A DNA stretch of 64,000 nt, from positions 1 through 64,000 of the forward strand of contig CANRLR010000008.1 in NCBI GenBank assembly GCA_947631505.1. Direction: 5' to 3'. The translations under genes were made by a program, and so were the position numbers. This DNA comes from an uncultured Lachnospiraceae bacterium (GTDB lineage: Bacteria > Bacillota > Clostridia > Lachnospirales > Lachnospiraceae). Shown here one piece after another: positions 1 through 64,000 of the stretch. Under the pieces are notes generated by a model. That model did no database searches. It had not been told where the DNA came from and saw only the letters and a list, made by a program, of their open reading frames with translations. Position 1 is the first letter of the stretch. Every line of letters begins with the position of its first letter.

Positions 1-120
1 AAATGTAATAGTAAATTGCTGTAACGCCTGTAAAATCAATGTTTTTCAAAAAAAGTTAATCTCTTGCCGTGGCAGATAAAAAGCACTTTTATTTTGTTGT
101 TCATAACTTTTTATTTCCTC

Positions 121-285
121 TCAAATCATCTCAAATGCCCATAAATACTGGGTTTGTTCTCGGTTCCTCAAAAGCCCCGTTCTATCAAGTTCTTCCCTTG
201 CATCCTCAGCCTTTGCCATGTTACTACAAAACGTATGTCTACATACATAAGGTGTTATCTTCGGTAACGGAACACGATAAATGTT
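121..285 (-). pseudogene. Remnant of a tyrosine recombinase (integrase) C-terminus
   Basis: Reading the minus strand gives an open stretch containing KITPYVCRHTFCSNMAK, the box around the catalytic H-x-x-R of ICE and phage integrases. Directly after NMAK the frame continues with AEDAREELDRTG and reaches a stop. In intact enzymes the segment with the second conserved His and the catalytic Tyr (MGHSDI...NTYTH) lies between these two parts. An in-frame internal deletion is therefore the simplest reading. Upstream of about 285 the frame is closed by stops, so the rest of the gene is missing. The remnant marks an old mobile-element insertion; it cannot be active. Confidence 0.62.
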
Positions 286-359
286 GTGCGACCATTGGCA
301 TACTTAATTGCATTCATACTAAAAACATAGTATAAAAAATCTTTGTCTACTTCTGGTTT

Positions 360-497
360 TCAATAAACTTTTTCTTGCAAGGTATTCATTCTTGTCTTAA
401 TCGTATGCTCAGACTTCCCTACTGGTTCTGCTAATTCCTTCTGAGCAATGGACGGATTTCCTTCCATTAACTCTAATTCCTTATCTACTGACATAAC
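360..497 (-). pseudogene. Winged-helix DNA-binding fragment
   Basis: A 45-codon stretch beginning MSVDKELELMEGNPSIAQ matches the pattern of the C-terminal winged helix found in many AlbA/divergent-AAA-type regulators (E-x-NPSI-x-QKELA...SEHTIK-x-RM-x-x-LQEK). It stops right after LQEKVY, where family members continue with the wing. No N-terminal domain is present upstream. It is either a degraded tail of a larger regulator or a tiny standalone gene; the surrounding debris favours decay. Confidence 0.45.
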
Positions 498-566
498 CAT
501 ACCTCCAATACATTTAACTATTTCCATTTCAAAAACAGATAAAAAGATTTCAAGCAAACTGAATAA

Positions 567-640
567 TTATTTACCGATATCCATAATATCATCCATCTTA
601 CGATCTAGTGTCTCACAAATTTTCACTCGAATACAAACGC
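567..640 (-). pseudogene. XRE-type regulator C-terminal fragment
   Basis: The minus strand reads KICETLDRKMDDIMDIGK and then a stop. This is the typical end of small Cro/CI-like helix-turn-helix proteins (KICEALDC..DDIMEI). The DNA-binding helices that should precede it are not in frame upstream. I see no other coding signal between 558 and 727. Confidence 0.4.
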
Positions 641-727
641 GAACTTACCGCCATATATGTGCCTCCATTTTTTTCAAATTCTTTTTAATATGTAAAAAAA
701 TAAATATAAGAAACGTTATAAATCACG

Positions 728-1660
728 CTATACAAGATAGTCTATATGTTCTGTTCCTTGTAATTGTTCTATTCTTTCAACAATAATTAGTATTTCTCTT
801 TCTATATAAGATAATGTTGCATTATTTGGCTGATTATTCTTTTGATTAGTGTAATAATCTAACAACTTAATCAAGCTGAATATCTCATGCCTTCGTTGCT
901 CAAACAATTGACTACTTGCTATTTCAGTTTCAATTTGAGCCTTTTTCTTTTCATATTCAATCCTATCTCCTTCGAGCGCCACACTTACCAGCACTTGAAT
1001 CAATTTACAAATAAAATCTTTACCGGCAGTAACTATCTTACCGTTTGAACCAATATGAATACTTTCCAAAATCATATTTTTTGATTCTTTAATAGTTTCA
1101 ATATTTTCGTAACGTATTTCATCGTACCCATTATCCCACATATAGCTGATAATAGAATACAATTGATTATATGCTTCTAACAACGAATTTAGTTCCTGTA
1201 CAGAAAAAGCATTATCTACTTCTATTCTCAAATATCCCGTATTTTCAAAACTTAAATCTCGTTCCTGCAATAATTCCGAGTACCGTTTAAAACCTGCATT
1301 AATTTTATCTTTCACTTTTAAGAGATATTTTTCTATTGAAATAATATTAATTTGCAAAACTTTATAGCAACCTTTATATAATTCAAAATACTCGTAATAC
1401 TCATGAATTAACTTCTTTTGAATTACAGATTTATTATCCTTATTCACTTGCACATCATTATTTAAAAATAATTGTCCATTTTCAATAAAAAAGTGCATAA
1501 TACAATATTCACGATAAAATACATATGCTTGCATTCCATAAATCTTAAAATACATGTCTTGAAACAATCTATCAAATCTATCAATGTAATACCCATGCCC
1601 ATTGTTTTCTTGTACCCATTGTGTAAATTCAGTTTTTGGTTTTGTTTCCACTCTTACCAT
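728..1660 (-). CDS. Uncharacterised 310-residue protein
   Basis: I do not recognise a family. The start is set at MVRVETKPKTEF because a GGAGG sits 8-9 bases upstream of that codon; the six extra codons of the longer frame would overlap this site. The protein is soluble, mainly helical, rich in Glu, Lys and Tyr, with no signal peptide or membrane segment. A short central hydrophobic helix (roughly residues 215-235, ICKLIQVLVSVAL) is followed by charged coiled-coil-like sequence. It lies among decayed mobile-element fragments and has low GC, so it is probably accessory cargo. No operon partner is evident. Confidence 0.7.
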   Translation of the reverse strand: MVRVETKPKTEFTQWVQENNGHGYYIDRFDRLFQDMYFKIYGMQAYVFYREYCIMHFFIENGQLFLNNDVQVNKDNKSVIQKKLIHEYYEYFELYKGCYKVLQINIISIEKYLLKVKDKINAGFKRYSELLQERDLSFENTGYLRIEVDNAFSVQELNSLLEAYNQLYSIISYMWDNGYDEIRYENIETIKESKNMILESIHIGSNGKIVTAGKDFICKLIQVLVSVALEGDRIEYEKKKAQIETEIASSQLFEQRRHEIFSLIKLLDYYTNQKNNQPNNATLSYIEREILIIVERIEQLQGTEHIDYLV

Positions 1661-1827
1661 TTTTACACCCTCCATCATTTGTAAATTTATTATGCATACT
1701 GTAGTAGTTCAAATCTATACCAATTTTACCACTCATACTATGAAATAACAATCAGATTTTGCAACTGAAAGTTTTTGCGATTTATTGCAGAAATCTGAAT
1801 TAGTATTATATCCTGTTTAGATTGATT

Positions 1828-2082
1828 TTACAGATTATCGTGTAACCAGTTTTTTATCACCTCATTATCTCCATTTCCCATAAAAGTATGTTCACTCTGC
1901 CCTGATATTTTCAATGCCACATGATTACACTTTGCAAAATTTTCTATAACCTGTAAAGACTGTAAACTATCGAAGCAAAACTTTCAGCTGATTCCTTATC
2001 AGACATTTTCCCATGAACATAAATATATGCTTTGTCAGATTTTGCTCCCCAAATAATGACCGGGATTTTCCCGATATAAAAA
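1828..2082 (-). pseudogene. Alpha/beta hydrolase with large internal deletion
   Basis: One frame reads GKIPVIIWGAKSDKAYIYVHGKMSDKESAESFA, like the N-terminal part of small alpha/beta hydrolases (YIYVHGKMSSKESA, the oxyanion-hole region). After a frame change the sequence resumes with VIENFAKCNHVALKISGQ and SEHTFMGNGDNEVIKNWL, the C-terminal segment carrying the catalytic-His region. The middle, including the nucleophile elbow, is gone. It is a dead gene. The stretch 1684-1827 upstream of the neighbouring gene shows nothing beyond AT-rich, promoter-like sequence. Confidence 0.6.
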
Positions 2083-2102
2083 AGTGTTTTTTATACAAAA
2101 GA

Positions 2103-2124
2103 GAGGCCGCAAAACTACGACCTC
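2103..2124 (-). terminator. Intrinsic terminator after the acetyltransferase gene
   Basis: On the minus strand a 7-bp stem (GAGGTCG / CGGCCTC, with one G-U pair) and 8-base loop are followed by TTTTGT. It lies about 120 bases past the acetyltransferase stop. Confidence 0.55.
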
Positions 2125-2242
2125 CCGGAAATCACTGATAATCTTTTCTTATTTTCCTATTTCCCTGTTCAATCTCATATTTACAACCACTTAATTCGCC
2201 CCATTTCTTTTTTTATTTATACACATCGTATCACTGTCCTAC

Positions 2243-2881
2243 TTATATGGATTGTTTTAACTGTTCAATGTTTCCGCTCTGTATCGCACTAATATTTCTT
2301 GCAATTTTTTCCTCAGACCAGTTCCACCACTGAATGTCCAATAATTCAGAAATGGTTTCTTCTGGAAATCGTCTCTTTATTGGTTTCGCCGGAACACCAC
2401 CAACAATCATATATGGCGGAACATCTTTTGTGACAACTGCACGAGTTCCAATGATTGTTCCGTCTCCGATGGTGACACCGGCTAAAATAACAGCTTCATA
2501 ACCAATCCAAACATCATTTCCAATAATAATATCACCTTTATTATCCCACGCTTTCGTTACATCTTTCTTATCCAATCCCCATTCTTCAAAGAATAGTGGG
2601 AATGGATAAGTGGACAATGAAGACAGCGTATGATTGGCACTGTTAAAAAGAAATTTTGCACCACAGGCAATGGAACAGAAATTTCCAATCTGCAATTTGT
2701 CATGGTTGATTGGATAGTGATATAATACGTTGTTCTTCTCAAATAACGTTGGATCATTTACAAAATCATTGTACATTGTAAAATCTCCAACCGTTATATT
2801 GGGATTTGTGATTACATGTTTCAAATAAATTGTTTCTTTATCTCCTGTGCGGGGATAAATCTGTTTTACTGGAATAGTCAT
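2243..2881 (-). CDS. CatB/Vat-type O-acetyltransferase (xenobiotic acetyltransferase)
   Basis: Left-handed beta-helix acetyltransferase of 212 residues, about the size of CatB chloramphenicol and Vat streptogramin A acetyltransferases. It uses acetyl-CoA to acetylate a hydroxyl on a small molecule. Visible hallmarks are KLQIGNFCSIACGAKFLFNS, the catalytic-His motif NHTLSSLSTYPF, the hexapeptide repeats IIIGNDVWIGYEAVILAGV-TIGDGTIIG and the closing VPPYMIVGGVPAKPIKRRF. It starts at an ATG with AGGAGG seven bases upstream. Whether it confers drug resistance cannot be read from sequence alone; many commensal homologues have no known substrate. The 217-base upstream gap contains a possible leader peptide and promoter (separate entries). 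Confidence 0.85.
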   Translation of the reverse strand: MTIPVKQIYPRTGDKETIYLKHVITNPNITVGDFTMYNDFVNDPTLFEKNNVLYHYPINHDKLQIGNFCSIACGAKFLFNSANHTLSSLSTYPFPLFFEEWGLDKKDVTKAWDNKGDIIIGNDVWIGYEAVILAGVTIGDGTIIGTRAVVTKDVPPYMIVGGVPAKPIKRRFPEETISELLDIQWWNWSEEKIARNISAIQSGNIEQLKQSI

Positions 2882-2910
2882 TTAAAATCCTCCTGTCAAT
2901 TTGATAATGT

Positions 2911-2949
2911 CTATTTAACTATTCCAGATAAAGCAATGCAGCGTTTCAC
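2911..2949 (-). other. Possible 12-codon leader peptide upstream of the acetyltransferase
   Basis: A GTG-initiated mini-ORF (MKRCIALSGIVK) follows GAGGTGG at good spacing, starts just after the predicted transcription start, and ends 30 bases before the acetyltransferase ATG. Drug-inducible cat and erm genes often have such leaders. I could not find a hairpin pairing with the downstream AGGAGG, so an attenuation mechanism is not shown. Confidence 0.3.
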
Positions 2950-2968
2950 CGAAACCACCTCACTTTTT

Positions 2969-2997
2969 ATTTTAAATCAATTTAATACGCGTTCCAA
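2969..2997 (-). promoter_or_regulatory. Probable sigma-A promoter of the acetyltransferase gene
   Basis: Minus strand TTGGAA, 17-base spacer, TAAAAT. The expected start point lies directly ahead of the leader-peptide ribosome-binding site. Confidence 0.45.
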
Positions 2998-3096
2998 GAC
3001 TTTTTGATACTGTTTCCTGTTGTATTTGTACCCCACTATTAGATAACTGGGGTTACGTAAGCCAGTCCAACACAGGCTAGTCCGCCACTAAAAAAC

Positions 3097-4104
3097 TTAA
3101 ATATATGGACACTCGGATTGCTTTATACTAATAGCATCCGAAAATACATCTACTATATACCCATTCTTTGCTAAAAGTAATTTTATATCAAACTCATCAA
3201 TCCTACATTTAGGACCTATAATAATTTCTTTAATTATGTCTCTTTTCCGTTTTTCAAAACCTAGTTCAAAATATACACGTAAATCATTCCCTGAACTTCG
3301 AAATTTCAAAGGACTTCGTGTAAAGTCACCAAGGTATTTATCATTCTCTGTAAAAAAACCATCAAGAAAGTCTGCATACCCATAATCATCTACACCGTCA
3401 TCTGCACAATAATTGTCTGATTGTAGTTTTCTAAAAATACGCCACTCTTGTTCTTCAGAAAACTTGTCATTCTTATAAACAAAGCTTTCTTGCCAAATGC
3501 TAAACATAAGTAAAGAAACATTCATAATCAATTCCGATTCACTATATTCCCCTTTTCCTTTATCGATACTACTTTCAATAGACCATTTCAATTGCTCATC
3601 AATCGCCATATGCAAAAATCTGAAAGTATCTTCACGATTATAAATCACTTTAGTTAATGTATAAAATGGGTCATACATAAATTTCTCTAATACTTCTGTA
3701 TTAAATCCAATAGCAACGCCATTTCCGTCGCTCCCATACGCTCTCCATTGACTAAGTAGATCGCTTGCTTCAGAAAAACAAATCAAAAAACTTTTAGAAT
3801 TTTTCGCAATCGGAGCCCTTTTTAATAATAAATTTTCAACAGTTTCTAACGCAATTTCCTTTGTCCTTTGCAACAGTTCATTGTCATATATTTTTTTATA
3901 TGACGATATAGTTTCATCCATTACTTCTCGAATTTTAGTAAATAACCATTTCATTTCTGTATAATCATTTGTTTTTTCTGCATCTGATAACCAAATATTG
4001 TGATTTTCGATTATGCTTATTAATGTATCCACCGAACAATAGTGGTATAAAACAGGTGGTGCTTTCGGACAATACTTTAAATACTCATTTGTCAATACTG
4101 GCAT
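3097..4104 (-). CDS. DUF2971 domain protein
   Basis: 335 residues. The N-terminal pattern LYHYCSVDTLISIIENHNIWLSDAEKTNDYTEMKW and the later SFLICFSEASDLLSQWRAYGSDGNGVAIGF are typical of the DUF2971 family, whose biochemical role is unknown. Other family-like points are YKNDKFSEEQEWRIFR and the late IIKEIIIGPKC. No signal peptide or membrane segment. AGGAGA precedes the ATG. It stands alone in the accessory island between the acetyltransferase and an AAA/DUF4143 ATPase. Such proteins are patchily distributed, which fits transfer, but no defence function is established. Confidence 0.8.
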   Translation of the reverse strand: MPVLTNEYLKYCPKAPPVLYHYCSVDTLISIIENHNIWLSDAEKTNDYTEMKWLFTKIREVMDETISSYKKIYDNELLQRTKEIALETVENLLLKRAPIAKNSKSFLICFSEASDLLSQWRAYGSDGNGVAIGFNTEVLEKFMYDPFYTLTKVIYNREDTFRFLHMAIDEQLKWSIESSIDKGKGEYSESELIMNVSLLMFSIWQESFVYKNDKFSEEQEWRIFRKLQSDNYCADDGVDDYGYADFLDGFFTENDKYLGDFTRSPLKFRSSGNDLRVYFELGFEKRKRDIIKEIIIGPKCRIDEFDIKLLLAKNGYIVDVFSDAISIKQSECPYI

Positions 4105-4234
4105 AGATAATCTCCTCTCTAGTGATTTAATAATTTACTTTTTATCATATCTCTAAAACTCCTTTATCTCCTTTGATTTCAAGGATTCTGCCACTCTATA
4201 ATATTTTTAATTTCAAGCATAATATCTTTCGAAT

Positions 4235-5497
4235 CTATATCTCCAAGAATTCTGCATTTAACAGGAAATCATACACGCTCATCATCAATATCCCATCCTC
4301 ATTATAGAACGGCCTTGGTGTATTCGAGGTAATCACGATTTTCTTAAAAGAATCATGAATCTTCAAAAGCGGCCGTAACTCCTGTGCTATCTTTTCTTCG
4401 GTTTCAAGAAGGTATGCAGATTGGATATAATACTTCTTCGAACCTTTTCTGCAAATGAAGTCCACCTCCAATTGCTTTTTTACCGCCTTTGCAGCCTTGC
4501 CATTCTCAACGATTGTCAGATTGCCCACATCCACACTGTAGCCACGCATACGAAGTTCATTGTATATTACATTTTCCATAGAATGTGTCACTTCCATCTG
4601 ACGAAAGTTAATTCGTGCATTACGAAGTCCCATATCCATAAAATAATACTTCAGAGGTGTTCCTATATAAGACTTGCCCTTAATATCATATCTCCTAGCT
4701 GATTCCACTAAAAATGCATCTTCTAGATACTCAATGTACTTTGTGATGGTAGTGGGAGTAATCTTGGAATTGCCCACACTCTTAAATGTATTTTTCAGTT
4801 TATTCGGGTTGGTGAGAGAACCAATTGCAGAAGAAAGAATGTTCAATAGTGCTTCCATCTCACCCACATTTCTGATTTTATTACGTTTTACAATGTCACG
4901 AATGTAGGTTTCTTTAAACAGATTATCAAGCAATGCCACCTTTTGTTCTTCCGTATTTGCAAGGACAACCAGTGGGATTCCGCCATATGAGATATATTCA
5001 TTCCACCCATCATACTTATTCCCGTCATACACGGACATGAACTCTGAAAAGCTCAGTGGGTACATATGAATCTCATCACCCCTCCCGCCAAATTCCGTAG
5101 CAATGTCCCTCGACAGGAACTTTGCATTGCTGCCGGACACATATACATCACAATTCTTCTTATCTGCAAGTCCGTTCAGTACACTGACAAATTCTCCAAG
5201 CATCTGAACCTCATCCAACAGGATATAATATTTTGCATCATCCTTTAGCTGCTCCTTTATCCACGGATAGAACACCTTCGGGTCACGATATTCAATATTG
5301 TCATACAAATCAAATGCCATCTCTATAATATGGTCAGATGCCACTCCGTCCGCAAGCAAAGCATTTTTAAACAGTTTACGCAGTAAATATGACTTTCCAC
5401 ATCTTCGAATGCCTGTCACAATTTTTATCAAACCATTATTTTTACGTTTTATCATCTGTTGCAAATAATAATCTCGCTTAATTTCTATCTCCATCAT
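4235..5497 (-). CDS. ATP-binding protein of the AAA_14 / DUF4143 family
   Basis: 420 residues. The N-terminal AAA domain has Walker A GIRRCGKSYLLRKLF (residues about 29-43) and Walker B YYILLDEVQML (about 90-100), followed by the sensor region DVYVSGSNAKFLSRDIATEFGGRGDEI. The C-terminal half is DUF4143-like, with LEVDFICRKGSKKYYIQSAYLL, which resembles a PD-(D/E)xK nuclease fold (D-x-n-Q-V/S pattern). These proteins are common and multicopy in Clostridia and Bacteroidetes. Their cellular role is not known. AAGGGAG lies upstream of the ATG. The promoter region contains a duplicated 32-base block (separate entry). Confidence 0.85.
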   Translation of the reverse strand: MMEIEIKRDYYLQQMIKRKNNGLIKIVTGIRRCGKSYLLRKLFKNALLADGVASDHIIEMAFDLYDNIEYRDPKVFYPWIKEQLKDDAKYYILLDEVQMLGEFVSVLNGLADKKNCDVYVSGSNAKFLSRDIATEFGGRGDEIHMYPLSFSEFMSVYDGNKYDGWNEYISYGGIPLVVLANTEEQKVALLDNLFKETYIRDIVKRNKIRNVGEMEALLNILSSAIGSLTNPNKLKNTFKSVGNSKITPTTITKYIEYLEDAFLVESARRYDIKGKSYIGTPLKYYFMDMGLRNARINFRQMEVTHSMENVIYNELRMRGYSVDVGNLTIVENGKAAKAVKKQLEVDFICRKGSKKYYIQSAYLLETEEKIAQELRPLLKIHDSFKKIVITSNTPRPFYNEDGILMMSVYDFLLNAEFLEI

Positions 5498-5505
5498 CCG
5501 GCTCC

Positions 5506-5609
5506 CTTCTAAAAGATATTTCGGTTATTTTTTCCTGATTTTTCTTTTATTATACCAAATATATCCTAATTTTCAACTTCTAAAAGATATTTTGGTTATT
5601 TTTTCCCGG
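5506..5609. repeat. Two direct copies of a 32-base block upstream of the AAA/DUF4143 gene
   Basis: Copies at 5506-5537 and 5577-5608 share CTTCTAAAAGATATTT, then C or T, then GGTTATTTTTTCC, with two differences in 32 bases and a 71-base period. The proximal copy runs into the gene's ribosome-binding region. It may be a duplicated operator/promoter or simply a small tandem duplication. Confidence 0.6.
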
Positions 5610-5698
5610 CTTTTCCTTTGGACAAGAATTTAAAAGCAGCTAATATTTACAAATATGTCACTATCAAAAAAGTGTTGTATTTTCCTATAAAGTGAAAA

Positions 5699-5730
5699 AA
5701 ACCGGAAATCTATATATAGATTTCCGGTTT
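5699..5730 (-). terminator. Intrinsic terminator of the chemoreceptor gene
   Basis: Perfect inverted repeat AACCGGAAATC / GATTTCCGGTT around TATATATA, followed on the minus strand by a run of T. It starts 13 bases after the chemoreceptor stop codon. Confidence 0.85.
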
Positions 5731-5742
5731 ATGATTCTAATC

Positions 5743-7455
5743 TTATTTTCTATCTCTAAGTTCAAATTGTCCTATGATCTCATCCATACCTACTGCCTGT
5801 GCAGACAACTCCTCACTTGTAGCTGACGTTTCCTCTGCTGTAGCCGAATTGGATTGTACGACCTCTGAGATTCGGGTAATACCTTGATCGGCTTGTTCTA
5901 TCGATTCTGCTTCCTGTGTTGTCATCTCACTCAATATCTTGGATGTATCTGCAATCGCTTGAATTGAATTTACAACATCCATTAGGACTTCGGATGTTCT
6001 TGTGGCTGCCTGATTACCTACTTCAACCTCATTAATTGACTCTTCAATCAAGTGTCTTGTATTAACTGCTGATTTTGCACTCTGGTCTGCCAAATTACGA
6101 ATCTGATCAGCAACAACGGCAAATCCTTTTCCTGCATCTCCTGCACGTGCTGCCTCTATTGCAGCATTTAAAGAAAGTAAGTTTGTCTGGCTTGCAATAT
6201 CTTCAATCTCTGCAATAATATTAACAATCTTTTGCGAAGTCTCATTAATCTTAGCCATCGCCTTCATCAGAACTTCCATTTCACCATGGCTCTTCTGTGC
6301 CTCATCCGCACATTCTCTAGCTTTATCATAAGCAGCATTAACCTCTCCGGCAGTCTTTGACAGGGCTGAGGTAATTTCAGAAATCATAGCCTGAAGTTCT
6401 TCAACGGATGCCGCCTGATCCGTTGCTCCTTCTGCAAGAGCCTGAGAAGCCTCTGCAAGATTTGTAGCACCAATAGATACCATATCCGATGCGTCCTTTA
6501 CGTCCCCAAGTGCTACACCGACCTGATGGTTCATCTGGCTAGTGGCATCATAAAGCGCCTTAAAGTCACCGACATATTCCTCCTCACAGGACGAACTGAT
6601 GTTGAAATTTCCATTTGCCATCTCGCCCAAAACATGGGATAGATCATCAATGATTAACTGGATCTTTACAGTCGTACTATGAACTGCCTTTGCCATATCT
6701 GCAATCTCATCCTCCTGATGAAATTCAGGAAACGGTGAGGTAATATCTCCCTGTGAAAAAGCATCCAGTCTGGAAATCAGCTGTTCCATCGGGGCTACGA
6801 TACCCTTTGCCGTTACACTGCTCAATTTTGTTGAAATTAAAAATGCAACTACAATCAGAACAACAATCACAATAATCAAAATAATTGCCAGTGTAAGCAA
6901 ATAATCCTGTTGCGAATCACCTTTCTGCACATTGACATCCATCAATGCCCTAAAGGCTTCATCTCCTGCATCATATACCGGAGTCATATCATTAAGAGCC
7001 ATCTTCTGTGCCTGAGAAGACAGTGCCGCGTCTGTAGAACTGCCGAGCTCTATAACTTTTTCCTCTACCGCATAATATTTATCTAACGCAGTCCGAATCG
7101 CTGTAAGTCCATCTTTTCCTTCTTTTGTCACCATCGTTTTTTCAACGGTTTTCAAAAGCTGTTCCAAGTTTGACACAGCCTCATCATGCTGTTTTTTGGC
7201 CTGATCAATCGACGATTGATCATCATATCCAATTATCGCCCGTGTTGCACTGCGCACTTCTCCGTACTCGTTCATTGCCAACGCAATATCTCCCTGCGGA
7301 AATGCATAATATGTAAGTGTATAATTATACCGATTAATTAAAATAATCATAACCACTATCGCTAACAATGTTGCAAAACCTGCCAGCCCCAGTGTATAAG
7401 CGGAACTTGTTTTTAGCCTCTTTTGAATTCTCATTTTCTGCAGTTTCTTGATCAT
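5743..7455 (-). CDS. Methyl-accepting chemotaxis protein
   Basis: 570-residue transmembrane chemoreceptor. TM1 is at about residues 18-40, an outside four-helix-bundle sensor of about 140 residues follows, then TM2 (LTLAIILIIVIVVLIVVAFLI) at about 185-207, a HAMP segment, and the cytoplasmic signalling domain. The hairpin tip is clear: EIEDIASQTNLLSLNAAIEA followed by ARAGDAGKGFAVVADQIRNLA. It should report an unidentified ligand to CheA/CheW; no che genes are in the window. AAGGAG eight bases before the ATG fixes the start. A flagellin methylase further along the window fits a motile organism. Confidence 0.95.
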   Translation of the reverse strand: MIKKLQKMRIQKRLKTSSAYTLGLAGFATLLAIVVMIILINRYNYTLTYYAFPQGDIALAMNEYGEVRSATRAIIGYDDQSSIDQAKKQHDEAVSNLEQLLKTVEKTMVTKEGKDGLTAIRTALDKYYAVEEKVIELGSSTDAALSSQAQKMALNDMTPVYDAGDEAFRALMDVNVQKGDSQQDYLLTLAIILIIVIVVLIVVAFLISTKLSSVTAKGIVAPMEQLISRLDAFSQGDITSPFPEFHQEDEIADMAKAVHSTTVKIQLIIDDLSHVLGEMANGNFNISSSCEEEYVGDFKALYDATSQMNHQVGVALGDVKDASDMVSIGATNLAEASQALAEGATDQAASVEELQAMISEITSALSKTAGEVNAAYDKARECADEAQKSHGEMEVLMKAMAKINETSQKIVNIIAEIEDIASQTNLLSLNAAIEAARAGDAGKGFAVVADQIRNLADQSAKSAVNTRHLIEESINEVEVGNQAATRTSEVLMDVVNSIQAIADTSKILSEMTTQEAESIEQADQGITRISEVVQSNSATAEETSATSEELSAQAVGMDEIIGQFELRDRK

Positions 7456-7629
7456 AATTTCTATCTCCTTTTCCTTATTCTATACATAGATATTTATTAA
7501 ACTCTTTCCCCCTCAACCATAAAAAATCATCTAATAACTACCTAAATATAGTCTACATATAATTCTACCACTAAATTCAAAAAATACAATCCTTATCTTT
7601 ATACGAAAAACCGTTTGTTCTTTTCTTTC

Positions 7630-9753
7630 TTATTTATATAAATGCACCGCTACAGCATTCATATTCTCTGTTGGTCTATAGACCAGCTTACCTCTTTCAT
7701 TTGCATTGTTCCGAAAGAAGGTTACCGTTGGGGCATCATAGGAATAAACGCTCCTGATATTCTGTCCGCATTCCTCCGGCAGATCAATCTCAATTTGCGG
7801 TGGCAGTTCTCCATGGAAACAATGAATGAGAACAAGTGCTTCCCCGTCTTCTTTTACACGTGTTATCACCTGATATCCCTCGGGATAGCGATCACTGACA
7901 ATCGCCGGACTTTGATGATAAGTTCTGCCATCTTTAATAATGGAGGCAACTTCTCTATAAAAAGCAATTCCCCGATTGATAACGTCCCACTGGTCATCGG
8001 TCAGTTCTGTCACATCACCGGACAGACACATGCGGCCAAGCATCGTATTGGCAATCGAATAGCCAATGCGTTTTAAGGAGTCGGTCTTGCGGATAACCGC
8101 CCATATCTGGCTCTGCCGCGGCAGAATTGCCCGGTGCAGATTTGCCGCCACAATTGGGATTTCCTCCGTCTCATGAGCATCAGAAAAAGATGCCATAGAA
8201 CAAATGCTCATCATCAGCGGTTCCAGTTTATGTCCACCGGAAGCACAGTTTTCCAAAATAATGCCCGGCACCTCTTTCTTCACTCTGCGGACAAAATCAA
8301 CAGATGCTTCCATATTGGAACGAAGCCCCTCTCCCAGAGACTCTTTCCCATCACAACCAATACCAATTGTATCGTTATAGTCCATTTTCATATACTCAAA
8401 TCCATATTTTTTCAGTGTGCCGATTACCTTTTCTCCTAAATAATTCTGTACCCATGAATCATTCATATCCCAGAAACGACGACTGTAAGTGGATAGTACA
8501 TGGCCATCCCGTTTCAGTAAATGCTCCTCTTCCTGATAAGCCTTTGCTGCACTTCCCACATTATCAATTTCAAACCAAATTCCCGGTTTCAGACCATTTT
8601 CACGAATTTTATCCACCGTCTTTTGTAATCCCTCCGGGAACAAGCTCGACGACACATTATAGTCCCCCATGCTGATATCCCAAGGTACCCCATCCTCTTT
8701 GAACCAGCCACAGTCAATAACAAAATAATCAAAGCCCTTCCCCTGAATAGCCTCCAAAATACCACTGATATTTTCATCCGAAGGACATCCCCATGTTGTG
8801 CAGTATTCGTTAAATACAATCGGTAGATCCTGCTCACATTCCGGCCCCGCATTCACAAATTTCCTGCCGGCAGACACCAGCCGGTGACATAAATAATCAA
8901 TATCTCCCTCACATACGGTCAGAATCGCCTTTGGCGTTTCAAAGGATTCCCCTGCAGACACATCCTTCATCCAATGTCCAAATTCACGGTCAGCAAGTCC
9001 CCCCGAAATATGCAGCCCATCATCCTGACGATATACTTCCATCTGCCAGGATGCTTCATGAGCAAGCTGCACTCCCCATAATACATGATTTCTGGAGTCT
9101 TCTACCGATACAAAAGGAAAATACTTCATGACCGGCATAGAACCTCTCTGCCCAAAACGTTCCACCCCTACCGACCAGTTCGACCAGCTTGGCTCTAACT
9201 GCAGATCTTCTACTTTCTCTGTCACCAGCCGCCCCTCATGGCTCCATTTACTGCGCAGCCGGTGAACGAGTAATGCATCTGTACCAATACCCTCCAAAAA
9301 CGGGGAAATATTTCCCATCTCAAAAGAAGACAACATTTCTAATGTCACTTTTTCCGAGCTGTTATTTGAGAAAATATTCTTCATTTCAAAGCTGTCTTCC
9401 CCCCAATAATAAGTAATGACATTTTCCAGTGTATAGCCTCTCTTATCCTTAAAATAGGTATGTATTTCCTGGCCAAATTCAGTATCGGCAATTTCCTGTG
9501 AATCATATTCCATAAGATTTGCCGACTCGCAATTATGCATTGTCTGCCCATGACCATAGCAATTAGGATACATATCACCAACCAGCTTTAACTGTGCCAG
9601 ACTATTAATCCGGTAAAATTTCTGATCGCAAACAGTCTTATCCTGCAATGCAGCAGGAATCAGATAAAATCCGACCCGGTTAAAATCCGTTTCACGCTCA
9701 AATACCAAGGTCATATCTCCCAATGTATAAGATGAAATTCGTTCTATTGCCAT
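7630..9753 (-). CDS. Alpha-galactosidase, glycoside hydrolase family 36
   Basis: 707 residues from the chosen start MAIERISSYT, which follows AAAAGGAGAG; the frame extends 16 codons upstream without a good site. The N-terminal beta-sandwich precedes a (beta/alpha)8 barrel. The catalytic nucleophile is the Asp of YMKMDYND (about residue 458) and the acid/base the Asp of SFSDAHE (about 525). Other clan-D marks are FDYFVIDCGWF and LKPGIWFEIDNV. It removes terminal alpha-galactose from raffinose-type sugars or galactomannan side chains. No signal peptide, so it acts inside the cell on imported oligosaccharides. No transporter or regulator is adjacent. Confidence 0.93.
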   Translation of the reverse strand: MAIERISSYTLGDMTLVFERETDFNRVGFYLIPAALQDKTVCDQKFYRINSLAQLKLVGDMYPNCYGHGQTMHNCESANLMEYDSQEIADTEFGQEIHTYFKDKRGYTLENVITYYWGEDSFEMKNIFSNNSSEKVTLEMLSSFEMGNISPFLEGIGTDALLVHRLRSKWSHEGRLVTEKVEDLQLEPSWSNWSVGVERFGQRGSMPVMKYFPFVSVEDSRNHVLWGVQLAHEASWQMEVYRQDDGLHISGGLADREFGHWMKDVSAGESFETPKAILTVCEGDIDYLCHRLVSAGRKFVNAGPECEQDLPIVFNEYCTTWGCPSDENISGILEAIQGKGFDYFVIDCGWFKEDGVPWDISMGDYNVSSSLFPEGLQKTVDKIRENGLKPGIWFEIDNVGSAAKAYQEEEHLLKRDGHVLSTYSRRFWDMNDSWVQNYLGEKVIGTLKKYGFEYMKMDYNDTIGIGCDGKESLGEGLRSNMEASVDFVRRVKKEVPGIILENCASGGHKLEPLMMSICSMASFSDAHETEEIPIVAANLHRAILPRQSQIWAVIRKTDSLKRIGYSIANTMLGRMCLSGDVTELTDDQWDVINRGIAFYREVASIIKDGRTYHQSPAIVSDRYPEGYQVITRVKEDGEALVLIHCFHGELPPQIEIDLPEECGQNIRSVYSYDAPTVTFFRNNANERGKLVYRPTENMNAVAVHLYK

Positions 9754-9946
9754 TTGTCCGCTCTCCTTTTCCAAATGATATTTATATAGATACTTTATCA
9801 TAAATCAAAACAATTGCCAAGGTTCACTACCATTGATTTTCCGGGGAAATATCACGACATTATCCAAACTTTTTCATACATTAGCGATATATCTCCATTT
9901 CTTGATTCTCATTTGTTATTCTCTCGTTTAAGAGGAGGAATTCCAT

Positions 9947-10513
9947 ATGAAAGAGCAATTATATTCCATTCTGTCTGAAAAATATAGTGATTATGAAATT
10001 GCTAAGATACGTTACGCAGTCATCTGTGTTCTATCAGAAAGCAGTAAATTTCTTTTTATGCTACTTATTTTTTCCCTCATGGGCAGAACAAAAGAATTCT
10101 TAGTTGCTCTCATTGTTCTGTTGTCAATCCGTAACTTTACCGGCGGAATACATCTGAATCACTACATAAGCTGTCTCTGCTTTTCAATCGGATTTCTTGC
10201 TTTGATTTTTTTGTTTGCTTCGGCATTTCGTATCCCCGAGCCGATGCAGGCATTAGTTATGGAGATTGGGATAGTGTTAGTGTATTGGATTGAGCCTATT
10301 TCATCCGACCGCCGGCCGGAGCCATCCAAGAAACAGAAATTCAACTATAAAATAATTGCTTGTTTCGTCCTCCTCTTTTATATCTGTTTATTTTTGTTTA
10401 CTGAAAAGCTGCCCTATCAGAATCTAATCTTTTGGGTAATCTTTTTTCAGATAATGCAGCTCTGTACTGCTAAAATTATTAAAGTAAGGAGGAAACGTCA
10501 TGAAACACTTTAA
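9947..10513 (+). CDS. agrB: AgrB-type peptide-processing membrane protease
   Basis: 188 residues with about four to six hydrophobic segments. The AgrB signature is RNFTGGIHLNHYISC: His69 and Cys76 have the same seven-residue spacing as the catalytic His/Cys pair of staphylococcal AgrB. It should cut the AgrD precursor after the ring residues and close the ring at the inner face of the membrane. The start follows AAGAGGAGG. The stop overlaps the agrD start by 14 bases, so translation is probably coupled. Directly downstream lies agrD; the cognate receptor genes face it on the other strand. Confidence 0.93.
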   Translation: MKEQLYSILSEKYSDYEIAKIRYAVICVLSESSKFLFMLLIFSLMGRTKEFLVALIVLLSIRNFTGGIHLNHYISCLCFSIGFLALIFLFASAFRIPEPMQALVMEIGIVLVYWIEPISSDRRPEPSKKQKFNYKIIACFVLLFYICLFLFTEKLPYQNLIFWVIFFQIMQLCTAKIIKVRRKRHETL

Positions 10514-10628
10514 CAGAACATCTTTGTATACGATCTGCAGCTTGGCATTGGCATTGTCCGGATTGATTCATTTTAAAGGACCTAGTTTTTTGCTCTTTGG
10601 CGAGCCTGAATTTCCAGTTGAAAAATAA
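10500..10628 (+). CDS. agrD: AgrD-like cyclic autoinducer precursor (42 aa)
   Basis: A short gene with a perfect AAGGAGG seven bases before the ATG. The product has the AgrD layout. An amphipathic N-terminal helix (residues 1-25) is followed by a putative ring segment SFLLF (29-33) and the acidic tail GEPEFPVEK that AgrB proteins recognise (compare DEVEVP and GEPEMP tails). The ring-closing residue five from the cut site is Ser29, not Cys. The only Cys is at position 13 in the helix. The mature signal would thus be a serine lactone with two hydrophobic residues at its end. Size, position and tail make the call firm; the exact mature peptide is inferred. Confidence 0.85.
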   Translation: MKHFNRTSLYTICSLALALSGLIHFKGPSFLLFGEPEFPVEK

Positions 10629-10635
10629 TGGATAG

Positions 10636-10690
10636 AAAAAAAGATGGTATTTCCGAAAGCATATTTGCAGAAGGAATACCATCTTTTTTA
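10636..10690. terminator. Bidirectional terminator between agrD and agrC
   Basis: AAAAAAGATGGTATT pairs with AATACCATCTTTTTT around a 20-base loop, giving T runs in both directions. It separates the convergent agrBD and xre-agrA-agrC transcripts. The agrC stop codon lies inside the last bases. Confidence 0.85.
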
Positions 10691-11980
10691 TATCGTTTCA
10701 AATTCAATAGCAATAGAGAAAAAATTTTTTCCATTCTCCATTTTATTTTTCACTATAATATTTCCATTAAAACGCAGAACAATTTTTCTCAGTTCCGATA
10801 AGCCCAATCCACGGTTCGCTCCCTTTTCTGAGTACCCACGTTCAAAAAATTTCCGCCACTGTGACATAGGGATTCTTGAATGTGCATTACCTACTTCAAT
10901 ACAGATTCCTGTCTCACATTTTCTTCCATCTTGTTCTCTATCATACTCTTTAATGTGAAAATACATCTCACGATTTTCACACTGCCCCTCTAATGCCTCC
11001 ATCGCATTATCCAGTAAAGTACCAATAATATTAACCAGCTGAATGTCTGGTATTTGCAATCCATCCAAGCTGCAAGAAAAATCTGTCTGCAAATTAATAT
11101 TAAGTTCCAATATCTCATTTATTTTTTGGTAAACATGTGCGATAACAATCGGATTATTTAAAATTATGACACCATTTGGTAATAACGTCTTTTTTAGAAC
11201 CCCCACTTGCTCCTGCTGTTTTTCTACTAATTCATCATAGGTTGTATACAGATTATGCATTGCATATATTGCGTCAATCTGATTTGAGAACTTATGCTGC
11301 TGTCCCCTTATTTGTTCCAGCACATCTACATAACGGGCAGAATATTCCTTATGTAACCTTTTTTCTATCCGGTCATGATTTAATTTCGTAACAGAAAGAA
11401 CAATCACTAACAGACAACAGGCACTATAAAAATATTCTGTAATTGAGATGGTTTCTTTTTGATGAAAATAGAAAACGGTATAAAGAACAACGATTCCCAC
11501 AATCAAAAATAGTACAACTGCATAGGATTCGATTCGCTCCCCATACTTATGTCGATTTTCTGCAGGTAGTTTTCTCATTCCGATAAAGATAATAAAAAAG
11601 GTTATCAAAACAATACACAGGGAAAATATCTTCTCCGAAACAAGATTTTGAAACAGTAAGCATGGTGCACATACCAGTATTTCTACCACGCTGGGAACGA
11701 TTAACGACATGATAGAAAATATAATTCCTTTGATAATTCTTGTTTTATACTGCCAAAATGTGTATCCGGCAACAACAATATACGGTAAAACGGAAAAGGG
11801 CAATATTTCACCATAGATCACAAGAAAAATTCTTACCACCAACTCGGCCGCATAAAACAGTACCACCTTGTACTTCTTAAATGCAACATCCGTTCCGCAA
11901 AGAAAATGCAGGACACAAAGTGCACATGCCATTTCAATGGCACTATTTACATAGACAATCAGCTGGTCTGCCCAAAACAT
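10688..11980 (-). CDS. agrC: AgrC-like sensor histidine kinase (GHKL type)
   Basis: 430 residues. The N-terminal 200 residues form about six membrane helices, as in peptide-sensing AgrC receptors. The phosphoacceptor His229 is in IRGQQHKFSNQID. The ATPase domain shows the N box IIGTLLDNAMEAL and the G box GANRGLGLSELRKIV. It should bind the cyclic peptide made by the neighbouring agrBD and phosphorylate the response regulator encoded just upstream. It overlaps that gene by 22 bases, so the two are co-translated. Specificity for this particular peptide is inferred from adjacency. Confidence 0.92.
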   Translation of the reverse strand: MFWADQLIVYVNSAIEMACALCVLHFLCGTDVAFKKYKVVLFYAAELVVRIFLVIYGEILPFSVLPYIVVAGYTFWQYKTRIIKGIIFSIMSLIVPSVVEILVCAPCLLFQNLVSEKIFSLCIVLITFFIIFIGMRKLPAENRHKYGERIESYAVVLFLIVGIVVLYTVFYFHQKETISITEYFYSACCLLVIVLSVTKLNHDRIEKRLHKEYSARYVDVLEQIRGQQHKFSNQIDAIYAMHNLYTTYDELVEKQQEQVGVLKKTLLPNGVIILNNPIVIAHVYQKINEILELNINLQTDFSCSLDGLQIPDIQLVNIIGTLLDNAMEALEGQCENREMYFHIKEYDREQDGRKCETGICIEVGNAHSRIPMSQWRKFFERGYSEKGANRGLGLSELRKIVLRFNGNIIVKNKMENGKNFFSIAIEFETI

Positions 11981-12720
11981 CGTTCAAAATCCTCTCTAAA
12001 CTGTTTCTTCAATCTCCCACCGATGTCTATCACATCATCCGTTCCTTGTAAATACACTTTATTTCCGGGAAAATCCACAGAACGAATAAATTTCTTGTTC
12101 ACAGCAGTTCCCTTCAGTGGTTCAAGAAAAACATTATCACGGACCCGTTCTAAAAATGCCCTCATTGACAAATTAGGGATTTCAATATTTTCCGTTGTTG
12201 TATGTATATTCAATACACCTCTTCGGCTTACGATATAACACACTTCATCAATAACGATGGGAAATGTTATTCCCTCATACCGAAGTAAAATAGTCTCCGG
12301 CTCTTTGATTCGTTTTTCTGAGACCAGCATATCTAAAGCAGCCACCACATGACGGCGTACAATTGTATAATCGACTGGTTTCTCTATATAATCAAAACAG
12401 TGCAGCACTTTTAAAAGTGGCTCTGCCAACCCCGCCAGACTGGTAATCACAATAATAGGCACAGACTTATACCGTTTAACATCCCGTATATCCTGTGCAA
12501 ATTTAAAACCAGAACTGTCATTTCTTATTTTGGGTTCTAAAATAATATCTACAAGAAATAAATCTATATTGTTATCCATTGCACATAAATAGGCAGCGGC
12601 ACGATTATCAAAATCATATACCGTTATGTTTTTCATACAGGATTTTACCACTTTAATGAGAGATTGACGACAGATTTCATTATCTTCTAATATTAGAACT
12701 TTCATAATTATAACTTTCAA
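11959..12720 (-). CDS. agrA: AgrA-like response regulator with LytTR DNA-binding domain
   Basis: About 250 residues: an N-terminal receiver (VLILEDN, phospho-Asp in DLFLVDIIL, conserved Lys in YIEKPVDY) and a C-terminal LytTR domain (EVCYIVSRRGVLNIHT...FLERVRDNVFLEPLKGTAVNKKFI). It should activate agr promoters and target genes once phosphorylated by the AgrC-like kinase. The frame begins with TTG inside the TTGA overlap with the preceding xre gene; an ATG five codons later (12705) is an alternative start. Neither has a strong ribosome-binding site, which points to coupled translation. Confidence 0.9.
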   Translation of the reverse strand: MKVIIMKVLILEDNEICRQSLIKVVKSCMKNITVYDFDNRAAAYLCAMDNNIDLFLVDIILEPKIRNDSSGFKFAQDIRDVKRYKSVPIIVITSLAGLAEPLLKVLHCFDYIEKPVDYTIVRRHVVAALDMLVSEKRIKEPETILLRYEGITFPIVIDEVCYIVSRRGVLNIHTTTENIEIPNLSMRAFLERVRDNVFLEPLKGTAVNKKFIRSVDFPGNKVYLQGTDDVIDIGGRLKKQFREDFERCFGQTS

Positions 12721-13058
12721 TTATCACGAGAACTCATTGATTTTGCCAGATTCATAATAATTTCCCTATTCTTTTTATCCATCTGTGAAAAACAATATAA
12801 CAATTCTCTAACTTCTGCTTTATTGGTATCTACTATTTGTAATTCCTCGATTGTAAGGTCAACCCGAATATCACTAAGACCCAGCAGATAATCCGTTGTC
12901 ACGCCAAAATAGTCTGCATATCTTAATAATAAATCAATTCCAAAAGAAGCATTTTCTTTCTCTACTTTGCTTATTCTCTGTTGATTCGTACCAAGACAAA
13001 AAGCCAGCTCTTCTTGGCTTAAATTTTTCTCTTTTCGCAAATCCCTTAGTCTTCCCAT
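12717..13058 (-). CDS. XRE-family transcriptional regulator of the agr operon
   Basis: 113 residues from MGRLRDLRKEKNLSQEELA. The helix-turn-helix is residues about 8-60 (LSQEELAFCLGTNQQRISKVEKE, ending YLLGLSDI); the C-terminal part is a short helical tail. The start follows GTGAGG; the frame is open 18 codons further but with no site. It is the first gene of the agrA-agrC operon. It very likely binds the long inverted repeat overlapping its own promoter (13093-13153). A dedicated repressor heading an agr operon is not part of the staphylococcal locus. Confidence 0.88.
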   Translation of the reverse strand: MGRLRDLRKEKNLSQEELAFCLGTNQQRISKVEKENASFGIDLLLRYADYFGVTTDYLLGLSDIRVDLTIEELQIVDTNKAEVRELLYCFSQMDKKNREIIMNLAKSMSSRDN

Positions 13059-13092
13059 GAATAAAACCTCACACTCTCGCAATGTTGTTATC

Positions 13093-13153
13093 ATTATAAA
13101 GCGTAAAAACACTTTAATCTATCATGCAAATAAGTATTTACGCATTATAAATG
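13093..13153 (-). promoter_or_regulatory. Inverted-repeat operator and promoter of the xre-agrA-agrC operon
   Basis: Two arms of about 18 bases, TTATAAAGCGTAAAAAC and GTATTTACGCATTATAA, face each other around about 20 bases. The gene-proximal arm contains TATAAT (13093-13098), a plausible -10 box; the -35 (TAGATT) is weak. A repressor on both arms would cover the promoter. From here to 13244 I see nothing else. Confidence 0.6.
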
Positions 13154-13244
13154 TATATTCAGGGAAATGAAAAGAAAAAATTATTTGTAAATCTGCTGGA
13201 CAAAAGGATAAAACTCTGCCCTCACAATCCCCAGCCGGACATCG

Positions 13245-14318
13245 CTAGTTCTCACTCATTTTTGCCAGCTTTGCAGCCTGGTCAGCGGCTATCAAACTAT
13301 CCAGCACCTCATTTAAATCCCCATCCATAACGGTATCCAGCTTATGCAGTGTTAATTTAATGCGGTGGTCTGTCACCCTTCCCTGCGGATAGTTATAGGT
13401 ACGAATTTTCTCAGAACGGTCACCCGTACCGATCTGGCTTCTTCTCGCTTCTGCTTCTGCATCATGGGCTTTCGCACATTCCAGCTCATACAGACGGGCA
13501 CGGAGTACCTTTAATGCCTTATCCTTATTTTTTAACTGGGACTTCTCATCCTGACAGGAAATAACAATTCCTGTCGGAATATGCGTAAGACGTACAGCAG
13601 AATCGGTTGTGTTGACACACTGTCCACCATTGCCGGATGCACGGAACACATCAAACTTACAATCATTCATATCCAGCTCCACTTCTACTTCTTCTACTTC
13701 CGGCATGATCGCCACGGTTGCTGTTGAAGTATGGATACGTCCACCGGACTCGGTCGCCGGAATTCGCTGTACACGGTGAACACCGCTCTCATATTTCAAT
13801 TTAGAATACGCTCCCAGACCATTTATCATAAAAACAATTTCTTTAAATCCACCGATTCCGTTTTCATTCGAGTTCATCGTATCAACCTTCCAGCGGTTAC
13901 TCTCGGCAAATCTGCAATACATGCGATATAAATCCGCCGCAAAGAGAGCAGCCTCATCTCCACCGGCACCGGCACGGATTTCTACAATGACATTCTTATC
14001 ATCATTCGGATCTTTCGGCAAAAGCAAAATTCTTAACTCATTTTCAATATTCTCAATATTTGCTTTGCACTCATTTAACTCCTCTTTCGCAAGCTCACGG
14101 AGTTCTTCATCCGTCTCCTCCTCCAGCATGGCAAGACTGTCCTCAATCCCCGCCTTTGTCACCTTATATTCCTTATATTTCGTCACAACCGGCTCTAAAT
14201 CTGCCTGTTCTTTCATCAGCTTTTGATATCTTACCTGATTATTCAATACATCCGGTTCACTTAATTCATTCAATACCTCTTCATAGCGGAGAAGAGTATC
14301 CTCTAACTTATCAAACAT
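13245..14318 (-). CDS. prfA: Peptide chain release factor 1
   Basis: 357 residues, normal for RF1. It recognises UAA/UAG and triggers peptide release. The stop-codon tripeptide is PAT in [20 protein letters not shown]; the catalytic GGQ is in [16 protein letters not shown]. Cys replaces the usual His after GGQ, a variant common in Clostridia. Upstream prmC, which methylates this Gln, is 49 bases away on the same strand and surely co-transcribed. Confidence 0.97.
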
Positions 14319-14367
14319 TTCCTACACACTACCTCCATTCTAAAGCGTATATGTTATATCCGTGAAT

Positions 14368-15225
14368 CTACCGCAGCGTCCCCTGAACAATACGGTCCAA
14401 TCCTGCCAAATCCTTTTTTACTCTTACTTCTGTCAGACCTGCCTGCTCCATAAGTGCGGATACCGCCTTTCCCTGATGATACCCGATTTCAAAATAAAGC
14501 GAGCCGCCTTTCTTTAAAAAGCAGTGGCTTTCCCTTATGATGTGCCGGTAAAAAAGCAGACCGTCCTCTGCTCCATCCAGTGCCAGTCTTGGCTCAAAAT
14601 CCCGTACTTCCGGCATTAGCTGTTCCAAATCCTTCGTTGGTATATACGGTGGATTCGACACGATTATATCAAAAGTCCCTCTTATTCGTGAAAACAGATC
14701 ACTTTGCACGATTTCCACGGATACACGATTCTTCCTCGCATTTTTCCTCGATACATACAACGCCTCTTCTGATATATCCGCCAGCATCACAGATTTACAC
14801 CGTCCAAGTGCAGCCAAACTGATTCCAATGCAGCCGGAACCGCAGCACAGATCCAATACCTCTTTTCCCTCAGACACCCGTAATACTTCCTCTACCAGAC
14901 ATTCGGTATCCTGTCTTGGAATAAGCACATGCTCGTTGACATAAAAAGGCAATCCCATAAATTCAGTTTCATTTGTTAAATACTCTAATGGAATGCGTCT
15001 GCTACGCTTTTCGAGCATTTCTCTATATTCGCCACAAGTCTTATCCGACATCTCTTCTTCTTCACGAAGAAAAAATTCACTTCGCTCCATGGGATGTCTT
15101 TGTCCCTCCCTATCTACTTTGCCGAAACAAAAAGCAAATAAATACCAAGCATTGATTCTGGCTTCCGGGACGCCCGCCTTTGCCAACCGCCTTTCTCCCA
15201 TATGAAGAATTTCCCTTCCGGTCAT
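14368..15225 (-). CDS. prmC: Release-factor glutamine methyltransferase
   Basis: 285 residues. N-terminal helical substrate domain, then a SAM-binding Rossmann fold (EVLDLCCGSGCIGISLAALG) and the N5-glutamine methylase motif NPPYIPT. It methylates the GGQ Gln of RF1 and RF2. Its ATG overlaps the stop of the DUF1385 gene (ATGA) and the product's target gene prfA follows. Confidence 0.96.
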   Translation of the reverse strand: MTGREILHMGERRLAKAGVPEARINAWYLFAFCFGKVDREGQRHPMERSEFFLREEEEMSDKTCGEYREMLEKRSRRIPLEYLTNETEFMGLPFYVNEHVLIPRQDTECLVEEVLRVSEGKEVLDLCCGSGCIGISLAALGRCKSVMLADISEEALYVSRKNARKNRVSVEIVQSDLFSRIRGTFDIIVSNPPYIPTKDLEQLMPEVRDFEPRLALDGAEDGLLFYRHIIRESHCFLKKGGSLYFEIGYHQGKAVSALMEQAGLTEVRVKKDLAGLDRIVQGTLR

Positions 15226-16391
15226 TCCGATTTTTCCTCCGGCATTTCAAAGTAGCGGTCAAGGGCATTTAAGATTTCATCATCTTCTTCATCATCTATA
15301 CTTACAATTTCAATATCGGTTTCCGATTTTTCTTCGACTGGTGTTTTCTCTGAAACAGTCTCTTCTTTTGCCGCCGCAGTTTCCTCCGTTTGCTCAGTTT
15401 CCTCCGTTTCCACTGTGTTCGCGGTATCTTCGTTCTCTTCTGTTTTTTCCTTCTTCTTTTCTTCCTCATCCGGCTCATCATAATGTGCCAAGAACTCAGA
15501 CCAGTCAAACACCGCATTTACCGATGCCATCGCCACTTCAATCATATCATCCGTAGGTTCTTTTGTCGTAAGGCTCTGCAGCATCAGTCCCGGCTTACTA
15601 AGTATATTGATAACCGGATTATCATGCTTTCCGGCAAAACGAATAAATTCATAAGAAAGTCCCGCAATAACCGGAATCAGCAAAATGCGAAATACCATAC
15701 GAAGCCAGATATTATCTACTACAATAAACATGAACAGTAAAATACTAATAAACATAACAATAAGCATAAAGCTTGTTCCGCAGCGCTTATGAACCATGGA
15801 AGATTTCCGTACATTTTCCAGCGTCAGCTCATGCCCCGTCTCGATACAGCTGATACATTTATGCTCTGCACCATGATACATAAATACTCTCTTGATATCC
15901 TCCATAAATGAAATCAGTTTTACGTACAGCACAAATAAAAAAACACGAATGACTCCTTCTATCAATCCGCGGAGCTGCAAGGACGGAATTGTCTTGCGCA
16001 GTGCCTCCGAAACAAAAAATGGTACCAGAAAAAATACACCAATGGCAAACAGGAAAGCAAACACCATAACAATTGCCATAATGATATTGTCTTTCTTTTC
16101 GTCCTTCTCTTTCTGTTCTTTTGACTTTTCCATCTTCTCTTCCTCTTCTTCATAAAAAGAAGCAGAATAATTCAAGGTAGACATTCCCATTGTCAAGGAT
16201 TCTACAAAACTTATCACGCCTCGGATAATCGGCAGATCTGCAGCTTTATATTTGTTCCGCAGGCTCTTACAAGGCTGTTTCTTCACTTCAATATTATGAT
16301 CTGGTTTACGGACAGCAATGGCATATTCATCCTGATTCTTCATCATGACGCCCTCAATAACTGCCTGTCCGCCAATACCGGAATACTTCAT
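15222..16391 (-). CDS. DUF1385 membrane protein (YqhQ-like)
   Basis: 389 residues. The opening YSGIGGQAVIEGVMMKN is the hallmark of DUF1385. Membrane helices lie at about residues 100-130, 145-165, 210-235 and 240-260. The motif VFMYHGAEHKCISCIE, with His and two Cys, is also conserved in the family. The last 90 residues are an acidic, Glu/Thr-rich tail that looks disordered. Function is unknown, but the gene is regularly found beside rpmE, prmC and prfA in Clostridia. Confidence 0.9.
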   Translation of the reverse strand: MKYSGIGGQAVIEGVMMKNQDEYAIAVRKPDHNIEVKKQPCKSLRNKYKAADLPIIRGVISFVESLTMGMSTLNYSASFYEEEEEKMEKSKEQKEKDEKKDNIIMAIVMVFAFLFAIGVFFLVPFFVSEALRKTIPSLQLRGLIEGVIRVFLFVLYVKLISFMEDIKRVFMYHGAEHKCISCIETGHELTLENVRKSSMVHKRCGTSFMLIVMFISILLFMFIVVDNIWLRMVFRILLIPVIAGLSYEFIRFAGKHDNPVINILSKPGLMLQSLTTKEPTDDMIEVAMASVNAVFDWSEFLAHYDEPDEEEKKKEKTEENEDTANTVETEETEQTEETAAAKEETVSEKTPVEEKSETDIEIVSIDDEEDDEILNALDRYFEMPEEKSE

Positions 16392-16441
16392 ACGGTAACC
16401 CCCTTTGTACTGGTCTTTTGTATCCTCTTAAACCGAAAAAA

Positions 16442-16464
16442 GCAGAGCCAACTGGTGACTCTGC
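16442..16464 (-). terminator. Intrinsic terminator after rpmE
   Basis: Minus strand GCAGAGTCA / TGGCTCTGC hairpin with one mismatch, followed by TTTTTT. It lies between rpmE and the DUF1385 gene, so the latter depends on read-through or its own promoter. Confidence 0.7.
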
Positions 16465-16480
16465 CTCTGTTCTCCGTTAC

Positions 16481-16681
16481 TTATTTTAAGCCATACTTAC
16501 GGTTGAACTTATCAATCGCACCACGAGCAGCCATGGATTTCTGCTGTCCAGTGTAAAATGGATGGCATTTGGAACAAACCTCTACATGGATATCCTCCTT
16601 AGTAGATCCTGTTACGAATTCGTTTCCACAGTTGCAAACAACTTTAGCCTGATAATATTCTGGATGAATTCCCTCTCTCAT
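16481..16681 (-). CDS. rpmE: 50S ribosomal protein L31
   Basis: 66 residues, beginning [16 protein letters not shown]. The zinc-binding form: Cys pairs in VVCNCGNEF and [16 protein letters not shown]. Ribosome large subunit, on the central protuberance bridge. Has its own consensus-like promoter (16757-16785) and terminator. Confidence 0.98.
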
Positions 16682-16756
16682 GTCCTTTTCACCTCACTAC
16701 TTATATTTTCCTTTATATATGAAAGGATACTTGTCTTGCTCAAAAACTGCTTGCTT

Positions 16757-16785
16757 ATTATAACATGTTATGTAGATATATGCAA
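16757..16785 (-). promoter_or_regulatory. Sigma-A promoter of rpmE
   Basis: TTGCAT, 17-base spacer, TATAAT on the minus strand; the start point is about 70 bases ahead of the rpmE ATG. Confidence 0.75.
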
Positions 16786-16803
16786 GCCTTTTTTGTCTAA
16801 CTT

Positions 16804-17100
16804 TTACCTGAATTCCATGGTGGCATGAGACAGATCAATCGCCAACGGGGCAAGAATCTGCTGAAATGGCTGACAGTCAACAACCCTGCCCTTTTCCGGT
16901 TTTCCCCCAAATTGCTCCAAAATATCCAAATACAGCTTTTTGACAATATGCGTCCGGTATATAATACACGGCTCTTCTTCCTGATAAAGTTCCACACTCT
17001 TCTCAAGGACATACTCTTCCTTTACCGGAAGTTCATTGAATGCCCCCTCAAAAAGAACATCTCCACCTTTTTCTCTTACTATGATTGTTTTCCATTTCAT
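16804..17100 (-). CDS. Uncharacterised 98-residue protein
   Basis: Starts at MKWKTIIVREKGGDVLFEG behind GGGAGAG; seven more codons upstream are open but would overlap the site. Small, soluble, mixed alpha/beta, with two Cys (EEPCIIYR and VVDCQPFQQ). No family recognised. It begins 13 bases after the thioredoxin-CcdA fusion gene, so the two form an operon and it may serve that redox system. Confidence 0.7.
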   Translation of the reverse strand: MKWKTIIVREKGGDVLFEGAFNELPVKEEYVLEKSVELYQEEEPCIIYRTHIVKKLYLDILEQFGGKPEKGRVVDCQPFQQILAPLAIDLSHATMEFR

Positions 17101-17113
17101 CGCTACTCTCCCA

Positions 17114-18652
17114 TTAAGCAAAAATCAAATACAGGGCCATTCCCACAAACAAAACCGCACTTATAAGTTTGATCCACGGTATCTTCTCCAGAACTGCTTC
17201 GGACATGCCGAACACTTTTTTACCAAAATATACAACGATCATAAGAATGAGAAGCGGCAATACAAACGAAATACTGTAAACCGCCAAAAGTAATGTCGGA
17301 ATCATACCATCTGTTCCCTTCTGCACCATAATCACAATGGAAGAAAGATAAATCTGTCCGGTACAGAGAAACTCTCCGGTTGACACAATCATTCCGATTC
17401 CGAACAAAATTACAGCTCCCCATTTCGCCGCTGAAAACTGGTTGCCCCATTTAAGCATGGCATAATTCATTTTCTTCACTTTCTTCGGCAGCTGTAAATT
17501 CATATCACCATATTTTTCTGCTCTCGCCTTGAAAAAATCCAACAGATTCAGAAGGGCAAAGCATACGGCAAATACAATCATCGCCACATTCATCCAGCGT
17601 GAAAAAGCCGTCATATTAATAGAATTCATCACATTATACAAAATCGTACCAAGCAGAAAAAACATCACCGTCTTCCCAGCCAAAAAAGACATTCCACACC
17701 GCATCATCTGCTCCTTACTTACTAAAAGCAAGGACAAGAGAAACAAGAAAATCGATAAACTGCAGGGGCTCAGCCCATTCACAAATCCAAGCCCTACAGC
17801 AGCAGCCAGCTGAACCCAGACATTTTTTCCCTCCAAGGTACTTTCTTGCTCAGCATCATTTAATATCGTAGTAGCCGGTCCCTCCGAATAGTCCTTTACC
17901 TTTTCTTCCAATTTGTGTTCAATCTCTGCTCCGATCAGAACCTCATCCGAGATAAAAAGACTCGGTGTAAACCCCTTTTTCTCTTCTGACAACTGATAGA
18001 CCTTTCCGTATTCCACTAAAAGGTCATAGTTCTCCACCTCATATATATTATATTTATGAATATTCAAATTCGGATATTTCTGTTCCAGTTCCCTTAAGAA
18101 CTTCTCTGTCTTTTCACAGGTATCACAAGTAGAAGAATAAAAATAAGCAGCTTCTATCAAATTACTTGACACCGTTATGACTTTTTTCTCTTCCTCTACA
18201 TTCACATTCAGCCCCATATTCAAAAACAAATCCACCGGGCCGTAAGTTTTCCCATCTATTTTTTCATTTGCCGCTGACAGTTCCACCGTCTGGTCACTGA
18301 CACTATAACTCAGAAGTGCCTGATACCAGTTTACAAAATAGTGGCCCTTTCCGGCAGCATCCTCATCCTCTTTACAATAAACCTCGTCTTTCCCACAACG
18401 GGGACACTCTTCCATGACATATCCCGAAGACTCCACAATTTCCTTTACCGGAAGAAGTAATGTACCATCTTCCTTTTTATAGCCGGTCACTGTCCCGGAG
18501 GTGTTGCTCATCTGGTTTTTCCATGTATAGGATTGACTTTCATAACTCTTCTCGTCCTCTTTCGTACAGGAACGGATTGGTTCATGAGAAAAGCTGCCCA
18601 GCATGCACATACCGAACAATGCCAGCAGCATTATCACAACCTTTTTTTTCAT
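17114..18652 (-). CDS. Membrane thiol-disulfide carrier: stalk domain + thioredoxin-like + CcdA/DsbD-like fusion
   Basis: 512 residues. A signal peptide (1-25) is followed by a region resembling copper-amine-oxidase-N stalk domains (about 45-160) with extra cysteines CPRCGKDEVYC. Next is a thioredoxin-like domain with FYSSTCDTCEKTEKF (about 170-255). About seven membrane helices (275-512) then carry the CcdA-type Cys motifs GLSPCSLSIFLFLL and TGEFLCTGQIYLSS. By analogy with DsbD/CcdA it should pass electrons from cytoplasmic thioredoxin through the membrane to its own extracellular thioredoxin domain. The final acceptor is not known. The domain order is unusual: in DsbD the soluble thioredoxin-like domain is C-terminal. 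AGGAGG precedes the ATG. Confidence 0.82.
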   Translation of the reverse strand: MKKKVVIMLLALFGMCMLGSFSHEPIRSCTKEDEKSYESQSYTWKNQMSNTSGTVTGYKKEDGTLLLPVKEIVESSGYVMEECPRCGKDEVYCKEDEDAAGKGHYFVNWYQALLSYSVSDQTVELSAANEKIDGKTYGPVDLFLNMGLNVNVEEEKKVITVSSNLIEAAYFYSSTCDTCEKTEKFLRELEQKYPNLNIHKYNIYEVENYDLLVEYGKVYQLSEEKKGFTPSLFISDEVLIGAEIEHKLEEKVKDYSEGPATTILNDAEQESTLEGKNVWVQLAAAVGLGFVNGLSPCSLSIFLFLLSLLLVSKEQMMRCGMSFLAGKTVMFFLLGTILYNVMNSINMTAFSRWMNVAMIVFAVCFALLNLLDFFKARAEKYGDMNLQLPKKVKKMNYAMLKWGNQFSAAKWGAVILFGIGMIVSTGEFLCTGQIYLSSIVIMVQKGTDGMIPTLLLAVYSISFVLPLLILMIVVYFGKKVFGMSEAVLEKIPWIKLISAVLFVGMALYLIFA

Positions 18653-18701
18653 AGATGCCTCCTGTTTATTCTGCTCCGTTATATTATGCTAATACAATAA
18701 T

Positions 18702-18730
18702 CTCGCACACAGCATAACGCCATGTGCGAG
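18702..18730 (-). terminator. Hairpin terminator of the arabinanase gene
   Basis: Perfect 8-bp stem CTCGCACA / TGTGCGAG with 13-base loop just beyond the arabinanase stop; followed on the minus strand by ATTATTGTATT, a weak T tract. Confidence 0.65.
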
Positions 18731-18738
18731 TGATAAAA

Positions 18739-19710
18739 TCAATATGTTGGCCAGCCGTTCTTAAAATACAGATCACTGATTAATAAGGTCGGCGTACCGT
18801 TGTTACTTGCATCATAGGCATGACGGGCAATTACATATCCCATTGAACTGTTGCGGTATACATCCTGTCCGCCCGGTCCAATCCATCTTGAGTTTCCGGC
18901 ATCTAAAATCGTTCCGCCTCCACTGGTCAGTGCCTTTCCGTTCTTGTCTACATATGGTCCGGTAATGCTCTTCGAGCGTCCATACATAATCTTATATGTA
19001 CTGTTCACACCATTACAGCATTTTCCAATGGATGTAAATAAATAATAATATCCATTGTTGTACATAATACATGGACCTTCAATTCCGCCGGACTTGTAAG
19101 CAATCTTCGTTGGAGAACCAGCTGGTTTCATTGTAGACTGATTCAGTCTTACAATATGGATTCCATCAAACCAGGAACCGTATACTAACCATGGTTTTCC
19201 GTTTGCGTCTACTGCAAGATTGGGGTCAATCGCATTGAAAGAATCCTTTCCTGCCTTGGATGAAATCACAACACCATCATCCCGCCAATCTCCTTTCGAG
19301 ATTTTTGAACAGGATACCAGACCAATTGCTGAATTGTTCTTTCCAAATTCCGATACACTGTAGAAACAGTAATATCTTCCTCTGTAATACTCAAGGTCCG
19401 GTGCCCACACATCATTTGTTGTCATATTCGGTGCATATTTTTTCCACCATGACAACGGCTGTGCAAAAATCGGAAGTCCGTCTGTCCACGTTCTACCATT
19501 ATTGGTGGAGAATTTCATACCAATTCCCTGTCCTGTGGAAGCAGACCACCATGTGGAACCGCTTTCTCTTACGATTGTCGGATCATGAGTAACGACTCCA
19601 CCGGATAACCCCCAGTGTGATGCCTGTGCTCCCGGTACCAGCAATACCATTGCCAATGCCAGTCCCAGAGCTACTACTTTGCTTACACGCAACAACTTTT
19701 TCTTGAACAT
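18739..19710 (-). CDS. Secreted endo-alpha-1,5-arabinanase, glycoside hydrolase family 43
   Basis: 323 residues with a signal peptide cut after VPGAQA. A single five-bladed propeller domain of GH43 arabinanase type. Catalytic residues are readable: Asp base in VVTHDPTIV, Asp pKa modulator in FNAIDPNLAV, Glu acid in GGIEGPCIMY. Other marks are NDVWAPDLEYYRGRYYCFYSVS and GPGGQDVY. It cuts the backbone of pectic arabinan outside the cell. Stands alone, with a strong promoter carrying several palindromes upstream, so it is probably tightly controlled by sugar supply. Confidence 0.93.
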   Translation of the reverse strand: MFKKKLLRVSKVVALGLALAMVLLVPGAQASHWGLSGGVVTHDPTIVRESGSTWWSASTGQGIGMKFSTNNGRTWTDGLPIFAQPLSWWKKYAPNMTTNDVWAPDLEYYRGRYYCFYSVSEFGKNNSAIGLVSCSKISKGDWRDDGVVISSKAGKDSFNAIDPNLAVDANGKPWLVYGSWFDGIHIVRLNQSTMKPAGSPTKIAYKSGGIEGPCIMYNNGYYYLFTSIGKCCNGVNSTYKIMYGRSKSITGPYVDKNGKALTSGGGTILDAGNSRWIGPGGQDVYRNSSMGYVIARHAYDASNNGTPTLLISDLYFKNGWPTY

Positions 19711-19751
19711 GATTTACCTCCTCCGTTTGTCTCGCTGTTCAATAACGATTG

Positions 19752-19768
19752 TGATAAACGTTTTACCA
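19752..19768. promoter_or_regulatory. LacI/CcpA-type operator in the arabinanase leader
   Basis: TGATAAACGTTTTACCA is a near-perfect palindrome centred on CG, the form of LacI-family and cre sites. It lies about 85 bases downstream of the predicted start point, where a bound repressor would block elongation. Confidence 0.55.
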
Positions 19769-19807
19769 ACACCTCATTGCAAACCCCTTTGCTGATTTTC
19801 GTGTTTA

Positions 19808-19887
19808 TGACAGATTTTTTGTCATTTCAACGTCTATCCTTGTACAGTTTCTATACACATCATAACCACGTGACAAAATTTTGTCAA
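19808..19887 (-). promoter_or_regulatory. Arabinanase promoter with overlapping palindromic operators
   Basis: Minus strand TTGACA (19882-19887), 17 bases, TATGAT (19859-19864). The perfect 16-base palindrome TGACAAAATTTTGTCA (19871-19886) overlaps the -35 box and spacer. A second TGACA...TGTCA site, TGACAGATTTTTTGTCA, is at 19808-19824 in the transcribed leader. Two sites of one type about 63 bases apart suggest a dedicated repressor that loops or road-blocks. The regulator gene is not in the window. Confidence 0.65.
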
Positions 19888-19982
19888 CAAAAAGTTACTT
19901 TTTTTTCACATTTTTTGGAATTATTTGTTACTTTTTGCCATTTTATGTATAGACAGAGGAGAATTCTGTCCTCAAAATCAAA

Positions 19983-21497
19983 TTAACGCAAATGCATTTT
20001 CTTTACTGTTTCTACAAACTCACCATTATTCTTTGTCCGTTTAAACAAATCCAAGATTTGTTCTAACGCCTGCTCCGATTTCAAACCGCTCAATGCCTTA
20101 CGGATTTTCAGAACTGCCTCCTGCTCACTTTCCGTCAGAAGCAAATCTTCCCGGCGTGTACTGGATTTTTGAATGTCAATCGCAGGAAAGATACGTTTTT
20201 CCGAAAGACTGCGGTCCAATACCAGCTCCATATTACCCGTTCCTTTAAACTCTTCAAATACCACATCATCCATGCGGCTTCCCGTATCTACTAATGCGGT
20301 TGCCAAAATAGTCAGGCTGCCGCCCTCACGCATATTACGTGCTGCGCCAAAAAACTTCTTCGGCATGTGAAGTGCCGCCGGGTCCAGTCCACCGGACAGC
20401 GTACGGCCACTTGGCGTCACGGTAAGATTATAAGCTCTCGCCAAACGGGTAATACTGTCTAAAAGAATAATAACATCCTCTCCACTCTCTGCCAGTCGTT
20501 TGGCACGCTCAATGACCATTTCCGAAACACGTTTATGATTCTCCGGCAATTCATCAAATGTAGAATAAATCACCTCGACTTTTTCTCCCTCAATCGACTC
20601 CTTAATGTCTGTTACTTCCTCCGGCCGCTCATCAATAAGAAGTACAATCAGATGCATATCGCTATGATTTTTCGTCACTGCTTTCGCCACTTGTTTTAAC
20701 AATGTTGTTTTACCTGTCTTTGGCTGGGAAACAATCATACCGCGCTGTCCCTTCCCGATCGGAGAAATCAAATCCACCATCCGCATGGAAACCGGAGCTC
20801 CCGGTGTCTCTAAATGCAATCGGTGATCGGGAAAAACCGGAGTCAGATCTTCAAATTTTTTTCTTGAATATAAATAGGAAGGGGAACGGTCATTTACTTT
20901 TTTCATATAAAGAAGTGCACTGAATTTCTCCGCCTGATTACGGATACGAATATTTCCTTCTATAATATCACCGCTGCGAAGTCCAAACCTTCGGATAAAA
21001 AGCGGTGCCACATACACATCATTTTCCCCGGGCAGGAAATTATCACAACGGATAAAACCAAAGCCCTCCGGCATAACCTCCAAAATTCCTTTTTTCGTAA
21101 TACCGCTGTCCAGTTCTTTCATTTCCATTGGTTTTACATCAACCAGCTGCTTATCTTTCATAATCGAATATCTGCCGTCACTGCCATCATGATACAATAA
21201 TTTCCTATTATAATCCGGATAATGCCCCGATGCCTGATGTGACGGCTTACGTTCTGTCTTATGTTCCGGTCTGTTTTCTGTTTTATGCTCTGTCTTATGT
21301 TCCGGTCTGTTTTCTGTTTTGTGCTCTGTCCTACGTTCCGTCTTATGCTCTGATGTATTCTCTTCCTTTGCTTCCTTTTGCATTACCTCCGCAATTTTCA
21401 CCGCCAAATCCGGTTTACGTAATCCGGTAATTCCAGTAATTCCTTTTTCCTTTGCAAGCCCTTTTAGCTGTGCCAAGGTCATTTTTGTCAAATCCAT
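19983..21497 (-). CDS. rho: Transcription termination factor Rho
   Basis: 504 residues, longer than E. coli Rho (419) because of a basic, repeat-rich insertion at about residues 48-90. N-terminal helix bundle [26 protein letters not shown]-binding cold-shock-like domain ([34 protein letters not shown]); ATPase core with Walker [16 protein letters not shown] and Walker [18 protein letters not shown]; secondary-site Q-loop region. Homohexameric RNA helicase that ends transcripts. No terminator is obvious downstream. Confidence 0.97.
21240..21350 (-). repeat. In-frame tandem repeats in rho
   Basis: DNA coding for repeats of the type EHKTE(R/N)[11 protein letters not shown] within the Rho insertion (residues about 50-86). 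Units of 12 and 45 bases repeat with few changes, so copy number may vary between strains. Confidence 0.75.
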
Positions 21498-21549
21498 ATA
21501 TTACATCCTTTCTCTAAGCTTCTTTCATTCTTTTTCTAATAATGTCGGG

Positions 21550-21571
21550 AAAAATTGAGAAGTCAATTTTT
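21550..21571 (-). terminator. AT-rich terminator after the UDP-sugar pyrophosphorylase gene
   Basis: Perfect 9-bp stem AAAAATTGA / TCAATTTTT with a 4-base loop; the distal arm supplies the T run. Weak in GC, so function is likely but not certain. Confidence 0.5.
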
Positions 21572-21588
21572 GCAGATTTTTCAGACAC

Positions 21589-22827
21589 TTACAATTCAAT
21601 TCCATTTAATTTCATCAATTCTCTTGCACTTTCCAGAGAATCTACACCCGTCCGGTTTTTAATCGGTGCAAATTCTTTTTCTCTTTCCACTTCAAACGAT
21701 AAACAATTATTCATCATATGGATCATATCAAGAACCAAGGTCTCAAATTTATAACCATTTGGTTCTTCCGGTTTTACAAGGGAAGCATTCTTATCGATAT
21801 AAGGGATTTTTTTCTCAACAATATGTGTCGGCATATACTCATTCATAATTCTTGTTAATGCTTTTACGTCAAATAAGTAATTCAGAATAACACCATAGTT
21901 ATACAACAGAGTTCCTTTCTCATCCTTGGAATGAATCATTTCTTCTGTCATTTCATAATACTCCACAATAGATGGCCTTCCATCCTCTAGGCAGAGCACA
22001 CCAACACGCTCATTCGGCTCCGCTTTTGCCACTACTTTTGCACCGCATTCACACTTGGCATCCATGGTCGCCCCCACAAAAACAGGGTCGGCTATTTTCT
22101 GCAGCACATTATCCACGGCAAACACATTCAGCCACTCTACACCGAGTTCATCCATCGTTTTTAAAAGTCCCGCTCTCGCCAAGGATGAGAACCAGCCGCC
22201 GTTGCCATTTGGCGAAGTCGATAATTTCCCTTTTTCTTCCATGTATACTTTACCCTCGTAGCTTACCGACGGTGCCATCTCCTGTACAAAAAAGTATACA
22301 TAATCCTTGTTGTATCCAAAATAATTATTTTCTTTAAAAAAAGCAGTTGTATCTTCGTTATTTTTTTCACTGGTCATGACAAAGAACGGAATCCATGCTC
22401 CCGTTTTGTTTACGACCTGCATCAAGTTATTTACCAGCTGCTCAAACAGGTACAATTCTTTATGAATCCCCACATTCAACATTCCCTTTGGTTTATCGAG
22501 CCCTAAACGGGTTCCCTGTCCCCCGGCAAGAAGAACAGCCCCCACTTTACCTGCCTGAATTGCTTCGATTCCTTTTCTTTCATAATCTTCTCTTTTTTCA
22601 GCAATTTCTGCCAGCGTTACCGCCCCAAGAGGAGCAAGCTTTCCCTTTGGCACCTCCTTGACCCCATCTTTCAGTAAATCCAGCAAGGATAAGTCCAGTG
22701 CTTCAATCTGAGACAATAAGTCCTCTTTTTCTCCATCGTTTAACTCATCATAATATTTTAATAAATGCTCCTGTCCTGCCGGTAATAATTTTTCCAACGC
22801 CTTTTCGTAAGTCACATTAGCCTCCAT
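21589..22827 (-). CDS. UDP-sugar pyrophosphorylase (UDPGP type 1 family)
   Basis: 412 residues. Nucleotide-binding loop VGAVLLAGGQGTRLGLDKPKG (about 91-111) and the family pattern GNGGWFSSLARAGLLKTMDELGVEWLNVFAVDNVL define the UDPGP family, which joins UTP to a sugar 1-phosphate (GlcNAc-1-P or Glc-1-P). The eukaryote-like family cannot be split by substrate from sequence alone. The ATG at 22827 has only a weak site; a GTG four codons later (22815) sits ideally behind GGAGG and may be the true start. Confidence 0.9.
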   Translation of the reverse strand: MEANVTYEKALEKLLPAGQEHLLKYYDELNDGEKEDLLSQIEALDLSLLDLLKDGVKEVPKGKLAPLGAVTLAEIAEKREDYERKGIEAIQAGKVGAVLLAGGQGTRLGLDKPKGMLNVGIHKELYLFEQLVNNLMQVVNKTGAWIPFFVMTSEKNNEDTTAFFKENNYFGYNKDYVYFFVQEMAPSVSYEGKVYMEEKGKLSTSPNGNGGWFSSLARAGLLKTMDELGVEWLNVFAVDNVLQKIADPVFVGATMDAKCECGAKVVAKAEPNERVGVLCLEDGRPSIVEYYEMTEEMIHSKDEKGTLLYNYGVILNYLFDVKALTRIMNEYMPTHIVEKKIPYIDKNASLVKPEEPNGYKFETLVLDMIHMMNNCLSFEVEREKEFAPIKNRTGVDSLESARELMKLNGIEL

Positions 22828-22903
22828 TCCGCCGCATTGAGTCTATACGGCAACATCTGTCTCTCTTATTGTAACTACTTTTTTCCAAAAGCACAAGAAG
22901 ATA

Positions 22904-22932
22904 TTGTGTTTATTTTCCAAAAATGATATGAT
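22904..22932 (+). promoter_or_regulatory. Sigma-A promoter of the malic enzyme gene
   Basis: TTGTGT, 17-base spacer, TATGAT; the start point would be about 30 bases ahead of the GTG codon. Confidence 0.6.
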
Positions 22933-22970
22933 AGATTCGTATGTATGAATAAAAAACGGAGGAACAAAGA

Positions 22971-24131
22971 GTGAAAGACATGACACAAAATGAAAAAGCA
23001 TTGAAACTACATGAAGAGTGGAACGGAAAAATAAATACCATCCCAAAATGTCAGGTAAAATCCCGTGAAGATCTGGCAATTGCCTACACACCGGGAGTAG
23101 CTGAACCATGCAAAGTAATCGCAGAAAATAAAGAAGAAGCATATAAATATACGATTAAATCAAATACCGTAGCAGTTGTCTCCGACGGAAGTGCTGTCCT
23201 TGGACTCGGCAATATCGGTGCTGAGGCAGCCATGCCGGTTATGGAAGGAAAAGCCGTTCTTTTTAAGGAATTTGGTGGTGTAAATGCTTTTCCGATCTGT
23301 TTGGATACTCAGGACACGGAAGAAATCATTCAGACCGTTGTCAATATTGCCCCTGCTTTTGGCGGCATCAATTTGGAAGACATCTCAGCTCCACGCTGTT
23401 TTGAAATTGAAACCCGCTTAAAAGAATTACTGGATATTCCCGTATTCCATGATGACCAGCACGGAACAGCGATTGTTGTATTATCGGGAATTATAAACGC
23501 CTTAAAAGTAGTGAAAAAGGAAAAAGAAGACTGTAAAGTTATTGTAAACGGCGCCGGTTCCGCCGGTATTGCCATCAGTAAGCTTCTGCTCCGTTACGGA
23601 TTCAAAAATCTGACTCTCTGTGATAAATCCGGAATCTTGAATAAGAACACACCGGATTTGAACTGGATGCAGAAAGAAATGATGGAAGTGACGAACTTAG
23701 AGGGAAAAAAGGGAACTTTGGCAGATGCCTTTGTGGGAGCTGATATTTTCGTTGGTGTTTCTGCACCGGGTATTGTATCAGAAGAAATGGTGGCATCCAT
23801 GAACCGGGATGGAATTCTTTTTGCCATGGCAAACCCCGTACCGGAAATCATGCCGGATTTGGCGAAAAAGGCCGGTGCTAAAGTAGTGGGAACCGGTCGC
23901 TCCGATTTTCCGAACCAAGTGAATAATGTCGTTGCTTTTCCTGGCATCTTTAAGGGTGCTTTAGAGGGACGTGCCACACAAATTACCGAGGAAATGAAAC
24001 TAGCTGCAGCACTTGCCATTGCCTCTCTTGTACCAGAAGAAGAATTAAGTGAGGATAACATTATGCCGGAGGCCTTTGATCCACGGGTAGCCGATGTGGT
24101 CAGTGCAGCAGTCAGACAGCATATTCGATAA
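22971..24131 (+). CDS. Malic enzyme (malate dehydrogenase, decarboxylating)
   Basis: 386 residues, the short bacterial type. Converts malate to pyruvate and CO2 with NAD(P)+. Catalytic Tyr in AYTPGVAEPC, metal-binding acids in the FHDDQHGTAIVVLSG motif, Rossmann motif VNGAGSAGIAISKLLL. Begins at GTG, as GGAGGA is eight bases upstream of it and too far from the next ATG. It opens a rightward operon with the radical SAM and DUF4364 genes (gap 20 bases). Confidence 0.96.
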   Translation: MKDMTQNEKALKLHEEWNGKINTIPKCQVKSREDLAIAYTPGVAEPCKVIAENKEEAYKYTIKSNTVAVVSDGSAVLGLGNIGAEAAMPVMEGKAVLFKEFGGVNAFPICLDTQDTEEIIQTVVNIAPAFGGINLEDISAPRCFEIETRLKELLDIPVFHDDQHGTAIVVLSGIINALKVVKKEKEDCKVIVNGAGSAGIAISKLLLRYGFKNLTLCDKSGILNKNTPDLNWMQKEMMEVTNLEGKKGTLADAFVGADIFVGVSAPGIVSEEMVASMNRDGILFAMANPVPEIMPDLAKKAGAKVVGTGRSDFPNQVNNVVAFPGIFKGALEGRATQITEEMKLAAALAIASLVPEEELSEDNIMPEAFDPRVADVVSAAVRQHIR

Positions 24132-24151
24132 CGATATTAAAGGATGGAAAG

Positions 24152-25102
24152 ATGATTATGAAGCTGCCTGTCATGTGGGGAGACAAGCCCTACCATTCTT
24201 TTGACTATGAAATGAAACAACGTTTTGGTGAAAAGGTATATAAAATATCGTTAGATGGCGGTATGACCTGCCCGAACCGGGACGGCACTCTGGGCACCAG
24301 CGGATGTATTTTTTGCAGCGGCAGAGGCTCCGGTGATTTTGCTTCCCCCAGATGTGGTTCTGTGACCGAACAGATCAATCAGGGAATTCGGGGGATTTCC
24401 ACCCGAAAAAAGACCGGACGTAAATTCATCGCTTACTTTCAATCCTTCACCAATACGTATGCTCCGGTTTCCATACTGGAACCGATGTTTCGCGAGGCAA
24501 TTCTTCACCCTGATATCGTTATGCTCTCGATTGCCACAAGACCGGATTGCCTGCCTGACGATGTAATTACTTTACTGCAATCCCTGAATCGGATAAAACC
24601 AATTATGGTAGAGTTAGGATTGCAGAGTATACATGCTGCTTCGGCTTCCTATATCCGGAGAGGATATTCACTTGACGTATACGATACAGCGGTTGAAACA
24701 TTAAAATCCGCTGGTATGGAAGTTGTCACACACGTCATTGCCGGACTACCCTATGAAAACAAATCGGATTTTTTAGATAGCGTTTCCTATGTAGGAAACA
24801 GCGGCTCAGACGGAATCAAATTACAACTTCTTCATGTACTGCGGGAAACCGATTTGGCAGTCGAATATGAACGTGGGGTTTTTGATGTTCTCACAAAGGA
24901 AGAATATCTGGATTGGATTATAAATGCGATTTCTCTTCTGCCGCCGGAGATGGTCATACATCGTCTCACCGGTGACGGTCCAAAAGATCTACTCATCGCC
25001 CCTTTGTGGAGCAGCCGCAAACGGGAAGTGCTGAATTCATTGCATACGACATTAAAAGAAAAACAGATTTGGCAAGGAAAGGAGTATTCTCATGGCAAAT
25101 GA
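24152..25102 (+). CDS. TIGR01212-type radical SAM protein (YhcC-like)
   Basis: 316 residues. Opening GDKPYHSFDYEMKQRFGEKVYKISLDGG and the cysteine motif CPNRDGTLGTSGCIFC bind a [4Fe-4S] cluster with the spacing of the YhcC/TIGR01212 family (C-x11-C-x2-C) within the wider ELP3-like group. Later LQLLHVLRETDLAVEYERG is also typical. A tRNA-related role is suspected for relatives but the reaction is not established here. It overlaps the DUF4364 gene by 11 bases. Confidence 0.9.
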   Translation: MIMKLPVMWGDKPYHSFDYEMKQRFGEKVYKISLDGGMTCPNRDGTLGTSGCIFCSGRGSGDFASPRCGSVTEQINQGIRGISTRKKTGRKFIAYFQSFTNTYAPVSILEPMFREAILHPDIVMLSIATRPDCLPDDVITLLQSLNRIKPIMVELGLQSIHAASASYIRRGYSLDVYDTAVETLKSAGMEVVTHVIAGLPYENKSDFLDSVSYVGNSGSDGIKLQLLHVLRETDLAVEYERGVFDVLTKEEYLDWIINAISLLPPEMVIHRLTGDGPKDLLIAPLWSSRKREVLNSLHTTLKEKQIWQGKEYSHGK

Positions 25103-25610
25103 ATCCATTACGATTTACAAATTAATTATTTTATATACATTGAGCAAGGTAAATACTGCCCTTCCTCCGGGAATCATTTCCGATTACATTACCGGACATG
25201 GCTATACGAATTATTTTACATTACAAAATGCTTTTGGCGAACTGTTAGAGGCCGAACTCATTGTGGAGGATACGACCTATCATGTATCTTACTATCAGAT
25301 TACAGACACCGGAAAGGAAACTCTATCACTATTTGGACAGCCATTATCGCAGGATATCCGGAAAGAAATCAATGAATATCTTACCGAGCATAAATATGAA
25401 ATTATAAACGAAACCTCACTCATCAGTGATTATCACCTGACCAGTGAGGGCAGTTATCTCGCTTCCTGTATTTTACGGGAAGGGAATCATATTCTATTTC
25501 GTGTGGATTTGGATGCCGCTACCGAAGAAGATGCCATAAAAATCTGCGAGAACTGGCAGAATGCCAGTGAGACACTTTACCGACAGGCAATACAAGGGTT
25601 ACTGCCGTAA
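25092..25610 (+). CDS. DUF4364 family winged-helix protein
   Basis: 172 residues. N-terminal winged helix (ITIYKLIILYTLSKVNTALPPGIISDYI...YFTLQNAFGELLEAELI), then a beta-rich domain typical of DUF4364, a Clostridia-specific family of PadR-like look. Likely DNA-binding, target unknown. Co-transcribed with the radical SAM gene. Its last 12 bases overlap the convergent lipoprotein gene. Confidence 0.85.
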   Translation: MANESITIYKLIILYTLSKVNTALPPGIISDYITGHGYTNYFTLQNAFGELLEAELIVEDTTYHVSYYQITDTGKETLSLFGQPLSQDIRKEINEYLTEHKYEIINETSLISDYHLTSEGSYLASCILREGNHILFRVDLDAATEEDAIKICENWQNASETLYRQAIQGLLP

Positions 25611-26996
25611 TAAGTAATCAGTGCTGTTCTCGTCCTGTTTCTGCAACGCTTTCTTGTCCGAAATTTTCGTAATCTTTTTGGTATCCATATCATAGACTGC
25701 ATACCAAGGATCATATTCCTCAATCTCCGCGTCTATAGCCAACAAAAACGCATTCTCTTTTACAAAAAAATCAACAACATCTACGGCACTCCCACGATAT
25801 ATTGTATCATATGTCTCTTCATAACTATACTTTTTGAAGTATTTACATAACTCAGACAAAGTCTCCAGCTTATCTGCTGACATAGAATAAACCATGACAC
25901 CACTTTTATCTTCAACTACGTTCTTCTTTTCTTTTAATTGTAAATTATACTGGATATAAATTTTATCTTCATCATAATGTACAATATTCTCTATGTCCAG
26001 ACTTTCCACATCTTTGGAATCAACATTTTCTTCCCGGCAAATAAAATCCAGACATTCTTTTCCGTCACAAAATTCCTTTTTCACCTGCTTTTTTACATCA
26101 TACCGGCAAAGCTGGTATCCACATTTCCGGTTCTCTGCAGATGCTTTTACATACCATAAATAAGTTCCATCCGCTGTCATTCCAGTAGAATAGGAGGTAT
26201 CACTGCCAATCCGTTCCAACTCATCAATTACCGTAAGCTCCAATGTATCTTTATTCAGTTGATATAAGTAATTCGGCCTAAAATCCATATAATAAATGTA
26301 GTTCTCGGTTATATAGGCAGAAGGGGCACAGTCAAAGCTGGTATCCTCCTTATAATCTTCGTAAGACATCGTATCCGCAATCTTCTTCGGACAAACTCTC
26401 TCTTTTCCCGTCACCAGATTTAAACAGTGAATCTGAACCTCTCCTTTCACCAGCTTTTTTGATACCGTAACATTTCTTACCGTCAAATAGTACATTTTCT
26501 GTTCACTCACCAGTGCATAGCCCGTTGCACTGCATTTTTTTACAAGACACTCTGTTTGTTCCTTATCTAGAATTTCAGAATTATTTTGGGATACAATCGG
26601 CACGCGATAAATCTTATTCCCGATTCCATAATAAACCCATTCATCGTCCACTGAAATGAGAGAAATGAATTTCTTCGTCTTTATTTCTGTTTTCTTCTCC
26701 TTTTTGCCATCGGGAGAAATCTGACAGATGTAACAGTAGCCATCTTCATCATATAAAACACCATAGAAATATTTTGAACTTTGATATTCCAAATCAATAT
26801 CACCGGAATATTTTCCCTTTTCATCAACCTTTAATCCCTTTGCCTTCTCCGGTCTATTACTCTGTTCGGCAACAGCAGCCCCACTGGCATTTTCTGTACC
26901 GGAAGTCTGTGGGCTATAGACACAACCAGTCAATCCCCCTGTTGCTGCCATCATCAAAACTCCTGCTGCCACTTTTTTCAAAATATTTCTTTTCAT
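25599..26996 (-). CDS. Lipoprotein, probable beta-propeller; paralogue of the next gene
   Basis: 465 residues with a lipobox LTGCVYSPQ (Cys25). The body has repeated strand-rich blocks such as ENYIYYMDFRPNYLYQLNKDTLELTVID and DDEWVYYGIGNKIYRVPIVS, like DUF5050-type propellers of Clostridia. No enzyme motif is visible. AGAGGGGGG precedes the ATG. It lies 17 bases behind a paralogue with about half of residues alike and shares its promoter; the pair arose by tandem duplication. Exposed on the cell surface; ligand unknown. Confidence 0.8.
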   Translation of the reverse strand: MKRNILKKVAAGVLMMAATGGLTGCVYSPQTSGTENASGAAVAEQSNRPEKAKGLKVDEKGKYSGDIDLEYQSSKYFYGVLYDEDGYCYICQISPDGKKEKKTEIKTKKFISLISVDDEWVYYGIGNKIYRVPIVSQNNSEILDKEQTECLVKKCSATGYALVSEQKMYYLTVRNVTVSKKLVKGEVQIHCLNLVTGKERVCPKKIADTMSYEDYKEDTSFDCAPSAYITENYIYYMDFRPNYLYQLNKDTLELTVIDELERIGSDTSYSTGMTADGTYLWYVKASAENRKCGYQLCRYDVKKQVKKEFCDGKECLDFICREENVDSKDVESLDIENIVHYDEDKIYIQYNLQLKEKKNVVEDKSGVMVYSMSADKLETLSELCKYFKKYSYEETYDTIYRGSAVDVVDFFVKENAFLLAIDAEIEEYDPWYAVYDMDTKKITKISDKKALQKQDENSTDYLLRQ

Positions 26997-27012
26997 TTCT
27001 TCCCCCCTCTTT

Positions 27013-28461
27013 CTAATACTTCACTGTTCCTCCCTGTTTTATAAATCGTTTATCAATTTTCTTTTCCAATTTGTATCCCTTCTTATCTGAAATTTTTTTG
27101 ATTTTTTTCGATGCCATATCGTAAATGGCATACCAAGAATCATATTCACCAGCCTCTCCTGTTTCAACACACAATAAAAACTGCTGTTCTTTTTCCAAAT
27201 ACCCCTCCATAAATACTTCTGATTCTATTTCATTCCCTCCCACGTCACAACTATGCTTTCTGTAGTATTTACATAATTCAGGCAAGGTCTTCATCTGACC
27301 TGCTGACAAAGAATAAACGATAACCCCCGTTCTATATTCATACATTTTTTTATTTATGATTGGGCCTACTTCATACTCAATATATAACTTATCTTCATCA
27401 AAATGTACAATATCCTCTATATCAACATAATCGATGTCCTTGATATTCACATTCTCTTGTTTACAAATTACCTCCAAACATTCTTCTTCCGTGCAGACCA
27501 CTTGTTTCCTCTGCTCTTTCACATCATACCGGCATATTTCATATGCCTCGTTTTTACCTTCACCGACTATTTTGATATACCATATATATGCACCGTTCTC
27601 CGCAATTTCTAACGAATAGTCACCATACTCACATTCTTCTGGCTCCAAAGCATCAATCACAGAAAGTTCCAGCGTATCTTTATCCAACTGATACAGTTTA
27701 TTCGGATAAAAATCCATATAGTAGATATAGTTCTCTGTTATATAATAACTAGGATAGCACTCTATTTCCTGACCGCTCTCATAGCCCTCACAATCCTCCG
27801 AATTCAGGATTTTCTTTGGGCAGAGCCTCTCTTCTCCGGTCACCAGATTCAGACAATGAATCTGAATATCCTCTTTTACCATTTTTTTAGAAGCCGTAAT
27901 ATTTTCCTCTGTCATATAATACAATTTCTGATCGTCTACGAATGCGGCATCCACCTTGCAGTTTTTAACTACGCACTCCTTTTTTTCTATGTCTAAACTT
28001 TCGGATTTCTTCTTTTCCACAATCGGTACACGGTAAATCTTTCTGCCGATTCCATAGTATATCCAGTCACGGTCCACGGAAACCAAAGAAATGTCAGCCA
28101 CACTCTTTATTCCTGTTTTTTTCATTTTCCTGCCATCCGGCGTAATCTGGAAAATATGGCAATAACTGGCATATCGATAACGATAGACCACATAAAAAGC
28201 TCTTGCGCTCTGCATGTCTAAATCAATGAGGTCGGAATATTTCCCTCCTGCCTCATATTTCAAGCTCGCCGTTTTCCCGGCTTTTTTTTCCTCTTTCTTT
28301 CCGGATTCCTGCCCCTTCTTCTCCCCTTTTGATACAGCAGCCCCACTGGCATTATCGGTACCAGAAGTCTGTGGTATATAGGCTTCACAAGCCGTTAAAG
28401 TTCCCGCTGTCATAACCAGTGCTATAACTCCTGCCATACATTTTTTCATCCATTGTCTCAT
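27013..28461 (-). CDS. Lipoprotein, probable beta-propeller (first of tandem pair)
   Basis: 482 residues; lipobox LTACEAYIPQ (Cys25), then the shared SGT(D/E)NASGAAV segment, a Lys-rich linker, and the same propeller-like repeats as its paralogue (ENYIYYMDFYPNKLYQLDKDTLELSVID). First gene of the two-gene operon, behind a near-consensus promoter with two operator-like sites. Function unknown; strong inducible control suggests a stress or ligand response. Confidence 0.8.
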   Translation of the reverse strand: MRQWMKKCMAGVIALVMTAGTLTACEAYIPQTSGTDNASGAAVSKGEKKGQESGKKEEKKAGKTASLKYEAGGKYSDLIDLDMQSARAFYVVYRYRYASYCHIFQITPDGRKMKKTGIKSVADISLVSVDRDWIYYGIGRKIYRVPIVEKKKSESLDIEKKECVVKNCKVDAAFVDDQKLYYMTEENITASKKMVKEDIQIHCLNLVTGEERLCPKKILNSEDCEGYESGQEIECYPSYYITENYIYYMDFYPNKLYQLDKDTLELSVIDALEPEECEYGDYSLEIAENGAYIWYIKIVGEGKNEAYEICRYDVKEQRKQVVCTEEECLEVICKQENVNIKDIDYVDIEDIVHFDEDKLYIEYEVGPIINKKMYEYRTGVIVYSLSAGQMKTLPELCKYYRKHSCDVGGNEIESEVFMEGYLEKEQQFLLCVETGEAGEYDSWYAIYDMASKKIKKISDKKGYKLEKKIDKRFIKQGGTVKY

Positions 28462-28526
28462 CTTTCACTCACTCCTCATAATCTGCCATACCATTTACAA
28501 TTCAAACATTTTACTATGATAAGAAA

Positions 28527-28572
28527 TTTACTCTGTAAACCTTATTATAGTGCCAGAAGTTTACTCTGTCAA
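28527..28572 (-). promoter_or_regulatory. Strong promoter with twin operators for the lipoprotein pair
   Basis: Minus strand TTGACA (28567-28572), 17-base spacer, TATAAT (28544-28549), a perfect consensus. The sequence TTTACTCTGTCAA (28560-28572) covers the -35 box and TTTACTCTGTAAA, a TTTAC-n3-GTAAA palindrome, recurs at 28527-28539 over the start region, 33 bases (three helical turns) apart. This is the layout of a repressor-controlled promoter, perhaps TetR-like. Confidence 0.7.
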
Positions 28573-29778
28573 TCATTTTTTTTGTTTTTTATCCGTCTTT
28601 TCCTGTTGTAAGATAATATGCTTTATTTCGCGTAACGAAAGTCCTTTTTCCCTTGCAAGCTCTGCTAAATCATCATATTCTAATTTTTCTCTCAATACGC
28701 CATAGCCCTCTGTCTTTTTTACATGAACCTCTCCCAGCACAGTCTGCCGGCGTTCTGTTTCCCGTTTCAAACCATAGCGTCTGCATGTATACTCCCGGAC
28801 ACCAAGCGTTGTTGTATGCTGGAACATAAGCTGTAAAAATTTCTCTTTATCTTCGTTTCTGCACATGCAGGTCAAAAGAATTCCCGGACGGTTCTTCTTC
28901 ATTTGGACACTGGAAGTATAGACATCCAATGCTCCGGCCTTCATAAAGAGCGTTGTGGCAAAGCCGATTTCTTCCGGCGTCATATCATCCAAATTACAAC
29001 AGAGTTCTACAATGACATCCATTGCCTCTTCCTGTTCCCCCAGCATAACACGAACACAATTTGCCATAACATAGTCTCTCTTTCCCATTCCATATCCGGT
29101 CTTCTTCACTTTCATAACGGGCATCTCACCAAATTCTTTGACAAAATATCTGAGCAGAGCCGCTCCTGTCGGCGTACACAATTCCCCCTGAATGCTGCCG
29201 CCATATATCGGAATATCCTGCAAAAGATAAGCAGCTGCCGGTGCCGGAACGGGTAAAATTCCATGAGCACAGTGAACGTGTCCGCTTCCCACATGTACGG
29301 GCGATGCCACAATCGAATCCGGTGCCAGTTCTTCCATCAATAGGCAGACACCGACCACATCTGCCACTGCATCCATCGTCCCCACTTCGTGAAAGTGAAT
29401 CTGTTCTACCGGCTTACCGTGAACATGACCCTCTGCCTCCGCAATCAGACGATACACTGCTATTGCATCGTTCCTTACCTTATCTGACACCGGTAAATGA
29501 GACAGGATATGTTCCATATCCGCCATACCGGTATGATGATGACTGTGCGAATGTACTTCATCCTGACTTTCCTCTTCTTTTCCATCCACTGTCACTTTCA
29601 TATGGGTTCCCGTAATCCCACATTTTACAGCATCTTCCCTTTGCAGTCGAATACCGGGAATGCCAAGGGCATTAAAACGTTTCACAAAATCTTCCGGCTC
29701 CGGATGAAGTTCCGACAGTGCCGCCATCAGCATATCCCCTGCTGCTCCCATACTGCATTCAATATATAAGGTCTTCAT
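28573..29778 (-). CDS. larC: Nickel-pincer cofactor synthase LarC (nickel insertion)
   Basis: 401 residues. LarC uses CTP to insert nickel into the bis-thiocarboxylated pyridinium mononucleotide. Hallmarks: the start MKTLYIECSMGAAGDMLMAAL, the His-rich nickel-handling stretch VHSHSHHHTGM, QIHFHEVGTMDAVADVVG and GELCTPTGAALLRYF. In Lactiplantibacillus plantarum larC is split and joined by frameshift; here it is one continuous frame. Last gene of the eda-AKR-larE-larB-larC operon. Confidence 0.94.
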   Translation of the reverse strand: MKTLYIECSMGAAGDMLMAALSELHPEPEDFVKRFNALGIPGIRLQREDAVKCGITGTHMKVTVDGKEEESQDEVHSHSHHHTGMADMEHILSHLPVSDKVRNDAIAVYRLIAEAEGHVHGKPVEQIHFHEVGTMDAVADVVGVCLLMEELAPDSIVASPVHVGSGHVHCAHGILPVPAPAAAYLLQDIPIYGGSIQGELCTPTGAALLRYFVKEFGEMPVMKVKKTGYGMGKRDYVMANCVRVMLGEQEEAMDVIVELCCNLDDMTPEEIGFATTLFMKAGALDVYTSSVQMKKNRPGILLTCMCRNEDKEKFLQLMFQHTTTLGVREYTCRRYGLKRETERRQTVLGEVHVKKTEGYGVLREKLEYDDLAELAREKGLSLREIKHIILQQEKTDKKQKK

Positions 29779-29804
29779 TCATTCTTACCCCTTTTCCTAT
29801 ATCA

Positions 29805-30551
29805 TTACATATGATTTATCCTGCTCGCCAGATATCCTGCCCCAAAGCCATTGTCAATATTGACAACACTGATTCCGCTGGCACAGGAATTTAACATAGA
29901 AAGAAGTGCCGACAGGCCTCCGAATGAAGCACCATAGCCGACACTGGTCGGTACTGCAATGACCGGGCAGTCCACCAGTCCTCCGATCACACTGGCAAGT
30001 GCCCCCTCCATTCCGGCAATGGCAATAATTACTCTGGCACTCATCAACTCTTCTGCATGGGCAAAAAGCCTGTGGATTCCGGCAACACCCACATCATAAA
30101 GCCGGGTGACCTCATTGCCGAGTACCTCTGCGGTCAGAGCTGCTTCTTCTGCCACCGGCATATCACTCGTTCCCCCTGTGGCTATCACGATTTTGCCTTT
30201 GCCATCCGGTACCGGTCTTTCACCGACAATTCCAATCCCACTGAGGGCATCATAAGTAAAAGACAGTTCTTTTCCCACAAATTCTGCCGCCTCCCTGCTC
30301 ATCCGGGTTATCAGAACCGTCTCCTGATGATTCGCCAAAAGGGTTCTGATAATCGTAAGTATCTGCTCCGGTGTCTTCCCTGCTCCAAAAATTACTTCCG
30401 AAGTACCCTGACGGATTTCCCTATGATAATCTAATTTGGCAAAACCCAAATCCTCAAAAGGTTCCTTTTTCAATTCCAGCACGGCGTTCTCTACACTTAA
30501 TGTTCCCTCTGCCACCTGCTGTAATAATTGCCTTAACCGATTACTTTTCAT
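29805..30551 (-). CDS. larB: Nickel-pincer cofactor synthase LarB (pyridinium dicarboxylate mononucleotide synthase)
   Basis: 248 residues, PurE-like C-terminal domain (VIFGAGKTPEQI, GGTSDMPVAEEAA, IAIAGMEGALASVIGGLVDCPVIAVPTSVGYG). LarB carboxylates and hydrolyses nicotinic acid adenine dinucleotide, the first step to the pincer cofactor. I place the start at 30551, where ATGA overlaps the larE stop and GAGG lies six bases upstream; the frame is open 11 codons earlier. Confidence 0.94.
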   Translation of the reverse strand: MKSNRLRQLLQQVAEGTLSVENAVLELKKEPFEDLGFAKLDYHREIRQGTSEVIFGAGKTPEQILTIIRTLLANHQETVLITRMSREAAEFVGKELSFTYDALSGIGIVGERPVPDGKGKIVIATGGTSDMPVAEEAALTAEVLGNEVTRLYDVGVAGIHRLFAHAEELMSARVIIAIAGMEGALASVIGGLVDCPVIAVPTSVGYGASFGGLSALLSMLNSCASGISVVNIDNGFGAGYLASRINHM

Positions 30552-31393
30552 AATTTCCTCAATTCTATGGATTCCGATTTCCATTTTTTGTTTTCAGGCA
30601 AGTTCTCATTCATGCTTCCGGTACGGTACCCCTGCAAATCCAGTGACACATAAGAAAAACCATAAGATTTTAACTGATTCACAAGCTCTGTCCGGACATC
30701 CTCCTCCAGCACACGAAAAAAATCTTCCGGCAATATTTCAAGTCTTGCCAGATCTTTATGTATTCTTACCCGGAACTGCTTTAAGCCATAGGCAAAGAGC
30801 AACTCCTCTGCCTTTTCTGCCTGATACAGTTTCTCTTTTGTGATCTCTTCCCCGTAAGGAAACCGGGATGCCAGACAGGCAAAAGATGGTTTCGACCATG
30901 TAGGCAGATTCATCTGCTTTGATAACTGCCGGATTTCCTCTTTCGTTAAATTCGCTTTCCGAAGCGGACTTATCACATGCAGTTCAGATATTGCCCGGTG
31001 TCCCGGACGATAATCCTTATTGTCATCCATATTCGATCCCTCTGCCACAGAAATGATATTATTTTGTTCTGCTACATGTATGATCTTTTCAAAAATTGTT
31101 TTCTTACAATAATAACAGCGTTCCGATGGATTCTCGGTAAAGTGTGGAATATCCTCCACTTCTACATGGCATAGAACATAAGGAATTCCCAGCTTCTCAC
31201 AAAATTGTACTGCTTCCTTTTGCTCTCTCTTTGGAAAGGCACTTGACTGCACCATGACAGCAAGAACTCCATCGCCCAATATATCATAAGCGGTTTTTAA
31301 TAAAAAGGTAGAATCTACTCCGCCGGAATAGGCAACTGCCACCTTTTGTAAATGACGGAGTTCTTCCTGTAAGACTTCCTTTTTATGCTGCAC
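30548..31393 (-). CDS. larE: ATP-dependent sulfur transferase LarE
   Basis: 281 residues, PP-loop ATPase with AYSGGVDSTFLLKTA at the N-terminus and the LarE block WSKPSFACLASRFPYGEEIT. The Cys in that block is in the position of the Cys that L. plantarum LarE sacrifices as sulfur donor. It sulfurates both carboxylates of the LarB product. Starts 19 bases after the aldo/keto reductase gene and overlaps larB, so it is mid-operon. Confidence 0.94.
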   Translation of the reverse strand: MQHKKEVLQEELRHLQKVAVAYSGGVDSTFLLKTAYDILGDGVLAVMVQSSAFPKREQKEAVQFCEKLGIPYVLCHVEVEDIPHFTENPSERCYYCKKTIFEKIIHVAEQNNIISVAEGSNMDDNKDYRPGHRAISELHVISPLRKANLTKEEIRQLSKQMNLPTWSKPSFACLASRFPYGEEITKEKLYQAEKAEELLFAYGLKQFRVRIHKDLARLEILPEDFFRVLEEDVRTELVNQLKSYGFSYVSLDLQGYRTGSMNENLPENKKWKSESIELRKL

Positions 31394-31412
31394 TTGGCAT
31401 CCCTCTCTCTTT

Positions 31413-32552
31413 CTACCAGCTTGCCGGCTGATTCATCCGTGTCACAAAATCACTCATTACTTCTGAAATCTTAATCTGCTGAGGACATACTGCCTCACAG
31501 CTGCGGCAGCCGATACAAGCGTGAGGACGCTCTTCCTCTTTCATGGCACCGACTCCCATCTGTGTGATGAACCCATTATTAAATTTTAACTCATTGTACA
31601 TAAACAGCAGATTGGGAATATCCAGATGCTGAGGACAGTGAGCTGTACAGTAACGGCAGGAGGTACAGGGAAGAATATCTAACATGCTCTCTGTGATTTC
31701 TTCGATTACTTTCATCTCATCCGCCTTTAAAGGCTTATTCTCTGCAAAGGTCGCAATGTTTTCTTTTAACTGTTCCATATCAGACATTCCGGAAAGCGTA
31801 ACGGTTACTGTCGGAATGGTCTGCAAAAATCGGAATCCCCAGGCGGGAATCCCTTCGTCCGGGCGGAACTCTTTCATTTTTTGTTCAAATTCATCTGCCA
31901 CACTTGCCAGCTTTCCGCCGCGAAGAGGCTCCATGACCCAAACCGGAATATGATACTCCTTTAACAGCTCTACTTTCTTATCCGCCTCCTGCAATTTCCA
32001 ATCTAAGTAATTCAGCTGAATTTGGCAAAATTCCATTTCTGTCCCATATTTCTCCAAGAACTTTCTCATAATATCCACTCGTCCATGGGCAGAAAAACCA
32101 AGATGTTTGATGCGTCCGTTCTTCTTCTGCTTTATCAGATAATCATAAATTCCGTATTTCTCATCCAGATACTGCTCTATATTCATCTCGCAGACATTGT
32201 GGAACAGATAAAAATCAAAATATTCCATTCCCGTTTTTTTCAACTGCTCTTCAAAAATCTCCTCCACCTTATTCATGTTAGACAAATCATATCCGGGGAA
32301 TTTGTCAGCAAGATAAAATCTATCTCTCGGATACTTCGCCAATACTTTTCCCATTACAATTTCAGATTTTCCATCATGATAGCCATAGGCAGTATCGTAA
32401 TAATTAATTCCCTGCTCCATAGCGTACGCCACCATTTCCTCTGTCTTTTTTTCATCGATTGCACTTGCCGGTCTGCCATCGACCGTAGGTAATCTCATGG
32501 CTCCCATTCCTAATGCAGATAATCGGATACCTTGAAAATCTTTGTATAACAC
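31413..32552 (-). CDS. Aldo/keto reductase with C-terminal 4Fe-4S ferredoxin domain
   Basis: 379 residues from a GTG start behind AAAGGAGG. Residues 1-280 form an AKR barrel (catalytic-type Asp/Tyr in INYYDTAYGYHDGKSE, Lys in FYLADKF). The tail has two cluster motifs: CTSCRYCTAHCPQ and CIGCRSCEAVCPQ. It should reduce or oxidise a carbonyl/alcohol with electrons shared with iron-sulfur clusters. It lies between an aldolase and lar genes, so a hydroxy acid or sugar acid substrate is plausible but unproven. Confidence 0.92.
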   Translation of the reverse strand: MLYKDFQGIRLSALGMGAMRLPTVDGRPASAIDEKKTEEMVAYAMEQGINYYDTAYGYHDGKSEIVMGKVLAKYPRDRFYLADKFPGYDLSNMNKVEEIFEEQLKKTGMEYFDFYLFHNVCEMNIEQYLDEKYGIYDYLIKQKKNGRIKHLGFSAHGRVDIMRKFLEKYGTEMEFCQIQLNYLDWKLQEADKKVELLKEYHIPVWVMEPLRGGKLASVADEFEQKMKEFRPDEGIPAWGFRFLQTIPTVTVTLSGMSDMEQLKENIATFAENKPLKADEMKVIEEITESMLDILPCTSCRYCTAHCPQHLDIPNLLFMYNELKFNNGFITQMGVGAMKEEERPHACIGCRSCEAVCPQQIKISEVMSDFVTRMNQPASW

Positions 32553-32585
32553 ACCATATACCTCCTTTCATCGTCATCTTAATCT

Positions 32586-33224
32586 TCATTCTTCCTCACG
32601 GATTTTCTTTACCAGTTCCACCGCTCCTTTTGCTGCTGCTGTCACGGACTCATAGTCCCCTTCCTTTGCCGGTTTTGTAATCCAGCTTCCGCCACAACAG
32701 ATTACTTTTGGAAAAGTTAAGTAATCGCTGATATTTTCAAGGGATATTCCTCCGGTCGGCATAAACCGGATATTCGGATATGGCTCTGACATAGCTTTTA
32801 ATAGTTTCAAGCCTCCTGCTGCCTCCGCCGGAAAAAACTTGACAATATCCAGACCACAGGATAACGCTAATTGAATATCACTCGGCGTCATACATCCCGG
32901 TATGATCGGAACTCCTTTTTTTATACAATATTCGATAACTTCTTTCGTACTGTCTGGACTTACGATAAAGGCAGCTCCTGCCTCTAATGCTTTATCTGTC
33001 TGTTCAACGGTAAGCACCGTTCCGGCACCAAGCAATGCCTCGGGACAAATCTCTTTCATTGCCTGAATGGCCTCTGCTGCTGCTTCTGTGCGAAATGTTA
33101 CCTCTGCTGCTAAAAGCCCTCCCTCCTTGAGAGCTTTCATAATTTTTATTCCCTGTGCAGCACTTTCTACCGTCACAACAGGAATAATTCCTGTTTCTGC
33201 AATTTTTTCCATTACCGGATTCAT
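32586..33224 (-). CDS. eda: KHG/KDPG aldolase
   Basis: 212 residues from MNPVMEKIAETGIIPVV, behind AAAGGGG; the frame opens eight codons earlier without a site. Class I aldolase splitting 2-keto-3-deoxy-6-phosphogluconate or 4-hydroxy-2-oxoglutarate. Catalytic Glu in AAEVTFRTEAA, Schiff-base Lys in GLDIVKFFPAEAAGG, plus MPTGGISLENI. Promoter TTGTGA-16-TATAAT at 33265-33292 overlaps the preceding terminator. First gene of the lar operon; 33 bases to the next start. Confidence 0.94.
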   Translation of the reverse strand: MNPVMEKIAETGIIPVVTVESAAQGIKIMKALKEGGLLAAEVTFRTEAAAEAIQAMKEICPEALLGAGTVLTVEQTDKALEAGAAFIVSPDSTKEVIEYCIKKGVPIIPGCMTPSDIQLALSCGLDIVKFFPAEAAGGLKLLKAMSEPYPNIRFMPTGGISLENISDYLTFPKVICCGGSWITKPAKEGDYESVTAAAKGAVELVKKIREEE

Positions 33225-33291
33225 TTTTGTCCAACCCCTTTCTTCCATTCGTTCTCTTATGTTTATTATAACATTTTTCTAACAATTCACA

Positions 33292-33328
33292 ACACAAAAG
33301 CGTCGCAAAAAAAACGACGCTTTTGTGT
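33292..33328 (-). terminator. Perfect 14-bp hairpin ending the ABC operon
   Basis: ACACAAAAGCGTCG / CGACGCTTTTGTGT with a loop of nine bases (T8 and G on the minus strand). It follows the last gene of the six-gene operon by about 60 bases. The GCGTCG...CGACGC core is shared with the repeats at 60007-60174. Confidence 0.75.
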
Positions 33329-33390
33329 ACAGATATATTACTCTATGCAAGACTGTTTTTGCTGCATATTCTAAACCATCCCATTCATTT

Positions 33391-33810
33391 TTACTCGAAC
33401 AAATCACTTCTGGCAAAAATGCATCCTTCGTGCGTCGTAGTAAATAATAAAGGAAGTGAATTATCATCAAAGAAAGAAATATCATTATCTCCAAAGGATG
33501 TTTCTTCCACTACATCTCCCTTATCCTCCGTAGTATAAAGCAGACAGAAGGTTTCAAATTTTCTCAAGTATTTGTAAATCTCAGGAACCGACTCTATTTT
33601 ATACACTTGCCGCTTTTGAGAACTTTTTGTCCCCCACCATTTATTTCTTTGGGTTACTGACACAACACTATTTTGAAAATGTCCAACAAAGCTTTCATCA
33701 TCCGAAACAAGCACATATTCTATCCATTTGCACTTCTTCTCCAGCATGTTAAGCACACGGAGATATTCGTCATGGCAATTCAATTTCCCGGAATAATCAA
33801 TTAATTTCAT
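33391..33810 (-). CDS. Uncharacterised 139-residue protein, last gene of the ABC operon
   Basis: Soluble, acidic at its C-terminus, with no signal peptide and no family I know. Features include KWIEYVLVSDDESFVGHFQN, a basic patch RNKWWGTKSSQKRQ, and an Asp-rich end GDNDISFFDDNSLPLLF. GAAGGAGG lies well placed before the ATG. It starts 44 bases after the ATPase and ahead of the operon's terminator, so it is expressed with the exporter. A cytoplasmic partner, regulator or immunity factor is possible; none is shown. Confidence 0.7.
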   Translation of the reverse strand: MKLIDYSGKLNCHDEYLRVLNMLEKKCKWIEYVLVSDDESFVGHFQNSVVSVTQRNKWWGTKSSQKRQVYKIESVPEIYKYLRKFETFCLLYTTEDKGDVVEETSFGDNDISFFDDNSLPLLFTTTHEGCIFARSDLFE

Positions 33811-33854
33811 TTATTTGCAGCCTCCTTCCCAACACTACAACTTATGTAAGCATA

Positions 33855-34499
33855 CTATATGCTAGGTTTTTCACTGCTTACTATCCCTTTGTCAAAATAA
33901 TAAATTTCATCACATAGTACCTCAATGTCCTCATTATTATGGCTTGCAATAATAATCAATTTCCCCTGTTCCTTCTGTTTCATAATTACCTTACGGATTT
34001 CCCGGACACCATCATGGTCCAGACCATTCATCGGCTCATCTAACAAAAGCAAGTCGGGATCTTCCATCAACGCCTGTGCCAATCCCAGTCTTTGCTTCAT
34101 ACCAAGCGAATACTTTTTCACATGCTGCTTACTATCTGCGTCCAGACCGACAAGTTCAATCGTATCTTTTATTTCTTTCTCTCCAATTTTTCCCTTAATC
34201 ATCGCAAGCAATTTCAGGTTCTTATACCCGGAATAATCCGGCAAAAAGCCTGGATTCTCAATAATCGCACCCACATTTTCCGGAGCTGCAAGGTCTTTTC
34301 CGATTTGTTTGCCATCGATATAGACCGCACCATCCGTAGGATATACGAACCCTAAAATATGTTTCATGAGCATCGTCTTTCCGGAACCGTTTCTCCCGAC
34401 AAAACCATATATTTTCCCTGACTCCATTTCGATTGAAATGTGATTCAGAACAACCTTATCCCCATATTTTTTTGATAACTCCTTAATTTCCATTTTCAT
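33855..34499 (-). CDS. ABC transporter ATP-binding subunit
   Basis: 214 residues, short for the class. Walker A GRNGSGKTMLMKHIL, signature YSLGMKQRLGLAQAL, Walker B DPDLLLLDEPMNGLD, switch His in IASHNNEDI. The type resembles bacteriocin-immunity and BcrA-like exporters. Its start lies 17 bases inside the preceding permease gene, behind GGAGG. Confidence 0.93.
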   Translation of the reverse strand: MKMEIKELSKKYGDKVVLNHISIEMESGKIYGFVGRNGSGKTMLMKHILGFVYPTDGAVYIDGKQIGKDLAAPENVGAIIENPGFLPDYSGYKNLKLLAMIKGKIGEKEIKDTIELVGLDADSKQHVKKYSLGMKQRLGLAQALMEDPDLLLLDEPMNGLDHDGVREIRKVIMKQKEQGKLIIIASHNNEDIEVLCDEIYYFDKGIVSSEKPSI

Positions 34500-35394
34500 G
34501 ACACAGCACCTCCACCGTTATTTTTTTGCTCACAATTGCAATTATGATAAGCAGTAAAATCAACAAGACCGAATACAGACCGACAGCAAGCGGAATATTC
34601 AGATGACTGTCACTCTTTACATAGTCCAACTGCTCAACACTCGTCCAGCAAAGGGGCGAAAACATCGGTGACCATTGCCTCGTAGTCCCTGCTTCAAAGG
34701 TCAGAATCGGATCAAGTAACACAAAAACAGAAGCAGCGACTACACCCAGGACCTTACTTCTTGTGAGAAGATTCACCAAATACACGACAAGTCCCAAAAA
34801 GAACATCGTTGCCCACCCCGACAGAAAAGTATATATCTGACTTTCCATCGGATTCAGGTATCGAACTGCCTTCTCCGGCAATCCGATTCCGATCGGATAC
34901 TTCTCCAACAATTCAAGAACGGAATACGACTCTGTGCCGTGCACATAGTCCGTCAGGCCGCTCCCCCAGTCATTGGCAAAAGTGACGGCAGGAAGTGAAA
35001 CAAAAAAGCAGCAGATTGTTAAGAACAGCATAAAAAACAGCGCCGCTGCTGCAAGGTAAAAACATTCCCCCATCCACCATTTTTTGCGTCCGCTTCGCAA
35101 AACAGCGTATGGTGTTATATTGTACAGAAACGGAGCATCACATATGAGCAGAATAAACAGTATGTAGAACACCACCTTCGGCGAATAGAGTGAAATGGTC
35201 GAGCGTATATGAAGAATCGGCAATAGACAAAATGTAACACTCTTTCCCTCTGCTAATGCATACGATGTGTACCCATGCAAATAGTCAAAAACCAAAAGAG
35301 CCGTGAACACCATAATAATCCAAACCCGGTAATCTCTCTTCCATCTTCCGAAATTCATCTGAAAATAGGAAAATAAGCTTCTAAATATTGCCAT
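34483..35394 (-). CDS. ABC-2-like permease subunit B
   Basis: 303 residues with about six membrane helices (near 25-45, 75-95, 115-140, 190-215, 220-240, 275-297). No named family recognised; length, topology and overlap with the ATPase gene identify it as a membrane half of the exporter. It overlaps its partner permease by 14 bases. Confidence 0.75.
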   Translation of the reverse strand: MAIFRSLFSYFQMNFGRWKRDYRVWIIMVFTALLVFDYLHGYTSYALAEGKSVTFCLLPILHIRSTISLYSPKVVFYILFILLICDAPFLYNITPYAVLRSGRKKWWMGECFYLAAAALFFMLFLTICCFFVSLPAVTFANDWGSGLTDYVHGTESYSVLELLEKYPIGIGLPEKAVRYLNPMESQIYTFLSGWATMFFLGLVVYLVNLLTRSKVLGVVAASVFVLLDPILTFEAGTTRQWSPMFSPLCWTSVEQLDYVKSDSHLNIPLAVGLYSVLLILLLIIIAIVSKKITVEVLCHENGN

Positions 35395-36172
35395 TTTTCA
35401 CCCTCCATTCCAGTCTCTTTCTGAACAATAAACCGCACACATAAATCACAAGCGAGGGATACATCACATTCCATATCATATCAAGAAGGGTCGTATCTTC
35501 TCCCTTTGTAAAGGTCGACTCCAACAGAATCACGCCCAATCCATCAAAAATGGTACCGGATGCATAAGAGACAACGAGAAAAAACATAAGCCCGGCAATC
35601 GCAATACTGACAAAAGCATTCGGCTGAAAAGCCGAAAACAGCAATCCTGCCGTAGAGCATGCTGCAGAAACCAATCCGAACACCAGCCCCATCAGCAAAA
35701 TATACAAAACGGGATGTTCTACCACGAACTCTTTATTGTTCACAGACATTTCCTCTGAAACTAACGGTGTAAATACCGACAGAAAAAGTGTCGAAACCGA
35801 AAAACCCAAAACACTGCCCAATACATTCGTAATCGCATTTACTACTACTTTCGACTGGGCATAGAACGTAACATCAACCCTCGTAAGAATGCAACGGAGA
35901 TAACTGCTGTTATAATCCTCACAAAAGCTCTTTGCAAAAATACAGGATAGCAGAATTACCATAATAACTTTATATTTATCCATCGTAATATTAAAGAAAA
36001 TCACGTCCAGCACCGTATAGTGTCCGGACCCGTTGACAACAGACAAGAAAATGGTCACCTCACTTGCCGATAACAGGATGGCAAAAAACAGAACGGAAAC
36101 AACAAAGCGAACCGAGCAGACACTTCTCATCAGGTCCATCCACAGTTGTCTGAAAAAAGCATTTTTCTTCAT
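35381..36172 (-). CDS. ABC-2-like permease subunit A
   Basis: 263 residues with about six membrane helices (near 20-40, 65-85, 110-135, 150-180, 185-210, 232-250). The pattern of a short loop FCEDYNSSYLRCILTRVDVTFYAQSKVVV between helices 2 and 3 is seen in ABC-2 permeases of peptide exporters. Starts three bases after the lipoprotein stop, with GAGGAG upstream. Confidence 0.75.
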   Translation of the reverse strand: MKKNAFFRQLWMDLMRSVCSVRFVVSVLFFAILLSASEVTIFLSVVNGSGHYTVLDVIFFNITMDKYKVIMVILLSCIFAKSFCEDYNSSYLRCILTRVDVTFYAQSKVVVNAITNVLGSVLGFSVSTLFLSVFTPLVSEEMSVNNKEFVVEHPVLYILLMGLVFGLVSAACSTAGLLFSAFQPNAFVSIAIAGLMFFLVVSYASGTIFDGLGVILLESTFTKGEDTTLLDMIWNVMYPSLVIYVCGLLFRKRLEWRVKNGNI

Positions 36173-36175
36173 ATA

Positions 36176-37300
36176 CTAATACTCCTCTAACGCATATTGG
36201 CTTTTCTTTCCCGTAACCGCATTGACCAGCATGGTCTTATAGGCAGCACGCCCCTTATACTCCGCGGAATTAAGCAGCCGATAATCCACTCTCCACACCG
36301 GTACCAGAACATGCTCGTCCGAAAGCAGGGTATCCTGAATCGTATCTGCATTTTCCAATTGTATCTCTTTAAATACAATATCCTTTTCATCTTTGATTCC
36401 CATTGCCGTCATCACCGTCTGCTTTGCTGTCTCCTTTGACACAACCGGTGATTTTTTCACGACCGTACCGTCTTTAAACGGATACTGCCATTCCGCATAG
36501 ACAATGCGCTTATACTTAGGAACGTAAATAATCTCTAATTCCTGTTCACTTGAATCAAGCGGAACATCATGGAGGACCGGCCGGTATACAAGGTACATCG
36601 CCTCATATTCCTTCGTCCACGCTTTCTGATGTTCCATATACTCCTCAGGCTCCTGATCAACATCATACTTGCCTGACGGCAGCCCAAAACCGGCACCCTT
36701 ATTCTCCTTAAAATTCCGGTTCAATGTATCCGCCGTCATGGCATACACATTCACAACACTGTTCCCATAGCCTGCTGCCTCTGCAAAATCCTGACACTTC
36801 TCAATAACTTCTTTCTTCGAACATTCCGGAAGCTCCTCGCCCGGATAATCCGCCCGCAGACGATACGGATGAAACATATCAGCCCCCAGTTCGCCTCCAT
36901 AATTGATAAGTGTGTCCTCGTATGCACGACCGGCCTGATCTTTTTTATAATGGTATGTACCAAAATGGACAGAACAATATGGATCATCCACTGCACGCAC
37001 TACGGATAAAGTATTGTTTTCATCCTCGTAATCAAACCTCTCCAAAGTACATGCTCCATTATCCGAATATCCCTTTTCTGTCGCAACCTTCCCTCCCTTT
37101 TCTTTACATTCCTCGATTGTCATATTCAGCAGTACTTCCGCTATTGTCGAATTATCCGGTTCCTGCCGCTGTTCCACTTTTATAATGTCAACCTCCTGCC
37201 CGCTGTCTGACGATACCGTCTTTTCCTTTTCCATCTGGCAGCCGGAAGAACCTAAGACCAGCAATACGAGCAGGCTGATATATATCCCTTTCCTTTTCAT
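36176..37300 (-). CDS. Lipoprotein of the ABC operon
   Basis: 374 residues from MKRKGIYISLLVLLVLGSSG, lipobox GSSGCQME (Cys21), behind GGGAGG. The frame opens 32 codons earlier but into the previous intergenic space. The body is mixed alpha/beta; the C-terminal 150 residues (SKETAKQTVMTAMGI...VPVWRVDYRLLNSAEYKGRAAYKTMLVNAVTGKK) look like PepSY/YycI-type folds. Anchored outside the membrane; could chaperone or sense the small secreted protein encoded just before it. Confidence 0.78.
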   Translation of the reverse strand: MKRKGIYISLLVLLVLGSSGCQMEKEKTVSSDSGQEVDIIKVEQRQEPDNSTIAEVLLNMTIEECKEKGGKVATEKGYSDNGACTLERFDYEDENNTLSVVRAVDDPYCSVHFGTYHYKKDQAGRAYEDTLINYGGELGADMFHPYRLRADYPGEELPECSKKEVIEKCQDFAEAAGYGNSVVNVYAMTADTLNRNFKENKGAGFGLPSGKYDVDQEPEEYMEHQKAWTKEYEAMYLVYRPVLHDVPLDSSEQELEIIYVPKYKRIVYAEWQYPFKDGTVVKKSPVVSKETAKQTVMTAMGIKDEKDIVFKEIQLENADTIQDTLLSDEHVLVPVWRVDYRLLNSAEYKGRAAYKTMLVNAVTGKKSQYALEEY

Positions 37301-37365
37301 TGTGAAATACCTCCCTATAGAATAATTAAGCAAAATAATCTCCTTATTTCCACAGCATATACACA

Positions 37366-37782
37366 CTAAGGTGTTATGTTTTCCGTAGGCGACCACATTC
37401 CCATCACTTTTGAGTTGTTCGGTGCCGTCAGACGTGCATCCGCCCCTCTCAACTTAACATTCGCAATAAGATAAGGATTCGAGTAATTCATAAAGCCATT
37501 CTGTCCCCGCAAGTTTTTAACCTCTGCGTAATTTGTGGCTCTGACATTACTCTGTGTAAGTATGCAGTAGGTCGTATAATAACCGCCTGCACCTCCCGAC
37601 GTACTAATCACTGAAACCTTTCCGTATTTCGCTGTCTTTGTTTTTGCCTTTGTCCCTGTTTCAGCTGTCTGCCCTCTGAAAATGGTAAAACTATATTGGT
37701 AGGCCATTGCCACACTAAAATTTGCCACTAACAGAAGCATCAAGGAAAGGAATACTATCGTTGTTTTCTTTCCTCTTTTCAT
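37366..37782 (-). CDS. Small secreted protein resembling DUF2712
   Basis: 138 residues with a clear signal peptide (cut near VAMA, residue 27), leaving about 110 residues. The mature part resembles DUF2712 secreted proteins: YQYSFTIFRGQTAETGTKAKTK, a Gly-rich turn GGAGGYYTTYCILT and an end VMGMWSPTENITP like the GYWSPE-type endings. The match is by eye. One Cys only, so no disulfide-stapled core. First gene of the operon, behind AAGGAG. In other Firmicutes such genes accompany bacteriocin-like ABC exporters. Confidence 0.68.
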   Translation of the reverse strand: MKRGKKTTIVFLSLMLLLVANFSVAMAYQYSFTIFRGQTAETGTKAKTKTAKYGKVSVISTSGGAGGYYTTYCILTQSNVRATNYAEVKNLRGQNGFMNYSNPYLIANVKLRGADARLTAPNNSKVMGMWSPTENITP

Positions 37783-37833
37783 TCTCTCACTCTCCTTTTC
37801 ATTTTTTTTAGGTGTTTGGTACCTCCAACCTAT

Positions 37834-37870
37834 TTGATAATATTATATCAAAGAGTTTTAGCCGAAACAA
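37834..37870 (-). promoter_or_regulatory. Promoter and palindromic operator of the six-gene ABC operon
   Basis: Minus strand TTGTTT (37865-37870), 17 bases, TATAAT (37842-37847). The -10 box sits in the palindrome TTGATAATATTATATCAA (37834-37851), arms of six bases. No other promoter is visible before the terminator at 33292. Confidence 0.6.
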
Positions 37871-37971
37871 TGAACTGCAGCTCGTTTTTCGGTGCATTAT
37901 TTTTCACTTTTCTTCCCCTACGGCAGCCAGAAAACACCATCCAGAATTCCCAAAAAATCATACCGAAACTT

Positions 37972-38472
37972 CTAGAATTTATTTATCTCCTCAGATTCAT
38001 CGTCGCTCTTGCGAATCTCCCGAATCTGCACATAATACCCAACCTTATCATTCACTGCCACATACACCCGGTCCCCCGCTTTATGTTTGAGCAGAGCTTT
38101 CCCCATAGGGGACTCTATGCTGATCATCTGATTGAGGACATTGCTCCGCACGGTTGTAACAATTTTGTATTCTTCTTCCAGATCATCCTCTTCAAAGTAT
38201 ACCTTGACGGTATCATTCATCCCCACCTCAGTATTGGAAGAATCATCTTCAATTATCTGTGCCGTCTTAATCATTTTCTCCAAATATCGGATGCGGCTCT
38301 CATTTTCATTTTTATATTTCTTTGCTGCTTTGTACTCAAAATTCTCACTTAAATCGCCATGTGCTCTGGCTTCCTTTACGTCCTCTAATGCTTCCTTCCG
38401 AACAACCAGTTTACGGTGTTCGATTTCCTGTTCCATTTTCTCAATATCCTTTTTGGTCAATCTGTCATACAT
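37972..38472 (-). CDS. greA: GreA/GreB-type transcript cleavage factor
   Basis: 166 residues. N-terminal coiled coil with the Asp-Leu-Ser-Glu-Asn tip (ARAHGDLSENFEYKAAK), whose acidic residues enter the RNA polymerase channel, and a C-terminal FKBP-like domain (VYFEEDDLEEEYKIVTTVRSN...SPMGKALLKHKAGD). Rescues backtracked RNA polymerase. Lone gene behind GGGAGG. Confidence 0.92.
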   Translation of the reverse strand: MYDRLTKKDIEKMEQEIEHRKLVVRKEALEDVKEARAHGDLSENFEYKAAKKYKNENESRIRYLEKMIKTAQIIEDDSSNTEVGMNDTVKVYFEEDDLEEEYKIVTTVRSNVLNQMISIESPMGKALLKHKAGDRVYVAVNDKVGYYVQIREIRKSDDESEEINKF

Positions 38473-38582
38473 AATCCTGCCTCCCTATTCTTATTCTGTT
38501 CCCAATCATCATTGATTTACCGGGACTGCTTAAATATGTTCATGATAACATGAATCACTTCACAGAACAAGCCTCTCTTTTC

Positions 38583-39164
38583 TCACGATTCCTTGATTTC
38601 TACAGCAATTGTTTTTTGTGCCTTTGTTTCTTTATGAAACAATAACTTAAAAACAGTTCTTACAAGTGGCTGTATAAAAAACAATTGTGTAAAAAATGCA
38701 AACGGGAAATTAAAACAGACTAGTTTTAACCAGTTAGCAAGTAACGTAAAAATGTTAAATCCGGCATAGTATGGATAATAGAACCATGCTGCCAAAAAGC
38801 TCATAGCCGGACACATAAGTGCTGCCGTGGCACAAATTATAGCACTCTCAAAATGCATGGGATGAGCTGTTTTTGGATGAAACACTTTGCATGCCAGTTT
38901 AAAAGAACAGGGACTTCCCATCACACATTCCAGACCATAGGCAAAGCAAAACTCAATCAGTATAACTGCCCATATCGGGAGAAAATGACCGAACATATAC
39001 ACACCTCCCTGCTTGTTAATGGCATGGATCACACTATCGCCCCCTGTTACTGCCATCAGTGTACTTCCATTTACCACATAAAGACTGTAGAACACATAGG
39101 CATGTACGGTGACAATTACGGTCAAAAACGCAAAGACCATTCTTTGAAATTGATTCCTTGGCAT
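38583..39164 (-). CDS. DUF2798 membrane protein
   Basis: 193 residues from MPRNQFQRMVFAFLTVIV, behind AAAAGGAGG; the frame opens 24 codons earlier into the leader. About four membrane helices. The pattern ...FAFLTVIVTVHAYVFYSLYV and AALMCPAMSFLAAWFYYPYY fit DUF2798-type proteins, of unknown function. Preceded by a long structured leader (39210-39300), so its synthesis is probably regulated after transcription starts. Confidence 0.78.
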   Translation of the reverse strand: MPRNQFQRMVFAFLTVIVTVHAYVFYSLYVVNGSTLMAVTGGDSVIHAINKQGGVYMFGHFLPIWAVILIEFCFAYGLECVMGSPCSFKLACKVFHPKTAHPMHFESAIICATAALMCPAMSFLAAWFYYPYYAGFNIFTLLANWLKLVCFNFPFAFFTQLFFIQPLVRTVFKLLFHKETKAQKTIAVEIKES

Positions 39165-39209
39165 AATAAATCTTCCTCCTTTTCTGACAAAATAATGCCA
39201 ACTGCACAT

Positions 39210-39300
39210 AAAAAAACACAAGTCCGCTGCACGCATCTAATTTATGCAATATCATACATAATTACCGTAATCAGATTTACGTGCCAAGCACAACTTGTGT
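39210..39300 (-). ncRNA. Structured attenuator-like leader RNA of the DUF2798 gene
   Basis: Within the 160-base leader the minus strand folds into a long stem: ACACAAG (39294-39300) with CTTGTGT (39216-39222) followed by TTTTTTT. Inside this are GCACG with CGTGC (39280-39284 / 39229-39233) and TAATTATG with CATAAATTA (39257-39264 / 39238-39246). The outer stem plus T run has the form of a terminator closed over a sensor domain. It matches no riboswitch class I can recall. Confidence 0.45.
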
Positions 39301-39332
39301 CGTTTATGTTTCTTATATTTTTTATCTCTGAA

Positions 39333-39362
39333 AATATATCATAAAATCAGAATAAAAGTCAA
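39333..39362 (-). promoter_or_regulatory. Promoter of the DUF2798 gene
   Basis: Minus strand TTGACT (39357-39362), 18 bases, TATATT (39333-39338). The predicted transcript start is about 26 bases ahead of the folded leader. The stretch 39363-39512 lies between this and fbp; it holds an in-frame extension of fbp (see findings) and no recognisable terminator. Confidence 0.55.
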
Positions 39363-39512
39363 ATATTTTTTATCTTTTTTGTCGAAGGCGGTCTGTTTGA
39401 CTTTTGGCTTTGCATTTACGTCCATTCTTTCTTGGATGGTATTTCCAGTATCGGGGTTGCGAGAGGCTTTGGTGTCGGAGTTGACGGACTGACAGTCTTT
39501 TATTCCACTTCC

Positions 39513-41384
39513 CTATTCACTTCTCCGATACCATTGCATCAACATCTCCAAATCAGCAATGGTATCCTGTATTCCTCTGCCAATGTCGGTATCCCGAACA
39601 AGAATGCGGCTCTTCTCCGTATCCACAATTTGGGATTCTGAATGGATATCCTTGTTTTCCCGTAATGCCTTATACACACTTTCAAAAGGATGATGTGCCT
39701 TAATGCGGATTCCATGCGAATTGTAGATAAGTGTATAACCTGCAATTCCGGTTTTCTCGTGATAATCCTTACAAAAACCGCCGTCAATCACCATCAATTT
39801 CCCGCCGGCACGGATTGGCTGCTCACCCTCCATTGTTTTCACCGGAGTGTGACCGTTAATAATGTGAGAACCCTCCGAATACAAGCCGAACTCACGCAAA
39901 ATCATATTACACGTACGCTCTTCATGGTAGAATTTATAATAGGGATTACTCTCCTCATGCCAAGTACGCTCATCATCTAAAAACATTCTCTCAAAGGTAC
40001 GGATATTTCTTCCACAAAGCGGAGATTTTCTGCCGCTCCACAAAAACCACATAAAATCTACCGCATCACCTGTTCGCTGAAAATATGCCCTTCGTGCCAT
40101 TTTATCGGCATAATCCAAATACTGTTTTCCTTGATAGCTCGCACCGTCAAATACCATGCGGTCAAAATTCCCTGACGTATCCAGCGGAATGCATCCATGA
40201 TACAAAAGATTCCCATTATAAATCCGGTACATACTTCCCTTTTCATAAAGAAAAGCAATGTGCTTTTGCAGACGGGAACTATTAAGAAAGGCAGCTTTCC
40301 ATTCCTCTACCACTCTTTTCTCCTCATCCGTAAGCTCATAAGGTCGTTCTGGATTCAATGTTGGAAAATCAGCATCATTCAGTGGATAACGCTTCCCCTC
40401 CCATGTCACCATTGCAGTCTTTAAATCAATTTTATCCAAAAACAACCGGTCGTTCATCTCATATTCGGGATGACGCAGTAAAATCGCCCCCTCTAATTTC
40501 AACAAAATGACATCTAAAGCTTTCTTTGCTGCTTCCATCGGCTCCGAATTTTGATATGTCTTTTCTGCAAAAAGCGTCAGACCACGCAGACTGATACCAT
40601 AACCGCTTTCCAAAACTTCTGTATTGTCATACCGCAAATTATTCCGAAGAACATTCGCGATGCATGCCTCATTGCCACAGGCTGCTCCCATCCACAAAAT
40701 ATCATGGTTCCCCCACTCAATATCCAAGGAGTGATGCTCCATCAACAAATCCATAATACGGTCTGCATAAGCTCCCCGATCAAAGATATCTCCCACAATA
40801 TGAAGGTGGTCTACTGCCAGATGTTTAATCAGCTCTGCCAATGCCACAATAAATTCATCCGCATTATCAATTTCAATAATGGTATCTATAATCTTTTTGT
40901 GATAAAGAACTTGATTGTCGTCCTCATCCTTTTGCACATGAAGAAGCTCATCAATAATATATTCAAAATCCTTTGGCAATGCTTTCCGCACCTTGGAACG
41001 GGTATACTTAGACGATAATAACTTCGCCATCTCAATTAACTGATTCAACGTCATACGATACCATTGTTCATTGATTTTGCCTTCTTCCCTCAGCATATGG
41101 AGTTTCTCGTTCGGATAATATATTAACGTACAGATTTCGCGGCATTCCTCTCCACTGAGAATCTCTCCAAAAAGCAATTTTACCTTTTCCCGGATAACAC
41201 CAGAGCAATTGTTCAATATATGGCAAAATGCCTCATATTCTCCATGTATGTCACTCATAAAATGCTCCGTTCCCTTTGGTAAATTTAAAATAGCCCGTAA
41301 ATTAATAATCTCCCGGCACACCGCCTGTACAGAAGGATACTTTTCTGCTAATAATTTTAAATATTTATCTGATTTCACTGGCAT
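39513..41384 (-). CDS. fbp: Fructose-1,6-bisphosphatase class III
   Basis: 623 residues, slightly shorter than the B. subtilis enzyme (about 670). The phosphoesterase metal motifs are clear: HFMSDIHGEYEAF, VGDIFDRGAYADRIM, IEWGNHDILWMGA and GSHIINGHTPVKTMEGE. Gluconeogenic step producing fructose 6-phosphate. Lone gene behind AAGGAGG. Fifty-seven further sense codons follow in frame after the TAG stop. Confidence 0.96.
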   Translation of the reverse strand: MPVKSDKYLKLLAEKYPSVQAVCREIINLRAILNLPKGTEHFMSDIHGEYEAFCHILNNCSGVIREKVKLLFGEILSGEECREICTLIYYPNEKLHMLREEGKINEQWYRMTLNQLIEMAKLLSSKYTRSKVRKALPKDFEYIIDELLHVQKDEDDNQVLYHKKIIDTIIEIDNADEFIVALAELIKHLAVDHLHIVGDIFDRGAYADRIMDLLMEHHSLDIEWGNHDILWMGAACGNEACIANVLRNNLRYDNTEVLESGYGISLRGLTLFAEKTYQNSEPMEAAKKALDVILLKLEGAILLRHPEYEMNDRLFLDKIDLKTAMVTWEGKRYPLNDADFPTLNPERPYELTDEEKRVVEEWKAAFLNSSRLQKHIAFLYEKGSMYRIYNGNLLYHGCIPLDTSGNFDRMVFDGASYQGKQYLDYADKMARRAYFQRTGDAVDFMWFLWSGRKSPLCGRNIRTFERMFLDDERTWHEESNPYYKFYHEERTCNMILREFGLYSEGSHIINGHTPVKTMEGEQPIRAGGKLMVIDGGFCKDYHEKTGIAGYTLIYNSHGIRIKAHHPFESVYKALRENKDIHSESQIVDTEKSRILVRDTDIGRGIQDTIADLEMLMQWYRRSE

Positions 41385-41626
41385 GGTATCGCCTCCTTAC
41401 ATTCTAATATAAGTAGTATATCACAGCACGGCTGCTATTTCAAAAAATATAATAACCATCAAAAATTTTTTTCAAAAAATTGGAAAAATAATTTTTAAAT
41501 CCGTGGCAATACTAGTATCAAGATAAACGAATGAACGACGGCAAAAACATTTCTAAAGGAATGTGGCTGCCTGTCACATTCCTTTGTCTTCAATATAAAT
41601 TACAAAATATACGGAGGTGAAATACA

Positions 41627-41827
41627 ATGGCAAGCAACAACACAACTAGAATGGAAGTACCACAGGCGAAAGATGCTATGAACAGATTTAAGATGGAAGT
41701 AGCAAACGAACTTGGAGTAAACTTGAAATCCGGTTACAACGGTGACTTAACTTCTCGTGAAGCAGGATCTATCGGTGGTGAGATGGTTCGTCAGATGATC
41801 AAAAAACAGGAAGAGTCTATGAAATAA
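41627..41827 (+). CDS. Alpha/beta-type small acid-soluble spore protein
   Basis: 66 residues. Saturates and protects spore DNA. The GPR protease site is in RFKMEVANELGVNL, and the C-terminal DNA-binding block is GDLTSREAGSIGGEMVRQMIKKQ. ACGGAGG precedes the ATG. The upstream CAATACTA near 41506 vaguely resembles a sigma-G -10 box. Direct evidence that the organism sporulates. Confidence 0.97.
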   Translation: MASNNTTRMEVPQAKDAMNRFKMEVANELGVNLKSGYNGDLTSREAGSIGGEMVRQMIKKQEESMK

Positions 41828-41866
41828 TTGCCTGACAGCATCATAAACGCATCAGGAAATGAAAAG

Positions 41867-41908
41867 AAAACCCCCATTAGGCAGAATTAACTGCTTAGTG
41901 GGGGTTTT
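41867..41908. terminator. Bidirectional terminator between the SASP gene and recU
   Basis: AAAACCCCCA / TGGGGGTTTT stem of 10 bp with an inner stem GCAG / CTGC; T runs on both sides. Serves convergent genes. Confidence 0.9.
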
Positions 41909-42437
41909 AACGTCGGTTAATATCCATTTGAATCTGTTCTAAATAATGAAGAAATGTTCCCGAATAAGGAGAAATCTCATAGCACGAATCTAATTCCTGT
42001 AATTTGAAATGTTTCACTCCTCCGGCTTTCATTCTTTCCCAAAATTCATTCAGCTTATCAAAAGGCAAATACATATATCTATCTTTACTTTTAAAATATA
42101 TGACTAAGAAAGCAATACCATCCTGTTCTTCAAATTCCTTCATAAATTGAATCTGGTGTTCATGAACGTTTGCCAGTGGGAAATTTTCCGTGGCACACTC
42201 CTTTGCATCAAAGCAGACCGGAATTCCCTGTACGACACCGATATAATCTACTGTACTTTTCTGGTCAAAATATGCCAGCGTAATATGTCTGGTAGACTGT
42301 TCAATTTTAATTGGCTTAATCGGTGTCGGCACTTTTTGAATGAGTGCCAGTTTTTGGCTGCGGTATTTTTCATTCGTAAGATTAATCATCTCTTCCAAAA
42401 AAGATCCGCGCAGTCCTCTGGAATTCCATGTTCCCAT
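41907..42437 (-). CDS. recU: Holliday junction resolvase RecU
   Basis: 176 residues. Nuclease motifs GSFLEEMINLTNEKY, KSTVDYIGVVQG and VCFDAKE, then FPLANVHEHQIQFM, match RecU. Cuts four-way DNA junctions in recombination and chromosome segregation. Part of a leftward group with pfpI-like and pseudouridine synthase genes (16-base gap). Confidence 0.95.
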   Translation of the reverse strand: MGTWNSRGLRGSFLEEMINLTNEKYRSQKLALIQKVPTPIKPIKIEQSTRHITLAYFDQKSTVDYIGVVQGIPVCFDAKECATENFPLANVHEHQIQFMKEFEEQDGIAFLVIYFKSKDRYMYLPFDKLNEFWERMKAGGVKHFKLQELDSCYEISPYSGTFLHYLEQIQMDINRR

Positions 42438-42453
42438 TGGTTCTCTCCTGTAA

Positions 42454-43017
42454 CTATGCTAATTTTTGATAAATAATTGCTTCTTTAATTTCTTCTTCCT
42501 TTTCTTTGCTCTCTAACAATTCTAATAATTTAAAACCAAACTCCATTGCCGTCCCAAGTCCCCTGCTGGTAACAATATTCCCATCTACAACAACGGGTTC
42601 TCTTGATACATAAGCACCAGTCAGATTCACTTCATGGTCAGGAAAGCTGCAGGCATTTTTCCCTTGCAGCAATCCATACTTTCCAAGAACTCCCGGTGCT
42701 GCACAAATTGCCGCCACAAGCTTTCCGGCTTCATTCATGGCAAGAACTGTTTTTTTCACCGCTTCACTCTCACCAAGATGAATCGTTCCCGGCATTCCAC
42801 CTGGCAAAATAACGGCATCATACTGTTCGAAATCTACTTCTCCCATTGTTGCATCCATTTGAATCGTAACATTCTGAGCACTTGTCACTGTCTCCTCCTC
42901 CGTGATCGAGGTCATTGTCACCTCCACACCGCCACGTCGGAGAAGATCCACTACCATCAGTGCTTCTACCGTTTCAAATCCTTCTGCAAATAACATCACT
43001 GTCTTTTTCATTTTCAT
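42454..43017 (-). CDS. DJ-1/PfpI family protein
   Basis: 187 residues from MKMKKTVMLFAEGFE; GGAAAGG is seven bases before this ATG and too close to the one at 43023. Nucleophile Cys in VAAICAAPGVLGKYGLL with upstream Glu in LFAEGFETVEA. DJ-1-type enzymes act as glyoxalase/deglycase-like or redox-stress proteins; substrate cannot be read here. 18-base gap to the pseudouridine synthase gene. Confidence 0.93.
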   Translation of the reverse strand: MKMKKTVMLFAEGFETVEALMVVDLLRRGGVEVTMTSITEEETVTSAQNVTIQMDATMGEVDFEQYDAVILPGGMPGTIHLGESEAVKKTVLAMNEAGKLVAAICAAPGVLGKYGLLQGKNACSFPDHEVNLTGAYVSREPVVVDGNIVTSRGLGTAMEFGFKLLELLESKEKEEEIKEAIIYQKLA

Positions 43018-43035
43018 TACCATTCCTTTCCGTCG

Positions 43036-43980
43036 TTAGTTATTAAAAAGCATTTTCTCAATTTTCATAAAATCGGATGGCGGCTGTGCCCGAAAAGTTC
43101 TGCCGCTTAATTGTTCCATCGGGTCATCCAGTCTGGGAAAAATAATTTCGTAAGCATGCAGCAGCTGTTTCCGCTGACCGCCTACCGGCTTGCCACCATA
43201 CTTTATATCCCCTACAACCGGGTGTCCGATACTGCTTAAATGTCCGCGGATCTGATGCGTTTTTCCGGTTATTAATTTTACCTTTAAAAGTGTGTAACTT
43301 CCATTGTTTTTTAGAGGCTCGTAGTGGGTTTCAATCGGTACCCGGTTCAGACCGCCTGTTTCATAAATCTGAATCTGATTTTTCCTTTCATCCTTTTGCA
43401 AAAAACCCTTTAACTGTTCCGGTGTATCCATTACTCCCTCAACAATCGTAAGATAATATTTTTCTATTGTCCGCTTCCTTAGAAGTTCTGACATGTTCTG
43501 CAATCCCTGCAAGCTTTTCCCAGCTATGACAAGACCGCTTGTATTTCGGTCAAGCCGATTGCAGATACTGGGAGTGACCCTGTCTCCCGGCTTCCATTCC
43601 CCCTGTTGCTGCAAGTAACCAAGCAAATATTCTACAAGAGTAACATCCTCTTTTTTCGCTTTTTGCGACAACATCCCTGCCGGCTTATTCAAAATCAGCA
43701 CATGCTCGTCCTCATATACAATATCCAGTTCAGCAGTGGGATAAGAAACCATCTGTGTTCTCTGACAGAATTTCACAATTGTATCCTCTGCCAGATAAAG
43801 AGTAATCACATCGGATTCCCGCAGCTTTTCACTTCCCTCTGCCCGTTTCCCATTTAACTTTATATTTTTTTTCCGCAGCATTTTATAAATGAAACTGGCC
43901 GGAGCCTCTTTCAGATATTTCTTCAAAAACTTATCCAGCCGTTGTCCGCTGTCACTTTTTTCTATCTGCAATTCCCTCAT
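43036..43980 (-). CDS. RluA-family pseudouridine synthase with S4 domain
   Basis: 314 residues from MRELQIEKSDSGQRLDKFL behind AGAGGG. S4 RNA-binding domain at residues about 12-75, catalytic domain with Asp in NRLDRNTSGLVIAGKS, later YLTIVEGV and GKTHQIRGHLSSIGHP. Makes pseudouridine in rRNA or tRNA; the exact site is not assignable by sequence. First gene of a group with the DJ-1 and recU genes. Confidence 0.94.
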   Translation of the reverse strand: MRELQIEKSDSGQRLDKFLKKYLKEAPASFIYKMLRKKNIKLNGKRAEGSEKLRESDVITLYLAEDTIVKFCQRTQMVSYPTAELDIVYEDEHVLILNKPAGMLSQKAKKEDVTLVEYLLGYLQQQGEWKPGDRVTPSICNRLDRNTSGLVIAGKSLQGLQNMSELLRKRTIEKYYLTIVEGVMDTPEQLKGFLQKDERKNQIQIYETGGLNRVPIETHYEPLKNNGSYTLLKVKLITGKTHQIRGHLSSIGHPVVGDIKYGGKPVGGQRKQLLHAYEIIFPRLDDPMEQLSGRTFRAQPPSDFMKIEKMLFNN

Positions 43981-44028
43981 GATTTTTCCCTCTGATTGCT
44001 GCACCGGTTCTCTTTGATCGTTCCAAAA

Positions 44029-44583
44029 TTATACCGCTATCGAATGAAGATATTCGACAATCTTCTCTTCCCTTGCCAATTCCGGTTCTTCCGCTTTCAT
44101 TTTGGATAAATATTTTATCAGCTGTTCATCCATGTCAAACAGCTGCACTTTAAAATCCGGTGCCAGCTTGTGAATACTGTCCGGAAAATATTTTTTCAAA
44201 TAGGATACATCCTGCTTAGAAGGTGCAATCACACCCAGTACATTCCCATTTTTTATTACAACAAAATCCAAGTGCATTATTTTTTCTGTCGATGTAAATA
44301 CATAATCCGTATATAAGACTGCCTCGCCCACTGCTTCTTTCATTTTATCAAAACGCTCTTTTTCCACACTTTTTCTTGGCATCATAACAATAAGTCCTAC
44401 CATCCTTTTTGCTGCCGGAAGCACCATAAGTACCGCCACTACAGTAAAAACATTGGCCCGGGTATGAGTCAAAAAATAACCAATCAGAAAAATCCCTACC
44501 CCTATGGCAGCAAAAAACAAAAGCCATAAAACCGATACTTTTTTTTGATTCGCAATATATCCCGGCCTGCATTTATCAATCAT
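44029..44583 (-). CDS. Uncharacterised membrane protein, 184 residues
   Basis: Two membrane helices (about 18-40 and 43-65), then a 110-residue cytoplasmic domain (DKMKEAVGEAVLYTDYVFTS...YLKKYFPDSIHKLAPDFKV). No enzyme motif. GGAGGG is well placed before the ATG. Homologues are probably Lachnospiraceae-specific; I recognise no family name. Confidence 0.72.
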   Translation of the reverse strand: MIDKCRPGYIANQKKVSVLWLLFFAAIGVGIFLIGYFLTHTRANVFTVVAVLMVLPAAKRMVGLIVMMPRKSVEKERFDKMKEAVGEAVLYTDYVFTSTEKIMHLDFVVIKNGNVLGVIAPSKQDVSYLKKYFPDSIHKLAPDFKVQLFDMDEQLIKYLSKMKAEEPELAREEKIVEYLHSIAV

Positions 44584-44645
44584 GGTAATCCCTCCATCCT
44601 GTCTTTCTCAAGTATATCCTACATAGGATTAAATTGCAAGAGCTC

Positions 44646-45509
44646 CTATTCCCATTTCACTTTTCGCTTTTCCAGACCTTTCAGTACCTCATAAGGATTT
44701 ACACTGATTTCCTGTTGTTTCACAGTAATATAAATTCCAAAGTGCAAATGCACATCAAATTTCCCTGTCGTTCCTTCTTCTCCATAGCCGGAATCCCCCA
44801 TATATCCAATAACATCTCCGGCTTTTACCTTTTTTCCCTCTTCGATTCCCTCTGCATAACGTTCCAAATGGGCATAATAATAATATGCCCCGTGAGGAGC
44901 ACGGACACCAAGCCGATATCCTCCCAAATTGAGCCACCCTTTTTTTTCTATTACACCATCACTGACGCTGACTACCGGAAAATATCCTCTCTCTGGTGTC
45001 GTCGGCATCAAATCGGTTCCCTCATGATGCCGTTCTCCTCCATAATTTCTCTCACCTCCCCATGAATCCTCATAGGTTACCGACTGGCCGTTCTTCATAT
45101 CCTCCGGAACAGGAAAAACCTTGCCATCACCAAGAACGGTCAAAAACATTTCCTCATATTCTTTCGTCTGCAGGTCCGGCACCAATATTCCATACCACGA
45201 AAATGGGGTACACAAGGAATCGGATTCCTTTATGCTCCCATCGTAAAAGAGGAAACTCACTGATAGGTTCCGGTAATCCTTTTCCCCCCATTCATAGGTA
45301 TTCTCTAAATGTTTTCCCGCAATATGAAGCCTCCGAAAAGCAGTCAGATTTTCTTCCAGTGACGGCTCTTTATGAATCTCCATGACCGTTAATAAAAATC
45401 CTGTCATACATGGAACAAAAAAAATGAGAAAAAGAACAAATACCACACCGAGCCATTTTCGTTTTCCCTTATTTTGCTTTCTTTTATTTTTATAATGCCT
45501 ATTTTTCAT
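44646..45509 (-). CDS. M23 family metallopeptidase (LytM-like), membrane anchored
   Basis: 287 residues. N-terminal membrane helix (about 20-42), extracellular linker, then an M23 domain with zinc ligands in GERHHEGTDLMP and DVHLHFGIYI and the typical VVSVSDGVIEKKGWLNLGG. Cuts peptide bridges in peptidoglycan or acts as a cell-wall hydrolase regulator. ATG at 45509; TTG three bases earlier also possible. Its AGGAGG lies inside the 3' arm of the terminator of murI (separate entry). Confidence 0.9.
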   Translation of the reverse strand: MKNRHYKNKRKQNKGKRKWLGVVFVLFLIFFVPCMTGFLLTVMEIHKEPSLEENLTAFRRLHIAGKHLENTYEWGEKDYRNLSVSFLFYDGSIKESDSLCTPFSWYGILVPDLQTKEYEEMFLTVLGDGKVFPVPEDMKNGQSVTYEDSWGGERNYGGERHHEGTDLMPTTPERGYFPVVSVSDGVIEKKGWLNLGGYRLGVRAPHGAYYYYAHLERYAEGIEEGKKVKAGDVIGYMGDSGYGEEGTTGKFDVHLHFGIYITVKQQEISVNPYEVLKGLEKRKVKWE

Positions 45510-45515
45510 CAACGC

Positions 45516-45551
45516 AAAAATCCTCCTGCCGTAATATATGCAGGAGGATTT
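45516..45551 (-). terminator. murI terminator that also contains the next gene's ribosome-binding site
   Basis: AAATCCTCCTGC / GCAGGAGGATTT, a perfect 12-bp stem with T run, three bases past the murI stop. The 3' arm holds AGGAGG for the M23 gene 12 bases further, so folding both ends transcription and hides the site. Confidence 0.8.
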
Positions 45552-45553
45552 CC

Positions 45554-46357
45554 CTAATATGCCTCAATATCAATGACTGTAGTTTCGTCCACATGGCACG
45601 GCAGAACAGAATCAGCAAAAGAAATGAACTTATCCACACCATCACTGACATAATAATGATACTTTGCCTTTGACGACGCAGGTGCAAGGAGATTTTTCTC
45701 CCTGAGCATTTCTTTTAGTGATTTTGCCGTTTCATAAGCAGGATTCACAAGCTTCACCGCTTCCCCCATCTCTCTTCCGATAACCCCCCGGAGAAGCGGA
45801 TAATGGGTACATCCAAGAACTAGAGCATCAATCTCATATTCTTTCATATCATGAAGATATCGTCCCACAATATCCTCTGTAATACGGTCTTCAATCAATC
45901 CCTCTTCTACCAATGGAACAAAAAGCGGACACGCTTTACTTACGACCGTTATTTCAGGATTGATTTTATGAAGATATTCTTCATAAATACCACTTTTAAC
46001 GGTGCTTTCTGTACCAAGAACGCCAATCTTGTTATTTTTGGTAGAATCTGCTGCCATTTTCGCTCCAGGCTGAACCACATCAATCACCGGAATATCTACC
46101 AGTTCTTCCAGTTCCTCCCGAGCCAGCGCACTGGCAGTATTGCAGGCAATCACAATTGCTTTTACATTTTGTGTCATCAAAAAATTCACAATCTGCTTAC
46201 TGTATTTGCAAACCGTCTTTTTGGATTTGCTCCCATAGGGCACTCTGGCCGTATCGCCAAAATAAACTAAGCTTTCATTTGGAAGCTGACGCATTATCTC
46301 CTTTGCCACTGTCAAGCCACCGACGCCGGAATCAAAAACTCCTATTGGTGCGTTCAT
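45554..46357 (-). CDS. murI: Glutamate racemase
   Basis: 267 residues. Makes D-Glu for peptidoglycan. Catalytic cysteines in VIACNTASALAREEL and LVLGCTHYPLLRG, N-terminal IGVFDSGVGGLTVAKEI. 23 bases behind the RND transporter gene, AGAGG upstream. Confidence 0.96.
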   Translation of the reverse strand: MNAPIGVFDSGVGGLTVAKEIMRQLPNESLVYFGDTARVPYGSKSKKTVCKYSKQIVNFLMTQNVKAIVIACNTASALAREELEELVDIPVIDVVQPGAKMAADSTKNNKIGVLGTESTVKSGIYEEYLHKINPEITVVSKACPLFVPLVEEGLIEDRITEDIVGRYLHDMKEYEIDALVLGCTHYPLLRGVIGREMGEAVKLVNPAYETAKSLKEMLREKNLLAPASSKAKYHYYVSDGVDKFISFADSVLPCHVDETTVIDIEAY

Positions 46358-46380
46358 TTTCCACCTCTTTCCATTATTCT

Positions 46381-49300
46381 TTACTTGATTTCTTTCTCTG
46401 TTATATCCTTGTTACGATTTAACAAATCATAAATACATGGTACCACAAATAACGTCAGAAGTGTACCATATATCAATCCACCGATAGTTACAATCGCCAT
46501 TGGACGGGTCATATCCGTTCCCATACTCTTTCCCACAACCATCGGAATCAAACCAAGAATGGTTGTTACTGCTGTCATAAGAATCGGTCGGAGACGAGTT
46601 CTTCCTGCCTCTACAATCGCTTCCTTTTTCTCTGTTCCAACACGCCTCAGCTGATTGATATAGTCAACTAATACAATACCGTTATTTACAATAATACCTG
46701 CGAGCATAACAAATCCAATCATCGCAATTACACTGACATCACTGCCAGTTACCCAAAGTCCTAAAAATCCCCCCGTAAAGGCAAGCGGAATCGTAAACAA
46801 AATGATAAACGGAGAAAGCAGGGACTGGAACTGTGCCACCATGATCAGGTACATCAATACAATACCAAGAAGCATCATTAACATAACCTGCCCCATTGCC
46901 TCCATCGTTGCCTCATTCTCACCATCTAATTCCACTTCATAACCGACAGGTGCTTTATAATCCGACAATGCTTTTTCCACCTTGCTGCTGACATCACTGA
47001 CAATATAACCATCTTCAATTGCTGCTGTCACAGATAAAAAGCGCATCTGACTTTCGTGCTGAATCGTATTCGGTGAATCTGCCGTTTTAAAATCTGCAAT
47101 TTTACTTAACTTCACTTTCTTCGTTTTTTGGGTAGAAGTATCGGTGTATTCAATCTTCATTTTCTTGATATCCGCCCGCGTCAGCTTCTCATCCGAAGAG
47201 TCACTGATATACACGCCCAAATCATCCGTATCCGTTGACAACGTAGAGGCAGAAGATGCATCTTTCAATTTTGCATAAATCTGCTGGTATACTTGGGCAA
47301 CTGTCAAAGAATATTTCATCGCCTTTGCTTTGTCTACCGAAATGCGGAATTCTTCTCCCGCATCCTCAAGGCCATTTGAAATCTCTGTCAGTCCATCGAC
47401 GTCTTCCAGCCGTTTCATAATATCTTCTGAAACAGTTTGTAATTTATCTAAGTCCTTACCTCTAATATTAATTTTCACACCGGAACCAGTCAGAGAACTC
47501 ATATCCATGGCAGAAGTATTTACCTCTACTTCACAATCCAGATCCCTTGTCTTATCTGTAATTTGCTGTTCCAATTCTTCATTGCTCAGCTGCCGGTCCT
47601 CATTCAGAATGATATACATCGTAACAGTGTCATTACTGCTGCCGCCAGTAAGCATTGACATCGAAGAACCGCTCCCGGTATAAGCTCCAACGGTTTCAAC
47701 GTCTTCGACTTCCCGTATCTTTTCAATTGCCGTATTAGAAATTTCCCGCACTTGTTCGAGTTCTTTATTTTCCGTTGTCAAAGTCACCGTCATCTGTGTA
47801 CTTTCCATCTCCGGCATCATAGACATACCATTTTTCATGGAAAGGAAAGCAAAAAGCAAAAGAAATACGACAGAGACAATCAACACAACCGGCTTGAACC
47901 GAAGTACCGCTTTCAAAGATTTCGCATATGCATTCTGTAATGCCGTAATCGCCTTGGAACTGCCCGCATTACTCTTTCTGCGAAGCAGTCCGGCAGACAT
48001 GGCCGGTACAAGTGTCAGAGCAATAACAAGACTGGCTCCCAATGTATATGCCAAGGTAAGGGCAAGGTCAACAAAAAGCTGTTTTGTAATACCCTCTGTA
48101 AAAATAATCGGGGCAAATACACAAATTGTTGTGAGGGTAGAAGCAATAATGGCTCCTCCCACCTGTTTGGCACCGTCTACTGCCGCCTGTCTGGTTGAAA
48201 CTCCCTCTCCTTTTAAACGATATATATTCTCAATTACAACGACCGAGTTATCCACTAACATTCCAACTCCCAATGCCAGTCCTGAAAGGGAAATAATATT
48301 TAATGTTACACCGCTAAAGTACATAGCAACAATCGCTCCCACAACGCTGAGCGGAATCGAACAGGCTACAATAATCGTTGGCCGGATATCGCGCAGGAAA
48401 ACCAGCAGAATCAAAATCGCCAAAATACCACCGACAATTAAATTCTGCACGACCGCATCCACAACAAGGTCGATATAAACCCCCTGATTCATAAGAATCG
48501 AAGAGTGGAAACCCTTTTCATTCTTTTCGAGTTCTGTCAGTTTCTCTTCCAATGCTCCGGTCACGTCACCGGTAGAATAACCGGATTGTTTCTGTAATGT
48601 CACAAGAACCGCTGCATTTCCGTTGACAACCGTGTAAATATCCTCCGCATTATCAGTCTGTGCTACATCTGCCACATCACCGAGAGTAATCGGATTCAAA
48701 CCATCCAATCCCATATCACAGATTACTAAATCACTTATATCCTCTACCGACTCTACTTTGTCACCGACCCGTACAAGATAAGATGCATCGTCCTCAGTCA
48801 CATAACCGGATGGCATATCAAAATTTTCTGCCTTCAGGATATTCTCTACCATTTCTTTTGTTATAAGTTTGCTGAGCTTGGAATTTTCTTTTGTCGTTTT
48901 TTTTGTATCTTTTAACTTTCCCTCTGCTTCAGTTAATTTTTCAGAGCCACTATTCATTTGTGCTTCTGCCACACTAATCTGAATACTGGAAAGAATCTTC
49001 TGTTTATTCAACTGCTCCAAAGCATCTGTCGTTGAAATCTGTCCCTTTTCCAGTTTCTTCTTGGCATCATTCAATTTCTTCAAGCCGCTGGTAATCTTCT
49101 TCTGTGCTGCCGTCACTTTCTTCTGATTCGCCTGCAAGGACTTCTCCTGTGTTTCCAATTGGGCAAGCCCTGACTGTGCAGAAGAAATCCCCTTATTTAC
49201 TTCGGCAATCTTACTTGGCAAGGTATCCTCTGTCATTCCCTGCTCTTTTAACTTCTCTCTGAGAACGGACAACTGTGCCTGTACAGAAGCAAGCGAAGTT

Positions 49301-50325
49301 TTCAGTTCTGCCGGGGCATTATCTCCCAGCGCTTCTATTTGGTTCTGCAAACTGGTTTCCTGCTTTTTCAGCTGTTCCAAGGATGTTCTCAATGTTTCGA
49401 GCTGTGTCTTTGTAGTATTTAAGGTTTTTAATGTCGCACTGACATTTGCCTTGTTCGCAGCAATTGCCGCCAATCCGTCTTTCACTTGTTTGGCAGAACT
49501 ATTTAGCGTTTTCTGCTGCTCCTTCACCTGAGCAATCTGCTCCTCCACCGTTTTCAGGCCATCCTTTATCTGGTCCGTCGCCTTATTTAATTTTGTTTCT
49601 CCCTTGGCAATCTTATCGGCAGCCTGATTCTTTTGGGAATTTAGTGTATCCTTGCCATCTTCTAACTTTTTCTTATTTTTATCCAGCTTCTTTTCCGCAT
49701 CCGAAAGCTTGCCATCAATCGCAGCCTGTACCTTTTCATTCATCCGGTCAATTTTATCCTGCTGGATAATAACATCTATTTTCTTCTCAACGGTTCCTGA
49801 TTCATTTACCGAAGCTACTCCATCAACACTTTCCAATTCCGGAATAATGTCCTGCTCCGCACGCTTGGTTACTTCTGTTGTCTCCGCATCTTCAAAATCC
49901 AGTGCTGCCACCATAATCGGCATCATATCCGGATTAATTTTCATAATCGTAGGGCTTCCGATCGTATCTTCCCACTGGGAAGTCGTCTGGTCAAGGCTTT
50001 CTCTCATGTCAACCGTTGTCGTCCCCATATCTGTTCCATCATTAAACTCCATAATAACAACAGACATATTGTTAATCGACATGGACTGCACCTTTTTTAC
50101 ATTATTTATACGTGACATCGCCTGCTCCACCGGCTCTGTCACTGCCCGTTCTACTTCTTCCGGGCTGGCTCCCGGATATGTAGTCATGACAATCGCATAG
50201 GGAAATTCCATACTTGGAAGGAAATCTGTACTCATATTCTGAAATGATAACACACCAAGCACAATGATTATAACAACTGCCACGAATACAGTGTACGGTC
50301 TTTTTACACTAAACTTTGGCAACAT
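46381..50325 (-). CDS. RND-family transporter with long coiled-coil insertion
   Basis: 1314 residues, about 270 longer than typical AcrB-type pumps. N-terminal VKRPYTVFVAVVIIIVLGVLSF, porter motif YPGASPEEVERAVTEPVEQAM, membrane block GVGMLVDNSVVVIENIYRLKGEG, and C-terminal ...GIIVNNGIVLVDYINQLRR define the HAE-type RND fold with 12 helices. Residues about 195-485, inserted in the first porter region, are almost pure heptad-rich coiled coil (KKLDKNKKKLEDGKD...). Gram-positive relatives lack an outer-membrane channel. Substrate unknown; lipids or peptides are as likely as drugs. The proton-relay Asp is in GMLVDNSVVVIEN. Confidence 0.93.
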   Translation of the reverse strand: MLPKFSVKRPYTVFVAVVIIIVLGVLSFQNMSTDFLPSMEFPYAIVMTTYPGASPEEVERAVTEPVEQAMSRINNVKKVQSMSINNMSVVIMEFNDGTDMGTTTVDMRESLDQTTSQWEDTIGSPTIMKINPDMMPIMVAALDFEDAETTEVTKRAEQDIIPELESVDGVASVNESGTVEKKIDVIIQQDKIDRMNEKVQAAIDGKLSDAEKKLDKNKKKLEDGKDTLNSQKNQAADKIAKGETKLNKATDQIKDGLKTVEEQIAQVKEQQKTLNSSAKQVKDGLAAIAANKANVSATLKTLNTTKTQLETLRTSLEQLKKQETSLQNQIEALGDNAPAELKTSLASVQAQLSVLREKLKEQGMTEDTLPSKIAEVNKGISSAQSGLAQLETQEKSLQANQKKVTAAQKKITSGLKKLNDAKKKLEKGQISTTDALEQLNKQKILSSIQISVAEAQMNSGSEKLTEAEGKLKDTKKTTKENSKLSKLITKEMVENILKAENFDMPSGYVTEDDASYLVRVGDKVESVEDISDLVICDMGLDGLNPITLGDVADVAQTDNAEDIYTVVNGNAAVLVTLQKQSGYSTGDVTGALEEKLTELEKNEKGFHSSILMNQGVYIDLVVDAVVQNLIVGGILAILILLVFLRDIRPTIIVACSIPLSVVGAIVAMYFSGVTLNIISLSGLALGVGMLVDNSVVVIENIYRLKGEGVSTRQAAVDGAKQVGGAIIASTLTTICVFAPIIFTEGITKQLFVDLALTLAYTLGASLVIALTLVPAMSAGLLRRKSNAGSSKAITALQNAYAKSLKAVLRFKPVVLIVSVVFLLLFAFLSMKNGMSMMPEMESTQMTVTLTTENKELEQVREISNTAIEKIREVEDVETVGAYTGSGSSMSMLTGGSSNDTVTMYIILNEDRQLSNEELEQQITDKTRDLDCEVEVNTSAMDMSSLTGSGVKINIRGKDLDKLQTVSEDIMKRLEDVDGLTEISNGLEDAGEEFRISVDKAKAMKYSLTVAQVYQQIYAKLKDASSASTLSTDTDDLGVYISDSSDEKLTRADIKKMKIEYTDTSTQKTKKVKLSKIADFKTADSPNTIQHESQMRFLSVTAAIEDGYIVSDVSSKVEKALSDYKAPVGYEVELDGENEATMEAMGQVMLMMLLGIVLMYLIMVAQFQSLLSPFIILFTIPLAFTGGFLGLWVTGSDVSVIAMIGFVMLAGIIVNNGIVLVDYINQLRRVGTEKKEAIVEAGRTRLRPILMTAVTTILGLIPMVVGKSMGTDMTRPMAIVTIGGLIYGTLLTLFVVPCIYDLLNRNKDITEKEIK

Positions 50326-50492
50326 TCCTTATATCCTCCTTGTTTTGTGAAGAAAAAATCCAATCCCCTGATGAGGAAAGAAATTTACGATCACTAACTA
50401 TATTCAATAATTATCAATTAATTCTACTCCCTATCTTCCTACATTGTCAAGAAACACTCTCCGACAGATTGTGAAATTTCTGTGTCCACATA

Positions 50493-50533
50493 TTGTATTT
50501 TTTTCTGTTAGGGATTATATTGTAACTACAATA
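50493..50533 (+). promoter_or_regulatory. Promoter and palindrome ahead of the DUF3877 gene
   Basis: TTGTAT (50493-50498), 17 bases, TATATT (50516-50521); the palindrome TATTGTA-AC-TACAATA (50518-50533) covers the start region, like an operator. The rest of 50326-50568 shows nothing further. Confidence 0.55.
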
Positions 50534-50568
50534 CTTTTGACCCTGACATCACAAAACGGGAGGTTGTT

Positions 50569-51108
50569 ATGAATTGCGAACCCTTAGAAAATAATTTAAT
50601 TGATATCATAAAAGAAGAGCAGGCGAAACTTGGCTATCAGAAAGAACGGATCCGCCTGTATTATCCACTGTCTTCTCTCAACCACTTTTTTAAAAGTAAT
50701 TATAATGTTCATGAAATGAAGGACTGCCTAAAAGAGTTCTGTTCCTTTGTATCTCCCCGTCTCGGAGCAGTTGATATCTCCAACAAGGGAGAACGGTTCT
50801 GCTTTTCCATTCCGGAAACAGGGAGTGAATATGTTCATGAACATACGGAAGAAAATGAATTTATCCATACTTTGGTAAAGGTTGTTTCCCGCCACGGCTG
50901 CAGCATGGAGGACATTTTAGCTGTTTTCCATCAATATTCCCAGCAGGTTCATATAGAAGAAGTGCATCACGGAGAGTTTGACTACCTTGTCTATTTTGAA
51001 CAGGGAGAACCAGACACATACCGCTACTGTTTTCACATCGAAGAGCCTCATATTATATACCACCGGTATTTACCGGAGGACTATCAGGACTTGGGACTGG
51101 AACAATGA
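50569..51108 (+). CDS. DUF3877 family protein
   Basis: 179 residues. Soluble, mixed fold: YYPLSSLNHFFKSNYNVHEMKDCLKEF and a C-terminal FDYLVYFEQGEPDTYRYCFHIEEPHIIYHRY fit DUF3877, a Lachnospiraceae-rich family of unknown function. CGGGAGG lies seven bases upstream. Alone, with its own promoter and terminator. Confidence 0.82.
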   Translation: MNCEPLENNLIDIIKEEQAKLGYQKERIRLYYPLSSLNHFFKSNYNVHEMKDCLKEFCSFVSPRLGAVDISNKGERFCFSIPETGSEYVHEHTEENEFIHTLVKVVSRHGCSMEDILAVFHQYSQQVHIEEVHHGEFDYLVYFEQGEPDTYRYCFHIEEPHIIYHRYLPEDYQDLGLEQ

Positions 51109-51149
51109 AATATCAGAGGATAGAATCAGAAGTTGCTTATTGGCAGCAT

Positions 51150-51189
51150 AAAAAGCATCACACCCAGAACTTCAGGTGTGATGCTTTTT
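51150..51189. terminator. Bidirectional terminator
   Basis: AAAAAGCATCACACC / GGTGTGATGCTTTTT, perfect 15-bp stem, 10-base loop, T runs both ways. Serves the DUF3877 gene and the convergent lipoprotein gene. Confidence 0.92.
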
Positions 51190-51207
51190 CCATATTGGAA
51201 AGAACCG

Positions 51208-52260
51208 TTACTTCTTCTTCCCTTTAATTTTAACCTTAACCGTCTTTTTGTTCCCCACTCTATCCTTTACCGTAATCGTATTTTTTCCTTTTTTCGTCAG
51301 AGAAAAGTAGGTAGAACCCGCTGTCTGTTTCTTTCCGTTAATGGTGACGGATGCAACACCACTATCTTTATCATTAACAAAAAAACTTTTTCCTTTTTTA
51401 TATGTCTTATTATTCTTAATTCCGCTAATGGTTGGCTTCTTTGTATCAATAAAGAAAGAAACGGTTCTCTGCTCACCATTTGCCGCTTTCAAAACAATTG
51501 TATGCTGTCCGTGCTTCTTGAACTTCTTATTGCTTTTTATTTTCTTACCTTTGTAAGTAGCAGTTTTTACACCAGAGAACTTCACTTTTCTTGCTTTTTT
51601 GTAAGTAGCTCCCTGTGTTACACCACTGACTTTAATACCGGAATGGCAGTACGCTTCCAATACATTTGTCTTTGTAAAATCCGTAAAGCTCATTTTCCAA
51701 GTTACTTTTTTTGGATTCGCCGGATCAATCACTCCTTTGCTATCCGTTTTTGTAATATTGTAATCAAATTCAACGGAATAATTGATATAGCTATGATTAT
51801 AAATTTCCGTAAGCTCTTTATCTTCTGTTTCCCCCAGTAATCCTGACCAGGAAGAATCATCCGTAAGGGAAGAACTCAGTGCCTTAATATTCATATAAAC
51901 ACCCGTTTCCCACATACGGTATTCACCTTTTAAAGCCGATTGCTGATTTTCCTTTGTCTGCTTCGCAATCGTAGATTTTTCGGTCTCCGGTTTACTCACA
52001 TAATACTGCTTGCCCTCCATCGTCTGGATTGTATATCCCTCATCTTTCAGGCTTTTCTCCAGCTCTGCCATATAATCTGAACCCATTTTACGGTTAACAT
52101 AATCTTGAACCGATGCCTTTTCTATGTAAACCGTCATCGTCCTCGTACATTTACCATTGGCAGAAATCTTTTCTTCCACTTTTTCCTCCATACAGCCCGT
52201 CAAGGAAAAGGCTAAAACTGCTACAATCAGTAGTGCTAAAATCCGCTTGCTCCTTTTCAT
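51208..52260 (-). CDS. Lipoprotein with C-terminal Ig-like domain
   Basis: 350 residues from MKRSKRILALLIVAVLAFSL, lipobox LTGCMEEK; GAAGGGAG upstream. The frame opens 25 codons earlier without a site. Residues about 25-210 carry a charged, mixed domain (EEKISANGKCTRTMTVYIEK). The C-terminal 90 residues are a basic Ig-like bacterial domain (KKPTISGIKNNKTYKKGKSF...GVASVTINGKKQTAG), of Big/HYR type for wall or carbohydrate contact. Surface protein of unknown ligand. Confidence 0.8.
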   Translation of the reverse strand: MKRSKRILALLIVAVLAFSLTGCMEEKVEEKISANGKCTRTMTVYIEKASVQDYVNRKMGSDYMAELEKSLKDEGYTIQTMEGKQYYVSKPETEKSTIAKQTKENQQSALKGEYRMWETGVYMNIKALSSSLTDDSSWSGLLGETEDKELTEIYNHSYINYSVEFDYNITKTDSKGVIDPANPKKVTWKMSFTDFTKTNVLEAYCHSGIKVSGVTQGATYKKARKVKFSGVKTATYKGKKIKSNKKFKKHGQHTIVLKAANGEQRTVSFFIDTKKPTISGIKNNKTYKKGKSFFVNDKDSGVASVTINGKKQTAGSTYFSLTKKGKNTITVKDRVGNKKTVKVKIKGKKK

Positions 52261-52417
52261 AATTTTTACTCCCTTCTTTTTTTTACCCAGTTTTTTTCCA
52301 TATCCCGAACATGAGTCGAAAGAATTTCTGCTCATCTCGAGAATGACACTGTGTATTGGTAAGCATTATATCATGTTTTATACAGATTAGCAAATGGAAC
52401 CTTTATCCCTGTATGTA

Positions 52418-52564
52418 TCAAGTGTTTGTTGGCACTTTTTTCGAAGCCTTTACTGCACTCATTTGGATATCCTCTACTTCACCTTGATACCTATGAGTTC
52501 CATGACCAGTCATTATATAATCAATACTTACGCCAAGTACATTAACTAATTTATTTATCTGCTG
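52418..52564 (-). pseudogene. Phage-type repressor C-terminal fragment
   Basis: Frame QQINKLVNVLGVSIDYIMTG, then a hydrophilic tail and stop. The VSIDYIMTG pattern is the end of XRE helix-turn-helix domains. The recognition helices and start are missing upstream, replaced by the adjacent membrane-protein gene's tail. A decayed regulator. Confidence 0.55.
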
Positions 52565-52582
52565 GCAGAAAAAACAACTACC

Positions 52583-53272
52583 TTACACGCATCCGTTCCG
52601 TGTTCTCTTCATCTCTATTTTTTCAAAATCCGATAAAAAACTTTCTATTTTTTTTAGCTTTGATGTAAAAATCATTTTTGAACATGACCCTATCATTATA
52701 CCTATAACAACAGTAGTTGCCACAACAAGAAAAAACACTATTACAAATAAAAAATACACCTGTAAATCATTAACTTTATTAAAAATTGGCGTCATTAATG
52801 CTAAAATAGCAGGAATACTAATCGAACATATTATCAATTCAATTCTATGCCAATTTCGACTTCCCTTTTTCTCTTCTATGTCATATTCCTTTTTAAATTT
52901 CTCTTTCAAATACTTTTGTGCTTTAAAACTAATAAACCCCTGACTACAAAAAAACTTGTTCATCTTTTCTGCCCGAAAACTATAATATGGGTACTTCTGT
53001 TTAAAGCTCTCTCTGTAAATGTAGCATTCTGATATATAAAGTCCAAACACCGCAAATATTTCAATTCCAAATGATATATATATTAGATTCATTTTCCAAT
53101 CATCCCAATTGAATATTAGATAAAATATCAAAAAGATAAAAGCAGTTCCCCCACTTAATAACACCAGAACCAAAAAAAACCAAGAAAGCTTTTTCTTCTT
53201 CTCTCCTCTTTCATATTTCCATTTCTTTTGTTCTTTCCAATACTCATATAACAAATCATCCACAAAATCCAT
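52583..53272 (-). CDS. Uncharacterised membrane protein, 229 residues
   Basis: Two helix pairs (about 28-50 and 58-80; 145-165 and 170-195) flanked by strongly basic segments (KEQKKWKYERGEKKKK, LKEKFKKEYDIEEKKGSRNWHR). No family recognised. Very AT-rich, next to a decayed phage-like regulator, so probably acquired. No good promoter or partner visible; 52336-52417 shows nothing. Confidence 0.65.
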   Translation of the reverse strand: MDFVDDLLYEYWKEQKKWKYERGEKKKKLSWFFLVLVLLSGGTAFIFLIFYLIFNWDDWKMNLIYISFGIEIFAVFGLYISECYIYRESFKQKYPYYSFRAEKMNKFFCSQGFISFKAQKYLKEKFKKEYDIEEKKGSRNWHRIELIICSISIPAILALMTPIFNKVNDLQVYFLFVIVFFLVVATTVVIGIMIGSCSKMIFTSKLKKIESFLSDFEKIEMKRTRNGCV

Positions 53273-53319
53273 ATTTTTCCACTCCTCCTTTTTTGTATAT
53301 CAATCCTTACAACACAAAA

Positions 53320-53351
53320 ACCCGTTATGCTGCAATAGCAGCATAACGGGT
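53320..53351 (-). terminator. Intrinsic terminator of rny
   Basis: ACCCGTTATGCTGC / GCAGCATAACGGGT, perfect 14-bp stem with 4-base loop and T run on the minus strand. Confidence 0.92.
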
Positions 53352-53380
53352 CCATTCATTCTGACAAAATATATTGCAGA

Positions 53381-54952
53381 TTATTTTGCATAATCTACCA
53401 CTCTGGATTCTCGAATCACATTGACCTTGATCTGTCCCGGATACTGCAGTTCTGCCTCTATCTGCTTGGACAAATCACGGGCAAGAAGTACCATTTCATC
53501 ATCATTAATCTGATCTGGTACTACCATCACTCGAACCTCTCTACCTGCCTGAATAGCAAAAGACTTATCGACTCCCTTAAAGCTGTTAGAAATATCCTCT
53601 AATTGTTTCAAACGATTTGTATAAGTTTCCAATGTCTCACGGCGTGCACCCGGACGGGCAGCAGAAATCGCATCTGCTGCCTGTACAAGACAAGCAATCA
53701 TGCTTTCTGCTTCCACATCCCCATGGTGAGCCTCTACAGCATTGATAACCAATGCAGATTCTTTGAACTTACGACACAAGTCAGCACCAAGCTGAATATG
53801 GGAACCTTCCATGTCATGGTCAACCGATTTACCAATGTCATGTAAAAGCCCCGCACGTTTTGCCATACGCACATCCGCACCGACTTCCCCAGCAAGCAAG
53901 CCGGTTAAGTGTGCTACTTCTACAGAATGTTTTAATGCATTCTGTCCATAACTGGTACGGAATTTCATTCTTCCCAATAGACGAATCAATTCTGGGTGAA
54001 TACCATGTACTCCTACTTCCAAAGCTGCTGATTCTCCCTCTTCACGAATCATAGTTTCAACCTCTTTACGAGCTTTTTCTACCATTTCCTCGATTCGGGC
54101 CGGGTGAATACGTCCGTCCACAATTAATTTTTCCAAAGCAATTCTAGCAATTTCTCGACGAATCGGATCAAAACCAGATAAAATAACAGCTTCCGGTGTA
54201 TCATCAATAATCAAATCAATACCGGTAAGATTTTCAAGAGTACGGATATTACGTCCCTCTCGTCCAATAATTCTACCTTTCATCTCATCACTTGGAAGAG
54301 GTACTACAGAAATCGTTGTTTCTGACACATGGTCAGCCGCACATTTCTGTATCGCGGTAACAACAATATCCTTCGCTTTCTTATCTGCCTCATCCTTTGC
54401 CTGACGTTCCAATTCTTTTACCAAAACCGCAGTTTCATGTTTAACATCTTCTTCCACAGTCTTTAATAAGTATTCTTTTGCCTGTTCGGAGGTGAGTCCG
54501 GAAATCTTCTCAAGTTCACGCAAATGGCTCTGACGAAGTTCTTCCACTCTCTCTTTTTCCTTTTCAAAGCCAACTTCCCTTGCATTTAACTTGGATTCCC
54601 TTTTCTCGAGTGCATCCAGTTTCTTGTCTAAAGTTTCTTCTTTCCCTAACACACGTTTCTCGTAACGCTGAACCTCAGAACGACGCTCCTTGATTTCCTT
54701 ATCCAAATCATTTTTCGCCTTCATATTTTCCTCTTTGGCTTCAAGCAACGCCTCGCGTTTCTTCGTTTCTGCTGTTTTTAACGCATCGTCAATTATCTCC
54801 CTTGCTTTCTCCTCTGCACTGCCGACCTTCGCTTCGCTTACCTTTACATGATAGGAAATGGCACATTTCCAAGCGATAAAAGCAGTTACTGCCAAGAGAA
54901 TAAGAACAATTACTACAGCAACGATTACGTGTGCAACTGATAACTCTGGCAC
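53381..54952 (-). CDS. rny: Ribonuclease Y
   Basis: 523 residues from a GTG start at 54952, eight bases behind AAGGAGG; an ATG 18 codons upstream has no site and would precede the membrane helix unusually. One N-terminal membrane helix, a long coiled coil (about 30-200), KH domain ([21 protein letters not shown]) and HD domain ([12 protein letters not shown]...[11 protein letters not shown]). Endonuclease that starts mRNA decay at the membrane. Confidence 0.97.
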
Positions 54953-55029
54953 CAGGTGCACCTCCTTATTTAGTTTCGTTATATGATTACTATTTGCAGG
55001 ATTCACAAATGCACATATATAACAATAGT

Positions 55030-55058
55030 AGTTTACACGTTTTTGACATATTTGTCAA
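55030..55058 (-). promoter_or_regulatory. Promoter of rny
   Basis: Minus strand TTGACA (55053-55058), 17 bases, TAAACT (55030-55035). The 5' leader is about 70 bases. Confidence 0.65.
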
Positions 55059-55162
55059 GAATCCTCTGATAAAGCCACAATTTTCCGTCGTATTTGCCTT
55101 AAATAAATCATGTGCTCTTGTGATGCCGGAATAAATCGGCTTTTAATTCCGCTGATGCAAAA

Positions 55163-58100
55163 TCAGTTATTTACTTTCACTTTCAATTTTGCTTTCTTTT
55201 TACCACATTTTACGGTAATCGTTGCTGTCCCTTTTTTCTTTGCTTTCGCCAAACCGTATTGGTCAACAGAAACAACACTTTTCTTTGAACTCTTATAGGT
55301 GACAGAATCCGTTGTTCTCTTTGTCATGGACTTAATCGCTACGGTATAAGTCTTTCCTTTCTTCAGGGTTTTTCTCTTTGCTTTCAAAGAAAGTTTTTTA
55401 TTTGGTTTTGCCTTTTTCGAAACTTTAACCGTAATCGTCGCTTTCTTTGTTTTGTCTGCAGCAGAAGTCACAGTAATTTTCGTAGTTCCAGCCTTTTTCG
55501 CTTTCACTGTCCCTTTGGCTGATACCGAAGCAACTGCTTTCTTTGAGGATACCCATGTCACAGCCTTACCAAAGCTTCCCATTCCTGTAACTACAGCAGC
55601 CAATTTCAATTTACCACCCTTTTTTAAGTATACCGTCTTTGTTCCCGCTTTTCGGTTTGCTGCTTTCACAGTCACCTTGGATATCTTAGGCTCATTTGAT
55701 GACGTTGTAGTAGTAGAATCATTCACACCATTGGACGAAGTATCCGGCTCTTTAGCGATTTCTTCTTTCTTATCCTCAGATTTTTCATTGTTAAAATCCG
55801 CCGGTCTTTCTTTCTCCATACTGTCCGGATTGGTTAAATCAAATGCCATATAATCTGATTTTACCACATTATAATTACCTGTTTTGGATGCCGAAGTAAG
55901 ATAAAGATAAGAGTCGTTCTTATCCATTTCATTTGCTACTACAGTATTCAGTCCGCTAGCTTTCAATTTGCTCTTATCGACAGAAACAGAAGCCTTGCCA
56001 TCTTTTACGTCCGCTGTCAGACAGGTTGTTCCATTCATCTGAAAACGAATCTTTGCCGCTTCACTGTTTTTTGTTTCTGCGGTAAATGTCACTTTATCCC
56101 CGTCAACTTTTCCTGACAAAAAAATGTCATCTGAAGTTTTATAATATCCCAAGGAATTTACCAAAGTTGAAACCGATGCAAATTGTTTATCCAGCCATTC
56201 CACTCTCTTATTCAAAAATGTCTGGATAGAAGCAACCGAATCCTCAAAATTCTGAGACGTCGCACCACTATATTCCGTGTTGTAGGTGTAGCACCATCTA
56301 ACATCATTCGCTGCACCGGCTTCTTTTAGATCGGTCTTATACTGGTCGATCAGCCCACCTTTTTTTATCATATTTTCGATTACCGGGCGGATTTTATGAT
56401 ATTTTTCATAAGCTAAGGTAAGGAAATAGGGATCACGAATCAACATACGGTTCCACTGAACGGTCTGATAATACTGCTCCTCTGTGAATTTATCGATTGT
56501 CGTCTGCCAGCTTGTCGGATAATTGGTATTGATATTAAACATATTCGTATTGCCCCAACACCAGTCAAAATCCCACTGCGGACCGAATTTAGCCAGTTCA
56601 CCAACATCTTTGTAGAAGAAAAAGCTGTTCTTCATACTATCCCAGTTCATCGCATATTCACAAAACAGAAAATTATTCACAAGGCTGTCCATATCGAACA
56701 ATTCACTGTAATGCTTGCCATCATTTACATGATCCGTATATGTGACCGCTGTATAGTGGGCGTCCTTCCACTGTTTTTCCCTGCTGCCTTCCTTGTCAGT
56801 GTAATATTTCTGGGTACCATTGTTAAAATAGAAATCATCACTATGCAGTGCATACTCAAAAGCTTGTGTATAGTTCTTTGCATATTCAAACAAGGATGTA
56901 CTCTTGAAACTATTCACAATTGCCCGTTTTTCTGCATCTGTTTCAGCATCCTCTCCCGGCTCGGGAGCACTGAAATACATTGGTTGTTTATAGTTTGTTG
57001 CAATACTTGCCAGTGTATTATCCCCAATACTGTAAAAGTCCATTTCAGCAAGAAAACCTCCCGTAGTATCCGGAAGCGTAATATCATAATCAGCAAAATC
57101 ATAAACATGAACCGGATTCTCATAATAACTGATATTGGTCAGATCACAATCCTCTCCCGTCAGATGCAATTTTAGCATTTCCGGAAAACCAAAATCATTT
57201 TGTGCACTGGCATCAAATACCGTTGTCTTCCCATTTGCCCCCGTAATGTCGCCATGCATCGTAATCCTATTTCCGATTCTTTTAATAGAGAGTTTCACAT
57301 CCGCATCGGCTAATATGTCCTTCCTCCTATCATTGCAGATATTACTAATATTTCCTTCCCACTTTGCTGCAGCATTCTCGCCATTATACCACCAAATATT
57401 GCCATTACACACCGCTGTTAAATAGTTGGCCTCATCCTGCGATGCAAGTTCTACAACAAAATTGTCATATTCCTGATTGGTCTTATATCCTTTATTGTGG
57501 AACTCAAAGGATAGACTGAAGTCTCCCGTCAAAGAAATCCAATCCGTTTTTGCTTCTGCAAAATTGCCGCAGGACAAATCTGGAATTGCTATTTTTTCTA
57601 CCTCATCAGAACCCGCTGCATCATAAGTCACTCTTTTCTCATCTATCCAGGAATAGTCCGAAGCCATAATGGTTTCTAATTCACTGATAAACTCTTTTCT
57701 TTTCGTCTTATCCCATCCATTTTCTTTTGCGACTGCTTTACCGATCGTATCTGCCGCATCCTCACCAATACCCGTCCAGTCAGTAATGTCAATCCGGCCC
57801 GGGTCCACACGGCGATGTTCACAGAGCTGATACACACCTTCATACTGTCCGTTATAAATCAGTGTTACATTCGTAGACTTAAAGTAAAATTCTGTACCGA
57901 TATCACCGGAAAAATCATACAGCAATTTATTGCGCAGCAAAGAGTGGTCAATATCATTGGCCAGCAAAACCCAATGTTTACTCGTATAGGACTTGGATGT
58001 TCCATCCTCATTCTGCTCGGCACCTAATCCCAGCAGATCTGCCTTTTCACTCAACTTAAGTTTAAAGGGACGCTTTGGACGGTAGGCAGTGGAATTCCCC

Positions 58101-58660
58101 CTCAGCTTGACCTGTCCGGTACCATCATACCAGTAATCCTCGTTCTGATAGGTATCATTTCCTACCAATTTGATGGAGGTATTCTCTTCCTCTGTATAAT
58201 CCTTTGTTACATCATAATAATTGGTTTCCGAGTTAATATAAATAACCGGAGTCTTACTACAGTAAATCGTAAGTTTGGTATCCCCAATTGCCCCATAGAT
58301 CACACTTTCCAAATACTCTTCCGTAATCTCCAGTGCCGGCTGCTGTACACTTTTCACTGTCTCATAGACAACCTTATTTCCATCTTGCCCGGAAACCACC
58401 TTCTTTACCGTCCATAAAACATTCTCCGTCACTTCTTCCGTTACGGCATCCTGCGTATGTAATACTTTCAACGTGTCTCCCGGTTTCACATAGGCATGAT
58501 CAAAGGAATAACCATCTGCCGACATTGCCGTCGTATTGTCGTTGATTTCCACCCCTTCCTCCACAGCAGCTGCTGCCCGCAGTGGAGATGGAATACCTGT
58601 TACTATAAGTGCCGCTGTGCAAAGAACACATAACACCTTTTTCACCATTTTTTTACACAT
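55163..58660 (-). CDS. Large secreted CotH-kinase-type protein with Big_2 repeats
   Basis: 1165 residues. Signal peptide cut near RAAAA (28-32). CotH-like pseudokinase blocks: QVKLRGNSTAYRPKRPFKLK (183-202), NDIDHSLLRNKLLYDF (235-250), VTLIYNGQYEGVYQLCEHR (265-283), and the metal-binding Asp motif GPQWDFDWCWGN (693-704). Between about 358 and 520 an extra beta-rich, concanavalin-like domain (DFSLSFEFHNKGYKTNQEYD...) interrupts the kinase. The C-terminal 180 residues hold two Big_2-like domains (VTWVSSKKAVASVSAKGTVK) for wall binding. Spore CotH phosphorylates coat proteins; this surface version may act on wall or host glycoproteins. Confidence 0.85.
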   Translation of the reverse strand: MCKKMVKKVLCVLCTAALIVTGIPSPLRAAAAVEEGVEINDNTTAMSADGYSFDHAYVKPGDTLKVLHTQDAVTEEVTENVLWTVKKVVSGQDGNKVVYETVKSVQQPALEITEEYLESVIYGAIGDTKLTIYCSKTPVIYINSETNYYDVTKDYTEEENTSIKLVGNDTYQNEDYWYDGTGQVKLRGNSTAYRPKRPFKLKLSEKADLLGLGAEQNEDGTSKSYTSKHWVLLANDIDHSLLRNKLLYDFSGDIGTEFYFKSTNVTLIYNGQYEGVYQLCEHRRVDPGRIDITDWTGIGEDAADTIGKAVAKENGWDKTKRKEFISELETIMASDYSWIDEKRVTYDAAGSDEVEKIAIPDLSCGNFAEAKTDWISLTGDFSLSFEFHNKGYKTNQEYDNFVVELASQDEANYLTAVCNGNIWWYNGENAAAKWEGNISNICNDRRKDILADADVKLSIKRIGNRITMHGDITGANGKTTVFDASAQNDFGFPEMLKLHLTGEDCDLTNISYYENPVHVYDFADYDITLPDTTGGFLAEMDFYSIGDNTLASIATNYKQPMYFSAPEPGEDAETDAEKRAIVNSFKSTSLFEYAKNYTQAFEYALHSDDFYFNNGTQKYYTDKEGSREKQWKDAHYTAVTYTDHVNDGKHYSELFDMDSLVNNFLFCEYAMNWDSMKNSFFFYKDVGELAKFGPQWDFDWCWGNTNMFNINTNYPTSWQTTIDKFTEEQYYQTVQWNRMLIRDPYFLTLAYEKYHKIRPVIENMIKKGGLIDQYKTDLKEAGAANDVRWCYTYNTEYSGATSQNFEDSVASIQTFLNKRVEWLDKQFASVSTLVNSLGYYKTSDDIFLSGKVDGDKVTFTAETKNSEAAKIRFQMNGTTCLTADVKDGKASVSVDKSKLKASGLNTVVANEMDKNDSYLYLTSASKTGNYNVVKSDYMAFDLTNPDSMEKERPADFNNEKSEDKKEEIAKEPDTSSNGVNDSTTTTSSNEPKISKVTVKAANRKAGTKTVYLKKGGKLKLAAVVTGMGSFGKAVTWVSSKKAVASVSAKGTVKAKKAGTTKITVTSAADKTKKATITVKVSKKAKPNKKLSLKAKRKTLKKGKTYTVAIKSMTKRTTDSVTYKSSKKSVVSVDQYGLAKAKKKGTATITVKCGKKKAKLKVKVNN

Positions 58661-58705
58661 ACAAGGGTCCTCCGTTTCGTTCTTTCAATTAATATACTTA
58701 AATTA

Positions 58706-58753
58706 ATTATAACGTTCGGGAGAAACATAAGTCAATAAATAAATTATTGACTT
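58706..58753 (-). promoter_or_regulatory. CotH-like gene promoter with 10-bp inverted repeat
   Basis: Minus strand TTGACT (58730-58735), 18 bases, TATAAT (58706-58711). The perfect inverted repeat AAGTCAATAA / TTATTGACTT (58729-58753) covers the -35 box and the end of fliB. Confidence 0.65.
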
Positions 58754-59931
58754 ACACTTTTGCACAGATTGTCCAAATCATAAGCTTCTTCGAATAAACA
58801 TTCTTCCGCCAGATAATCTAGATTTTCCTCTGAATGCTCCACCTCTTTCGCATAAATCCTCACAATTTTCTGCCAATCCTCTAAATCAAATTTTCCGTTC
58901 TTCTCTGCAATACACATCATATTTATATCCCGTATCATAAGAAAAGAAATGGCAATAAATTTTGCTTTTCCCAAAAAATCATAATCATCAACACACCGTG
59001 CCAGACACATAAAAGTATAATACACCATCAAATGCTCATACACATATTCCCTGTCAGTTTCCTCTATATCTAATTTTAACTTTTCTAAATCCTCCTCATA
59101 TTGAACCATTCCATTTTCCGGTTTTACATACCGGCTCTGCAACTTCTCTAAAAAGTTCTCCCATTCCGCATTGATACTGGCTATTGCCGTAAAGGAACAC
59201 ATTCGCTGAAGAAAATAACCATAACACTGAGAGAGATTCATTTCACTTTTATATCGTTTCCCCCACTTCTCTTTTTCTGACATATATTTTACTGTGTCCA
59301 CTGACGGAATCTCCATTTCACGTCCCTCATTCAAATATCCCTGCACTTCTTTTGCATACAATAAAAAGGATACCGTTCTCTCTTCAATCGATACTTCCCT
59401 ATTTTGCAAAATTTCGATTGCCCGGTTTCTTGCATGCAGCACCACTCTTGCCAGAGCAAGCTCCTCTTCACTTTCTTCAAAGTCTAACTCACCCTCTGTT
59501 TCCTGTTCCACAAATGAAATCTTTTCTTTCTTCCCAAATATCAAGCGTCCTGCCTCGGGACAACTGGCACTGATTGCCACCTCACGCGCCCCACCAAATT
59601 CAAAAAAATTTCTCGGTGTAAAGGTGCAGACATAGCACAAGGCATCCTCTCCCAGCTCCTTATAGATTTCACAGAGATTCTTCTCATTCAAAAACGGACA
59701 CCTTCGATTTTCTCCCAAAGAAAAGCCATGCCTTTCATAGACATCTGCGTCCTCACTACTGTACTCCTTCATCAGAGAACGAAGCTTCTCCCCAAATTCC
59801 CCCTCGACACTCATATAGTAAGCATAACTCTCATCATCAATGTCAATTTCCCAGCCGGCACAGCAGGTATCCTCACACTGACCGGCAATACATTTAAAAT
59901 TCTCGTAATAACTTGGATATCGTAACTTCAT
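58744..59931 (-). CDS. fliB: Flagellin lysine-N-methylase
   Basis: 395 residues. Cysteine-rich motifs NFKCIAGQCEDTCCAGWEIDID, CPFLNEKNLCEIY, CYVCTFTPR and SASCPEAGR match FliB, which methylates lysines of flagellin and may use an iron-sulfur cluster. The rest is helical. No flagellar genes are adjacent, yet its presence suggests flagella elsewhere in the genome. AAAGG precedes the ATG. No promoter is shared with the CotH-like gene. Confidence 0.92.
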   Translation of the reverse strand: MKLRYPSYYENFKCIAGQCEDTCCAGWEIDIDDESYAYYMSVEGEFGEKLRSLMKEYSSEDADVYERHGFSLGENRRCPFLNEKNLCEIYKELGEDALCYVCTFTPRNFFEFGGAREVAISASCPEAGRLIFGKKEKISFVEQETEGELDFEESEEELALARVVLHARNRAIEILQNREVSIEERTVSFLLYAKEVQGYLNEGREMEIPSVDTVKYMSEKEKWGKRYKSEMNLSQCYGYFLQRMCSFTAIASINAEWENFLEKLQSRYVKPENGMVQYEEDLEKLKLDIEETDREYVYEHLMVYYTFMCLARCVDDYDFLGKAKFIAISFLMIRDINMMCIAEKNGKFDLEDWQKIVRIYAKEVEHSEENLDYLAEECLFEEAYDLDNLCKSVSQ

Positions 59932-60006
59932 ATTCGCCTTTTCCCTCTTCTCTTTTATTTCATCTCTGCCTTTTTATTTTACACCTTATTGGATGGAAAC
60001 GAAAGC

Positions 60007-60174
60007 AAAAAAAGCGTCGTGAGAATCCGACGCTCTTGAAGTTTGCCAAAGGCAAACTTCGCTCCGCAAATGTCGAACTTTCCTATACAATGAGAAAAGC
60101 GTCGTAGAAATCCGACGCTTTTTCATTTACTTGTGTCAAACATTGCTCTGCAAATGAGAACTTTCCCATGCTAT
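60007..60174 (-). repeat. Two tandem copies of a terminator-bearing intergenic repeat
   Basis: Copy A (60007-60086) and copy B (60094-60174) share, on the minus strand, GGAAAGTTC, then CATTTGC-x-GAGC, a variable middle, and the terminator AGCGTCGGATT...ACGACGCTTTT. Copy A also has a perfect inner stem GAAGTTTGCC / GGCAAACTTC (60038-60060). Both follow the stop of the FN3 protein gene. Nothing else is seen in 59932-60188. Confidence 0.7.
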
Positions 60175-60188
60175 AAAATCCTGCCGTG

Positions 60189-61604
60189 TTAAATCAGTTT
60201 GTTCGTTTTAAGAGCAATTACCCGGTCTACCGGATATTTACAACTGGTATAATGGCTGGAGGAGAACAGGGCATAGGTATAAGTGCCGTAAATTGCTACT
60301 CCCTCTACCATTGGCGGCATGGTCGTTACTGCCAATGCCGTGTTCTTCAATATTTTTCCATTTGTTCCTACATTAGAATAAGACGGATAATAGGTCCGAA
60401 TCTGGGAAATATAACCGGATTTTGCTTTTTTGGTCCGATAACTTCTTGTGAGAATCATTTTGCCATCCGTATCAAACGTAATTCCCTGCGTTTTGCTTGG
60501 CACAGCCATTGTGTAAGTCTGCTGCAGCGATGGTGCTTTTTTCTTGTCCGCAATACTATAACCATACATAGTAGAACTACTTTGACTGAATGAGCCGACC
60601 CACAGAACATCATTATAATATCCCATAAAAGATGCCGTACCGTTTACTTTATTCACGGTACTATAACCTGCCAGTGTTGTATACGAAGTTCCCGCATTTA
60701 CCGCATCGGTTACAACACTGTACGGAAAACTGGCAACGTTTGTTCCTTTTGAAATCCATACATTCGTTCCATCATATGCCATTCCACCAACTTTTGCCTT
60801 GCTTGGCAGAACAATTGTTGTAATATAAGACTTCGACGCCTTACTGATTACATAAATTACAGAATAATCCACCCCTTTTGAATCATACGCAGAAATCAAA
60901 AGATAACTTCCTGCATGACAGATTGCCTGTGGAACCATACTGGTACATTTAAAACCTGCCACATTGGTTGTTTTCATACCGGGAATGGCAAAGCTCTTAT
61001 TATAATTCATATAAGTCCGCATTTTCTTATAGGTCTTATAGGCTGGTGACTTAGTAAATGATGTCTTTGTGCTATATTTTTTTGCTGTTTTTGATGTAGC
61101 GGATACGGATGCTGTCTTTGCCGACAATGCCGTAGACAAATCACTTTCTACAATAGCACTGCCAACCTTCTTGTAAGCAGTCATACGAAAATAGTACGTA
61201 GTATTCTGCAACAATGACTTTTTGTCATAGGTTGTTACCGCACCATCCGAAATCGTTGCTGTCTTTGTGTATGCACTATCCGTAGATGGACGGGAATAAA
61301 TAACATAGCCATCCGCTCCCTCTACCTTTTTCCATGTGATGCGGATCCGTTTGGAACCCCCCCGGAGACTAATCGTCGGTGCAGCCGGTTTGTACAATTC
61401 CAGCTGATTGTCCGGAACTGGTGTCGGCGTCACTTCTGTCCCTGTGATACTGCCGCCAGAGACCACCCCGGTTGTTTGTGAAGAATTTTCTGCTGCCGTC
61501 TCTGCTGCTCTTGCCTCTTTCCAGCTGTTCTGTGGAAGAACTCCCGCCACCATCGCCAAGGTGAGACACATGGCCATCGCCTTTGCTGTTTTTTTCTTTT
61601 TCAT
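60189..61604 (-). CDS. Secreted fibronectin type III protein with propeller-like domain
   Basis: 471 residues from MKKKKTAKAMAMCLTLAMVA, behind GGAGG at five bases; four more codons open upstream from TTG. Signal peptide cut near ARAAET. A short Thr/Pro-rich linker (VTPTPVPDNQ), then one fibronectin type III domain (residues about 70-155: AAPTISLRGGSKRIRITWKKVEGADGYVIYSR). The C-terminal 270 residues show repeated strand blocks (YDGTNVWISKGTNVASF, YNDVLWVGSFSQ) that suggest a propeller. Surface protein, perhaps a sugar or wall binder. Confidence 0.82.
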   Translation of the reverse strand: MKKKKTAKAMAMCLTLAMVAGVLPQNSWKEARAAETAAENSSQTTGVVSGGSITGTEVTPTPVPDNQLELYKPAAPTISLRGGSKRIRITWKKVEGADGYVIYSRPSTDSAYTKTATISDGAVTTYDKKSLLQNTTYYFRMTAYKKVGSAIVESDLSTALSAKTASVSATSKTAKKYSTKTSFTKSPAYKTYKKMRTYMNYNKSFAIPGMKTTNVAGFKCTSMVPQAICHAGSYLLISAYDSKGVDYSVIYVISKASKSYITTIVLPSKAKVGGMAYDGTNVWISKGTNVASFPYSVVTDAVNAGTSYTTLAGYSTVNKVNGTASFMGYYNDVLWVGSFSQSSSTMYGYSIADKKKAPSLQQTYTMAVPSKTQGITFDTDGKMILTRSYRTKKAKSGYISQIRTYYPSYSNVGTNGKILKNTALAVTTMPPMVEGVAIYGTYTYALFSSSHYTSCKYPVDRVIALKTNKLI

Positions 61605-61785
61605 ATGAACCTCCAATCTGTAGGAACTTTTCCTACACTCCTATTATTCAGAATAACTATACTATAACACCAGATTTTGTCAAGGACGTGAAAAAAGTAT
61701 GGCATTTATTTGACATTTTCTTACCAATTTTGTAGTATGGATTCAGCGATTACACGAACATTTCAGTAGTAGATCGGAGGTACTC

Positions 61786-62373
61786 ATGAACGATGCGCTG
61801 TTGGGAATCCACACAGAAGAAATCCAAAGGGACGGAAAGGATACCTATCATTTTCACCGCTATGAACCGACTCCTTATGCGGTTATTGACACCCTTTTTG
61901 ATGTCTATACCCCTCAAAAAGAAGATGTCCTTGTGGATTTTGGCTGTGGACTGGGACGACTTAATTTCTACTTGGAACATCGCTTTGGTATACAGTCCGT
62001 AGGAGTAGAAATGGTAGAAGCTTATTATTTGCGTGCTCTGGAAAACCAAAAGACCTATAACGGAAAAAAAGAGAACATTTCCTTTGTCCATACGGCAGCA
62101 CAAGATTATGAAATCTCTTCTTTCGATACGATATTTTACTTTTTTAATCCGTTTTCTGTCAATATATTCCGTCGCGTTGTGAATCACATTCTAGCATCCT
62201 TTGAAAGTCACCCGCGAAAAATCACCTTGCTTTTGTACTACCCGGAAGATGAATGCATTTTCTATTTAGAACATCATACGGATTTCCGGCTTGTAGATGA
62301 AATTGCTGCCAGTGACACAATTACCAAAGACCGTCGTGAACGCTTTTGTGTCTATTCACTGACCGGACTCTGA
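61786..62373 (+). CDS. Class I SAM-dependent methyltransferase
   Basis: 195 residues. SAM-binding motif VLVDFGCGLGRLNFYL followed by the acidic ribose-binding GVEMVEAYYL and motif IV FDTIFYFFNPFS. Substrate unknown. CGGAGG is well placed before the ATG. Its end overlaps by 22 bases the convergent gene below. Confidence 0.88.
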   Translation: MNDALLGIHTEEIQRDGKDTYHFHRYEPTPYAVIDTLFDVYTPQKEDVLVDFGCGLGRLNFYLEHRFGIQSVGVEMVEAYYLRALENQKTYNGKKENISFVHTAAQDYEISSFDTIFYFFNPFSVNIFRRVVNHILASFESHPRKITLLLYYPEDECIFYLEHHTDFRLVDEIAASDTITKDRRERFCVYSLTGL

Positions 62374-62855
62374 TACCGCTCCCAGCCTGCGACAGACTTT
62401 TCAAATAGAACACAGAGCCAGTAGGTATCTATTTCCTCCTCCTCTTCTTCTTTAGGAACATCAATTCCAAATTCATAAGCATATCCAGTCTCTACGGTAT
62501 CCTCCACAACGGTAAACACAGTTCCTTTTGTCAGCCGTTTCAACACCGCTTCCTGTGCTGGTGCCGGCACATCTTCATCGGGAATTTCCCGCTGCAGCAT
62601 ACCATTCGCATCATAATATTTCAATCCCTCTTTCATAAATCTGGCAATCCTTGCATTTTCCAGTCTGAGCAGAATCTCTCCACAGAACATATCCTGATAT
62701 CGGCTGTTCTGTGAATTCTTTGCTTTAATAACTGCACCGTTAAAAGTAAACTCCATTCTGTCCTCCAAAAAAGAGAATTCTAAAATATTGGAATCATCAA
62801 AACAAATCTGATTCAGTTCATTCACACATTGAAATTTCATTTTCCCTTCACTCAC
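62352..62855 (-). CDS. Uncharacterised 167-residue protein
   Basis: Soluble, acidic, beta-rich N-terminus (FQCVNELNQICFDDSNILEFSFLEDRMEFTFNG), a poly-Glu stretch late (PKEEEEEEIDTYW). I do not know the family. It starts with GTG overlapping the upstream stop (GTGA), so it is coupled to the membrane protein before it; ATG at 62840 is an alternative. Confidence 0.72.
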   Translation of the reverse strand: MSEGKMKFQCVNELNQICFDDSNILEFSFLEDRMEFTFNGAVIKAKNSQNSRYQDMFCGEILLRLENARIARFMKEGLKYYDANGMLQREIPDEDVPAPAQEAVLKRLTKGTVFTVVEDTVETGYAYEFGIDVPKEEEEEEIDTYWLCVLFEKSVAGWERYQSPVSE

Positions 62856-63478
62856 CTTTTTTCTTTCACTACTACATCATTGCGAAGTCCCAGCACAAAA
62901 AGGAGACTGGATATACCAATGAGCAAATTTACTAATTTTTTCACAAAATTATACATCACATAAACATCGATCTTCGTAAACGATGCCACATACCGCACTG
63001 CCTCCAAAAATTCTAAGCCAAAGCTAAGGATAAGCAGGACAGAACCACACACCGCCAATGCCTTCGGGCCTATATTCTGAAAGTAGAAGAAACAGATCCC
63101 CAAGCAAACCAGCTGGATTCCGCCTAGTATAAGAAAACTGGTTGCTGCACTCTTCTCGTAATGAATCGGTATATAGATTAAATTATCAACAGATGCCAGC
63201 AAAAATAACGCATAACTGATAATCAGCCAGCCTCCGGTTCTCCTTTCCTGTGACATTCCATGAATAGAAACCGCCATAAAAACAGTTCCTGCAAAAGTCA
63301 ACGGCGTAACAAAGAGAAAAATAACAACTACCGGAATCGAAACTAACCCCAATCTGGCTTCATTTATCATAATCATAATACCTTGTACAAGGGAAACCGC
63401 AGCCATAAACATAGTAATTAATGTGAGCACCCTCATTGGTATCTTATATATTTCTCCTTTAATAGATAGTGAATTCAT
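62852..63478 (-). CDS. Uncharacterised six-helix membrane protein
   Basis: 208 residues from MNSLSIKGEIYKIPMR, behind GGGAGGGG; the frame opens two codons earlier at TTG. About six membrane helices spread over the whole length (near 15-37, 47-72, 83-103, 108-130, 135-155, 175-200). No signature of a known carrier. First gene of a two-gene unit. Function unknown. Confidence 0.72.
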   Translation of the reverse strand: MNSLSIKGEIYKIPMRVLTLITMFMAAVSLVQGIMIMINEARLGLVSIPVVVIFLFVTPLTFAGTVFMAVSIHGMSQERRTGGWLIISYALFLLASVDNLIYIPIHYEKSAATSFLILGGIQLVCLGICFFYFQNIGPKALAVCGSVLLILSFGLEFLEAVRYVASFTKIDVYVMYNFVKKLVNLLIGISSLLFVLGLRNDVVVKEKR

Positions 63479-63615
63479 ACGCAATCCCCTCCCTCTATTT
63501 ATAAAAAGATTTAAATTTATTTTACCACAGTTTCAAAATAATTGAAACAGAAACTTGAATATTCGGATACTTTTTGGGAATTATAGTTAGCAAAAGAAAA
63601 AAAGGAGATGTTATT

Positions 63616-64000
63616 ATGCAATTATCACAACAGGAAACTGCTGTAATCAAAGATTTACAGACACAGGAAAAAAGCTGCGTGGAAAAGTACCGCTTTTATG
63701 AAAAATCAGCTCATGACGAACAGTTAAAGCAGCTGTTCCACCGCATTGGTGATGAAGAGCAGGAGCACTTTGATTCCCTCGGTAAGTTGTTAAAGGGAGA
63801 AATGCCTATGGTAAATGCTGCGGAAACCGGAATGGAAGGCTATTCCCCATCTATGTCCTATCCGGCTAATGATAACTCTGATGAGAAAAAACACGATGAA
63901 TTTCTCTGCACGGACTGCATCGGAACTGAAAAATTAGTTTCTTCCACTTATAATAATGACTTATTCCGTTTCGCTGCTACCGGTGTTCGGAAATTATTGA
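63616..64000 (+). CDS. CotF-family spore coat protein (cut by window end)
   Basis: 128 codons seen, no stop before the edge. Begins MQLSQQETAVIKDLQTQEKS behind AAAGGAG. The ferritin-like helical pattern (EEQEHFDSLGKLLKG; TEKLVSSTYNNDLFRFA) matches the CotF coat family. Upstream TGAATA (63556-63561), 17 bases, AATTATA (63579-63585) resembles a forespore sigma-G promoter, at low confidence. A GTTTCA / TGAAAC palindrome lies at 63532-63546. Confidence 0.85.
   Translation, partial: MQLSQQETAVIKDLQTQEKSCVEKYRFYEKSAHDEQLKQLFHRIGDEEQEHFDSLGKLLKGEMPMVNAAETGMEGYSPSMSYPANDNSDEKKHDEFLCTDCIGTEKLVSSTYNNDLFRFAATGVRKLL

Follow-up and report, generated by a model that had tools for sequence, protein, structure and literature searches.

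A complete agr-type locus with a predicted serine-lactone signal and an XRE-headed receptor operon in a Roseburia-related Lachnospiraceae bacterium

Organization of the locus

In a Roseburia-related gut bacterium of the family Lachnospiraceae, the open reading frames and domain matches of the window (the whole stretch of 64,000 nucleotides that was analysed) place agrB and agrD opposite a convergent operon that encodes an XRE regulator, a response regulator, and a histidine kinase (Table 1). The five linked frames are all open and have the domains expected of agr. AgrB, AgrD, a GHKL kinase, and a LytTR regulator are all present, and judging by its genes the locus is, as the initial annotation had proposed, a complete agr-type quorum-sensing system.

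Table 1. Genes and candidate elements of the agr-type locus, in window coordinates
Feature	Position	Strand	Basis
Candidate regulatory element upstream of agrB	9882..9893	+	TAGCGATATATC, similar in most of eight aligned relatives
agrB, membrane peptidase	9947..10513	+	PF04647, E 5.1e-29, 101 bits (cut-off 23)
agrD, 42-residue signal precursor	10500..10628	+	Open reading frame overlapping agrB by 14 bases; orthologues in relatives
Codons of the predicted ring, Ser29-Phe-Leu-Leu-Phe33	10584..10598	+	Position five before Gly-Glu
Possible two-way terminator	10637..10689		Between the convergent operons; perfect 15-base inverted repeat (arms 10637-10651 and 10675-10689) with runs of A and of T
AgrC-like histidine kinase	10688..11980	-	GHKL ATPase domain: PF14501, E 7.8e-8; PF02518, E 1.9e-7
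LytTR response regulator, AgrA-like	about 11959..12705	-	PF00072, E 4.9e-8; PF04397, E 9.9e-6
XRE (Cro/CI-type) regulator heading the receptor operon	about 12717..13058	-	PF01381, E 3.6e-12; kept in relatives
Promoter dyad of the XRE operon, candidate operator	13094..13150	-	Arms 13094-13110 and 13134-13150, one over TATAAT (13098-13093)

None of the NCBIfam AgrB models scored above its own cut-off against the AgrB of the window, and a search of PDB sequences for a solved relative returned none at E values up to 0.1. His69 and Cys76 are invariant in all 69 aligned AgrB sequences and are likely to be the catalytic pair, a role that we take over by analogy with staphylococcal AgrB. The translated agrD reads MKHFNRTSLYTICSLALALSGLIHFKGPSFLLFGEPEFPVEK, in which SFLLF is followed by GEPEFP and the acidic, proline-rich tail is conserved. 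Since no Pfam or NCBIfam family matched AgrD at E 0.001, the gene was identified by its position, relatives, and motif, and the ring was likewise placed by motif. The ring-closing position is occupied by Ser29 (codon AGT, 10584-10586), and we predict a serine-lactone signal whose ring would be closed via this residue. The N-terminal half of the kinase is hydrophobic and, by its hydropathy, polytopic; the staphylococcal AgrC model of NCBIfam matched it with an E value of 1.9e-8 but, at 34 bits, fell far below its cut-off of 500. The regulator and kinase genes share 22 bases, and the regulator could instead start from a TTG at 12720.

Staphylococcal agr consists of a single agrBDCA operon with a divergent RNAIII. 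Here, in contrast, agrBD faces the XRE-regulator-kinase operon, and no Rfam family matched the window at the gathering score, that is, no known regulatory RNA was recognized. The convergent, XRE-headed receptor operon described in the initial annotation is borne out, as all three of its genes lie on the strand opposite agrBD. The departure from staphylococcal wiring also stands as far as the convergent operons are concerned, but it is not peculiar to this locus and recurs in the genus and the family. Relatives retain the locus at 47%-52% AgrB identity, with the XRE-regulator-kinase order still convergent on agrBD. The inverted repeat between the operons, whose loop is longer than the limit of 8 set for the terminator scan, was missing from the output of that scan.

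The ring-closing residue among relatives

The survey of AgrD covered all 41 genus matches, the best 26 non-own matches in the family (down to E 1.6e-20, weaker ones being omitted), and 30 of the 64 non-own matches in the class, from which 37, 21, and 12 AgrD sequences of the Gly-Glu type were accepted, respectively. The survey script demanded Gly-Glu, so these counts apply to AgrD with this motif, and four candidates (L155, L156, L134, and the second match in L154) were rejected by eye as not being AgrD. Serine occupies the ring position in 36 of the 37 genus sequences encoded beside agrB and cysteine in one; the 36 include a second agr locus of the same genome. An artefact of sequencing, which the initial annotation had held would be implied by cysteine in homologues, is thus ruled out. 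With no residue demanded at the position, the other genera of the family gave 15 serines and 6 cysteines (21 AgrD), and other families of Clostridia gave 8 and 4 (12 AgrD). Altogether, 59 serines, 11 cysteines, and no third residue were found among the 70 accepted sequences, although many rows, mostly from the genus, are near copies, so neither these counts nor the codon test given below are independent. Serine and cysteine are the only two residues able to form an ester or thioester ring. The suggestion that serine peptides are rare is therefore wrong for this lineage.

The residue appears to have changed repeatedly. On an AgrB tree of 69 rows with several long branches (L161, which has a stop in its AgrB match, is counted among the 70 AgrD and lies outside the tree), the serine or cysteine label switches at least nine times, and its clustering hardly exceeds that of shuffled labels: as low a value was reached by 57 of 500 shuffles. 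The ring serines of Lachnospiraceae are encoded by AGY in 49 of 51 cases, one base from the cysteine codons; agrB serines at the same loci are divided into 190 AGY and 497 TCN. Ring size may vary as well, since a cysteine immediately precedes the counted serine in L090 and L092 (both scored as serine), and in L164, which was left out of the counts, a cysteine lies six places before Gly-Glu, the position for a six-residue ring.

The XRE gene and the promoter dyad

The survey of XRE genes took in 21 of the 41 matches in the genus, every one of the 21 family loci where an AgrD had been accepted, and 11 of the 12 class loci, alongside a comparison set of 20 loci that were the best PF04647 matches, AgrD not being recognized in all of them. 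XRE genes were found close to 18 of the 21 genus loci (contig ends truncate the other three) and close to 14 of the 21 family loci, compared with 4 of the 20 comparison loci and none of the 11 loci from other families, where the profile, built from 19 of the 29 HTH_3 matches that this genome contains, may be less sensitive. In the clade of the window and at 10 of the 21 family loci, the XRE gene comes first in the regulator-kinase operon, and several XRE subfamilies occur in differing positions near these loci. Because it is missing from 7 of 21 family loci and all 11 loci of other families, the XRE gene is not essential to this type of agr.

The long inverted repeat that had been noted over the XRE promoter is present. 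The arms of the dyad pair at 15 of 17 positions with 23 bases between them; when the 200-base stretch was shuffled 400 times with dinucleotides preserved, 1 shuffle reached 15 or more. One arm overlaps a TATAAT located some 35 bases upstream of the start of the XRE gene; relatives retain the dyad with its TATAAT and half-sites, the latter 23-24 bases apart. An XRE helix-turn-helix protein whose own promoter carries an inverted repeat is the arrangement expected of an autorepressing XRE regulator. Across the 2.74 Mb genome, the half-site pair GTAAAWAC-N10-36-GTWTTTAC matches at a single place, whereas a reversed control pattern occurs twice per strand; the pattern alone is thus no rarer than chance, and it is the position that counts. 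As such, we do not claim a wider XRE regulon from this pattern. A consensus promoter scan adds nothing, as it found 14 sites against 15.1 expected. Upstream of agrB, two relatives (L114 and L115) deviate from the candidate regulatory element, and inspection of the eight-row alignment by eye yielded no nameable site for the LytTR regulator.

Proposed signalling scheme and its setting

We propose, with a probability of roughly 0.75, that the locus operates as an agr circuit with an SFLLF lactone, an AgrC-like kinase, a LytTR regulator, and an XRE protein acting on its own promoter. AgrB, through Cys76 and His69, would cut AgrD after Phe33 and transfer the acyl group to the Ser29 side chain, and the product would be a five-residue ring, SFLLF, closed by an ester bond. 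A second cut would presumably release the exported peptide with its tail. The convergently encoded kinase would sense this peptide and phosphorylate the LytTR regulator, which would most likely activate agrBD. The XRE protein most likely occupies the dyad at its own promoter, setting the supply of kinase and regulator, presumably by repression.

It is possible that Ser29 does not close a ring, and that the mature signal is linear or is closed by another residue such as the leader cysteine Cys13. Leader cysteines, located 11-24 residues before the ring, are common, being found in 51 of the 70 AgrD sequences (48 of the 59 serine-type and 3 of the 11 cysteine-type). However, they are absent from the other 19, and Cys13 precedes Ser29 by 16 residues, which puts it a long way from the Gly-Glu cut motif. 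The restriction of the ring position to serine and cysteine, with cysteine in some relatives, also argues for ring closure there, and a serine-closed ring of the same size has been proven in Clostridium thermocellum (PMC5322536). We therefore consider this alternative improbable. A decayed or silent locus seems scarcely credible: the regulator of relative L114 is reduced to about 29 residues and the kinase frame of relative L034 is split, but the frames of the window are open, relatives keep the locus, and the genus keeps the ring serine.

More doubt attaches to the dyad, which could be bound by the LytTR regulator or by some other protein, with the XRE protein acting elsewhere and the receptor operon being autoactivated rather than repressed by XRE. 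Receptor genes of agr systems are often controlled by their own regulator, and the half-sites lie farther apart than a simple XRE dimer would require. LytTR sites, however, are usually direct repeats, and L114 keeps the XRE gene, the TATAAT, and the half-sites despite its residual regulator. This reading is possible but, on the whole, rather unlikely. It is decidedly improbable that the XRE gene sits there by chance or belongs to an unrelated module; such genes are common in this genome and those near the loci differ in subfamily and position, but their frequency near genus and family loci and their place at the head of the receptor operon speak against chance.

The fsr pheromone of Enterococcus faecalis is serine-closed, its sensor is a kinase with a LytTR-type regulator, and no XRE partner is known in that system. 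This signal, the gelatinase biosynthesis-activating pheromone, is a peptide lactone, according to the title of a cited work, as the signal of the window is predicted to be, but its ring has nine residues (PMC4916163). A parallel in ring structure is Clo1313_2818 of C. thermocellum, whose S25-F29 pentapeptide forms a ring by a Ser-to-Phe ester and was detected by LC-MS/MS; serine-lactone chemistry thus has a clostridial precedent, and the same five-residue ring from serine to a C-terminal phenylalanine is predicted here from sequence (PMC5322536). In that organism, agrD lies apart from an agr operon and the available text of the report assigns no AgrB, AgrC, or AgrA, whereas the genes are together here (PMC5322536). 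Staphylococcus pseudintermedius also uses a serine-lactone autoinducer, and a Ser-to-Cys change lowered RNAIII expression; signalling by a serine lactone through agr, as in the Staphylococcus intermedius group, is predicted for the window as well (PMC3673130). In Clostridium acetobutylicum, agrBD and agrCA likewise form separate operons, but the ring is six-membered and the available text does not mention an XRE head gene (PMC10301443).

In a wider reading, which we regard as evenly balanced, the locus would belong to a large and little-studied branch of agr in Clostridia, defined by an AgrD downstream of agrB with Gly-Glu after the ring. Serine lactones would be normal and cysteine the exception in this branch, with repeated switching under one conserved AgrB, and in Lachnospiraceae an XRE regulator would have joined the system as a permanent fifth member, linking receptor supply to an additional input. 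Reports from Clostridia more often describe thiolactones (PMC5322536), and a published method for finding such peptides uses native chemical ligation, according to the title of a cited work. Serine esters should escape ligation-based finding because native chemical ligation needs a thioester. If serine lactones are in wide use among gut Lachnospiraceae, they may have been overlooked in surveys of peptide signalling in the gut. With switching recurring under a conserved AgrB, it becomes testable how one enzyme accepts both nucleophiles and whether the receptor distinguishes an ester from a thioester, and the XRE partner is a testable fifth component of agr.

Layout of the locus and its neighbours

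The agr locus proved to be complete, as the initial annotation had proposed, and its domains are supported by Pfam searches. It lies on contig C8 of a 2.74-Mb genome in 49 contigs. The AgrD of this locus had no match among the curated families searched. The inverted repeat between the two operons may serve as a terminator for both, and it is not among the calls of a terminator scan of the window.

Features of the agr locus and of the surrounding window
Feature	Position	Strand	Remarks
Melibiase-type glycosidase gene	7630-9801		adjoins agr locus
agrB	9947-10513	+	Pfam supports AgrB
agrD	10500-10628	+	14-base overlap with agrB
Inverted repeat between operons	10637-10651/10675-10689		perfect; 15-base arms; A and T runs
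Kinase	11980-10688	-	GHKL ATPase domain (Pfam); convergent on agrBD
LytTR response regulator	about 12705-11959	-	receiver and LytTR domains (Pfam)
XRE protein	about 13058-12717	-	HTH_3 (Pfam)
Promoter dyad	13094-13110/13134-13150		15 of 17 positions pair
ORF, presumably prfA by reading of the ORF	13245-14318		adjoins agr locus
AcrB-family (ACR_tran) transporter	46381-50325		1314 residues; exceeds profile length
CotH kinase and bacterial Ig-like domain protein	55163-58660		1165 residues

Odd agr copies were also encountered elsewhere. The kinase match is split across two frames in one relative (L034 5159-6420; also L116), and a genome of another family (G514:C18 373900-388916) carries four AgrB matches within 15 kb, three of them with an internal stop.

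Serine at the ring position

So that the residue was not prejudged, the ring position was defined as the fifth before Gly-Glu in frames that closely follow agrB, and any residue found there was recorded. Within the genus, 37 AgrD were obtained from 41 AgrB matches, and 36 have Ser and one (L013) has Cys; Gly-Glu is directly preceded by Phe in 31 of these AgrD and by Trp in six. Other genera of the same family gave 15 Ser and six Cys (21 AgrD, 26 best matches), and other families of the class eight Ser and four Cys (12 AgrD from 30 of 64 matches). Ser also occupies this position in the genome's own second agr locus (SLLFF). Because Ser recurs at all of these levels, sequencing error and an oddity peculiar to this strain are both ruled out as its source; the reading of Ser is therefore confirmed, and its supposed rarity does not hold in this lineage. 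A leader Cys (Cys13 in the window, codon 10536-10538) is present in 51 of the 70 AgrD read, namely in 48/59 with ring Ser versus 3/11 with ring Cys.

On a 69-row AgrB tree, parts of which are unsure because several branches are long, the Ser/Cys label changes at least nine times, and at least five of these changes are forced by well-supported branches. Shuffled labels required 10.4 changes on average and 57 of 500 shuffles were as low as observed, so that the label is hardly clustered on the tree. His69 and Cys76 of AgrB are invariant (69/69). In counts inflated by near-copy rows, the ring Ser codon is AGY in 49 of 51 Lachnospiraceae cases, while Ser codons inside agrB of the same loci comprise 190 AGY and 497 TCN, and TCN is used in 6/8 cases from other families. 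Cys codons (TGY) are one base away from AGY. This pattern would fit an origin of Ser from Cys through one-step changes within Lachnospiraceae, with a different history in the other families.

The top-scoring PF04647 matches of the family look different and supplied another agr type for comparison. Among the 30 loci inspected by eye and uncounted, AgrD, where recognised, lies mostly upstream of agrB, ends in patterns such as HQPK, and mostly has Cys, with Ser in a few rows.

Replacement of the central Cys by Ser in some cases is mentioned in PMC4916163, and cyclic lactone autoinducers are reported from a Lachnospiraceae genome (PMC11352710). In S. aureus, AgrB is reported to cut AgrD and form the thiolactone, with a second cut by MroQ (PMC10885120); the AgrB of the window would likewise cut AgrD and close the ring, with Ser29 as the nucleophile. 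A five-residue Ser-to-Phe lactone is made by C. thermocellum, where LC-MS/MS confirmed it (PMC5322536), and Ser serves in a working agr of S. pseudintermedius (PMC3673130). For a synthetic lactone version of the Listeria peptide, 22 h at 37 C and pH 7 are reported to have led to 36% hydrolysis and 48% rearrangement (PMC11297923). Whether the present peptide could rearrange in this way would depend on its tail. No description of Ser-type AgrD across Lachnospiraceae, or of XRE genes as agr partners, was found in the titles and abstracts of the open-licence papers listed, which does not imply absence.

The XRE partner and its promoter dyad

The search for XRE genes used a profile based on 19 of the 29 HTH_3 matches of the own genome, excluding two agr-linked and eight weak ones. 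In the sequence fetched for each locus, such a gene was present in 18/21 genus loci, 14/21 loci of this agr type outside the genus but within the family, 0/11 loci of other families (with this own-genome profile), and 4/20 loci of the comparison type, these being 20 of the 30 inspected, with AgrD recognised in only part of them. In the three genus loci without XRE (L033, L042, and L044), the fetched stretch stops inside the kinase gene. Among the seven such family loci, L169 stops shortly past agrB, neither kinase nor regulator was seen in L176 and L186, and L181, L183, L187, and L199 have kinase and regulator without XRE.

The convergent, XRE-headed receptor operon previously described for the window stands, and its order is kept in five of the closest relatives (L034-L038); most of the regulator is missing from L032, and L033 is truncated by the end of its contig. 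In the family, XRE, regulator, and kinase lie in line in 10/21 loci. A second XRE gene of another, GFSA-type subfamily lies directly upstream in L034, L035, L037, and L038. GFSA-type genes also occur near agr at L040 (3632-4030) and L049 (3675-4004); some of these further genes run divergently from agrB or adjoin the second agr locus of the own genome. In that second locus (L049, G000:C40 1-4004), which encodes the SLLFF ring, the regulator is divergent from agrBD, the kinase is convergent, and an XRE gene lies upstream of the kinase. Since XRE proteins from different loci fall into different subfamilies, the agr-XRE link may have arisen more than once.

The inverted repeat over the XRE promoter was also borne out, with pairing equalled or exceeded in 1 of 400 shuffles. 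Five relatives (L112, L114-L117) carry TAAATAC and GTATTTA half-sites at the corresponding position with a spacing of 24 bases; the counterparts in the window, GTAAATAC and GTTTTTAC, are separated by 23. A TATAAT next to the second half-site is present in every one of the seven alignment rows. This conservation is modest evidence because these relatives are closely related among themselves. One of them, the metagenome-assembled L114 (the same locus as L032, G016:C103; 8036-8512), matches only about the last 29 regulator residues, possibly through an assembly fault, and retains XRE and kinase. Its possession of XRE and half-sites with almost no regulator speaks for XRE as the candidate binder of the dyad, and the position of the dyad suggests that XRE would repress its own operon.

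The observation itself stands and its interpretation is partly right: the locus, taken for a rare curiosity, appears typical of a Ser-rich agr branch that in Lachnospiraceae is often accompanied by an XRE gene.
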